Shown here: piece after piece, positions 1 through 36,163 of the stretch
Layout: each line of letters starts with the position of its first letter
Numbering within the stretch: position 1 is the first letter of the stretch
Origin: a virus
Strand: one strand, 5' to 3'
DNA: 36,163 bases
Virus record (IMG/VR): IMGVR_UViG_3300031857_000627
Location: 1-36,163 of that record
Notes under the pieces: generated by a model
The model's input: only the letters and a program-made list of their open reading frames with translations
Told to the model about the DNA's origin: nothing
Databases searched by the model: none
Position numbers and translations under genes: made by a program

Positions 1-288
1 TCCTCCAGCATCAATTATCTCACCACCACCATATACGGTTGTGGGTGTACCTCCATCAACATTTTGATATATGGGTCCTGTTGGTCCGGTGGGTCCAACA
101 ACTCCTTGTGATCCAGTGGGTCCGGTAACACCTTGAGGTCCTGTTGGCCCAAGTGGACCAGTCGGTCCAGTGGGTCCGACAGCCACATTTGTTTTTAAAC
201 GCCAGGTGCTTCCATTCCAATACCAAATATGTGTTCCAGAGGAGGTCTCGTCTCCAACTTGCGGGTTATCTGGAAAGTCAATTGGCAT
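1..288 (-). CDS. Collagen-like fibre protein, N-terminal part (runs off window)
   Basis: The ATG at 288-286 opens a frame that stays open to base 1, giving the first 96 residues of a longer protein. The N-terminus ([14 protein letters not shown], then [13 protein letters not shown]) is the short Trp-rich module often found at the head of phage collagen-like fibres. It is followed by about ten Gly-X-Y triplets rich in Gly-Pro-Thr and then a Gly/Asp linker. The protein is probably a trimeric virion fibre, like the 599-aa protein at 8390-10189, whose Trp modules it resembles. It is the last gene of the fibre block seen here and lies 16 bases downstream of the small membrane protein gene. Its C-terminal receptor-binding part is outside the window. 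Confidence 0.85.
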
Positions 289-304
289 GCAATAATTGTA
301 TAGA

Positions 305-589
305 TTAAGTTAAGAAATGTTTGGCTATAGCAATACTAGCTAATATTGTCCACCCAATGTTGAAATAAATGATGGTAGGCAGGGTCTTTAGGGTAGAGGT
401 TAAAACCAAGGTTAGACTTGAAATAAGAGCAAAAACGTAGAGCCACCAAAACTGGACCCCAAATAGAAGCCCTGGGAAGATAATAATAAGCTTGGTTGAA
501 AACGCCCAAAACTCTATTATATTTACCCTAGTCCAGTATGCCCTAGTACCTAGCTGTTGAGAGACTTTCCATATCTCTTTAGGCTTCAT
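305..589 (-). CDS. Small hydrophobic membrane protein, unknown function
   Basis: This 94-aa protein starts [20 protein letters not shown], a basic and likely cytoplasmic end. Two or three hydrophobic segments follow, at about residues 32-60 and 70-90, so it is probably an integral membrane protein. The start overlaps the 3' end of the halogenase gene by 11 bases, which suggests co-translation. I do not recognise the family. The position next to a halogenase could mean it serves that enzyme (for example substrate or halide handling), but nothing in the sequence shows this. Confidence 0.7.
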
Positions 590-2189
590 TATATTTAGTC
601 TTTAAATACTCATACAAAGTAGGAGCAAGGGCCGCTTCGGTTTCCCATTTTGACTTAAACAACAGTACGTTTTTATCAAACTCTTTTAATACAGGGTCTA
701 AAGTGTTCGTTTTTAATACAGGATTATCTACAAATTCTAAAACATTATAAATATAAAACTGCATTCCAGTAGCAATACAGTTAATTCCTCCAGTTAATTC
801 ATGAGATCCAGATGTTAGCTTTAACTTTGCAAGCTCGTAAAATCCAGATAGTTGTGCTACATCAACATTTTGCATATCTTTAAACATCTTATTAGTTATA
901 TCTTTCCAATACTGAGTGTCTATTCTGTGGCTTAATGCATAATGCAAAGACACAAACTGTGCAAAAGAATCAAACATTATCTTGCATCCTACGTTGTATA
1001 CATCTCTATCCCACTGAGAAACAGATCCTCTATTTAAAGCATCTACTAACTTGAACAAGAATTGATGAATTGTAAATAATCCATTACTTTCTAAAGGTTC
1101 GATAAACCCACCAGATAAACCAATTGCAACTACATTCTTAACAAATAGTCTTTCTGAAAGACCTATTCTCATCTTAATATCTTTAAACTCTAAAGAATCT
1201 ACTTGTTCTTGAGTTCTTGGAATAACCATTTTGTCTGACATTAAGTAGGTTTTATATTGTTCTTTAGCCTCCTCTGGTGTTATATATTTATCACTGTAGA
1301 CATATCCAGTTCCAAGCCTTGACCACAAAGGTATGTTCCAGCACCAACCATTTTCTATAGCAGTGCAGTTAGTAAAAGGTTCTAGTTCTTTTTCTTTATC
1401 TACATAAGGAACTTGTGCTGCCCAAGCTCTATTATTTGGTAGTATGTGATCGTAAGAAACAAAAGGAACCTCTAAGGCTCCATTTAATAAAAGGCTTTTC
1501 CAACCAGTACAATCTACGTACAAATCAGCTGTTACTGAATCTCCATTATCTAAAACTAAGTTAGCAACGCCAGACTCATCAGTATTTACATTAATTACTT
1601 CAGCGGATATGTGTTTAACTCCGCGAGGTTTAGAGTATCTATCCTTTAACCAAGCACCAAATTTAGTAGCATCAAAATGGTACACAGCATTTATTTCTGG
1701 GTAATATCCATCGAGAATGCCTTTTTCATTTAAACTAAACTTATTGTTGTCTACTAATGACATAACAGACCAGTATGTTCTACAGTAATCTTCTATTGGT
1801 AGGTCTTTTTCTTTACCCTTTTTGTATTGCCATACTTTTAATACTTGTTCGTGAGATATTGGAGGGTTAGGCCCAAAGTGACCAGTAAAAGGTATTCCAA
1901 ATGGGTAGTGAAAAGAACCTGAGTCTTTGTCATAAAAGTCAGTAAACTTAATACTTAATTTGTATGAAGCATCTGTGTACTCCATAAAATCATCTTCATT
2001 TATACCTAAAGCATGTGTCCAGGTTTTTAAACCACCAATAGTGCTTTCGCCCACTCCTACAATAGGAACATTTGGGCTTTCAATTACAACAATCTCTTTT
2101 TCAGGATAGAACTTTATTAAAGTAGATGCAGTCATCCAACCAGCGGACCCACCACCAACAATAACAATCTTATTTACGTTTTTAATCAC
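579..2189 (-). CDS. Flavin-dependent (tryptophan-type) halogenase
   Basis: This 536-aa enzyme belongs to the tryptophan-halogenase family, which uses reduced FAD, oxygen and halide to make a hypohalous acid that halogenates an aromatic substrate. Visible signatures are the FAD-binding GGGSAGWMTA (residues 12-21), a Lys at 77 in ASYKLSIKF matching the catalytic Lys of PrnA-type enzymes, the WxWxIP motif as WCWNIP (282-287), and a C-terminal GLSGGFIEPLES segment containing the Glu of the active site. Length is normal for the family (about 500-540). The start is GTG at 2189-2187. No flavin reductase is visible nearby, so reduced flavin would come from the host. A halogenase from cyanophage Syn10 (VirX1) is known to accept iodide and diverse substrates. 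The substrate here is unknown; nearby tail and fibre genes make a structural-protein or host-metabolite target equally open. Confidence 0.93.
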   Translation of the reverse strand: MIKNVNKIVIVGGGSAGWMTASTLIKFYPEKEIVVIESPNVPIVGVGESTIGGLKTWTHALGINEDDFMEYTDASYKLSIKFTDFYDKDSGSFHYPFGIPFTGHFGPNPPISHEQVLKVWQYKKGKEKDLPIEDYCRTYWSVMSLVDNNKFSLNEKGILDGYYPEINAVYHFDATKFGAWLKDRYSKPRGVKHISAEVINVNTDESGVANLVLDNGDSVTADLYVDCTGWKSLLLNGALEVPFVSYDHILPNNRAWAAQVPYVDKEKELEPFTNCTAIENGWCWNIPLWSRLGTGYVYSDKYITPEEAKEQYKTYLMSDKMVIPRTQEQVDSLEFKDIKMRIGLSERLFVKNVVAIGLSGGFIEPLESNGLFTIHQFLFKLVDALNRGSVSQWDRDVYNVGCKIMFDSFAQFVSLHYALSHRIDTQYWKDITNKMFKDMQNVDVAQLSGFYELAKLKLTSGSHELTGGINCIATGMQFYIYNVLEFVDNPVLKTNTLDPVLKEFDKNVLLFKSKWETEAALAPTLYEYLKTKYNEA

Positions 2190-2216
2190 AAGTTAAAGCC
2201 CTTTGAAGTAGAGGAG

Positions 2217-2243
2217 TAGTGCTACACCATAAGTATAGCACTA
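2217..2243 (-). other. Stem-loop between tail chaperone and halogenase genes
   Basis: A perfect 8-bp inverted repeat (TAGTGCTA ... TAGCACTA) with an 11-base loop lies in the 63-base gap upstream of the halogenase. No U-run follows it on the minus strand, so it is not a classical terminator. It could be an RNA-processing or stability element, or simply chance. Confidence 0.3.
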
Positions 2244-2252
2244 TTAGACGTA

Positions 2253-2666
2253 TTAAAGCCCTAGCGGATTATAGTTAGGATCTGGTGGAGTAGGTAAAGT
2301 AAAACTACCAAATTCGTCTACTGTGTCTGGTAAATCTCTCAATAACTGTCTGTAAGCTGCCCAAGCTTGTTTTTGTTCTGTTGAAAGTGCAACATCTGGG
2401 TTCTGCGTCCAATCAGAGTAAAACAATAATGAATTTCTTTGTTCTCTAGCCTTGTCAAGACCTGAGTTATAAGACAATTCTTTATACATTAAAGTAATAG
2501 CTTGAGCAGACATAGCTTCAACTTGTCCGTTTACTAATCTAAAGAATTTGTTATCTACATTATTTAAATTAGTGTCAAACCAACCTGTTGAGTTTTCTTC
2601 GTCTAATCCTAAACGAATTTGAGTCTGATTTCCGTTTTCATCAAACTTTACATAATAGTTAGTCAT
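2253..2666 (-). CDS. Phage tail assembly chaperone-like protein
   Basis: In this 137-aa protein the segment RNSLLFYSDWTQNPD, followed by AWAAYRQLLRDLPDT (about residues 77-115), is the hallmark of the phage tail assembly chaperone family (the Phage_TAC / gp38-like C-terminal motif: RN-LL-sDWTQ ... W--YRq-LRdlP). Such proteins help fold or trimerise tail fibres and are usually encoded just after the fibre gene. That fits here, as it directly follows the 303-aa and 1385-aa putative fibre genes with a 9-base gap. The N-terminal part (1-60) is a short beta-rich region similar to the fibre-binding half of this family. Confidence 0.8.
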   Translation of the reverse strand: MTNYYVKFDENGNQTQIRLGLDEENSTGWFDTNLNNVDNKFFRLVNGQVEAMSAQAITLMYKELSYNSGLDKAREQRNSLLFYSDWTQNPDVALSTEQKQAWAAYRQLLRDLPDTVDEFGSFTLPTPPDPNYNPLGL

Positions 2667-2675
2667 TGTTTTTCC

Positions 2676-3587
2676 TTATCTGTTTCCGTAGAGCTCAGCC
2701 GCTCTATTCCAAATCTTGTAAACAACGTCGCTAGAAGTGCTATATGTGTTTTCAGAAGGATTTGAGAAGGTATGAGCAGTAAATAACATACGATGGTCTG
2801 GTTGGATCCAATGTGCGCCGCCGTAGTTAGCACCAAACGTGTCTTCTAATCTATAGAAACCGTTACCAGACATAACTTTCTTTAATTCAGAACCATTAGT
2901 CCAGTAATGCATTGTGTTATTTAATTGAAAAACAAAAGTAGTTTGTGGTGGAATTGATATTGTTCCAGACATGGTTCTACCACCACCGTTATTACCAGTC
3001 ATGTTAGATAAAGTAGTCCAAGATCCACCTGTTGCAGCTGCGTACGATCCATTAGCGTTTGGTTGCCAACAGATTAATGAGCTTCCATCGTGGCCAGAGT
3101 TCCAATGTTGCGTGTGTTGTGCGTATACTGTAACGTTGTAAGCGGTAGTTGGGTGGTAGTTTCTAAGGTACATTTGTCGGTATCCAATAGAGTTGTATCC
3201 TTGGCCATGGGGATGCCCAACATGTTGGGTATCAATATAACCAACACTTCGAGAGCCAGCATACTGAATTTGTCTAATTGTGCTTTGATTCCAGTTCTCT
3301 AACCCACCATCTGCGTGTCCGTCATTATTTAAACGAATATCGTTTAAGCACCACCAGAAAGCACGAGGATGATCGTTTCCATTAGCCATGTAAGTATGAA
3401 AAGACGTCCAAATGTTGTCTGAGCCAGCCCAAGAGGTCCATTGTGTGTTTTGGCGCTCATGGATTGTCCAAATAGTTGGAATGCTGTATGGGAAACGGCT
3501 ACCATCGGTTACTTCTTTCCAAAGACCGCCTTGATCAAGGCCGTTTTCTCCAAAAGCTCTTGATACTTCTAGACTTAGATTTGCCAT
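2676..3587 (-). CDS. Putative tail-tip or receptor-binding structural protein
   Basis: I do not recognise this 303-aa protein by family. It is rich in Trp, His, Asn and Gly with many short polar beta-like stretches (for example GNDHPRAFWWCLNDIRL, TVYAQHTQHWNSGHDGSSL, FVFQLNNTMHYWTNGSEL), no hydrophobic helices and no signal peptide. That composition is typical of phage adhesins. It sits one base after the 1385-aa fibre gene and just before the tail assembly chaperone gene, where receptor-binding proteins are usually found. Its high His and Trp content would suit carbohydrate or metal binding. The structural role is inferred from position. Confidence 0.65.
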   Translation of the reverse strand: MANLSLEVSRAFGENGLDQGGLWKEVTDGSRFPYSIPTIWTIHERQNTQWTSWAGSDNIWTSFHTYMANGNDHPRAFWWCLNDIRLNNDGHADGGLENWNQSTIRQIQYAGSRSVGYIDTQHVGHPHGQGYNSIGYRQMYLRNYHPTTAYNVTVYAQHTQHWNSGHDGSSLICWQPNANGSYAAATGGSWTTLSNMTGNNGGGRTMSGTISIPPQTTFVFQLNNTMHYWTNGSELKKVMSGNGFYRLEDTFGANYGGAHWIQPDHRMLFTAHTFSNPSENTYSTSSDVVYKIWNRAAELYGNR

Positions 3588-3588
3588 T

Positions 3589-6500
3589 TTATAGTGTTAC
3601 CCTCCAGCCATAGGTGTCATTGCTGAACACAAGTTTTACAGATCCGTTGTTCACATCGAACACCATGTCCTCTGCCTTTCCTTGAATAAGTTTACCATTT
3701 CTCATAATCTTTGGCTTGGTAGCAAAGGATCCAGCTGTTCCGCCAATATCTGTAATGATAACGGTAGCTCCTGTAGTTGGGGATGCAGGAAGTGTTAACT
3801 CCATTGCATTTGAGAACACTACGAAGTATAAGCCAGAAGCAACGCTTGTTCCTTCTGTAGTGTTAACGCTTCGTGCTACTAGAGTTTGGCTTGTAGTAAT
3901 GATATTTGGAACAATCATTGCAGCCTGTTGGCTCATAGCCATTAATGGACCCCATGGGTCTTTGTCCAAAATAACGTTTCTTGCTTCAAGAGTATCTACG
4001 TTTAGAGAGTTTCTAGTGTAGGTAGTTCCAGGAACTGAGAAGTCAATTGTGGTTGTTGGTTTTTCAGACAAACCACCAAGTAAATACCACTTTTGGTTAG
4101 CTTGGTTACGGGCTAAACCTGTGTATTGTCCACGTAACGGATCTGTTACTAAAGAGTTTCCAGTAAAGCCATTAATTGCGTAGCTACCATAACTTGGGTA
4201 GGAAGCTGTCGCTGTACCTGAAGACGAAGTTTCAGTAACGTCTGATAGTGCTTGAGCATAAGAAATAGTAGTTGAAGTAACTGCTGAAATTGTATGTGTA
4301 CCATCAAAGGTTCCAGATACTCCATTTACAACAATTGATTGTCCAGGTACAAAAGTATGTGCTGCTGTTGTTGTAAGAGTAGCAACACCACTTGTACGAT
4401 TACGGCTATTAATAGAGGCTGAAACTGAAGTAGTCAAGTTTGTTGATGGGATATCATCAAGAGATCTATTGTATGAAATAGAGTATGGAGCAGTCATACT
4501 TCTAGCAGTAATGGTGCGAATACCATTTAGTTGTGAAGTTACACCAGCAATAGTTACGGATGAGCCTACAGTTGCTTGTGGTGTATCGTTGATTACCAAA
4601 GTAACAACACCGTTAGTTAATGAGTAACTTAAAACGTTTGGATATACACGACTTGGAGCGGTAGTTACTTCATCTGGAATTGCTCGGTTATAACGGAAGC
4701 TTGTAGGAGTTGGTACTTCAGTAATTGTGTAGGTACCGTTGTAAACGTTTGGCAAGCTTACTCGTTGTACTAAACCTGATACAGGAGATGGCGCTACGTT
4801 AGTTGTAGATGCTACTGTAAAGCTTATAGTAGTGGATGTTACAGCTGTAATTGTTTGAGTTCCGTTTACATCAGCAGCTACACCACTTACAGAAATGCTG
4901 TTTCCTACAGAAAGGTTATGTGGGACTGAGGTAGTAATCTTTGCATTGGTATTGTTAGTTATTTCATAAACAATTACTACTGTTAGACCAGCAAGGTCAT
5001 CAACGTTTGAAACTACAACAGAGTCGTTTACTTCGTATGAGTGGGCAGTAAGAGTATTAAGAGTAGCTACACCATTAGATGCAGTTCTAAATGTTACAGT
5101 GCCTGGAAGAGTGAGGGTTCTTTGTGAACGAGACTCACCTAAGAATGCGAAGGTTAAACCGTCACCAGTTGGGTTGCCAGTTGCAACGAAAACTATCGGG
5201 CTAACAACAGCCAAGTTATCAGTTTCAACGGTTGTTCCTGAACCACCGAATGTAATAGTACCGGTAATATTAACAGCACCAGCAATATTCATATCACCTT
5301 GTACACCGACACCACCAACGATAGTTAGAGCACCAGTTGTAGGTGATACAGAAGGTGTGGCAATTTCAATGTGTACGTTTTGATTTGGAGTAATGGACAT
5401 TTGTTCATTACCGGTACCTAGTCCTCCAGCACCAAAGATAATCTTGTTGTCTGTACCTGTATTATCAGTTGCAATAACCAAGTTACCTGAACCGGTTGTG
5501 CCATCTGGAGCAGACATAAATATATAACCATCATGTGGTCCAGTTAAACCATAAGTTGGGTCGTTGAATGATAGGTTAGTGATACCCATATCAATCCAAC
5601 CAGTTTCGTCATCTCCTTCTTTTGCGTATGCTAGGTAATCTGCAGATGAGCTAAATCCGCTTCCAAGGTTAACAATTGCATTTTGTACGAAGTTAATGTC
5701 GTTACCGGCAGCAATAACAATTGCGTTTGTTAGCCCTGCGTCTGTTTCGTATTGGGTAGCACCAGCACCTACAGGAAGCTTAGTTACACCTTGTAGGTCA
5801 ACGTTACCAATAACAGTTAGGTCACCTGCAATGTATTGATCACCTGTAATACCAACGCCACCTACAACAGTTAGAGCACCAGTTGTGGCGCTTGTTGAAA
5901 CCGTAGCAATTTCAATATGAACGTTTTCATCTGGTGTAATAGACATTTGCTCAGTACCAGAAGCAAATCCACCAGCTGCAAAGATAATCTTGTTGTCGGT
6001 ACCAGTTGCGTCGGTAGCAATAACAAAGTTACCTGTTCCTGCAGGTCGCCAAACTTCTTTATCAGTCCCGGTAATAGCAGTGCTTGAAGCAGAAGTAGTT
6101 GCTGTTCCAAAAGAGAAAGTATTAGTAGTTACAGCTGTAAGTTCACGCAGTCCATCGTATGCAGAGTCACCAATAGATACAATAACTTCATCACCTTGAG
6201 CGTATCCATGGGCTGTGCTTGTTGTTAATGTTGCAAGGTTAGTTACAACTACTTTATTAGTAACAAGTTTCTTATCTGATTTAGCGGCAGATGAAAATAT
6301 ATAACCTTCTTCAGGACCAGTAATTCCATACTGTTCAGATACAAACTGTTTTCCGGTAATACCTAGATCTACGAAACCAGAATCGTTATCTCCATCATTT
6401 GCATAAGCAATAAAGTCAGCAGAGGTTTCTGTTCCAGTTCCAATGTTTGCTAAAGCTAACTGAACAAATGAAGTAGAGTCTTGTACGAACACACCAGCAG

Positions 6501-7746
6501 TGTCTGTTAAACCAGCATCTGCTTCAAAGTCTGCTGCGTCAGTTCCATCACCAAAACGAAGAGCAACAATATCTCTTTCAAATGATGCTTCAGAACCATC
6601 TGTAGTAAGTACGTATCCAGCTTTACCACCTTGTGCTGGTAGAAGACCGGTAGCACCTTTAGCTAAGATATCCCAATCGTTTTCATTGTCTGCAAGGTAC
6701 TGACCAGATGTAAAGTCTTTGTTAGCAATGCGTGCGTTTTCACCATCAGTGATTACGTCACCTTCTAGATACACAGTTGTAGCAGCCCAAGCTCCACGAT
6801 AACGGATACCGGAGTTATATTTTGTCCATTTACCGGCAGCTAAATCGGTAGCAAATGAAGCAGAAGATGCATGGAATAGACTTGTAATAAAGGTGTTACC
6901 GCCACGTAGAACCACGTCACCGCTGTAGTACTGTGTGCTTGGAGCCCAATCACCACGAGTTGTAATACCAGATGTAAGAACTTGCCAGTATGTTGTGTTA
7001 GTTACAGCATTTCCAGTAGATGGAGTGTCATACTTGTAGATGTAAACAGTAGAACCGTCTACAACAATATCATTTTTATAATACTCAGTTGCAACGCTCC
7101 AAGTGCCTTGTGGTCCTAGGCCTTGTAGGTACTCTTCCCAATATAGTGTTTCTGTAGGAACATTTCCTTGGCTTTCAGCAATGCAACGATAATATGTGTT
7201 TCCATAAACAACTAATTGATTTGGTACATAAATTGTAGCTGGGTTATAAACACCAGTTGCGTCAACACCTTGGATAAAGGTATCCCAGTAAGATGTGTTG
7301 TTTGGTTTATTACCTGTTGAATCTTGTTTTGCTATGTAAGCATTACCGCCCCATACAACAATATCATTCTTTTGATAGTTTGCAGTATTTGAGTAAGAAC
7401 CTTCGTATTGAATACCATCTGCAAATGGTGACCATTTAGCGGCATTTGGAGGAGTGTTACCAATTGTATCGGCAATACAAATATAAACTTTACCACCATG
7501 AGCAACACCATCACCTACACGATAGTTTGCTGCATTGTTATACACACCTTGGAACTTAATACCTTCAACAAGGAGTGTCCAAAAGTTATTATTAGTTGGA
7601 AGATTACCAACTGTTGCTAATGTGTAAACATATAGATATACGTTACCGCCGTACTTTACGACGTCATTTAATTCATACTCTGTTGTGCTGGACCATTGTC
7701 CTGCAAAGTGAAAACGAAGTTTACCTAAGTCAATCAGTTGAGCCAT
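3589..7746 (-). CDS. Large modular tail fibre protein with seven CBM-like modules and beta-repeats
   Basis: This 1385-aa protein is the largest gene in the window. Residues about 10-370 hold seven tandem modules of about 50 residues with the pattern G-W/Y-A-x-T-x-Y-x-x-x-D-V-V-x-x-G-G-x-x-Y ... G-N-x-P ... Y-W, resembling the chitin/carbohydrate-binding (CBM5/12-like) repeats used by phage fibres. The middle part has two near-duplicate blocks, each holding an EGYIFSS/DGYIFMS-type segment followed by NLVIATDNTGTDNKIIFGAGG and MSITPNQNVHIEIAT-like strands; the same type of block occurs in fibres of T4-like cyanophages. The C-terminal third has about five copies of a beta-sandwich repeat (V-A-T-L-T-T--A-H-x-F-x-x-G-x-S-I-V-V-x-G-V ... 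T-I-S-A-V-T-S-T-T-I-S). The protein probably forms a long fibre that contacts cell-wall glycans. It starts at the ATG at 7746, which abuts the stop codon of the upstream 93-aa gene. Confidence 0.88.
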   Translation of the reverse strand: MAQLIDLGKLRFHFAGQWSSTTEYELNDVVKYGGNVYLYVYTLATVGNLPTNNNFWTLLVEGIKFQGVYNNAANYRVGDGVAHGGKVYICIADTIGNTPPNAAKWSPFADGIQYEGSYSNTANYQKNDIVVWGGNAYIAKQDSTGNKPNNTSYWDTFIQGVDATGVYNPATIYVPNQLVVYGNTYYRCIAESQGNVPTETLYWEEYLQGLGPQGTWSVATEYYKNDIVVDGSTVYIYKYDTPSTGNAVTNTTYWQVLTSGITTRGDWAPSTQYYSGDVVLRGGNTFITSLFHASSASFATDLAAGKWTKYNSGIRYRGAWAATTVYLEGDVITDGENARIANKDFTSGQYLADNENDWDILAKGATGLLPAQGGKAGYVLTTDGSEASFERDIVALRFGDGTDAADFEADAGLTDTAGVFVQDSTSFVQLALANIGTGTETSADFIAYANDGDNDSGFVDLGITGKQFVSEQYGITGPEEGYIFSSAAKSDKKLVTNKVVVTNLATLTTSTAHGYAQGDEVIVSIGDSAYDGLRELTAVTTNTFSFGTATTSASSTAITGTDKEVWRPAGTGNFVIATDATGTDNKIIFAAGGFASGTEQMSITPDENVHIEIATVSTSATTGALTVVGGVGITGDQYIAGDLTVIGNVDLQGVTKLPVGAGATQYETDAGLTNAIVIAAGNDINFVQNAIVNLGSGFSSSADYLAYAKEGDDETGWIDMGITNLSFNDPTYGLTGPHDGYIFMSAPDGTTGSGNLVIATDNTGTDNKIIFGAGGLGTGNEQMSITPNQNVHIEIATPSVSPTTGALTIVGGVGVQGDMNIAGAVNITGTITFGGSGTTVETDNLAVVSPIVFVATGNPTGDGLTFAFLGESRSQRTLTLPGTVTFRTASNGVATLNTLTAHSYEVNDSVVVSNVDDLAGLTVVIVYEITNNTNAKITTSVPHNLSVGNSISVSGVAADVNGTQTITAVTSTTISFTVASTTNVAPSPVSGLVQRVSLPNVYNGTYTITEVPTPTSFRYNRAIPDEVTTAPSRVYPNVLSYSLTNGVVTLVINDTPQATVGSSVTIAGVTSQLNGIRTITARSMTAPYSISYNRSLDDIPSTNLTTSVSASINSRNRTSGVATLTTTAAHTFVPGQSIVVNGVSGTFDGTHTISAVTSTTISYAQALSDVTETSSSGTATASYPSYGSYAINGFTGNSLVTDPLRGQYTGLARNQANQKWYLLGGLSEKPTTTIDFSVPGTTYTRNSLNVDTLEARNVILDKDPWGPLMAMSQQAAMIVPNIITTSQTLVARSVNTTEGTSVASGLYFVVFSNAMELTLPASPTTGATVIITDIGGTAGSFATKPKIMRNGKLIQGKAEDMVFDVNNGSVKLVFSNDTYGWRVTL

Positions 7747-8028
7747 TTACCTTACCTCCACGAGCAGGTGCCCATTGTTGTCGTTCCAATCAAAACTTAG
7801 TGACTTCTGAGTCCAGATCCACTGACGATAATCAAGGTCATTGATTACATCTTCTTTTGGAAGACTTACTGGGTCGTCTCCGCTAAGTATCTCAAGAATA
7901 AGCTTTCCTGTATCTTTATAATATCTAAAACCATAGAAAACTTTATTGGCAACGTCATCTATTGTAGAGACTTCTCCAATAATGGTTGAATTGTTAGTTA
8001 AATCCTGAGGTTTAGCAAACCCTGGCAT
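7747..8028 (-). CDS. Small putative virion protein
   Basis: This 93-aa protein has no family I can name. It starts MPGFAKPQDLTNNSTIIGEV and is acidic, with an alternating polar/aromatic pattern (FYGFRYYKDTGKLILEIL) that suggests beta structure, and no membrane segment. It lies between two fibre-type genes in one transcription unit, 12 bases after the 115-aa gene and directly abutting the 1385-aa fibre gene, so it is probably a small tail or fibre component. Confidence 0.65.
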   Translation of the reverse strand: MPGFAKPQDLTNNSTIIGEVSTIDDVANKVFYGFRYYKDTGKLILEILSGDDPVSLPKEDVINDLDYRQWIWTQKSLSFDWNDNNGHLLVEVR

Positions 8029-8040
8029 TATTCTCCCTAA

Positions 8041-8388
8041 CTAGCCTTGATCGATTCCTTGTAAGTAATAGGCTATTCCTGCTGAGCCCGCTACCCACAC
8101 TTCATCCCCTTGATTTAAAGCAAACCTAAAGGTTTCATAAGTATTGTATCCAGAGATACTTAAGTTGTAAGCAATTAATCCATAGTTATCTGAATCAGTT
8201 GTAATTGTAGGTCCACCAGGAATTACATAAACGTATACAGCACCTGTAGAACCGGTAGTATTAGTTGCAATAACAGATGCTACGTAATCAGAGTTAAGTG
8301 CTGCATACAAAAGATGACCGTATGTAGCAGCGTCTCCAAAATCAGATGCTGCTGGTTTTAAAACACCTAATCTTTGAATGCTTGGCAC
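8041..8388 (-). CDS. Small putative virion (fibre) protein
   Basis: This 115-aa protein starts MPSIQRLGVLKPAASDFG. The remaining sequence alternates short hydrophobic and Thr/Gly-rich strands (SVIATNTTGSTGAVYVYVI, GDEVWVAGSAGIAYYLQGI), a beta-barrel-like pattern resembling the 110-aa protein at 25345-25677. Small proteins of this kind accompany collagen-like fibres in aquatic phages and may be fibre-associated or decoration proteins. It starts one base after the 599-aa collagen-like gene ends, so it is in the same operon. Function is inferred from position and composition. Confidence 0.65.
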   Translation of the reverse strand: MPSIQRLGVLKPAASDFGDAATYGHLLYAALNSDYVASVIATNTTGSTGAVYVYVIPGGPTITTDSDNYGLIAYNLSISGYNTYETFRFALNQGDEVWVAGSAGIAYYLQGIDQG

Positions 8389-8389
8389 A

Positions 8390-10189
8390 TTAAACTCCTA
8401 ACCACCATGTAGTTGCTAAATCTGCACTTCCTCCACCGGAACCTGCAGGTCCTGTTGGACCTATTGGTCCTGTTGGTCCTGTTGCGCCTGGTGGTCCGTA
8501 AATTGGTCCTGCGTCATACCACTCTAAAGTGTCTATGCCAAAGAACCACAAGTGTCCACCATCAGATTCAACAATATAACCATCACCTGGTTCTGCATCT
8601 TCTGGTAGGTCATTAATGGTAGCAACAGTTCCATGTATTTGAATGGATAAGCCTTGAGAACCTGTTGGACCGGTTGCACCTTGCGGACCAGTCGGTCCTT
8701 GCTCTGATGCACCAATTTCAACCCAGAAGTTATCGTAATAAATAAAAGCAGAACCAGATATTGGATCAAACCAAGATTGTCCTTCATATCCATCTGGTGG
8801 AGTGCTTTGATAATAAGACCAAGCACCTTGCGGTCCTTGTGGACCCGTAGGGCCAGTTACACCTTGAATACCTTGTGATCCCGTTGGACCAGTAGGTCCA
8901 ATCTCTCCTTGTTCACCTAATGATCCTTGTAAACCTTGTGGACCGGTTGGTCCAGTAGGCCCTGTTGCACCTGTTTCACCTTGGCTAACAAACAGTTCCC
9001 AATACGGGCTTCCTACATATGGAGGATAACCGGGATTGGCTTCACCAATTCTTATCCATAAAGATCCTGAGTAGTAAACAACTAAACCTGGACTGTAGTC
9101 GGCACCGTTGTTGTATGCACCAACAAAGTTGTAAGGTGCTGGACCAGTTGGCCCTGTTGGTCCAGTCTCTCCTTGAGGGCCTGTTGGACCTTGAATGTTT
9201 CCAACGTTTATCCAACTAGTAGTTGACTGACTCCAAACATATAAATCACCATCAACTAAATAACCATTACCTGCTGCTGGCTCTGTATATGGCTCCCACC
9301 CAAATCCACTTTCTGGTGCACCACCGACGACAAAAGCAGCAGGATTAAGAAGAATAAAAGGATTAGCTGTAGAACTGATATGTATAACTACGTCATATAA
9401 TTGATAACTTTCACCACTACCCCAAGGTGTCCAAACACCACCAGGCTGGTCCGATTCAATTGGGTTTGCAGCAATAAGAGTTGCTTCATCTGGATATGAA
9501 CCAAGGATTGTTACACCAGTTCCTTGTGCACCGGTAGGTCCTGTAGGACCAACTAAACCTTGTGTACCTGTAGGGCCCGTAGGGCCTTGTGGGCCGGTGT
9601 CTCCAGTAGGTCCAGGAATACCTTGTAAACCTGTTGCACCTTGTGCACCAGTTGGACCAATAGGCCCCGTTTCTCCTGTTGTACCAGTTAAACCAGTTGC
9701 ACCTGTAGGACCGGATGGTCCTTGTATTCTTCCAGCATTTATCCATGTACTTGTATTTGTTGACCAAACATACAAGTCACCATTAACAATATAAGAATCA
9801 CCAACATTACCAAATGGGTGAGCTGCAATTAACTCTGCATAACTAGCGTAAGAACCAATAATGGTTGTGCTAGTTCCAGCGGGACCAGTGTCACCTTTTG
9901 TCCCTTGTGGACCAGATGTTCCTTGTGGACCGGTTGGACCTGTTGGACCTTGTAAACCAATTCCACCTTCATCACCTTTGTAACCACGAGGACCAGTCGC
10001 TCCAGTAGCGCCAGTAGGGCCTGTTGCTCCAGTTGCTCCAACCGGACCTGCAGGACCGGTTGCACCTGTAGGACCAGACGCTCCCGTAGATCCAGTTGCA
10101 CCAACAGGACCAGTTGGTCCTAATGTTGTGTTTCCAGGAATACTTACATAAACCGACGGTGGTGGGGTAACAATGATTTCATTAGACAT
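8390..10189 (-). CDS. Collagen-like tail fibre protein with repeated Trp-rich spacer modules
   Basis: This 599-aa protein is built from five or more long runs of Gly-X-Y triplets, mostly Gly-Pro-Thr, Gly-Ala-Thr and Gly-Pro-Gln, which should form a collagen triple helix. The runs are separated by globular modules of about 50 residues. Three modules are related: each has an (I/T)xGS/T(Y/V)---(A)(E/T)LI-A-P start, a (G)DGYIV/GDSYIV-type turn, a DLYVWS strand and a W(I/Y)-(N/D)-(V/A)G-I-GP ending. In the Gly-Pro-Thr units Pro is in the X position and Thr in Y. The C-terminus is a short Gly/Ser tail ending TTWWLGV. It is probably a trimeric side or tail fibre. The repeats make this gene prone to length change by slippage. 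Two prolyl-hydroxylase-like oxygenases elsewhere in the window are possible modifiers. Confidence 0.92.
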
Positions 10190-10192
10190 TTG

Positions 10193-11248
10193 TTATTGAG
10201 ATATTTCTCGTTCGGTGAAGACTTGACCTTTCATGTATGTTTGAACGAGTGTTGGGTCTGCAGTTGTTGTTGCTTGCAAATCCCAGAACGCACGAACTGG
10301 TAGATATTTGGTCTGAGTTGAAGTTAATTTAAGTTTAATCTTTCCTGCAGCAGCATCTGTTTTTGTAATATCAAACTCTGCCCATAGAGAAGGAGAGCTT
10401 GGATATGTTCTAACTTGAGCTTTAAACGTATAAGACGTAACATCAAATGGAAAGTCAAATATACCTTCCCAACTATCACCCTGATATAGAACGATGTCAT
10501 AGATTGGAATGTTAGAAACAATAGGAGTACGACCAGTTAAATCACTAGCAATATATACACGCTCTGGTCGTCGAGAGTCGTCAATCTCCTGAGGTACATA
10601 TATTGGGATAAGCTTGTTAGTAGTACGGCTGACTCTTCGCAGTTGACCAACTTCAATGCGCCATAGTCCTATGTTTAGAGCAGAGCATAGGGCCTTGTAC
10701 TGCTCCATGCGTTGTTCTATTAATTGTATTAATTGGTGATAACGCTCAGACCTTGGAATTGTAACTCCGTCTGGAGCAAATATGTTGATGTCGTAAGCGG
10801 CATCTGTTGCCAGAGCCCATAAAGCCTCTATGGTAGAAAGAATAGTAAGTGGGTACTCTTCTACTGGCGGGAGGATAGCAACAGTCATTTGGCGACCAAA
10901 GCCATCAGTTCTATTAAAGGTATGCTGTTCAACGGCAATGTTTACAAAGTTTGTAATATCAGCATCGCTAAAGTATCTAAATACATTACCTACTACTGAG
11001 ATGCTTGCGTTAAGGGCCGGGGCTGTAGCAAAGTGAACAACACCAAAGCTGGCTTCTATTGTGTATCCAGAAGGTTGGGCTATTGGGGTTCCATTAACAG
11101 TAACCAATAAAGTTGAGGTGTCTACTGGTTTTACGCCAAGAGTAAAGGACTTTGTGCTTCCGTCACCAATAAATGTCTTGGTGAACTGGCGGGGTTGGTC
11201 ATTTAGTTCTGTGCGAACTTTAGCTACTAAATCAGCAATAACAGCCAC
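10193..11248 (-). CDS. Putative neck / tail-adaptor structural protein
   Basis: This 351-aa protein lies first after the head genes. The N-terminus (ADLVAKVRTELNDQPRQF, then a beta-rich DGSTKSFTLG segment to about residue 105) resembles phage head-completion or adaptor proteins. A helical middle follows (about 110-200, including YHQLIQLIEQRMEQYKALC). Residues about 245-350 form a separate beta domain (IVLYQGDSWEGIFDFPFDVT ... YMKGQVFTEREIS) of the type found in baseplate or fibre-associated proteins. A two-domain neck-plus-tail protein is a reasonable reading but I cannot assign it to a named family. It is separated from the upstream head gene by a strong terminator, so it probably has its own promoter or depends on read-through. 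Confidence 0.6.
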   Translation of the reverse strand: MAVIADLVAKVRTELNDQPRQFTKTFIGDGSTKSFTLGVKPVDTSTLLVTVNGTPIAQPSGYTIEASFGVVHFATAPALNASISVVGNVFRYFSDADITNFVNIAVEQHTFNRTDGFGRQMTVAILPPVEEYPLTILSTIEALWALATDAAYDINIFAPDGVTIPRSERYHQLIQLIEQRMEQYKALCSALNIGLWRIEVGQLRRVSRTTNKLIPIYVPQEIDDSRRPERVYIASDLTGRTPIVSNIPIYDIVLYQGDSWEGIFDFPFDVTSYTFKAQVRTYPSSPSLWAEFDITKTDAAAGKIKLKLTSTQTKYLPVRAFWDLQATTTADPTLVQTYMKGQVFTEREISQ

Positions 11249-11307
11249 TTTTACTCCTCAACATTCAACTATCTAATGATGACAAGATGTTGACAAAAAG
11301 TCAGCCT

Positions 11308-11341
11308 ATAAAAACGAAAACAGCGGGCTTTTTGCCCGCTG
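11308..11341 (-). terminator. Rho-independent terminator after head genes
   Basis: On the minus strand a perfect 8-bp GC-rich stem (CAGCGGGC / GCCCGCTG, loop AAAAA, 11321-11341) is followed at once by TTTTCGTTTTT. This is a strong intrinsic terminator placed just after the 123-aa head gene. It separates the head operon from the neck and fibre operon. Confidence 0.9.
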
Positions 11342-11359
11342 CTCCGCTAAGAATAAGCC

Positions 11360-11731
11360 TTAAAGAACGTTTGCTAAATAACCCTTTTCCTTCAAGTGCT
11401 CAGCAACTTCTTTAGTTACTTCGTACTTTTGTCCAGCTCTAAAGCTGTAGGTGTTACCTGCTCCAAGAGTCATTGACTCGATGTTTTCAACCGTCCTAAT
11501 AACTACGGTTGTCTCATTGTCTTTTGCTAATCTTTCAACCTTATCAACTACCACCGTTACGGGACGATTTGGTTTTGTAGCATCTAAGACTTCTGTTTCT
11601 AATTTGATTTGAGCTTCAGCGGTAGCCATTGACATTTCATTGGCTCTATTTTGCTGTTCTTCAATAAACTGCTCAGCGAGAGCTTCTCTTTGACGACCAG
11701 TAAAGTCGTTTGGTTTTGATTGTCTTGCCAT
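11360..11731 (-). CDS. Small head-associated protein (phage DUF7302-like C-terminus)
   Basis: This 123-aa protein lies between the major capsid gene and the strong terminator. The N-terminal half is a charged helix (REALAEQFIEEQQNRANEM), then comes a short beta region. The C-terminus, YSFRAGQKYEVTKEVAEHLK then EKGYLA, resembles a motif common in small head proteins of actinophages (F--G--Y-V---VA-HL--KG). It is probably a head-completion or connector accessory protein. Naming a specific family is tentative. Confidence 0.7.
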   Translation of the reverse strand: MARQSKPNDFTGRQREALAEQFIEEQQNRANEMSMATAEAQIKLETEVLDATKPNRPVTVVVDKVERLAKDNETTVVIRTVENIESMTLGAGNTYSFRAGQKYEVTKEVAEHLKEKGYLANVL

Positions 11732-11768
11732 TTGTATCCTCCGGTTTAATGACTGAATGTTTGTGTTG

Positions 11769-11794
11769 GGCGGGGAGTTTCAAGGCTCCCCGCC
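11769..11794 (-). other. Strong stem-loop downstream of the capsid gene
   Basis: A perfect 9-bp inverted repeat (GGCGGGGAG / CTCCCCGCC) with an 8-base loop lies between the capsid stop codon and the 123-aa gene. No U-run follows it on the minus strand, so it more likely protects the capsid mRNA 3' end, marks a processing site or attenuates read-through than terminates fully. Confidence 0.6.
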
Positions 11795-11821
11795 TCAACT
11801 TTCTTACTTATTAAATTGTTA

Positions 11822-12907
11822 TTAGTTAGTTTCTGCAATAACAACAGCTTGATCAGTGATTAGACCAAGACCGAAGATTGAGTACCAAGCTAATGCATGC
11901 TCACGACCGAAGTCTAGAATACCACCATCGCGGAGTTCTACTGGAAGTGAGATTGCGTGACCGAATGCGTTATCTCCAATGAAGATAGCGTCATAACGAT
12001 CTGATCCACCGTTACCTGTGAATTCAGCTGGTGAAATGTATCCACCACCTGCAGTAACTGTTGGAGTTACAGCGGTATCAGCTGTGTATGAAGTACCAGC
12101 ACCACCAGCAACCTTGCGAACTTGTGTTGTCTCGATGAATACTGTGTCGTATAGACGACCAATCTCACCAAGCATAAAGTTACCAGGTGCAGCGTACTTA
12201 GTTACTTCAATAAACTCAGCAGTATCGCGTAGTTTACGGCTTTGGTGTGGATGCACGAAAGCAACATAAGTCTCACCCAAACGTGGGATGTTCTTAGTTG
12301 ATAGTGTCTCTGCTGCGTCCTTAACAGTGCGTGGTGTCAAGTTAAATGCACCTGTCATTGATGCACGGCTTGATCCATTTGTACCTGAAGCGTACTGGTT
12401 GAATGTACCAGTTCCGTTGGTAATAGTCGCCATTGTTGTGCGGTCTTCACCATAAATGGTTGAAGTTGCAGAGTAAAGTGTGTCACGGCTCAACTTATCT
12501 AGATAAAGAGCCATGTTGCGTCCTAGAAGACGTGAAGCTGATGCCATTACATCATCGAATGATGCATTTAGCAAAAGTTCAGAAACCGCAAGAGCATATC
12601 CGTGCTCTGATACGGTGATGCTGAACTGTTGTGCAGTCAGCGCATTAGTTTGCATACGAACACCCTCGACAAGCGCTGATGCGAAGCCTAGGTTGTTGTA
12701 ACGCATGAAGTTGATTTGTAAACCAGGAGCAACACCAAGTTCAGTCTTCTTGACTGCAAATTGCTCAAAGCGAAGGATAGGCATAGCCTGGAAAAGGATT
12801 TCCTTTGACCAGATTGTCTGGATCGCTTGAGTTAACTGTGTGTTGGTACCTGAGTAGGCTGTAGGGGCTGCGGCAAGATTGCCTGTACCCGTAATACCAG
12901 ATGCCAT
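11822..12907 (-). CDS. Major capsid protein (N4 gp56-like)
   Basis: This 361-aa protein is the main shell subunit. The opening Gly/Ala-rich arm, the IQTIWSKEILFQAMPILRFE segment (about 28-47), the LVEGVRMQ loop and the later SITVSEHGYALAVSELLL stretch match the N4-gp56 family of HK97-fold capsid proteins. Position supports this: it is immediately downstream of the scaffold gene (39-base gap) in the order terminase, portal, scaffold, capsid. A good Shine-Dalgarno (AAGGAG) precedes the ATG at 12907. A GC-rich stem-loop follows the stop, as is common after highly expressed capsid genes. Confidence 0.9.
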   Translation of the reverse strand: MASGITGTGNLAAAPTAYSGTNTQLTQAIQTIWSKEILFQAMPILRFEQFAVKKTELGVAPGLQINFMRYNNLGFASALVEGVRMQTNALTAQQFSITVSEHGYALAVSELLLNASFDDVMASASRLLGRNMALYLDKLSRDTLYSATSTIYGEDRTTMATITNGTGTFNQYASGTNGSSRASMTGAFNLTPRTVKDAAETLSTKNIPRLGETYVAFVHPHQSRKLRDTAEFIEVTKYAAPGNFMLGEIGRLYDTVFIETTQVRKVAGGAGTSYTADTAVTPTVTAGGGYISPAEFTGNGGSDRYDAIFIGDNAFGHAISLPVELRDGGILDFGREHALAWYSIFGLGLITDQAVVIAETN

Positions 12908-12946
12908 TTAGTTATTTCTCCTTATTTGGAATTGGGGGGTTTTTAA

Positions 12947-13726
12947 TTACCCGAACAGTCCCTTTGAACGCCCTTGAGCTTGTGGGCTCAACAAACGTTG
13001 GCGGTACTTAGCGTATTCATTCATCGGCATAGCTGAAATCTCTTCAGCTGTTAACGTTCTTTGCTCCGAGTTAGTTTCCAACGGTCCGGCTGACGGAGAC
13101 GTAATTCTTGTTCCCGTCATTTCTTTCCGAGCATTCTGCATTGCAGATTGCGCAGATTCTAGAATTCGTGCAGAGCGTTCTTTCAAACCTTCGATGCTTG
13201 AGTCGACCTCTTCTTTGGTATTACCGCTGACTAGATCTAACAACTCAGGAATGATAGTCTCGCGCTCTTCGTCTAATCGATTTTGTCGATAAGACTGTAG
13301 ATCAGCGAAGTTTCTTTCACGTTCCAGAAGAGCGAAGGCGCGTTCACGTTCTTGACGCTCACGCTCCAACTGCTCTTGCCAATCTGCTTCTTTCTTTTGA
13401 AGCAACTGGCGAACATCCATGTCGGCTTCCAAGGCTTCTTGTTCTAAAGTTGCCTTTTTAGCTTCCTCTTCAGCTACACGTAAAGCTTCTGCTTCACGGT
13501 CTTTCTTTAAAGAGTCTAGTTCTTCTTTTAGTTTCTCTATCTGAGGATAAAGCTTTTCTTTTTCTTGGCTACGAACTTTAGCCAAGTCATCCTCGGTGTA
13601 AAACTTAGAAGAGTTCTTAGGAGTTGGTGCGTCAGCGACAAGTGTCTCTGAACCTGCACTTTCAACAACTGGAACTACTCCTGCTTCGGCTGCAAAAGCC
13701 TCAGCACTTGCTGATGTTGTTTCCAT
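12947..13726 (-). CDS. Capsid scaffold protein
   Basis: This 259-aa protein is dominated by charged coiled-coil sequence (about residues 45-150, many Glu, Lys, Arg and Gln: EEAKKATLEQEALEADMD, ERERQERERAFALLERER). An Ala/Glu-rich N-terminus precedes it, and a short C-terminus (AMPMNEYAKYRQRLLSP ... KGLFG) has the form typical of scaffold tails that dock on the capsid protein. It sits between portal and major capsid genes, the standard place for a scaffold. I see no protease motif in it or next to it. Confidence 0.85.
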   Translation of the reverse strand: METTSASAEAFAAEAGVVPVVESAGSETLVADAPTPKNSSKFYTEDDLAKVRSQEKEKLYPQIEKLKEELDSLKKDREAEALRVAEEEAKKATLEQEALEADMDVRQLLQKKEADWQEQLERERQERERAFALLERERNFADLQSYRQNRLDEERETIIPELLDLVSGNTKEEVDSSIEGLKERSARILESAQSAMQNARKEMTGTRITSPSAGPLETNSEQRTLTAEEISAMPMNEYAKYRQRLLSPQAQGRSKGLFG

Positions 13727-13779
13727 ATATATCCTTTACATTCTCTGGGTCGTTATCCGATATGTGAGCACAAATGACC

Positions 13780-13821
13780 AAACGTTGTTTATATTCTTAC
13801 GACTTTATACTAATTTGTCAG
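13780..13821 (-). promoter_or_regulatory. Candidate promoter for the scaffold-capsid genes
   Basis: The 104-base gap upstream of the scaffold gene is AT-rich and carries CTGACA on the minus strand (13821-13816), then TAAGAA with a 16-base spacer. The -35 is good, the -10 is only partly like the consensus. The same CTGACA hexamer recurs in other minus-strand gaps. Confidence 0.35.
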
Positions 13822-13830
13822 CGTAAACGC

Positions 13831-15546
13831 TTACTTTTCGTATTCTGTAGGTACTCTCCTTGTCGGTAGTACTGTGCCGTAAGCCTCGGTTACTAACTTG
13901 TTTCTTAAGTCAGCCTCACCCATATCTGCTTGCATTAGGGCGTCATCAATTTGCGCAACAGGTTGTCCCATTAAGTCTTCGCCGTCTGGACCTTTAACTC
14001 CGGTCGCTGGGACTGCTCCACCTTTTCCATCTGGAGATGGGACGGTTCCTGTTAAATCTGCGATTTCTTGTTCAATCTGTGTTTGTAGAAGTTTTAACGC
14101 ACCATCAGCAGTTGCGTCATCAAGCAACTCTTGACGAATCTCTTCTAGTTTCTCTGCTGGGAATTCTTCACCTAATGTACGCAAAGCGCCTTCTTTTGAT
14201 TCAAGACCAAGGGAGAGCATTGACTGAACTTCGTTTAATGCAATTAACTTGTCTAATGGCAGAGGTTGTGGAAATTGTACATAGGTACGGTAGGTTAGAG
14301 GGTCATTTGGATCTAAGCGATCTAACTGACCTTTCTTTAACTTAGGGTTAGTTGTAGGATCCCAAACAAGTGTTTCTGGTTCTTTTACTGCAAGGCTTAA
14401 AATGATAAGTTCATTAATGCGCTCTAAACCACGGGCATACTGAACAATCTTTTGATGGTAACGGTTCATCAAAGGTTGGAACTGAATAGACAGCGCCACA
14501 CCCGATGTATTAGAGATTGGTTGGGCTTGTCCAAGAGCAGTCTCAGGAACACCAATCATTTCGTGCATTGACTTCTTAAGAGTAGCTAAGAAGTCCATAG
14601 CTCCTTTTAGACCCTGACCGCCACCTTCTAAGTTTTCAACTCTAGCGTCTTTAGGTAGACCACCCCATACTTTATTAGCACCCTTTTCTAGTTGTGATGC
14701 TTTCGCTCCAATGATGACAGTAACCGGCGCGGCATGGTAATTAACGATATCAGCAATGTCAGTAGCAGTTTCATTGTAAGAGCGGTTAAGAGAAATGATG
14801 TCATGACAATCACTAAGGCCCCAAGGAGAACCGCTGACACGCACATTTGGAATATGAACAATGGGAATAGTACCAAGCGGATTAGGACGTGAATCGATGA
14901 GTTCATCATTAATGTACTCTTCAATAACGTCATCAGTTAGGATTTCTGTATAGGTGAATACTTGACGAGTGCCTTCAAGCGAAGTACCCCAGAAACGATA
15001 CTTAAGCTTAAAGCGAATAAGACGTTCACGATCGTGAGGATGAAACTCTGGGAAACAAAAGGAAGAATTAAGAGGAAGGATACGCACACGACCAGGATGT
15101 TGACGGCCGGCTGGATCAACCCAAGCTTCTTCATAAGCAACCTTTATAAAACAATCTCCTGAAACAGCGCCTTGCTGTCCCATTTCCCAAAGTACTGTTG
15201 CTTTATTATTGTCTACTTCCCATACTCTTTCAAGTAGGTCTGGAACAATTGCTTCAGTTTCTCTTGGAGATCTGAATCCTACACCTTTACTGAATGTAAA
15301 GTTAATAACAAAGTCTGTGAAAGCGCGATAATAATTAAACGCCATTTGAGACTCACCAACTTGACGTCGGTAAGAATAATGATGTCCTAGGTACATAGCC
15401 CAGTTTAATGAATAACGGTTTAAACGAGGACCGTGGACCTCAAACTCTTCATCTGCTAACTCCACTAAACCTAATGGAGATATTGAAATAGTTAAATCGG
15501 ATGACGCTGCCCTATACGAAGGGGGTGAGAAATCTATAGAGCTCAC
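13831..15546 (-). CDS. Portal protein
   Basis: This 571-aa protein forms the dodecameric DNA-entry vertex. It fits phage portals in length and in place, between the terminase-side genes and the scaffold gene. Features include an N-terminal region with the LNWAMYLGHHYSYRRQVGES helix, a central beta-rich wing region (PLNSSFCFPEFHPHDRERLI), the IVHIPNVRVSGSPWGLSDCH segment (about 230-250) followed by long helices, and the MIGVPETALGQAQPISNTSG loop (about 340-360), which is typical of portal proteins. The C-terminus is an acidic, low-complexity tail. The start is GTG at 15546 with GAGAGGA upstream. Confidence 0.88.
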   Translation of the reverse strand: MSSIDFSPPSYRAASSDLTISISPLGLVELADEEFEVHGPRLNRYSLNWAMYLGHHYSYRRQVGESQMAFNYYRAFTDFVINFTFSKGVGFRSPRETEAIVPDLLERVWEVDNNKATVLWEMGQQGAVSGDCFIKVAYEEAWVDPAGRQHPGRVRILPLNSSFCFPEFHPHDRERLIRFKLKYRFWGTSLEGTRQVFTYTEILTDDVIEEYINDELIDSRPNPLGTIPIVHIPNVRVSGSPWGLSDCHDIISLNRSYNETATDIADIVNYHAAPVTVIIGAKASQLEKGANKVWGGLPKDARVENLEGGGQGLKGAMDFLATLKKSMHEMIGVPETALGQAQPISNTSGVALSIQFQPLMNRYHQKIVQYARGLERINELIILSLAVKEPETLVWDPTTNPKLKKGQLDRLDPNDPLTYRTYVQFPQPLPLDKLIALNEVQSMLSLGLESKEGALRTLGEEFPAEKLEEIRQELLDDATADGALKLLQTQIEQEIADLTGTVPSPDGKGGAVPATGVKGPDGEDLMGQPVAQIDDALMQADMGEADLRNKLVTEAYGTVLPTRRVPTEYEK

Positions 15547-15598
15547 CTAGTAATTCCTCTCATCCAAAAACACTGTCAAATCCTACCACCTAAAGTGG

Positions 15599-15910
15599 TT
15601 ATTTTGATTTAGTCACTGGCTTAGTGACGTTCTTTTTAACATCTCTAACGATGCGTTTTTTACTTTCTTTTTCTTTCTTTTCCTTAACCTCTTCAGCAAC
15701 GTCTCTATTTCTTGGATCAATCTCTTTTCTAGATGAAACAAACTTTCCACCCATTTGTGTGTAATGAGTGCGGATCCAGTGAGCAGATGCTGGGGATTGC
15801 TTTGAGAATCTAGATTTAGATTGTGCTCTAACCATATTCCAAAGTCGAGGATTGGCAGGGTATTCTTGACCCTCGTCCTCTTTTACTTCTTTACCTTTAA
15901 TTAATGCCAT
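15599..15910 (-). CDS. Small basic protein, unknown function
   Basis: This 103-aa protein is rich in Lys and Arg, ending in a KKEKESKKRIVRDVKKN-type tail. The middle (WNMVRAQSKSRFSKQSPASA, then HWIRTHYTQMGGKFVSS) resembles small DNA- or RNA-binding phage proteins. It lies between portal and terminase genes and could be a packaging or virion accessory protein. No family is recognised. Confidence 0.65.
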   Translation of the reverse strand: MALIKGKEVKEDEGQEYPANPRLWNMVRAQSKSRFSKQSPASAHWIRTHYTQMGGKFVSSRKEIDPRNRDVAEEVKEKKEKESKKRIVRDVKKNVTKPVTKSK

Positions 15911-15985
15911 GAAGATTCCTTATAAAAGTTTCTCGCCCCCGCCACGTATCTTACCGTAAAACGGGGGTGAGACTCTTTTAGTAAA

Positions 15986-16393
15986 TTAGTCCTGTACGAT
16001 TGATGGGTTTGAACGAGCTTGACGAGATCCATCACGGAATTCTCTTTCAAACTTGTTGTCACCGTGATCAGCAAAGCCACCTTTTGAGAATTCACCTAAC
16101 ATTGCAGGTGCTTCTACCCATGCTGCAGAACCTACGTGAGCACGCTCACGCATTGTTTCTTCAGCTGGCTTTGTGTGTACAGCTTTATTTCTGTTTGGGC
16201 GGCCCGCTGCAGGTTCATAACCTTGCATTGCACCGGTTTCAAACTCTTGAGGGACGTCTGTGTCTGTTGCTACGCCTTCCTCAAAACGCAATGGTCCACG
16301 TTGTCCTGGGACAGCGCCTGCCATTTTACGATCGTATACGTTGCCAACACGCTCAGGAAGCTGAGGTGCTGGACCGATTGTTGATTCAGCCAT
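15986..16393 (-). CDS. Hypothetical protein in the packaging region
   Basis: This 135-aa protein is hydrophilic and rich in Gly, Ala, Arg and Glu (MAESTIGPAPQLPERVGNVY; later AGRPNRNKAVHTKPAEE). It looks largely disordered and has no recognised domain. I chose the ATG at 16393 because AAGGAG lies seven bases upstream and because the longer upstream frame would run into the terminase gene. It may be a small virion or packaging accessory protein. Confidence 0.75.
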   Translation of the reverse strand: MAESTIGPAPQLPERVGNVYDRKMAGAVPGQRGPLRFEEGVATDTDVPQEFETGAMQGYEPAAGRPNRNKAVHTKPAEETMRERAHVGSAAWVEAPAMLGEFSKGGFADHGDNKFEREFRDGSRQARSNPSIVQD

Positions 16394-16465
16394 TAATGAC
16401 TCCTTATAAATTGAGATTGAGGACCTCAAGTACAGTGTTCTAGTTTTTCCCCCAAATGTCAGTAT

Positions 16466-16477
16466 AAAGTATACTTT
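16466..16477. other. 12-bp perfect palindrome at the terminase 3' end
   Basis: AAAGTATACTTT reads the same on both strands and overlaps the terminase stop codon. With the CTGACA hexamer at 16462-16457 (minus strand) just downstream, it could be part of a promoter or operator for the 135-aa gene. It may also be chance in AT-rich sequence. Confidence 0.25.
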
Positions 16478-18047
16478 ATTTATAAAATGGGGATGACGTA
16501 ACCTCAATACTAGGCATTGTCATATCCATAGTTAAAACGGCTGCTATAGCTAGGCTATCTGCATAATCATCATGAGCATGCGCTTCTTCTGGGGCATGGG
16601 CTAAGAAGTTAGGACCTTGGAACTTAGTCTCAAGGTCAGACATCTGTTGGTAGAACCTCTTCCATGTTCTTAATCTTCTAGTCTTAGCGTGAGCAGGCCA
16701 CCCAATCATCTTTCTATCAATTAGAGCCTTTAAGTGCTTCCAACGCTTTGATTGCGCTGATTGACTACTCTCTAAAGCATGTACTTCTGAACCAGGTAAT
16801 AGAATCTTTAATCGTTGGGCTACTGCGTCACCCACACCATTAGCATCTACACCAACAGACAAAACATCATAGTTACTTAAGAAAGTAGTAATCTGGAAAT
16901 ACTGGTCTTCCCAGTCATCTCCTTGTATCTCTAACCAGTTTAAAACTCTATGGTCAAAATAACCAAACTCGTCAGGCCTATCCCAATCTACCCAAAGAAC
17001 AGTGACTACTGTAGAGTCTATTTTTCTCGCAGGATCTATGCCAACTACTACCGGGGAACGATGCCAAGCCTTTACTACTTCTTGTGAGGTGTCACCTAAG
17101 TCATCTAATATAGATGAGGTAACGAACATACCTCTTTCAAGGAGCCACTTACAGCAATAAGACATTTGGAACTCGTCTGAGTCCTCTCCAATACGGAGCA
17201 TTTCTTTTCTTATAAACTTACCGTAGTTTTCATTTACTTTAGCTACTTCTCGCCAATCCCATTCAAAGTGGTTTTGTCGTATGCCTCTACTAGTCTGTCT
17301 ACGTTTGTTTAATTGAATAGATCGATAAAAGTTATTCTTGCTGGTAGTTGGGGTTCCGGTTTTAACCATAGTTCCTGAATAGTATGCAAGCATAGGTGAG
17401 ATAGACTTAGATACAACAAAGTCATCCGCCTCTTGGCACTCATCAATAACTACTAAATGGAAAGACTTAGATTCAATCTTTGCTCGTGGGTTTGCGGTCA
17501 TCATCATTAAAGTAGAACCTGAGTTTTTAAGTTTAATCTGTCGCGTAACTCCTGGCACTTTACCTAAGGAGTCATCAATCTCTGGATCCCCTAGAATCTC
17601 TAAAGCACGCTCGCTAGTAAGCCTACTAATCGTTCTACCAAACAGCGTTTCTACTTGGCCCTCAACAGGTGCAAACATGCCTACCCATAAGCCGTCCTTA
17701 AACTTACCTAAAAGATCTGGATACATCTTTGCAAGTCTTGGCAATAAAACCATTAATGTAGCAACAGTATTAGCAATAGTTTCTGATTTACCTGACTGAC
17801 GTGCAGCAAGCGCAGTTATCTCTTCACCATCATTAATAATTATAGATTCCATTATTCTTCTTGATAATGGCTCTTGGTATGGGTGCAGCTCATGACCAAC
17901 TAATGCGGTCATAAAGGTAACGCATCGATCTACTAACTTTTTAACGAACTCTTTAGAGAGCTCGTCTAACTCTTCTACCTCTTCTTCTAAAAGGGGTACT
18001 TCATCTTCTAGTAGCTCATCTTCTTCGTAGAATACTTGTTCTGACAT
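16476..18047 (-). CDS. terL: Terminase large subunit (packaging ATPase-nuclease)
   Basis: This 523-aa motor protein cuts and pumps phage DNA into the prohead. The N-terminal ATPase has a Walker A-type AARQSGKSET (residues 81-90) and Walker B VVIDE (199-203). The C-terminal RNase H-like nuclease carries acidic residues at VVGIDPA (D338), VGVDANG (D401) and HDDYADS (D493/D494/D497). Residues 1-40 form an unusually acidic leader (EEDELLEDEVPLLEEEVEEL). No small terminase subunit is recognisable next to it; the 81-aa or 97-aa genes just upstream are possible but unsupported candidates. Confidence 0.95.
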   Translation of the reverse strand: MSEQVFYEEDELLEDEVPLLEEEVEELDELSKEFVKKLVDRCVTFMTALVGHELHPYQEPLSRRIMESIIINDGEEITALAARQSGKSETIANTVATLMVLLPRLAKMYPDLLGKFKDGLWVGMFAPVEGQVETLFGRTISRLTSERALEILGDPEIDDSLGKVPGVTRQIKLKNSGSTLMMMTANPRAKIESKSFHLVVIDECQEADDFVVSKSISPMLAYYSGTMVKTGTPTTSKNNFYRSIQLNKRRQTSRGIRQNHFEWDWREVAKVNENYGKFIRKEMLRIGEDSDEFQMSYCCKWLLERGMFVTSSILDDLGDTSQEVVKAWHRSPVVVGIDPARKIDSTVVTVLWVDWDRPDEFGYFDHRVLNWLEIQGDDWEDQYFQITTFLSNYDVLSVGVDANGVGDAVAQRLKILLPGSEVHALESSQSAQSKRWKHLKALIDRKMIGWPAHAKTRRLRTWKRFYQQMSDLETKFQGPNFLAHAPEEAHAHDDYADSLAIAAVLTMDMTMPSIEVTSSPFYK

Positions 18048-18074
18048 ATAGTCCTAGTCTAGGTTAAAACGGAA

Positions 18075-18097
18075 AGCCTGGGTATGCAACCCAGGCT
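18075..18097 (-). terminator. Hairpin with terminator-like features in the terminase leader
   Basis: A perfect 9-bp stem (AGCCTGGGT / ACCCAGGCT, 5-base loop) is followed on the minus strand by TTTCCGTTTTAA. It ends only 27 bases before the terminase ATG. It may terminate the upstream operon or attenuate terminase transcription. Confidence 0.6.
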
Positions 18098-18137
18098 GGC
18101 CGCTGCCACACGGGAGAGAAGGAAGAGAGGCAGGTAA

Positions 18138-18166
18138 AGTATAGTACATAAAGTTTAAAATCTATA
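18138..18166 (-). promoter_or_regulatory. Candidate promoter for terminase
   Basis: On the minus strand a TATACT -10 (18143-18138) lies upstream of the leader hairpin. A TTGACA-like -35 at the right distance is lacking (TATAGA at 17 bases), so this is weak. If real, the mRNA would carry the hairpin in a leader of about 80 bases. Confidence 0.3.
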
Positions 18167-18407
18167 AAGTGGTTGTCTTTCTTCTATGGATCTCATAGAC
18201 AACTGCATGTAGTACTTCTGCTCCATTTAAAGCTTCATCTAAATAGGCTTTTTGATCTGATTTAGCAAAACCAGAAAGGTTACGACTTACCTCAGTTAAA
18301 GCCTGATCTATCCACATTTCTAAGTCCGCTGTTGGTATCTTAGAAACCCTTTTTGCAATCTTATTTGAAAATGGTCTTTCTTGTGGTTTACTTTTAAAAG
18401 GCTTCAT
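18162..18407 (-). CDS. Hypothetical small helical protein
   Basis: This 81-aa protein is mostly helical by pattern (ADLEMWIDQALTEVSRNLSG, then DEALNGAEVLHAVVYEIHRR), with a basic N-terminus and C-terminus. No family is recognised. Its start overlaps the end of the 97-aa gene by 14 bases. As the gene just upstream of terminase, it could be related to packaging, but no small-terminase helix-turn-helix is evident. Confidence 0.65.
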   Translation of the reverse strand: MKPFKSKPQERPFSNKIAKRVSKIPTADLEMWIDQALTEVSRNLSGFAKSDQKAYLDEALNGAEVLHAVVYEIHRRKTTTL

Positions 18408-18687
18408 CGTAACTTCCTTTATCTGGAGTCCACGCTGTCCTAGCTCGTAATGCCTTTTCCATTAACAAATCTATATCTTCATCTGTTAATAGTCTAGGGT
18501 CAGCTACCGTTTTAAATAAGATTCCTAAGTAAATGCCATTGTTTGTGTAGGGCATTCTAAATACAAGACATTTGCCATGTCTGTATGGCATTTCAGTTTC
18601 TTGAGTTGTGCCTTTTTCAATTACTGGTAAAAACTTCTTATGCCAGTACTTAAGAGTTCCGCCGTATAGTGGTCCGAATGTTACCAA
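18394..18687 (-). CDS. Hypothetical protein
   Basis: This 97-aa protein has mixed alpha/beta character (GTLKYWHKKFLPVIEKGT; HGKCLVFRMPYTNNGIYLGI). The first usable codon is TTG at 18687, four bases after the stop of the KTSC-domain gene, with a GGAGATGGAA purine stretch upstream. No family is recognised. Confidence 0.6.
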   Translation of the reverse strand: MVTFGPLYGGTLKYWHKKFLPVIEKGTTQETEMPYRHGKCLVFRMPYTNNGIYLGILFKTVADPRLLTDEDIDLLMEKALRARTAWTPDKGSYDEAF

Positions 18688-18690
18688 GAG

Positions 18691-19278
18691 TTATTCCATC
18701 TCCTTAGAAAGGGTTTCCATAAACCCTTTAACTTTCTGTATTCTAGCGGATATTGTGGCTTGATGGTTCAACTGAACCCTATATGAGCGCTCCATGCTTT
18801 TAACCTCAGCTGGGCCCATATCATTCCATGAGTCTAAACCAGAAGATCTTAAGTACTTACCTGTTGAGTCACTGCCCTTTAGGCCATTCCACATATCCTC
18901 AGACACGCCTCGGTATTCCCACCAAGTGTTATCTCGAAATACAACTGTTAAAGTCTTTGAGTCTCGTTCGTATCCTATAGACAAAGCCCTAGGACGTTTA
19001 AAGTTACTAGTTGGGGCATCTAGAGCTTCAACATCTTTTGGTTGAATGACCTCATAGTCCCCAGAGTCTTTTTCTGTATTACCTTGTATTTCATCTTTAA
19101 AGCCATCTATATCAGCTTTAGTTGGTGGAGCAGAGTCTGCCATTGATATCTTGGTAGGCAGACCCGCAACGCGCTCGCTCATACGCATTGTTAAATTTAA
19201 AACACGGTTTTCATTATCTAACCGTTGAGATACCTTTTTTACAGAAGGCTTTTTGTTTTTATTGTAATTCTTCGCCAT
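18691..19278 (-). CDS. KTSC domain-containing protein
   Basis: In this 195-aa protein, residues about 99-146 (LSIGYERDSKTLTVVFRD ... WEYRGVSEDMWNGLKGSDST, GKYLR) match the KTSC domain: a conserved S-x-x-Y start, beta strands ending with an aromatic-Tyr pair, then V---W--L ... S-GKYL. The domain is small and of unknown biochemical role, often found in phages and beside lysyl-tRNA synthetase-like or RNA-related proteins. The N-terminal 90 residues are charged and probably flexible; the C-terminus is helical. Its start lies 20 bases inside the neighbouring 94-aa gene. Confidence 0.8.
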   Translation of the reverse strand: MAKNYNKNKKPSVKKVSQRLDNENRVLNLTMRMSERVAGLPTKISMADSAPPTKADIDGFKDEIQGNTEKDSGDYEVIQPKDVEALDAPTSNFKRPRALSIGYERDSKTLTVVFRDNTWWEYRGVSEDMWNGLKGSDSTGKYLRSSGLDSWNDMGPAEVKSMERSYRVQLNHQATISARIQKVKGFMETLSKEME

Positions 19279-19543
19279 CGAACTCTCCGCAGATGTGCTC
19301 TTCAGTTTGAGTGCTTAAAACCTTTTCCAAACAAGTGCCGCAAACTAACATTCTTACTTCAGAGAAGTTGTTTTGCGCAGTTGCCCCTTTTGGAAAGTTA
19401 CTACCGTCTTCTGAAAATGCTGGTTCGTAATCTGATACAGATCTGGGTTCATCAAATAGTTCTTGAGGAAACGGTCCTTTAGGTTCTGTTACCGTTGAAG
19501 GTACCGGGTGAGGCTGTATAGCCTTCACCCGGATAAGCTTCAT
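19259..19543 (-). CDS. Small protein with Cys/His zinc-binding-type motif
   Basis: This 94-aa protein has a Pro-rich N-terminal half and a C-terminal VCGTCLEKVLSTQTEEHIC block (CxxC ... HxC). That arrangement would hold one zinc ion. The 3' end overlaps the KTSC gene by 20 bases. The start codon shares a base with the stop of the 68-aa zinc protein upstream (TAATG). Function unknown. Confidence 0.65.
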   Translation of the reverse strand: MKLIRVKAIQPHPVPSTVTEPKGPFPQELFDEPRSVSDYEPAFSEDGSNFPKGATAQNNFSEVRMLVCGTCLEKVLSTQTEEHICGEFDGEELQ

Positions 19544-19749
19544 TATTCTTCCTCTGCTACTTTAGTTTCCTCTTTTGGCTCTTTCTTCGCAGACTTCTTA
19601 GCTGGTGTTGCTTCACGTAATGGGAAGTCACCACGAGCAGCACGATCTCTTAGCCATATAGGTAAACAAGTAGCACAATAATCAACTGGATTTACTCCAG
19701 GATCAGCGCATGTATAGTCCGCTTTGTTTTCGCAATTAACACATTTCAT
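19543..19749 (-). CDS. Small zinc-finger-like protein
   Basis: This 68-aa protein begins MKCVNCENKADYTCADPG and has CxxC at 3-6, then CADPGVNPVDYCATC, a treble-clef-type arrangement of two Cys pairs. This is followed by a charged Lys/Glu-rich tail (KKSAKKEPKEETKVAEEE). Such proteins are common in actinophages. It probably binds nucleic acid or another protein. Its stop overlaps the 94-aa gene start. Confidence 0.7.
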   Translation of the reverse strand: MKCVNCENKADYTCADPGVNPVDYCATCLPIWLRDRAARGDFPLREATPAKKSAKKEPKEETKVAEEE

Positions 19750-19756
19750 TTAATTG

Positions 19757-20038
19757 TTATTTCTTTTTTGCTTTCTTTGCTGCTTCAGCTGCTAGTTTCT
19801 TTCCAGCTTCTTTAGCAACAGTCTCTGCTACACGTCCGAAAGCAGGATCTTTCTTATTTACCCAACGAAGTGCTGTTGGGATAATTGAGGCCCATAGAGC
19901 GTTGGCAACTAATAGCCACTCTCCAGAACCAAATGCTAATGGGCTAGCGATTCCGCTAGTTTGAGTAACAATCATTACTGCACCGATTACCTGACCAAGC
20001 AGGTTACGTACATAGGATTCAATTGCGGCTTTATTCAC
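19757..20038 (-). CDS. Small membrane protein, holin-like
   Basis: This 93-aa protein has two hydrophobic stretches (about residues 13-36, including IGAVMIVTQTSGIASPLAF, and 41-58, including WLLVANALWASIIPTALRW) and a Lys/Ala-rich C-terminal tail (KLAAEAAKKAKKK). That shape fits class II phage holins. It is not next to the endolysin gene, which lies about 8 kb away on the same strand; other small membrane proteins nearer the endolysin are rival holin candidates. Confidence 0.6.
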   Translation of the reverse strand: MNKAAIESYVRNLLGQVIGAVMIVTQTSGIASPLAFGSGEWLLVANALWASIIPTALRWVNKKDPAFGRVAETVAKEAGKKLAAEAAKKAKKK

Positions 20039-20052
20039 TATATCTCCTTAGA

Positions 20053-20271
20053 TTAATACTGAGAATACTCAGTAACTATACCACTACTTGCTGGGGCGGA
20101 TGAAAGCTGATTGCTTGACCCGCTTACTGCATTCATACCTGCTTTAAAAGCCATTCCCTGAATTACACGTTTTCCGACTTTAGATCTAGCAGCACGAGTT
20201 GTAGCGGAAATTACACTAGGCCCGACAACTCGGGCAGCGGCTCCAACTGCAGCAGCAATAGGGATAGGCAT
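20053..20271 (-). CDS. Hypothetical small Ala/Gly-rich protein
   Basis: This 72-aa protein starts MPIPIAAAVGAAARVVGPSV. The N-terminus is weakly hydrophobic, and the rest is basic then Ser-rich. It could be a small membrane-interacting virion or lysis accessory protein. No family is recognised. Confidence 0.55.
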   Translation of the reverse strand: MPIPIAAAVGAAARVVGPSVISATTRAARSKVGKRVIQGMAFKAGMNAVSGSSNQLSSAPASSGIVTEYSQY

Positions 20272-20307
20272 GGTTATAGTGTGGCAAGGTCTGACGTAGA
20301 TGTCAGC

Positions 20308-20598
20308 CTAATCCGCCGACTCTTTAACGTGTTGATTGAAACTACCACGTAATTCGGCTACATTTTCTTTAACTTCCATAAGATCAACCCGTAGCCAACC
20401 AATGTCTTTCTGTATTTGGTTGAGGGAGTCTTTCATTGATGAGCCTCCGTTGGGCTTCAATTCGGCTAATTCATTCTTTCGTATATCAGCTATCTCTTTA
20501 CGTAAGAATGCTCTTGCTACCCAACCTATAACTCCAAGAGCTACAGCTAGGATTCCTATGATGTAGGTAACAATCTGTAATATATCGGCAGTAGACAT
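20308..20598 (-). CDS. Membrane-anchored coiled-coil protein
   Basis: This 96-aa protein has a single N-terminal transmembrane helix (about residues 8-30, IVTYIIGILAVALGVIGWVA), then a basic stretch and a long amphipathic helix (LNQIQKDIGWLRVDLMEVKE) likely to form a coiled coil. Shape resembles small phage lysis-region proteins. It is the first gene of a minus-strand operon that diverges from the plus-strand transglycosylase-WhiB cassette, with GGAG before its ATG and a good candidate promoter about 70 bases upstream. Confidence 0.7.
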   Translation of the reverse strand: MSTADILQIVTYIIGILAVALGVIGWVARAFLRKEIADIRKNELAELKPNGGSSMKDSLNQIQKDIGWLRVDLMEVKENVAELRGSFNQHVKESAD

Positions 20599-20667
20599 TT
20601 GGTCTCCATTAAGTATCTAATTCGTATATTAGTATTTGTTTTCCGTATGTGAGACACGAATTCATAA

Positions 20668-20698
20668 ATTATACGCTTAATTCAATGTTTTATGTCAG
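20668..20698 (-). promoter_or_regulatory. Promoter for minus-strand operon starting at 20598
   Basis: On the minus strand CTGACA (20698-20693) is followed after 19 bases by a perfect TATAAT (20673-20668). The 19-base spacer is slightly long, but the hexamers are good. Transcription would start near 20661, giving a leader of about 60 bases. Confidence 0.6.
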
Positions 20699-20725
20699 GT
20701 TAAACTAAATTAATTCTAATTGAAC

Positions 20726-20760
20726 TTGACATAGGGTGTATCTCTAGTGTTGTCTAGGAT
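20726..20760 (+). promoter_or_regulatory. Probable promoter of the transglycosylase-WhiB cassette
   Basis: A perfect TTGACA lies at 20726-20731. The best downstream -10 is unclear: TAGGAT at 20755-20760 fits TANNNT but at a 23-base distance, and nothing closer fits well. The promoter therefore may need an activator or use another sigma factor. AAAGGAG follows at 20774-20780, just before the ATG at 20786. Confidence 0.45.
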
Positions 20761-20785
20761 ATGCACCAACTGAAAAGGAGCAGAA

Positions 20786-21364
20786 ATGCTAAATATCAGA
20801 AGGAGGTTCTCTGTCATGATGGTTGCAGCAATCCTTGCTGGACATTGCACACCAACGCTTGCGTTGGAAGCACCTATCGTGGAGAGTGCCCAAGGCGAAA
20901 TCGCCAAGAATCCTTTAGAGCTATACGCTCTTAAGAAAAAGCTAACCGATGATGAGTTGGTTAACTTACTGCAAGTAGTCGGGTTTGAGGGAAAAGCCCT
21001 TAACATGGCTTATGCAGTTGCAAAAAAGGAGTCCAACGGACGCCCCACTGCGCATAATGATAATGTTAAAACTGGAGACAACTCCTACGGTATATTTCAG
21101 ATAAATATGCTTGGAGAACTTGGAGAAAAACGTAGACAAAAGTATGGTTTGTCCAGCAACCGTGACTTATTCAATCCTGTCACTAATGCACAAATTGCTT
21201 ACCACATGAGTCAAAAAGGTAAGATATGGACTGCATGGAAGGTGGCATATGGAAAAAACAATGGACCTCGGTTTGCGATGTTCTATAAGAGCATCCTTAC
21301 AGACGTTTGTATTGCACCGTTAACCCCGCTTAAATCGGAGAATCGAAAGGACAACTTAATTTAA
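20786..21364 (+). CDS. Exported lytic transglycosylase (SLT/lysozyme-like fold)
   Basis: This 192-aa protein begins with a signal peptide (basic MLNIRRRFSV, hydrophobic core to about residue 27, cleavage near LALEAP). The catalytic domain (about 65-170) has the SLT pattern: AVAKKESNGRP with Glu at 82 as likely catalytic acid, GIFQIN (102-107), then N-x-x-A-Y and WTAWKVAYG. It should cleave the glycan strand of peptidoglycan outside the membrane. It is one of only two genes on the plus strand within a long minus-strand region, and the stop codon overlaps the WhiB start (TAATG). AAAGGAG lies six bases before the ATG. An exported enzyme could remodel the wall, aid release or alter host surface rather than act from the virion. 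Confidence 0.88.
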   Translation: MLNIRRRFSVMMVAAILAGHCTPTLALEAPIVESAQGEIAKNPLELYALKKKLTDDELVNLLQVVGFEGKALNMAYAVAKKESNGRPTAHNDNVKTGDNSYGIFQINMLGELGEKRRQKYGLSSNRDLFNPVTNAQIAYHMSQKGKIWTAWKVAYGKNNGPRFAMFYKSILTDVCIAPLTPLKSENRKDNLI

Positions 21365-21651
21365 TGAAGACCATAGCCCCGTATTTTGATGGAACCCAGT
21401 TGTGTGCCCAGACAGATCCGGAGCTCTTCTTCCCCTCTAGTCCTGTATTGACAGTTAAGCATAAACGTTTAACTAAACCAATATGCGATGCCTGTCACTT
21501 TAAGTCAGAGTGTTTAGATTACGCTTTGACCACTGATGTGTCTGGTATCTGGGCTAGTACGAGCGATAACGATAGGCGTTTAATACGTAGGAAGCGTGGC
21601 TTACCTGCACCGTCAACCGTTGGTTCACTAATAACTAAACTAGTGAGCTAA
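21364..21651 (+). CDS. whiB: WhiB-like iron-sulfur transcription factor
   Basis: This 95-aa protein has the four Cys of a WhiB [4Fe-4S] cluster: C14, C41, C44 and C50 (the last three in CDACHFKSEC), followed by the GIW turn (GIWAS, 61-65) and a basic tail (RRLIRRKRG) for DNA contact. WhiB proteins occur only in Actinobacteria and their phages, so the host is very probably actinobacterial. The mycobacteriophage TM4 WhiB is known to interfere with host WhiB2 and division and to block superinfection. Here it is translationally coupled to an exported transglycosylase. A bidirectional terminator follows. Confidence 0.93.
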   Translation: MKTIAPYFDGTQLCAQTDPELFFPSSPVLTVKHKRLTKPICDACHFKSECLDYALTTDVSGIWASTSDNDRRLIRRKRGLPAPSTVGSLITKLVS

Positions 21652-21663
21652 GCTTTTATAAAT

Positions 21664-21700
21664 GCCAAAGGCCGGGATTTCTCCCGGCCTTTGTGCTTTA
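21664..21700. terminator. Bidirectional intrinsic terminator between convergent operons
   Basis: A perfect 11-bp stem AAAGGCCGGGA / TCCCGGCCTTT with a TTTC loop (21667-21692). On plus, the stem ends in TTT and continues GTGCTTT; on minus, it ends in TTT and continues GGCATTTATAAAAG. It ends the WhiB transcript and the opposing PASTA-protein transcript. Confidence 0.88.
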
Positions 21701-21709
21701 AAGGGTAGC

Positions 21710-22465
21710 TTATGAAGCTGCTGCCCAAGGTGTAACAGTAATTGTTGCTGTAGAAGCAACAGATGCTGCGCCTGCAGCAGTGCTCTGTGTCTTGATTGTT
21801 CCAGCAACACCAACTACAGAAGCAGTTTGTGCGGTTAAGCTAACTGCAGTAGTTGCAGTTGTTGCCACACTAAAGGTGTTTGTATCGTTAGCAGTAACTG
21901 TGTATGTGCCGTTAAGGGCTGCGTCATCACCTGTAAAGGCTGAAACAGTTACCTTAGTACCTACACCGTAGGCTGCACCTGCACCTGAAGCTGTAAATAC
22001 TAGAGCTGTTGATCCAGATGTACGAGCTGCTGCAGTAACAGTCTTTGCAGCGTTTACAGCTGCTGATGCTGTTGTAATGTTAGCTGATTCATAACCAGCG
22101 TCACGAAGAGCATCAATAGCCAATGCTGTGGTTAGACCAAGAACACTTGGTACTGAGACATAAGCGGTTCCGCTTACGTATGCGCCATCGCCTGAAGCAT
22201 TTGCTGGGAATCCAGCATAAGCAGCCTCAGCTACTGCGTGGTTTGAAAGTGTTGGGTTCAAGCGTGAGCTTGGGTATACAGTATATCCGCTCCATCCGTA
22301 GTTCTGTGAAGCGTTTGCCGCTACAGCTACAGTTGAAGGTGCGGTTGTGTAATCTGCCGTTGTTGTACGTTCGTCGTTTGGTTGCATTGGGAAGTTGCCC
22401 CATACAAAGTCAACGAATACGTTACCAGCGGTATCAAGAAGATTACCGTTGTTATTTGTTGCCAT
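21710..22465 (-). CDS. Putative virion protein with an interrupted PASTA domain
   Basis: In this 251-aa protein residues 1-95 form a polar N-terminal region (VFVDFVWGNFPMQPNDER). Then VSVPSVLGLTTALAIDALRD, AGYESANIT (103-131) is the first half of a PASTA domain. An inserted beta-sandwich (about 140-215, GVGTKVTVSAFTGDDAALNG, TYTVTANDT) interrupts it, and GTIKTQSTAAGAASVASTAT then ITVT (222-244) looks like the second half. PASTA domains bind peptidoglycan fragments, so this may be a surface protein that touches the host wall. It has its own promoter (22516-22544), AAAGGT before the ATG, and a strong terminator, suggesting an abundantly made product. The inserted module resembles repeats in the 1385-aa fibre. 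Confidence 0.72.
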   Translation of the reverse strand: MATNNNGNLLDTAGNVFVDFVWGNFPMQPNDERTTTADYTTAPSTVAVAANASQNYGWSGYTVYPSSRLNPTLSNHAVAEAAYAGFPANASGDGAYVSGTAYVSVPSVLGLTTALAIDALRDAGYESANITTASAAVNAAKTVTAAARTSGSTALVFTASGAGAAYGVGTKVTVSAFTGDDAALNGTYTVTANDTNTFSVATTATTAVSLTAQTASVVGVAGTIKTQSTAAGAASVASTATITVTPWAAAS

Positions 22466-22515
22466 TATTTACCTTTTCTCTAGAGTGGGTATACGCCTGA
22501 TCGGGGCGCCCTACT

Positions 22516-22544
22516 AGTATCTAAGAGGATTTAAGGTATGTCAG
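22516..22544 (-). promoter_or_regulatory. Promoter of the PASTA-protein gene at 21710
   Basis: On the minus strand CTGACA (22544-22539), a 17-base spacer and GATACT (22521-22516) make a good sigma-70/SigA-type promoter. The -35 box overlaps the stop codon of the 54-aa gene upstream. The leader would be about 45 bases. Confidence 0.6.
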
Positions 22545-22705
22545 CGCTTATTGAAGGGTTTAAACAGCCTTTTTACAGAGGCTTTAAAGGAACGCCACTT
22601 AGCCTCTAACTTTCTTTCTATTTCAGCTTCACGAGTTTCTTGATAATGGTTTGACCCAAAGTAAGGTCCACTTACCTGTTTGTAGTGTTCATGTGGCGAC
22701 ATCAT
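22541..22705 (-). CDS. Small basic protein, unknown function
   Basis: This 54-aa protein (MMSPHEHYKQVSGPYFGSNH, then a helical charged region RKLEAKWRSFKASVKRLF) is found by direct translation. Its ATG shares a base with the stop codon of the upstream 247-aa gene (TAATG), which supports a real coupled gene. No family recognised. Confidence 0.65.
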   Translation of the reverse strand: MMSPHEHYKQVSGPYFGSNHYQETREAEIERKLEAKWRSFKASVKRLFKPFNKR

Positions 22706-23448
22706 TACTTATAAGACTTTCTAGCCCACTTTAACTTCTTGTAGGCTCCGTAGAATGGAAACTCTTTAGGCCTGTACTCATCATGAGAGGCTGCGGTCCT
22801 TATTAGCTGTTGATCTCTTGGAAGTAGATCAATTTCACTTTTCCAGTTTAATCTTTGTATTGGTATTAATTGCAAAAATGGTGTGCCTTTAGGAACAACT
22901 CCACTATAACCCTTTTTAACAAAGAAGGGAATTCTTCCCGAAACGTGAGACATATCAGAATCTATTATGCCCGAAGTGCTAAGAAACGGCAGATCATACC
23001 TGTTCAGCGGTTGAGTGAATAAGACACTCCATCCATAAGGAGCCTCTACTCCCCAAATTGTATGCCAGTGAAAATGGGATTCATAATAACCCTCTGGATG
23101 ATGAAACCCGGACATAGGAGGCCGTATATCAACAAACTGTTTAAACGAGTCTTCTAAAACAATAATTGTGCATCCGTTATCAGTAGATATTACCTCTATG
23201 TCACAAGGTAAAGTAAATAGATAACCAGAAGTCATTGCATCTGCAAATGGTACGCATGACTTAAAAGTAACGGGAGTATTGAGACCTTTTCTTTTATAGT
23301 CTACAAGATTATCTTTTGTAACACCCTTATCTAAAACCTTTGCTTCTCTATACCATTCTGGCAATGTTCTACTAGCGGGTATGGGTCTTAGTGTTTCATC
23401 AGTTAAGCATTGTTCCGCATATGCTGTAAACTTAAGCGTAACATCCAT
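22705..23448 (-). CDS. DUF6065-like protein
   Basis: This 247-aa protein has a pattern I associate with DUF6065: an initial ADPLP-type region (PIPASRTLPEWYREAK), a basic middle with a C at VTFKSCVPFADAMTSGY, a central GWSVLFTQPLNRYDLPFLST segment, an acidic GIIDSDM turn, and a C-terminal KGTPFLQLIPIQR strand. Members occur in marine phages and bacteria and often accompany 2-oxoglutarate oxygenases. Their biochemical role is not established; the fold is probably cupin-like, but this is inference. The gene is translationally coupled on both sides (TAATG), between a 54-aa gene and a prolyl-hydroxylase-like gene, which suggests a shared pathway. Confidence 0.55.
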   Translation of the reverse strand: MDVTLKFTAYAEQCLTDETLRPIPASRTLPEWYREAKVLDKGVTKDNLVDYKRKGLNTPVTFKSCVPFADAMTSGYLFTLPCDIEVISTDNGCTIIVLEDSFKQFVDIRPPMSGFHHPEGYYESHFHWHTIWGVEAPYGWSVLFTQPLNRYDLPFLSTSGIIDSDMSHVSGRIPFFVKKGYSGVVPKGTPFLQLIPIQRLNWKSEIDLLPRDQQLIRTAASHDEYRPKEFPFYGAYKKLKWARKSYK

Positions 23449-24089
23449 TAGTAGTCTTTTCGACGCAGCTTACCGCTAGTCTGTTGAAACCTGTCGGTCC
23501 AGTCAAACATAGTAACAGCTGAGTATTTAACCCCACTAGTAACTGGCATAGCTTGGTGTCTATATACATAATTTGATGGAAATAAGAAATGGTCTCCTCT
23601 TTCAGGTTTAACCTTTAGGTCAAACTCTTTAAACCATAGTTCTCCGCCTTCATAATCATCGTTTAAATATAAAACGGAAGACAGTACACAAGTAAATGTA
23701 GGACCGTGGTCAGGGTGAGTTTCAAACCACTGGCCTTCTCCGTACCTAATAAAGTTAATTACCTGCTGCCACTGACAATTAATATCGTGTAGCGGCTCAT
23801 AATGAGCTTTGCATTTATGAATAATATCGTTTGTAATATTGTAGATTTCGGCTATATCTTTGTTTTTCGAGTTAGCGGGCCATACATCAAGTTTTCCTAC
23901 TTTAAAGTCAACACAGTTTCTAATGTCATGTCGCTCTTGCTGATCTCCTACTTTTGCGGGAGACCACTGTCTAAAGTTAGTTTCAACCGACAGAGCGTCT
24001 TCTAGCATTTTTGGTAGGTCTATATCTTCAGGTATAGTGTTTTTATATAAGTAGATACCTGTAGCTAACTTTTCAAATTCGTATTCCAT
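23448..24089 (-). CDS. 2-oxoglutarate/Fe(II) oxygenase, prolyl-4-hydroxylase type
   Basis: This 213-aa enzyme has the double-stranded beta-helix metal triad: H125-x-D127 in ETHPDHG and H178 in YVYRHQ, with basic K188 (TSGVKYS) to hold 2-oxoglutarate. The strand YLNDDYEGGELWF between them is typical of the P4H family. Such enzymes hydroxylate proline or other side chains in proteins or small molecules. It is coupled by TAATG to the DUF6065-like gene and lies just after the PASTA-Hint gene, whose Pro-Thr repeats could be a substrate. It is a paralogue of the gene at 26575-27186, sharing NDDYEGGE. Confidence 0.88.
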   Translation of the reverse strand: MEYEFEKLATGIYLYKNTIPEDIDLPKMLEDALSVETNFRQWSPAKVGDQQERHDIRNCVDFKVGKLDVWPANSKNKDIAEIYNITNDIIHKCKAHYEPLHDINCQWQQVINFIRYGEGQWFETHPDHGPTFTCVLSSVLYLNDDYEGGELWFKEFDLKVKPERGDHFLFPSNYVYRHQAMPVTSGVKYSAVTMFDWTDRFQQTSGKLRRKDY

Positions 24090-24121
24090 GGTTCCTCGAT
24101 TCGTGTTCCGTGTAGTAGTTT

Positions 24122-25201
24122 TTACTTATTGTGCGATAGCATTGCCTCAGTAAAGTATATATCATAGGGTTCAACTCCAATATCATACACAGTAACACCG
24201 TCTTTATGGTGCTCTCTGGTTATGTCTTGTATTTGAACGAACTCTGTCACTGGACCAGCAAACTGCTTTAAGACTAACACTTTATCTGTTTCTTTTGCAA
24301 ATTGAGCTTTAGTAAACTCGTATTCCCCGTTACGCTCTACTAATATAATGTGATCAAACGTATAGGATTCGCCGTTAATTACAACTAAATCAGTTACCTC
24401 AGACTTAGTGATTCTGGTTACCGCTGTTGTTGTAAGTTCTTTTATAGTAAAAGTTCCGCTTAACCAATAATAAACATTTACCTTTTCTTCGCTTGGATCA
24501 ATTTCTTCTACGTTAAGTGACAACAAGTTGTCGCCAATAGACAAATTAGATGCCTCTACAAGACCTTTAGTAGTGTGTATTTTGGTGTTGCCAAGTACGC
24601 AGGTCATTCCGTATCCGCCACCTCCGTAAGGATTGTAAAAGAAAGAAGGAGCTTCATATGGTGGGGGTGGTGACACATAGGCGTACCCAATTAAGCCAGT
24701 TCCATATGGAATGTAATAACCGGGATAGAAAGAAGGAGGAGGTGTCGGTGTAACGGTTGGTGTAACAGAGGGTTCAACAGTTGGTGTAACAGATGGTGTA
24801 ACAGTTGGTGTAACGGCAAACCCTGGGTTAAAGAAATAAGGACCAAACGATGGAGCTGATGGTGAGTACGTAATTGTGTTTAACGTAATTGTGTCACCCA
24901 TACTTGCTAGTTCGTCTATCCCGGGAACTTGAGATTGGACAAAGCCACCACTATATCCGTTATAGGTTGTATCAGATGAGTTAGTGTTTGATTTACTTAC
25001 TGAAAAGCCTAAGGCGGTTAAAGTAGTTTGAGCTGTGTCATAAGCTGTGCCAGTTACGTTTGGGACTCTTTTAGCCGCAATACGCCAAGAGCCATTTTCT
25101 TTTATATATACAATATCTGCTTTTGACCATGACCCAGCCACTTTAGTGTAACCTTTAGTTACATTACGCCAAATATCAGATAACTTATATTTTACAGACA
25201 C
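24122..25201 (-). CDS. PASTA, Pro/Thr-linker and Hint (intein-like) domain protein
   Basis: This 359-aa protein has four parts. Residues 1-45 form a Trp-rich module (YTKVAGSWSKADIVYIKENG). Residues 46-108 form a PASTA domain (VPNVTGTAYDTAQTTLTALG, then QSQVPG ... GDTITL). A Pro/Thr/Ser linker follows (130-155, repeats of PTVTPSVTPT) with a Tyr/Pro/Gly-rich stretch to 199. The last part is a Hint domain: block A begins C201 (CVLGNTKIHTTKG), block B has T281-x-x-H284 (TFDH), and the end is VYDIGVEPYDIYFTEAMLSH then N358-K359. The Cys1, TxxH and terminal His-Asn of self-processing Hint domains are all present. There is no C-extein beyond one Lys, so cleavage would free residues 1-200 as a thioester able to join to a nucleophile. 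Probably a virion surface protein; partner unknown. Confidence 0.85.
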   Translation of the reverse strand: MSVKYKLSDIWRNVTKGYTKVAGSWSKADIVYIKENGSWRIAAKRVPNVTGTAYDTAQTTLTALGFSVSKSNTNSSDTTYNGYSGGFVQSQVPGIDELASMGDTITLNTITYSPSAPSFGPYFFNPGFAVTPTVTPSVTPTVEPSVTPTVTPTPPPSFYPGYYIPYGTGLIGYAYVSPPPPYEAPSFFYNPYGGGGYGMTCVLGNTKIHTTKGLVEASNLSIGDNLLSLNVEEIDPSEEKVNVYYWLSGTFTIKELTTTAVTRITKSEVTDLVVINGESYTFDHIILVERNGEYEFTKAQFAKETDKVLVLKQFAGPVTEFVQIQDITREHHKDGVTVYDIGVEPYDIYFTEAMLSHNK

Positions 25202-25216
25202 TAAAACTCCTAGAAG

Positions 25217-25345
25217 TTATACGTACTTAAACCAGATGTCTCCATCAATGCCATTTGTTGAAAGTGGGTCTAACGTAGAAAAAGTGATGTTTTGACGACC
25301 TTCGTTGTTCACTCCACTTATAACAGGACCGGTAACGTTTATCAC
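25217..25345 (-). CDS. Small putative fibre protein
   Basis: This 42-aa protein (MINVTGPVISGVNNEGRQNI ... NGIDGDIWFKYV) starts with GTG, sharing a base with the TAG stop of the upstream 110-aa gene (TAGTG). The ending GDIWFKYV resembles the Trp-aromatic modules found on phage collagen-like fibres. It probably belongs to the virion surface set with its neighbours. Confidence 0.6.
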   Translation of the reverse strand: MINVTGPVISGVNNEGRQNITFSTLDPLSTNGIDGDIWFKYV

Positions 25346-25677
25346 TACGCTACCTCAACTCCAGAAACAATGATGTTTAATGCGCTAGCGGTTCCCGCTT
25401 TAGCAACAAGAAAGTCTCCTATTTCTAAGACTTGACTGCATTTAAATGTAAGGGTTGAGTACCCAGACAGAGTAAGGGAACAAAGAATCTCATTACTTTG
25501 TGACGCAGTTCCTGCTGCAGGAACTAGGTTTACAGTAACAGTAGCTGCTGTAGCTGTTGTATTAGCTATTAGTATTTCTTTAATTACAGCTTTAACACCA
25601 GTTGCGGTGTAAATGGTTGAGTTTGAAGTGCCAAGCTGGGTTATTGAACCCAATCGTTTAGGGGTATAGACTGCCAT
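25345..25677 (-). CDS. Small beta-rich virion-type protein
   Basis: This 110-aa protein (MAVYTPKRLGSITQLGTSNS) is almost all Thr/Ala/Val-rich beta strands (ILIANTTATAATVTVNLVPA; VLEIGDFLVAKAGTASALNI), with no signal or membrane segment. It resembles small fibre- or capsid-decorating proteins common in aquatic phages, and resembles the 115-aa protein at 8041-8388 in style. Its stop overlaps the start of the 42-aa gene, placing it in the PASTA-Hint operon. Confidence 0.68.
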   Translation of the reverse strand: MAVYTPKRLGSITQLGTSNSTIYTATGVKAVIKEILIANTTATAATVTVNLVPAAGTASQSNEILCSLTLSGYSTLTFKCSQVLEIGDFLVAKAGTASALNIIVSGVEVA

Positions 25678-25717
25678 ATATTTCCTTTCTAACTGACCTT
25701 ATAGTACAGCATAACGG

Positions 25718-25894
25718 CTATCTATAGCCGTGCCAACCACGCCCAGGGTTCATATAAGATTTAACACTTGGACGTTCTTCTTTATTTATAAATATACGAC
25801 GTATGCCAAATCTAGAGTCTTTTATATTGAGTAGTTTGTGTTGGGCAAGGCCTTTAAACTCTTTAAGCCTACTCAAACGCTCCACCTGTTCCAT
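25718..25894 (-). CDS. Small basic protein, unknown function
   Basis: This 58-aa protein was found by translating the gap after the 67-aa gene: MEQVERLSRLKEFKGLAQHK ... NPGRGWHGYR. It is basic and helical at first. The ATG overlaps the end of the upstream gene by 22 bases; no strong ribosome site is visible, so a shorter start (GTG at 25885 or TTG at 25876) is possible. Confidence 0.5.
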   Translation of the reverse strand: MEQVERLSRLKEFKGLAQHKLLNIKDSRFGIRRIFINKEERPSVKSYMNPGRGWHGYR

Positions 25895-26076
25895 TGAATG
25901 GTTTCAGTCTTAACCCCAACAACAGCCCCTTTTGCCCTAGTAACGGCATCACGAAACTGTCTAGGGTTCATTTTCTTTTCTTGAGCACGCATTTGTGCTA
26001 AAGATTGAGTAGCGTAATCCTCTTTAAGACTTAGGTTTCTTTTGAGTTGACGCTTGTTGCCAGGTCTTTTTGCCAC
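25873..26076 (-). CDS. Small basic protein, unknown function
   Basis: This 67-aa protein (GTG start, MAKRPGNKRQLKRNLSLKED; later RDAVTRAKGAVVGVKTETIQ) is highly basic and could bind nucleic acid. It overlaps the preceding gene by 53 bases, a long overlap for this genome, which lowers confidence in the exact start. No family is recognised. Confidence 0.55.
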   Translation of the reverse strand: MAKRPGNKRQLKRNLSLKEDYATQSLAQMRAQEKKMNPRQFRDAVTRAKGAVVGVKTETIQWNRWSV

Positions 26077-26530
26077 TACCTTCAGCCTTCTGTTTAGGTT
26101 CTTTAGGTTCTGAGTACTTTACAGCCCCTAAAGTTGTTTTAATCTCGCTAATACCTTGACCCTTTAAAGATCCAGCAGAGTTTACCATTGCCTCATGGGA
26201 CTTTATATTAGAACGAAGTTTAGTGCGTTCAGCATGAGCCGTTTCTTTCTTCTTTAGATTTGAAGAGTGCTCAGCTCCTTTTTGTCTTCTATTTTCCTTG
26301 AGCTCTTCCATTTTGTTAGAGACCCAAGCTGAGTGAAGCTCACTTTGTTGATGGTGCTCGTGCTCAGCTCTCATAAGATTTAACTTGTTTTGGTAGTCTT
26401 GCTCTGACATTCCTGAACTTCCTAGTGTCTTTTTTGCTAAAGCACCAAGAGCTACGGCTGCTATCTTTTTACGCATGCCACCGCTCCCTCCAGTATGATG
26501 GGATTTACTAATATGTTCAAAAGTAGGCAT
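26024..26530 (-). CDS. Charged helical protein, unknown function
   Basis: This 168-aa protein has a Gly/Ser-rich N-terminus with a short Ala-rich hydrophobic helix (KKIAAVALGALAKKTLG), then a long charged helix rich in His, Glu, Lys and Gln (LMRAEHEHHQQSELHSAWVS) and a Lys-rich tail. The architecture suggests an oligomeric virion or scaffold-like accessory protein, but no family is recognised. It is the first gene upstream of the 67- and 58-aa genes in this operon. Confidence 0.65.
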   Translation of the reverse strand: MPTFEHISKSHHTGGSGGMRKKIAAVALGALAKKTLGSSGMSEQDYQNKLNLMRAEHEHHQQSELHSAWVSNKMEELKENRRQKGAEHSSNLKKKETAHAERTKLRSNIKSHEAMVNSAGSLKGQGISEIKTTLGAVKYSEPKEPKQKAEGSGKKTWQQASTQKKPKS

Positions 26531-26574
26531 GCTAAAAGTTTATACCACTTTAGCTACTTTGTACCTTTAATGGT

Positions 26575-27186
26575 TTATTCAAACCAGTTTACTATGGTCC
26601 AGCGGATTCCTGAGGTTACTGGGTGAACCGTGTGATTATACACATAATTAGCAGGAAATACAATAGCCTGGTTAGCTACTGGTTTGATTTTTAGGCCAAA
26701 TCTAGGAAACTCAATCTCTCCGCCCTCATAATCATCATTTAGGTAGTAAGAGATAGAACAAGTTCTTGGGTAAAGTTTGCTGTCGTCAACGTGGTCCATA
26801 AAGTAGTGCCCGGCACCGTACCTTAGTATTTGCCAGTTCTCTCCATTTATATGAGATAGGCATTTATTCTCAACACCATAATCTTTAACAACCGGTAAGA
26901 TTAATTCGTTCAAACTTAAATGGGTAGTGAGTTGACCGGGTGTTCCGTTAACAATTGTACTTCTATCGTATGCTGGGATGCCAATTGTATCAACTACTCT
27001 AACATTAGTGTCAACCCTGCTTTGTATCTCAGCGCCATCTCCCTGGTTTCTAACTTCTCCAGATTTCCAATGCAGTTGACCAGCTACTACTAAATCTTCT
27101 ATTTTAGATATAAACCCTTTAGGGTCTGGCATAACGTCATAATAAGAAGTTATGCCGGGAGATAAGATCGTTTTCTTAAAAGTCAT
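26575..27186 (-). CDS. 2-oxoglutarate/Fe(II) oxygenase, prolyl-4-hydroxylase type (second copy)
   Basis: This 203-aa enzyme has H132-x-D134 (MDHVDDS), distal H185 (YVYNHTV) and basic R195 (SGIRWT), the three iron ligands and 2-oxoglutarate anchor of the family. It shares SYYLNDDYEGGEIEF with its paralogue at 23448-24089, but the N-terminal halves differ strongly, so the two probably act on different substrates. It overlaps the 83-aa gene by ATGA. Hydroxylated Pro or another side chain in a virion protein is one possibility; a small-molecule substrate is another. Confidence 0.88.
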   Translation of the reverse strand: MTFKKTILSPGITSYYDVMPDPKGFISKIEDLVVAGQLHWKSGEVRNQGDGAEIQSRVDTNVRVVDTIGIPAYDRSTIVNGTPGQLTTHLSLNELILPVVKDYGVENKCLSHINGENWQILRYGAGHYFMDHVDDSKLYPRTCSISYYLNDDYEGGEIEFPRFGLKIKPVANQAIVFPANYVYNHTVHPVTSGIRWTIVNWFE

Positions 27187-27434
27187 GAGTTCTCCGTTCT
27201 TTTTAATTTACTTAAATTAGATTTAGAATGTTTTACCATAAGACGCCTAGTGGCTCTGTTAAAAGACTCAAACTTAGGCATAGTAGATAACGGAGTTATA
27301 TCTTTAAAGTATTTACTTATAAACTCAACTTCTTCATCTTTTACAATTAAAGATAGGCCTACTTCTACTGGAGCTTCAGGGATAGGTGTGTTCTCAAGCT
27401 CAGCTTTAGTTATGTGCACTCGTGGGTCTTGCAT
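27183..27434 (-). CDS. Hypothetical protein coupled to the oxygenase
   Basis: This 83-aa protein (MQDPRVHITKAELENTPIPE; later FESFNRATRRLMVKHSKSNL) has an acidic first half and a basic C-terminal tail. Its stop overlaps the oxygenase start (ATGA). The FNRATRRLM segment recalls small phage tail-assembly-type peptides, but this is not a firm match. Confidence 0.6.
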   Translation of the reverse strand: MQDPRVHITKAELENTPIPEAPVEVGLSLIVKDEEVEFISKYFKDITPLSTMPKFESFNRATRRLMVKHSKSNLSKLKRTENS

Positions 27435-27460
27435 GGGAGAACAATATCACAAAGAAAAGA

Positions 27461-27547
27461 TTAAAACCCTAAAGCTTCAAACTCGTCTATTGAGTCGTCT
27501 ATAGTTTTATCGTGCTCTTTATTACACTGACCGCATGCTTTACACAT
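27461..27547 (-). CDS. Tiny CxxCGxC peptide
   Basis: This 28-aa peptide (MCKACGQCNKEHDKTIDDSI, then DEFEALGF) follows the endolysin stop codon by one base (TAACATG). The CKACGQC start could bind zinc or hold a disulfide, and the rest is acidic. It resembles the CPTCGK tail of the upstream endolysin, so the two may have arisen together. Small size limits certainty. Confidence 0.5.
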   Translation of the reverse strand: MCKACGQCNKEHDKTIDDSIDEFEALGF

Positions 27548-27548
27548 G

Positions 27549-28109
27549 TTACTTACCGCAAGTTGGGCAGACTTCCGATGTTTTGGCTTTTGCGGGAGCA
27601 GCACCTGCTCCATTAAACTTTGGACGGCCAAACCCTACAATTGATATTTGTACTTTCTTTGGGTTCTTCTTGTAAGCACGAAGCTTTTTGCAGACCTCGC
27701 CACCATTTCTTTGGCTACCTTTTGCATCTCCAGATGTATTACCTTCAATGCACCAAACAGTTCCGTCTTCATTGTCTTTAATAACAATACCAACATGGCT
27801 AATACGGTCTACGCCATCTGCTGGAAAGTCAAAGTAAGCAATATCTCCTGGCTCCGGATCGGCAAGGTCTCCATCAATCCAAGCATTCTTCTTTTTAAAT
27901 GCAGCAGCACCACCTGGAGTATAAACAGTATTTGGTACCTTTACTCCTGCTTCATTTGCACACCACATTACAAAAGATCCGCACCAAGGCTGGAAGTTAG
28001 CCTTGGTATAAGCACCATATTTAGTTTCGTTATCTTTAGGACCTTCTATGGTTCCAACTTCAGCGGTAGCAACTTCAACAAGTTTCGCTGCTGTGCCTTG
28101 ATCAGCCAT
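27549..28109 (-). CDS. CHAP-domain endolysin (peptidoglycan amidase/endopeptidase)
   Basis: This 186-aa protein has a CHAP-type catalytic core: C43 in FQPWCGSFVMW, H105 in RISHVGIV and an acidic/amide residue near E122-N124 (WCIEGNTSG), with the first helix VEVATAEVGTIEGPKDNETK typical of the family. It should cut peptide bonds in the cell wall at lysis. No signal peptide is present, so release would need a holin. A short C-terminal tail ends CPTCGK. AAGGA precedes the ATG. It sits at the 3' side of several small membrane protein genes, a lysis arrangement. Confidence 0.88.
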   Translation of the reverse strand: MADQGTAAKLVEVATAEVGTIEGPKDNETKYGAYTKANFQPWCGSFVMWCANEAGVKVPNTVYTPGGAAAFKKKNAWIDGDLADPEPGDIAYFDFPADGVDRISHVGIVIKDNEDGTVWCIEGNTSGDAKGSQRNGGEVCKKLRAYKKNPKKVQISIVGFGRPKFNGAGAAPAKAKTSEVCPTCGK

Positions 28110-28111
28110 AA

Positions 28112-28522
28112 CTATTCCTTATCCCAATCAGTGTCTACTGGCTGTTCAGCTGGCATCTCGCCATCTGGCTTTGCTAGTCGACGGGCTTTAGCCTCATCAA
28201 TCTCTGCTTCTAACTTCTTATCGGCTTGAGTGTTTTTAGCATCCATTTCTTTGTTTGCTAGTTGTGCAGCCATAACATCTTTAGCGCCTGATTGGCCAAT
28301 GAGTAAACCAGCAAGCGTTCCTGTAATAAATGTAGCTACGCTACCCAATACGTTAAAGAACATCTTATCGTTCTCTGATTGGGCACCAATAGGTTGAGTT
28401 ACAAACAAAAGACCATAGAGAATTCCTATGGCAGTGAAAAATAGAATTGATCCTAAAGTGATGCCAAGGATAAACTTTAATCTAGCATCTAGTTCTTGCG
28501 GGGAAAGGCGTTCTCTACTCAT
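28112..28522 (-). CDS. Two-helix membrane protein, holin or lysis-accessory candidate
   Basis: This 136-aa protein has two transmembrane segments (about residues 16-41 and 56-78, including GSVATFITGTLAGLLIGQSG), then a charged helix (AQLANKEMDAKNTQADKKLE) and an acidic C-terminus. It directly precedes the endolysin (2-base gap), the usual holin place, although the long cytoplasmic tail is bigger than in classic holins. The stop of the lipoprotein gene overlaps its start by 8 bases. Confidence 0.7.
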   Translation of the reverse strand: MSRERLSPQELDARLKFILGITLGSILFFTAIGILYGLLFVTQPIGAQSENDKMFFNVLGSVATFITGTLAGLLIGQSGAKDVMAAQLANKEMDAKNTQADKKLEAEIDEAKARRLAKPDGEMPAEQPVDTDWDKE

Positions 28523-28712
28523 TTGGTGTTCCTTCTTTTATCTCAGGCACTAAGTCTACAGGACAAGTGCCGCTAGCGGTGCAGACAGGTGGTTTACACT
28601 CTGCTGTTTCCCAATTAGCTGGGTCTTGGCATGGGTAGCGGTAATGACCATCATAACCACATCCTGTTAATAGGAGGGCTGATAGTGATAGAAGTAGTAG
28701 TCGAGATTTCAT
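28515..28712 (-). CDS. Small lipoprotein
   Basis: This 65-aa protein begins MKSRLLLLSLSALLLTGCGY: basic start, hydrophobic core and LLTGC lipobox, so it should be lipid-anchored at Cys18. The mature part is Cys-rich (GHYRYPCQDPANWETAEC; later CTASGTCPVDL), giving four more Cys. I chose this ATG because it follows the stop of the 31-aa gene by four bases; a longer frame would overlap that gene. Small phage lipoproteins near lysis genes can act as outer spanins in Gram-negative hosts; with an actinobacterial host the job would be different, for example superinfection exclusion. Confidence 0.75.
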   Translation of the reverse strand: MKSRLLLLSLSALLLTGCGYDGHYRYPCQDPANWETAECKPPVCTASGTCPVDLVPEIKEGTPNE

Positions 28713-28716
28713 TGTG

Positions 28717-28812
28717 TTAGTGGAGTGTGCAGGTTCCGTTACAGCAGTCACATGCTGCATCTGATGTTCTGTGGTCGCAGCAGTCTGCTAGAGTTGATGT
28801 TACTTCAGTCAT
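28717..28812 (-). CDS. Cysteine-rich micropeptide
   Basis: This 31-aa peptide (MTEVTSTLADCCDHRTSDAA, then CDCCNGTCTLH) has six Cys, with CC-x8-C-x-CC-x3-C spacing. A strong GGAGGT Shine-Dalgarno lies just upstream of the ATG at 28812, and the lipoprotein start follows the stop closely. It may bind a metal. Alternatively it mainly serves to couple translation to the lipoprotein. Confidence 0.6.
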   Translation of the reverse strand: MTEVTSTLADCCDHRTSDAACDCCNGTCTLH

Positions 28813-28834
28813 TTAATACCTCCGGGTATTTAGT

Positions 28835-29005
28835 TTATTCGTCTTTTGGATTTCGCAAAGGGTAAGTAACTACCCAAGCAAGAAATGTTCCAACAGTGGC
28901 CCAACCTACTACGGACTTAGCGCTTCCATCAAGCACAATCCAAGCAATAAACATGCCTAGCAGGGTCCATAGCTGGTCTGCCATGTCTCTAAATAGGTTC
29001 TTCAA
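28835..29005 (-). CDS. Small two-helix membrane protein, holin-like
   Basis: This 56-aa protein (MKNLFRDMADQLWTLLGMFI; later VGWATVGTFLAWVVTYPLRN) has two hydrophobic segments separated by a short polar turn, and a charged end, a minimal holin shape. Translation may begin at TTG (29005), which overlaps the stop of the 652-aa gene (TTGA) with a GGAG-rich stretch before it, or at ATG (28984), giving 49 residues. Confidence 0.65.
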   Translation of the reverse strand: MKNLFRDMADQLWTLLGMFIAWIVLDGSAKSVVGWATVGTFLAWVVTYPLRNPKDE

Positions 29006-30960
29006 GGTTTCCTTCTCCTCACACCTTTACTATCTCCTGAAGGGGCTCCCCCTCCAGAACTTCCTCCTCCTGTAGGTGCGCTACCTCCAGTAGCAATACC
29101 TACAGCGTTTAGAGCAGCACCACTTGCAATAATTGCTGCTACTACCATCTTTTCAGCTTCTTCACGTTCTTGTGGGCTCATATCAGCACCTATACTTCCA
29201 AGTGCTTGTAAGGCTTCGCCCGGATCGCTAAATATTGCACCGACTAGTTCCGCAGGGTTTTCCAATAGCAAAAGAGCTGCAGCAACGTCTGCTGTAATTA
29301 TAACTTGATTACCGTTTTCATCCTGCCTAACCTCAACAGGCGTACTTGGTGGAAGATCTGAGTATTCAAGTCCCGCTTCAGCAATTGCTTCAGCAGTAAC
29401 GGCTTCACCATCTGCCGCTTCAATAAGCGCATCAGCAATTACTTCTTTTTCTTCACTAGTAAGTTCACCATCCGCTAACGCTTCTTCAACGGCTTCATCA
29501 ACAGCCTCTTCTGGTGTGGTAGGCTCTGAGGATGGTTCTTCTGACTGACTTTCTTGCTCTTGGTTGTCTGACTCTTGCTGCTCTTCTTCTCCTGAGGTTT
29601 GTTCCTCTTCAGAAGTCTGATCCTCTGTTGCTTCGTCTGTTTGTTCGGAGTCTTCCTGTTGTGGTTGGTCTTCTGTGGGTTCTGATGGCTCTTCTGTATC
29701 AGTTTCAGTAGGAGTTTCTGGCTCAGTAGGTGCATCTGGCGTTACAGGATCAAACGTAATGTTTGAATAAGAAGGTGCTGGAGCTGGTATAGCTCTTGCT
29801 TCTTCTATAACTGTTTTTGCAGATTCAACAGCAGCAACGGCTAACTCAACTTTGCTATCCATTACAACAATAGCAGCATCTAAAGCGCTTTCAGCATTTG
29901 TTAAGTTTGTTTGAGCTGTAACTAAAGTGTTTTGTGCAACTGTTACTATCCCTTGTTGGGTATTAATTGCTTGTTGTTTATTAGATGATGTATAAACTGT
30001 TTGTTGTTCCAGAACGCCGTCCTGTCTAACACCTGTTCTTGGGCCACCATATACGTTTAGATTTCCATCAATGGTTCCAGTACCAGTCCATTCACCTGTA
30101 CTTGGGTTTACTGTCATATCCCATGAGATATAAGTAAGGGGACCATTGTTGTCTCCAAACCTATGAAGAGTCCAGTCAATACCTAAAGTGGTTTCGGTTG
30201 TAGTAACAACAACGGAAGCACCAGTTCCTGCGCTCATGTAGTCAGATTGAAATATGTAAATTCCATCTTGAGTTTGATTAGGCCAATCCCACCAAGTCCA
30301 ATCAGGACCGCCAAATGAGATAGTTGCTTTAGAGCTTACGTATATTTGACTTGCAGAGCCTTGGCCTTCAAAAACAGTATCTCCCATTTTAATGTCAAAT
30401 GGGGTTTCAATCTTGGTTGCAGCATCCCACATTGCGGGAAGAGTAGTTGTTGTTACTGTTGGAGTTTCTGGTGCAACTGGGGCAACATACCCATCAGTTG
30501 TATAGTTCATGCTTCCTAATGGAGCGTTTTGAATATCAGTTAATTCTTGTTGTTCTGCGGTTAGTGTTGTCTGAGCAACAACAACAATTGCTTCTTTATC
30601 TTCAACTACTGCAATAGCGTCGTTTACATCTTCAATAGCAACTTCAGCCTCTGTAATAGCAACACTAGCTGTGCTAATTGCCTCTTGCACTTTTGGTTCG
30701 GAAGAGACAGCTTCAGAAGAAGGGATTACAACAGTAGTTAATTCGGTAGATGTAGCGGTTAGGGTTTCCTGTGCAGCAGTTACAGCTTGCTCTGGAGTGA
30801 CGGGTTGTACCTGTACTTGTTCTGAGCTAGAAGGTACCTCGTCTGCATAAGAATAAGACATGCCAAAGACTAGGAATAGAGTAACTATTCCTCCACATAA
30901 TAAGAGTCGTCCAGTATTTATTAAGCCAGATAATGCTGCGAGTAACCGCAGTGCTGTCAA
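29002..30960 (-). CDS. Large exported acidic protein with unknown central domain
   Basis: This 652-aa protein begins with a signal peptide (basic start, hydrophobic core to about residue 33, cleavage near SYA-DEV at 39). It then has a Glu/Ala/Thr-rich helical part (AVTAAQETLTATSTELTTVV), a central beta-rich domain (about 170-320, WTWWDWPNQTQDGIYIFQSD ... GPLTYISWDMTVNPSTGEWT), another coiled-coil segment, a very acidic Glu/Gln/Ser/Pro tract (about 415-505) and an Ala-rich C-terminal helix region ending Gly-rich with RRRKP. The domain order suggests a secreted or surface-exposed host-modifying protein, or a virion surface protein. Low complexity makes homology hard to judge. It is the longest non-virion-type gene here. 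Confidence 0.8.
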   Translation of the reverse strand: MTALRLLAALSGLINTGRLLLCGGIVTLFLVFGMSYSYADEVPSSSEQVQVQPVTPEQAVTAAQETLTATSTELTTVVIPSSEAVSSEPKVQEAISTASVAITEAEVAIEDVNDAIAVVEDKEAIVVVAQTTLTAEQQELTDIQNAPLGSMNYTTDGYVAPVAPETPTVTTTTLPAMWDAATKIETPFDIKMGDTVFEGQGSASQIYVSSKATISFGGPDWTWWDWPNQTQDGIYIFQSDYMSAGTGASVVVTTTETTLGIDWTLHRFGDNNGPLTYISWDMTVNPSTGEWTGTGTIDGNLNVYGGPRTGVRQDGVLEQQTVYTSSNKQQAINTQQGIVTVAQNTLVTAQTNLTNAESALDAAIVVMDSKVELAVAAVESAKTVIEEARAIPAPAPSYSNITFDPVTPDAPTEPETPTETDTEEPSEPTEDQPQQEDSEQTDEATEDQTSEEEQTSGEEEQQESDNQEQESQSEEPSSEPTTPEEAVDEAVEEALADGELTSEEKEVIADALIEAADGEAVTAEAIAEAGLEYSDLPPSTPVEVRQDENGNQVIITADVAAALLLLENPAELVGAIFSDPGEALQALGSIGADMSPQEREEAEKMVVAAIIASGAALNAVGIATGGSAPTGGGSSGGGAPSGDSKGVRRRKP

Positions 30961-30969
30961 TTTCTCTCC

Positions 30970-31164
30970 TTAGTTGACAGCTTTTATTTTATACCAAAAG
31001 CCTTTCTCATTGCCCCTATACACTTCTCCAGTTTCTTCATCTATTAACATGTACTTAGATGGACACTTAGTATGTATTTTTAAATCAACTGCTTTGTCTG
31101 TTGTAGAAAACACAGCACCAGAAGAGGATATTCTTATTCCTGAGTTATCTAATTCAGGAAACAT
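30970..31164 (-). CDS. Small hypothetical protein
   Basis: This 64-aa protein (MFPELDNSGIRISSSGAVFS; later MLIDEETGEVYRGNEKGFWY) has a beta-hairpin-rich pattern with a CPSKYMLIDEETGEVYRG segment like small zinc-ribbon or rubredoxin-type proteins, though only one Cys is present. It is nine bases upstream of the large exported protein gene. A frame of similar length on the opposite strand is its shadow. Confidence 0.6.
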   Translation of the reverse strand: MFPELDNSGIRISSSGAVFSTTDKAVDLKIHTKCPSKYMLIDEETGEVYRGNEKGFWYKIKAVN

Positions 31165-31351
31165 TTAGAAAGCCGTCTGGGTCATATATAGATAAAGCTT
31201 TGTTTTTTAATGCTTTTTGTTCTTTTGCATGGTGTCCGCAAAACATTAATTGACCATTTATAAAAGTAGCAATTACTTTTGCAGCAGCACTGCACCTGTC
31301 ACAGCGATCATTACTTGTAAGACTTAGGTCTTCACAAGCTGTCGCGTTCAC
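31154..31351 (-). CDS. DUF7455-like actinobacterial zinc protein
   Basis: This 65-aa protein has CDRC (17-20), the segment AAAKVIATFINGQLMFCGHH with CGHH as a second metal pair, and a charged tail. The C-D-R-C-x-A-A-A ... L-F-C-G-H-H pattern matches DUF7455, a small zinc-binding protein common in Actinobacteria and their phages. This supports an actinobacterial host. The start is GTG at 31351, directly abutting the upstream stop (TAA-GTG). Confidence 0.82.
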   Translation of the reverse strand: MNATACEDLSLTSNDRCDRCSAAAKVIATFINGQLMFCGHHAKEQKALKNKALSIYDPDGFLNVS

Positions 31352-31519
31352 TTATTTACCTTCTTTGTTGTTTTCTTTAGCCCACTCTGCTTCATAGTAG
31401 CGGGACATCTCATCAATTGTCTCTGGAGTAGCGTACCAGTGCTCAGGCCAGTCTAACTCAACAGGCTTTTTATTAAACTGCCTGCTTTTGTTATTAGATC
31501 TATCTTTTGGGGCACTCAT
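31352..31519 (-). CDS. Small hydrophilic protein, unknown function
   Basis: This 55-aa protein (MSAPKDRSNNKSRQFNKKPV; then ELDWPEHWYATPETIDEM) was found by direct translation. The basic N-terminus and Trp/Tyr-rich acidic centre are typical of small phage proteins; no family known. It abuts the GTG-started zinc protein. Confidence 0.6.
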   Translation of the reverse strand: MSAPKDRSNNKSRQFNKKPVELDWPEHWYATPETIDEMSRYYEAEWAKENNKEGK

Positions 31520-31521
31520 AA

Positions 31522-31752
31522 TTAACGCTTCTTTTTTGTGGCTTTCTTCTTAGCTGTCTTTTTAGCAACCTTCTTAACTGCTTTCTTCTTTGTTACCTTC
31601 ATTGCTTTTGATGTCCCTTCATAGATCCAACCATCGTTATCTCTATCAACTGGTAGTTTCTTAATACGTTTAGTTTCTACAATTACATTTATGGTAATTA
31701 TAGATGCCATTAGTACAAGAACAAATAACACAATTAGAATACCACTATTCAC
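31522..31752 (-). CDS. Membrane-anchored Lys-rich protein
   Basis: This 76-aa protein has one N-terminal transmembrane helix (about residues 4-25, ILIVLFVLVLMASIITINVI), an acidic DRDNDGW loop that resembles a calcium-binding turn, and a tail of Lys/Ala repeats (KKAVKKVAKKTAKKKATKKK), like histone H1 tails. The tail could bind DNA, RNA or teichoic-acid-type anions at the membrane. The start is GTG at 31752 with AGGAGG upstream, one base after the previous gene. Confidence 0.72.
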   Translation of the reverse strand: MNSGILIVLFVLVLMASIITINVIVETKRIKKLPVDRDNDGWIYEGTSKAMKVTKKKAVKKVAKKTAKKKATKKKR

Positions 31753-31753
31753 G

Positions 31754-31930
31754 TTACTTTCCTCCTAAATACTTCTTACGTCTTTCAGAAAAAGCTGCTT
31801 GGTTCTTAGCTGCTTCTTGTACCTCTGGACGAGCACTCGCTAAAGACTCTGGTGACTTTCGGGCAAGGTGCACTTCCCACATGAATTCTTCATCACGTTT
31901 AGACTGTGCGTCTTGCTGGCGATTAATCAT
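31754..31930 (-). CDS. Small charged helical protein, unknown function
   Basis: This 58-aa protein (MINRQQDAQSKRDEEFMWEV ... AAFSERRKKYLGGK) is helical and highly charged. The ATG shares a base with the stop of the 76-aa gene upstream (TAATG), supporting a real coupled gene. The 3' end carries the AGGAGG that serves the next gene. Confidence 0.65.
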   Translation of the reverse strand: MINRQQDAQSKRDEEFMWEVHLARKSPESLASARPEVQEAAKNQAAFSERRKKYLGGK

Positions 31931-32160
31931 TATTTGTTTTTCATGTCCTTAAGCCAATGTTTTGCGTTTGCACCCATACGCATGCCTTTAGCACTAACGG
32001 GTAAATCACCTAAGCTTTCGACTTCACTTACTTTTAAATCAGGGTTTAAACCAACAATATAACCACCGCTATCCGCTTCTGACATTGTGTGTGCAGCCTC
32101 TTGTTTCTTAGCGCGGTCAAATAGTGGGAACTGGTCATCATTCTTACGATATATAGCCAT
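31930..32160 (-). CDS. Small hypothetical protein
   Basis: This 76-aa protein (MAIYRKNDDQFPLFDRAKKQ; later SEVESLGDLPVSAKGMRMGA) has no recognised domain. It is coupled by TAATG on both sides, to the HNH gene upstream and the 58-aa gene downstream. Confidence 0.65.
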   Translation of the reverse strand: MAIYRKNDDQFPLFDRAKKQEAAHTMSEADSGGYIVGLNPDLKVSEVESLGDLPVSAKGMRMGANAKHWLKDMKNK

Positions 32161-32450
32161 TATTTCTCATTCTCCTTTTTACCAGCACGGCGTTTGTTTT
32201 CCTTAGCCGTGTTCTTTCCGTGTTTCAATGCTCTTAGGTTACCTTTAGAGTCATTGTTGTGGTTGTTGTCCTTATGGTCAACATCCGTTCCTCGTGGTAG
32301 TTTTCCATTCTTTGATTCGTAATCGGCCCTAGCTTTATTCTTAGATGTAGTAACCCATTTACCGCCTACTTTTTTCTTGTAGACGTAGATTGGACGACCT
32401 CCATTCGCTTTGGAACCTTTATAAGGGCCAAACTTCTTGGTCTCTGCCAT
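32160..32450 (-). CDS. HNH endonuclease-like protein
   Basis: This 96-aa protein has the core VDHKDNNHNNDSKGNLRALK (about residues 57-76), matching the D-H ... N-N ... N-L-R pattern of small phage HNH nucleases: D58-H59 as the catalytic His pair, then N71 and a downstream N80. The N-terminus (GRPIYVYKKKVGGKWVTT) is basic. It may nick DNA during packaging or act as a homing-type nuclease; no intron is visible beside it. The terminal Lys-rich tail aids DNA binding. Confidence 0.82.
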   Translation of the reverse strand: MAETKKFGPYKGSKANGGRPIYVYKKKVGGKWVTTSKNKARADYESKNGKLPRGTDVDHKDNNHNNDSKGNLRALKHGKNTAKENKRRAGKKENEK

Positions 32451-32452
32451 TA

Positions 32453-32542
32453 CTATCCTAACCTCATGTACTTACAACCAACTCTTAAATCATCTTCATC
32501 AAGCCATGTGTCAACAAAACCTGCTTCAGATGCACCTTCCAT
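32453..32542 (-). CDS. Tiny acidic peptide, unknown function
   Basis: This 29-aa peptide (MEGASEAGFVDTWLDEDDLR, then VGCKYMRLG) is coupled to the upstream 55-aa gene by TAATG and ends two bases before the HNH gene start. Small size limits certainty; it may be a translational spacer. Confidence 0.5.
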   Translation of the reverse strand: MEGASEAGFVDTWLDEDDLRVGCKYMRLG

Positions 32543-32709
32543 TACTTTTTCTTTTTCTTCTTTGCCGCGTTCATATTATCAATTAGATTTGGATATGGAC
32601 GCCCTGCTGCTTTAGCTCTTGCTTTAGCTGCCGACTTCTTCTTTGGAGATAACTTCTTATCTTTACCTGTTGGATCTTTCTTTTCCCATACTGGTTTATC
32701 TTTTGCCAT
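32542..32709 (-). CDS. Small Lys-rich protein
   Basis: This 55-aa protein (MAKDKPVWEKKDPTGKDKKL ... NAAKKKKKK) is strongly basic with a poly-Lys end, and is probably nucleic-acid-binding. It was found by direct translation and is TAATG-coupled on both sides, in a run of small basic proteins. Confidence 0.62.
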   Translation of the reverse strand: MAKDKPVWEKKDPTGKDKKLSPKKKSAAKARAKAAGRPYPNLIDNMNAAKKKKKK

Positions 32710-33005
32710 TATTCAACCTTTCTAAAGTCGTGCACAGCATCTACTGTAAATCCGTGTGGGCTTTCAAAATGCATTTCTCCCTTTTTAGTACCGTCTTGTT
32801 GTATAACATTATCAGGTTTAATAGCAGAAACTCTATATATCTTTACAGGAGCTTTTGGGTTTACTCCAATAGGAAGTTTGGTTTTACCGTACATTGCGGC
32901 TTGTTCTGGGTCGTTAGTAGCCCAAGCAGGTCCAGTAACTAGCCTATCTCCTAAAGAAGCTCTGGTACCGTGATAAAGTTCAAACTGATTTTCACTTGGA
33001 TCCAT
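32709..33005 (-). CDS. Possible ADP-ribosyltransferase-fold protein
   Basis: This 98-aa protein begins MDPSENQFELYHGTRASLGD. The YHGT-x-A-x-L-GD start and the WATNDPEQAAMYG segment recall the H and Y positions of Arr-type and related ADP-ribosyltransferases, which transfer ADP-ribose from NAD to drugs or proteins. The C-terminus FESPHGFTVDAVHDFRKVE supplies acidic residues. At under 100 residues it is shorter than Arr (about 140), so it may be a minimal or degenerate member. I chose the ATG at 33005 because it shares a base with the upstream stop (TAATG). The family call is tentative. Confidence 0.5.
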   Translation of the reverse strand: MDPSENQFELYHGTRASLGDRLVTGPAWATNDPEQAAMYGKTKLPIGVNPKAPVKIYRVSAIKPDNVIQQDGTKKGEMHFESPHGFTVDAVHDFRKVE

Positions 33006-33262
33006 TAGCAATCCCATTTTCTAAGTGCAAGCGCTTTACGTGTTGGTTTTCCATTCTTTTCCATTGCGCCTGGCATACCGCCCATACGTGCACAAAATGA
33101 TTTACGACGAGATGCTGCCTTAGGAGACTTCTTTGCTTGCTTTGCAGAGACAGGTGGTTTTAAGTTGTGACCTTGCGCTTTCGCACTAGCACGACCCTTA
33201 GCGTTTAGTCCGCCCTCAGGGTTCTTACCTTCTTTGCGTTGCCACGCTGGTGACTTAGCCAT
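33005..33262 (-). CDS. DUF6321-like small basic protein
   Basis: This 85-aa protein (SPAWQRKEGKNPEGGLNAKG, then RASAKAQGHNLKPPV; later FCARMGGMPGAME, KPTRKALALRKW) has the distinctive pattern of DUF6321, found in marine phages. The composition is basic and Gly-rich with an SFCARMGGM centre. Its function is not established. TAATG coupling joins it to both neighbours. Confidence 0.75.
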   Translation of the reverse strand: MAKSPAWQRKEGKNPEGGLNAKGRASAKAQGHNLKPPVSAKQAKKSPKAASRRKSFCARMGGMPGAMEKNGKPTRKALALRKWDC

Positions 33263-33459
33263 TAGTGTGGGTTCTCCTTATGCCAATCTCGAACGGCTTT
33301 AACACCTTGTTTAACGGTCTTAGAGCCACCCTTTTTCGTTAAGTTAATTTTATCGTATTTACCAGCTTTTGCCTTTGCTTCGTGGTCAACAATAATGTCG
33401 CCCTTTTTGTTCTTCTTTACGGTGTGCTTTACACCTTTAACTTTAATAGTTTTAGCCAT
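33262..33459 (-). CDS. Small Lys-rich protein
   Basis: This 65-aa protein (MAKTIKVKGVKHTVKKNKKG; later KKGGSKTVKQGVKAVRDWHK) is very basic with beta-strand then helix character, and likely binds nucleic acid. No family is recognised. It shares stop/start overlaps with both neighbours. Confidence 0.65.
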   Translation of the reverse strand: MAKTIKVKGVKHTVKKNKKGDIIVDHEAKAKAGKYDKINLTKKGGSKTVKQGVKAVRDWHKENPH

Positions 33460-33596
33460 TATTTAGAAGCTTTCTTAGCAGATGGAGGCCAGGTATCAAG
33501 AACTTCTCTTATATTTCCATCTTTACCTAAACGAACTATTTTCTTATCTTTAATCTGAATAGGGTTAAATCCATCGTGCCGTATGCGCTTAGACAT
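33459..33596 (-). CDS. Small basic protein, unknown function
   Basis: This 45-aa protein (MSKRIRHDGFNPIQIKDKKI ... WPPSAKKASK) was found by direct translation; it is basic. It overlaps the SpeD gene by 8 bases at its start and the 65-aa gene by one base at its stop. No family recognised. Confidence 0.6.
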   Translation of the reverse strand: MSKRIRHDGFNPIQIKDKKIVRLGKDGNIREVLDTWPPSAKKASK

Positions 33597-33987
33597 TTAT
33601 TACACCATCCTCACTAGAAGCTTCTTTAACAAAACCTTTTTCTCTATCAAATAGTACATAGTCCATATCAACTACATTAAAGGTCTTATAGAACATTTCT
33701 ATTACTGCCTCTAAGTCTAGCTTGCCACAGGTATACAGATCAAACTGAATTAACCCAGGGTCTTCTTCATCCCAGATATGAAATGCAATATGACTGGTTT
33801 CTATCATTACGATAGCTGTTAATCCACGATTACCTGGTTTGTCTACATAGGAAGCAAATGGGCCTTTAATAATCTTCATATCAATTGCTTCTACAAGACG
33901 TGTTAGGAAATCAATTCCTTCTTCTTCAGAGCTAAAAGTGTTTTTTATTCTAGCGTTAACTAGTAGGTGCTTATGATAAAGACTCAT
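33589..33987 (-). CDS. speD: S-adenosylmethionine decarboxylase (SpeD) family protein
   Basis: This 132-aa protein matches prokaryotic SpeD in size and motif: ETSHIAFHIWDE ... DLYTCGKL. Aligned on the Thermotoga enzyme, S65 would become the pyruvoyl group, H70 aids processing and C87 is the catalytic acid. The residue before the processed Ser is Thr (T64) rather than the usual Glu. SpeD gives decarboxylated AdoMet for spermidine; some phage and bacterial homologues are now known to be arginine or ornithine decarboxylases instead, so the substrate is uncertain. The gene is in the small-gene array with ATGA coupling to the 59-aa gene upstream. No aminopropyltransferase is seen in the window. 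Confidence 0.85.
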   Translation of the reverse strand: MSLYHKHLLVNARIKNTFSSEEEGIDFLTRLVEAIDMKIIKGPFASYVDKPGNRGLTAIVMIETSHIAFHIWDEEDPGLIQFDLYTCGKLDLEAVIEMFYKTFNVVDMDYVLFDREKGFVKEASSEDGVINV

Positions 33988-34163
33988 CGTTCTGGAGTCC
34001 TAACTGCTCGATTAATTGCATCTGAGGATTGCTCTGCAACGTTGTACCTTTGAACGCTCATTCTAGGACCACTGTATAGTCCAAGGTTAACCATTCTAAA
34101 TTGACGAGCAATTGATTTGCTCATCCTGCCATCTGCTTTAAAAGCTTTTCTTTTACTTGCCAT
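33984..34163 (-). CDS. Small basic protein, unknown function
   Basis: This 59-aa protein (MASKRKAFKADGRMSKSIAR, QFRMVNLGLYSGPRMSVQRY) is Arg/Lys/Ser-rich and probably nucleic-acid-binding. It was found by direct translation. The stop overlaps the SpeD start (ATGA) and the ATG overlaps the end of the 65-aa gene by 11 bases. No family recognised. Confidence 0.62.
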   Translation of the reverse strand: MASKRKAFKADGRMSKSIARQFRMVNLGLYSGPRMSVQRYNVAEQSSDAINRAVRTPER

Positions 34164-34350
34164 CTAGGGTAGGAAACTTTCCGCTATTTCCTAAAGCGAT
34201 AGCTTCATCAGCATGTTGACGAAATTCAGGCGTCTCTATTTCAGTGCTTTTAAATTGACGGCCTGCAATGCCTTTTTGCACAGGACCAAAAGGTGATTTT
34301 TTAGCCATCTTCTTTACTTTTGCTTCTGTGAAGCCTATAACTCTACCCAT
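34153..34350 (-). CDS. Small hypothetical protein
   Basis: This 65-aa protein (MGRVIGFTEAKVKKMAKKSP; later RQFKSTEIETPEFRQHADEA) has a basic first half and an acidic second half. An internal Met at residue 15 is a possible alternative start. No family is recognised. Confidence 0.58.
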   Translation of the reverse strand: MGRVIGFTEAKVKKMAKKSPFGPVQKGIAGRQFKSTEIETPEFRQHADEAIALGNSGKFPTLDGK

Positions 34351-34361
34351 GAATATATTAT

Positions 34362-34604
34362 CTACTCTAGCTCTGGTTTATCGAAGGCTGAACTGGAATA
34401 GTATTCTTTATATGCAACTGAGATAAGTGGAACTATTTGAGCAATTTTAGTAGGGTGGTAGTCGGTGAAGTGGTCTATCCAACCTCTTACATGTGCAATA
34501 CGAGGCGCACAGCCATTATTGACATCTCTCTTGCATAGACGTGCAATATCGCCTATTTCATCTTGTTCGTCGATCTGACCAAACAACCATGTAGTAAAAA
34601 TCAT
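34362..34604 (-). CDS. YozE SAM-like fold protein
   Basis: This 80-aa protein (MIFTTWLFGQIDEQDEIGDI, then ARLCKRDVNNGC ... WIDHFTDYH) has the F-x-x-W-L-x-x-Q ... IGDLA-x-x-x-x-x-D pattern seen in the YozE-like family, common in actinobacteria and actinophages. I chose the ATG at 34604; a TTG start at 34622 would add six residues. The role is unknown. Confidence 0.65.
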   Translation of the reverse strand: MIFTTWLFGQIDEQDEIGDIARLCKRDVNNGCAPRIAHVRGWIDHFTDYHPTKIAQIVPLISVAYKEYYSSSAFDKPELE

Positions 34605-34644
34605 GGTAGAAGAGTAAAGCAAAGTTATAAGATATGTGGGCTAT

Positions 34645-34827
34645 TTAACAATTATGTGTACAACCACACTCAGGACATTTTTCTCCTGGGTGCGCTACAC
34701 AATCATCACACCAATCTGGAGGAGTCTGTAGATAACCTGGTAGCTTTTCAGTATCCTTCTGTAAGCAGTAGTCGGCATTTTTTGTGCACCTTGGGAATAA
34801 TGGAGATTGATCGCATATACAGGGCAT
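34645..34827 (-). CDS. Cys-rich zinc-binding small protein
   Basis: This 60-aa protein (MPCICDQSPLFPRCTKNADY; later WCDDCVAHPGEKCPECGCTH) carries ten Cys. The C-terminal block has WCDDCVAHPGEKCPECGC, suggesting a zinc-ribbon fold. It may bind nucleic acid or act as an adaptor for host transcription or replication. No family is named. Confidence 0.65.
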   Translation of the reverse strand: MPCICDQSPLFPRCTKNADYCLQKDTEKLPGYLQTPPDWCDDCVAHPGEKCPECGCTHNC

Positions 34828-34864
34828 ACTAAAACCTTTCTATTGTTAAAGATTGGAGCGCAAA

Positions 34865-35023
34865 CTAAATACTCCACCAACCTCCATAAGTAGTATTAGG
34901 ATTATCTAGCTTCCACTGCCTATTAAGCTGGTTCTGATACTCCCAATCCATATCGTGAGTAGGTCTTCCACAGCTATCGCATTGACCAACTGCTGAATTC
35001 TTATAGATATGATCGCAGTTCAT
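34865..35023 (-). CDS. Small protein with CxxC motif
   Basis: This 52-aa protein (MNCDHIYKNSAVGQCDSCGR, PTHDMDWEYQNQLNRQWKLD) has CDSCGRPTH and an N-terminal Cys/His that could complete a zinc site. It was found by direct translation, with GAGGT upstream of the ATG. Its start overlaps the 55-aa gene stop (ATGA). Confidence 0.65.
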   Translation of the reverse strand: MNCDHIYKNSAVGQCDSCGRPTHDMDWEYQNQLNRQWKLDNPNTTYGGWWSI

Positions 35024-35187
35024 AACCAATGGGACCTCATAAACTTAAGGGGAATTCTAAATAAACTCCTACCGCGCCATGCTATCTCTAGGTTTAAATA
35101 ACTCTTCTTCCCAGCGCCCATCCAGGTATAGTACCTAAATACGCCAGTACGCTTATTGTGCTTTTCGATTATCGCTTCGATGTCCAT
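35020..35187 (-). CDS. Small basic protein, first gene of the minus-strand block
   Basis: This 55-aa protein (MDIEAIIEKHNKRTGVFRYY, TWMGAGKKSYLNLEIAWRGR) is found by direct translation. The ATG at 35187 has little Shine-Dalgarno; a promoter -10 only 12 bases upstream suggests a very short leader or leaderless start, common in Actinobacteria. ATGA coupling links it to the 52-aa gene. Function unknown. Confidence 0.6.
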   Translation of the reverse strand: MDIEAIIEKHNKRTGVFRYYTWMGAGKKSYLNLEIAWRGRSLFRIPLKFMRSHWL

Positions 35188-35198
35188 CCCACAATTCT

Positions 35199-35227
35199 AG
35201 GCTACTGCCTCACTTTTTCACCCTCAA
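35199..35227 (-). promoter_or_regulatory. Candidate promoter of the long minus-strand operon
   Basis: On the minus strand TTGAGG (35227-35222), a 17-base spacer and TAGCCT (35204-35199) fit an actinobacterial SigA promoter (TANNNT). Transcription would start about five bases before the first ATG. It diverges from the plus-strand promoter at 35305. Confidence 0.45.
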
Positions 35228-35257
35228 TGATGTTTGTCGCCTGGCCGCGTTCTCACA

Positions 35258-35283
35258 CCCCCGCCCGCTTAACCCCTACCCCC
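35258..35283 (-). other. G-quadruplex-capable tract between divergent promoters
   Basis: On the minus strand four G-runs of 5, 4, 3 and 5 bases are separated by loops of 2, 6 and 1 bases, fitting the G3+N1-7 pattern. The plus strand reads as a C-rich pyrimidine tract. No gene covers this region (35188-35375). Confidence 0.55.
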
Positions 35284-35304
35284 TCTCTCAGGTATGTGCC
35301 GTCC

Positions 35305-35333
35305 TTGATATGAGGAGTGCTTGCGCCTATACT
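35305..35333 (+). promoter_or_regulatory. Promoter of the plus-strand operon
   Basis: TTGATA (35305-35310), a 17-base spacer and TATACT (35328-35333) form a strong SigA-type promoter. The start near 35340 leaves a leader of about 36 bases with AGGGGG before the ATG at 35376. It is probably an early promoter. Confidence 0.75.
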
Positions 35334-35375
35334 CTTACCATTCACCTAATCGGGTGGATATATATAGGGGGTTAT

Positions 35376-35567
35376 ATGTTTAACGCACCAAATCAAGTAA
35401 TTGAGGCTAAATCTATCTTGATTAGCAAGGTCTATCTAGACCACCAGCAAATTGCAATGTCTCTGCTTAATAACATGTTAGATGTTGCCTACTCATGTGG
35501 ACAGGTAGACGGCATGAACACCGCTAAAGATTTGGTAAATGATTTGGAAATGGGGGTGGCGTTATGA
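35376..35567 (+). CDS. Small hypothetical protein, first gene of plus-strand operon
   Basis: This 63-aa protein (MFNAPNQVIEAKSILISKVY ... VNDLEMGVAL) is mainly helical. I chose the ATG at 35376 because the strong promoter starts transcription near 35340, which excludes the longer upstream frame, and because AGGGGG lies just before it. The stop overlaps the next start (ATGA). No family is recognised. Confidence 0.72.
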   Translation: MFNAPNQVIEAKSILISKVYLDHQQIAMSLLNNMLDVAYSCGQVDGMNTAKDLVNDLEMGVAL

Positions 35568-35746
35568 GCGCCACTCTTACCATTCCACAGGTGGGCGATG
35601 TTATTACCACACAGCGCAACGGCTTAACTGGAATAGTTAAAGAAGTCGTGGCTAATAGGACTGGCACTTACCGCATTAGATACCAGCACCCTACTCAGGG
35701 CATGCTATGGACTACTTACGACCCACGCAAGGAGGTGGGCGCATGA
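35564..35746 (+). CDS. Small beta-barrel-like protein
   Basis: This 60-aa protein (MSATLTIPQVGDVITTQRNG, LTGIVKEVVANRTGTYRIRY) has the strand-turn pattern of SH3/KOW-like barrels and ends with WTTYDPRKEVGA. These folds often bind nucleic acid. It is coupled by ATGA to both the 63-aa gene and the next gene. Confidence 0.68.
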   Translation: MSATLTIPQVGDVITTQRNGLTGIVKEVVANRTGTYRIRYQHPTQGMLWTTYDPRKEVGA

Positions 35747-36021
35747 TGACTAAGAAGGACTTTGAGGCGATTGCTTCTATCCTTAAGGCACCGCTTGAGT
35801 CTATCCGCAAGGCTAAACTCCATAACGACCTAGAGGATAAAGACCGCTCTTATCGTGATTGGTTAGATGGGCGAGGCATGATGGTATATGAATTAGTGGC
35901 TGAGCTTAGTTATTACTTTGAGCAGGTAAACCCTGCTTTCGATAGAGTACGGTTTTATAAAGAGTGTGGCATTGAGCCAAACTTTAAGGTAAACTCAGAC
36001 AAACTACAGGGGGTAAATTAA
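35743..36021 (+). CDS. Hypothetical early protein
   Basis: This 92-aa protein (MMTKKDFEAIASILKAPLES; later YELVAELSYYFEQVNPAFDR) is helical and charged, typical of small early phage proteins. I chose the ATG at 35743 because it overlaps the previous stop (ATGA) and has AAGGAGG upstream. Similar short frames with a VNPAFDR--F---C end are common in actinophage early operons; function unknown. Confidence 0.72.
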   Translation: MMTKKDFEAIASILKAPLESIRKAKLHNDLEDKDRSYRDWLDGRGMMVYELVAELSYYFEQVNPAFDRVRFYKECGIEPNFKVNSDKLQGVN

Positions 36022-36163
36022 ATGATGTTTTACAATGGCTTCAACCTAATGATTGACCTAATTATCGTAGGTCTAGCAGGACTAGCATGTAGGCACTATT
36101 GGTTAAGAGGTTATGGCGCAGGTCAATACGACCTCCAAGAGCATTGGGACGCCAAAGCCGATT
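36022..36163 (+). CDS. Small membrane protein, N-terminal part (runs off window)
   Basis: The ATG at 36022 directly follows the previous stop codon. The 47 visible residues (MMFYNGFNLMIDLIIVGLAG, LACRHYWLRGYGAGQYDLQE) hold one hydrophobic segment at about residues 9-23 and a polar end. The gene continues past the window edge. Confidence 0.65.
   Translation, partial: MMFYNGFNLMIDLIIVGLAGLACRHYWLRGYGAGQYDLQEHWDAKAD

Follow-up and report, generated by a model that had tools for sequence, protein, structure and literature searches.

Freshwater phage proteins that end in a Hint domain probably cut themselves and perhaps attach themselves

Hint domains are best known from self-splicing parasites, from the hedgehog cholesterol transferase, and from toxin-release domains, and a phage gene whose product carries a PASTA domain and ends in a Hint domain raises the question of what such a domain is doing there. 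One such gene lies in the window, by which we mean the whole 36,163-nucleotide stretch analysed here (IMG/VR virus record IMGVR_UViG_3300031857_000627), a virus record with terminase, portal, and major head genes (PHROG). We consider it reasonably probable, from sequence comparison, that the product of this gene is an accessory protein for adsorption, carried on the virion of a freshwater actinophage, with a BIL-type Hint that would process itself at its N-terminal junction. More generally, phage proteins with a C-terminal Hint probably cut themselves and perhaps attach themselves; self-cutting seems probable because dozens of related viruses have the same design and keep the cutting residues.

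A PASTA head, a stalk, and a Hint domain in one gene

The sequence-only reading had placed the open reading frame at positions 24122-25201, which are the right coordinates, with a correction to be made for strand: the gene runs on the minus strand, 25201..24122, starts with GTG, and encodes 359 amino acids and a stop in the order N-terminal module, PASTA, Pro/Thr stalk, Hint, and a single Lys. Read on the plus strand, the same stretch contains 21 stops, and that reading was ruled out. The N-terminal module (residues 1-44; 25070..25201, minus strand, as for all features of this gene) has YxKV.GSW / KENGSWR repeats seen in the sequence and weak matches to PHROG 36019 and 25859, and its type is also present in three proteins from the same genomic slot of other contigs (L192, L096, and L097). 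No signal peptide is evident by eye at the N-terminus. Residues 45-108 (24878..25069) match the Pfam PASTA domain PF03793 with an E-value of 7.7e-9 and 35.8 bits, above the curated cut-off of 23.2, and so the PASTA unit that had been proposed stands; it is retained by three relatives, L012, L134, and L135. Peptidoglycan binding is not universal among PASTA domains. The following stalk (residues 113-200; 24602..24865) is of low complexity, rich in Pro, Thr, Gly, and Tyr, and includes the TPTVTPSVTPTVEPSVTPTVTPTPPP repeats (residues 131-156; 24734..24811) of the Pro/Thr linker already noted in the sequence-only reading. At the amino-acid level it is the fastest-evolving part of the protein (dN 0.38 against L012).

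The Hint domain occupies residues 201-358 (24128..24601) and was identified by Pfam, PHROG, profile comparison, AlphaFold2, and structural superposition. PF14890 (Intein_splicing) matches residues 203-358 with an E-value of 7e-4 (6.6e-5 with the domain alone), which is under the Pfam cut-off, and PHROG 38766, "virion structural protein", matches residues 200-358 with an E-value of 7.8e-8. The set of motif residues is more than chance, because L012, L134, and L135 (50-66% identity) keep the Hint motifs, that is Cys1, block B Ser/Thr-x-x-His, and the HNK-stop ending, and dN/dS is low, with dN ~0.24 and dS ~2 for the Hint domain against the orthologue L012. An AlphaFold2 model built from 63 relatives has a mean pLDDT of 92.8 and a pTM of 0.87, and supersedes an earlier model from 21 sequences (pLDDT 73). 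Numbered along the modelled piece, residues 1-163 superpose on the BIL2 structure 6y75 (Z 19.0; rmsd 1.6 across 135 residues), residues 2-162 on the BIL structure 2lwy (Z 18.3), and residues 5-163 on hedgehog 1at0 (Z 17.7). Many inteins also superpose, with Z from 14 to 19 across inteins, BIL, and hedgehog; these values lie close together, and 6y75 is at the top but tied within 1 with the next. Against PDB sequences, the family profile has 2lwy as its first match (E 1e-10), and the alignment places position 1, the block B TxxH, and the C-terminal H-N/D all in register. Modelling had been set beforehand as a check on the sequence-only reading's complete Hint domain, an active site that failed to form being the refuting outcome; as far as the fold goes, the model does not show that outcome, and in it the window's domain is a complete Hint, both termini included. 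The fold, C201 at position 1, and the block B TxxH are those of the Hint superfamily.

The active-site residues are where the sequence-only reading had put them: Cys201, the putative position 1 nucleophile (24599..24601), T281-F-D-H284 at block B (24350..24361), and H357-N358-K359 (24125..24133), the block G His-Asn pair with one trailing residue before the stop. Alignment adds Asp347 (24161..24163), at the position taken by the block F His in the solved inteins and BIL aligned with it. As a separate observation, open reading frames that end one residue after the Hint Asn always end in Lys; this HNK-stop set comprises the window (24125-24127), L012, L065, L085, L134, and L135, which form six clusters at 70% identity.

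A family of C-terminal Hint proteins beside tail-fibre genes

The contigs compared are metagenomic. The first relatives found were a near-identical contig, L002, and then the orthologue L012 at 64% identity, and the surroundings of the related terminase added Hint proteins that occupy the same genomic slot and have very dissimilar N-termini. When viral contigs were scanned with one protein at a time, only contigs of the same population were recovered; a profile scan of the contigs gave 159 confirmed loci, the best 80 of which were carried forward. Among these best 80 of 159 loci, freshwater phage contigs encode at least 61 different proteins with a C-terminal Hint, in 26 clusters at 70% identity, and the alignment consists of 61 freshwater and 20 jumbo-phage Hint sequences after removal of duplicates and incomplete copies. 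The Hint is C-terminal in every aligned member. N-terminal PASTA was found in 26 of the 53 family proteins scanned and fn3 in 20 of them, and the stalk repeats differ by lineage (NPGFNPGF, HYAGFYHGF, PFGFTPFGF, PVIINEPVIINEP). Uncultured Caudovirales entries in UniProt/BFVD match the Hint model with TM 0.83-0.88, including A0A6J5NY54 (PASTA_pknB), A0A6J5MFV5 (fn3), and A0A6J7WKC1 (Hint). The 104-kb phage contig of L137 (G003) has two Hint matches in separate frames (42422-42898 and 78187-78642).

A tblastn search of 50,697 phage records with the whole protein and one Ser1 relative returned enterobacterial jumbo phages only, and thus no relative in a cultured actinophage; PF14890 has no match in Streptomyces phage GiJojo, whose portal is related. 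Two scans of bacterial genome contigs found no relative, which does not establish absence from bacteria because the scan patterns were narrow.

L002 belongs to the same population and is 99.9% identical to the window, yet its Hint differs. Inside the Hint, 39 nt copied in frame from the gene's N-terminal region (L002:6756-6804 against window 24436-24290 and 25106-25058) take the place of 147 nt, so that the TxxH segment is lost, with microhomology of 10 nt and 4 nt at the joins. This looks like a mis-assembly or assembly chimera, because other small deletions accompany the rearrangement; it could also be a real variant. The same pair of contigs differs at window 25873-26530, where two overlapping open reading frames (168 and 67 amino acids) correspond to a single one of 218 amino acids in L002, an indel in one of the two; L012 likewise has two overlapping frames at the counterpart.

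The portal protein of the window shares 58-60% identity with its counterparts in the Streptomyces phages GiJojo and BRock, and the window carries a WhiB gene (E 8e-12), as do 7 of the 15 relatives' contigs checked. WhiB is an actinophage marker (PMC6802176, PMC10202952). Together, the portal likeness and WhiB make an actinobacterial host probable, and we infer that this host probably lives in fresh water and has an exposed wall.

A tail-fibre-like gene directly precedes the Hint gene in 43 of 51 relatives, and six of seven scanned genes upstream of Hint genes have the Mtd_N fibre domain (Pfam). In the window's clade the adjacent upstream gene encodes a 110-aa protein of unknown function (25345..25677, minus strand; PHROG 1276/20100) and not an Mtd_N fibre, and L012, L134, and L135 have a homologue at about the same upstream distance. 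Downstream lies a 213-aa 2OG-Fe(II) oxygenase (Pfam; 23448..24089, minus strand), an order kept in the same three relatives; we regard this gene as context and not as part of the system. The sequence-only reading had left open a phage particle or a secreted protein. Since the relatives' genes are virion or tail-fibre-adjacent genes and no signal peptide is evident, a virion protein now appears the more likely and a secreted one the less likely.

Several other features of this neighbourhood were observed. From 4 to 9 kb upstream of terL, contigs L053-L131 have a hypervariable cargo slot, with tail-fibre genes on one side and head genes on the other, and phages that are otherwise alike differ there in which of Hint, glycosyltransferase-like, epimerase-like, and 2OG-oxygenase-like genes they carry. 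The window encodes a second structural-type protein at 21710-22465 (251 amino acids, VDFVWGNFPMQP, partial PASTA match), with homologues in the same place in most of the related contigs looked at. It also holds a tryptophan halogenase-like flavoprotein gene (579-2189; E 3.5e-101), two 2OG-Fe(II) oxygenases in a small phage contig (23448-24089 and 26575-27186), an S-adenosylmethionine decarboxylase gene (33589-33987; E 1.8e-13) that is a possible polyamine auxiliary metabolic gene, and a 652-aa frame (29002-30960) with a signal-like N-terminus, a long acidic Glu/Ser/Thr-rich middle, and no Pfam match.

What selection keeps, and what the domain may do

Among the 61 freshwater Hints, position 1 is Ser in 48 and Cys in 13 and nothing else, and the block B His and its Ser/Thr partner are present in all 61. 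The C-terminal pair varies among H-N, H-D, Y-D, and Y-N, with Asp for Asn in 43 of 61; across the Ser1 clade, Tyr and Asp replace H357 and/or N358. Only 1-38 residues follow the Hint in freshwater relatives. On a tree masked at positions 201, 281, 357, and 358 (150 aligned columns, total length 30.7), position 1 changed once, between Cys and Ser, and the block B His not at all, against 17 changes in the median column. His-Asn is kept in 13 of 13 Cys1 members and in none of the 48 Ser1 members, an association that is not independent evidence because it reflects one change in the tree. Asp stands at the block F His position in every aligned phage Hint. How constant E344 and D347 look is in part an effect of the search, one of whose patterns was EPYD[IVM][YF]F; D347 is also kept in L079, L085, and L104, which were found by synteny, and in the jumbo phages, with Glu or Asp at 344.

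It appears from these alignments that selection keeps a hedgehog-like chemistry at the N-terminal junction and not splicing, because position 1 and the His are constant, the Asn is mostly lost, and the tail is short. With 1-38 residues after the Hint, there is no C-extein worth splicing. The hedgehog comparison drawn in the sequence-only reading is thus strengthened: most relatives lack the C-terminal Asn that splicing requires, and the putative N-junction nucleophile and the block B His are always kept. The presence of Asp347 for the block F His, together with mostly Ser1, could mean slow or conditional chemistry.

On this reading, the PASTA head, of a peptidoglycan-binding type, would be displayed on the Pro/Thr stalk. 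Once the Hint has folded, C201, helped by T281 and H284, would turn the T200-C201 bond into a thioester, which water or another nucleophile could then resolve, so that residues 1-200 would separate from the Hint. The outcome would be either a cleaved mature protein or one joined to an acceptor in the virion. In the window's clade there may be a further side reaction, in which N358 cyclises and K359 is released, and most of the family would have lost it; A-type BIL behaviour, at both junctions, is possible in this clade because His-Asn is present with a Lys behind it.

Hydrolysis and transfer are both sub-cases of self-processing, and their likelihoods are parts of that of self-processing and not additional to it. 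On one hand, the Hint, at the C-terminus, may help the protein to fold or stay soluble and then, after stalk assembly, cut itself off by hydrolysis of the thioester with no transfer, much as the intramolecular chaperones of some tailspikes autocleave. This plain maturation cleavage is a tentative possibility, short of an even chance; it fits the C-terminal place of the Hint in every member, the very variable N-terminal parts, whose repetitive stalks may need help in assembly, the trimer-type fibres suggested by the collagen-like jumbo-phage versions, and the tail-fibre neighbourhood of the relatives. However, a hydrolytic chaperone has no need of an intein-type active site. The tailspike chaperones known so far have folds other than Hint. 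On the other hand, the 200-residue PASTA-stalk part could be joined via its C-terminus to a neighbouring virion protein by hedgehog/BIL-type transfer, with a Lys, Ser, Cys, or N-terminal amine as candidate acceptor, so that the binding head is anchored covalently. We consider this rather unlikely, since no partner gene is common to all members and no acceptor is indicated; Ser1 oxyesters, moreover, are weaker acyl donors. The conserved N-junction residues and the loss of the splice-specific Asn in most of the Ser1 clade are nevertheless in its favour. Transfer is also not far-fetched, because the BIL2 Hint, among the nearest structures, reportedly links its N-terminal neighbour to lysine through an isopeptide bond (PMC8616854), and aminolysis has been proposed as the route by which A-type BILs ligate (PMC4031507). 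Covalent attachment to wall material, which the sequence-only reading had raised, gains nothing from these results: no acceptor is indicated and simple self-cleavage fits equally. A more general form, in which adsorption proteins of a widespread freshwater actinophage family would use a hedgehog-like Hint to link a PASTA or fn3 head covalently, via the C-terminus of that head, to an acceptor borne either by the virion or by the surface of the host, strikes us as quite improbable, and to a like degree so does the acyl-transfer Hint for attachment or assembly that it would need, with Cys1 or Ser1, a block F Asp, and a dispensable C-terminal Asn.

Two further readings do without self-processing. 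The Hint could be catalytically silent, a beta-rich structural or binding domain with motif residues kept for folding, as might be suggested by Ser1 with Asp or Tyr at block G in most relatives, by Asp for the block F His throughout, and by the L002 variant without TxxH. Yet in a deep tree position 1 is only ever Cys or Ser, with a constant block B His, whereas in a domain that had lost catalysis at least position 1 should have become free to vary, and we therefore regard a silent domain as unlikely. That the Hint is a degraded or minimal intein, a splicing-element relic at the 3' end of the gene with no present role, is very improbable: H357-N358 and the PF14890 similarity speak for it, but it lacks a C-extein and a +1 nucleophile (K359 stands there), it is under purifying selection (dN 0.24, dS ~2), and the same architecture occurs in many lineages. 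An ordinary intein in an essential gene was ruled out, there being no C-extein and a Lys at +1. Self-processing at the N-terminal junction remains our preferred reading, and the window's ~40-kDa protein makes it directly testable.

If true, phage virion maturation or anchoring would be a natural use of acyl-shift chemistry. The interest lies in a recurring Hint that is always C-terminal, on proteins of wall- or receptor-binding type beside tail fibres, and an active Ser1/Asp-type Hint, if shown, would be a new protein ligation tool.

Comparison with known Hint systems

Searches of open-access literature returned no description of a PASTA-Hint protein or of a Hint family linked to tail fibres. 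Members are already in databases, as the jumbo-phage proteins of PHROG 38766 and as uncultured-phage UniProt entries named PASTA, fn3, or Hint. The names of the uncultured Caudovirales entries in UniProt/BFVD fit the same architectures, and these entries are annotated by domain name only. The PHROG 38766 proteins of Erwinia, Dickeya, and Yersinia jumbo phages (Alexandravirus, Rivsvirus) share the C-terminal Hint and the same motifs at ~22-32% identity, and are annotated as virion structural or tail-fibre proteins. They differ in having a collagen-like N-terminus, no PASTA, Gram-negative hosts, and a tail of ~10 residues after the Hint that starts HN-T/V.

The window's protein fits neither class 1 inteins nor Pretoxin HINT (PT-HINT) proteins: the +1 residue is Lys359, followed by a stop with no C-extein, and there is no toxin domain, only K359 after the Hint. 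Closer is the A-type BIL of Clostridium thermocellum (2lwy), the best PDB sequence match (E 1e-10; fold Z 18.3), which likewise has Cys1, the block B His, and a C-terminal His-Asn without a +1 nucleophile. A-type BILs are defined by this C-terminal His-Asn without a +1 nucleophile, and both of their junctions cleave (PMC4031507); H357-N358-K359 agrees with the C-terminal part of that definition. The window's Hint is unlike them in its block F Asp, its extreme C-terminal place with one residue after the Asn, and its PASTA head, and most of the phage relatives depart further with Ser1 and no Asn. The Tetrahymena BUBL BIL2 (6y75, 6tmm) is the top structural match (Z 19.0), but it has ubiquitin-like domains on both sides and is Zn-activated, whereas the window's Hint gives no sign of Zn or of transfer. 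Hedgehog (1at0; Z 17.7) shares the arrangement of a C-terminal Hint on an N-terminal binding part, with TxxH; the window's frame differs from it in having no sterol recognition region, only one residue after the Hint, and no sign of cholesterol, and the 1-38 residues after the relatives' Hints likewise set them apart from Hog proteins. In one respect the phage family as a whole is hedgehog-like, in that the Asn is mostly not kept, and the window's member still carries His-Asn.
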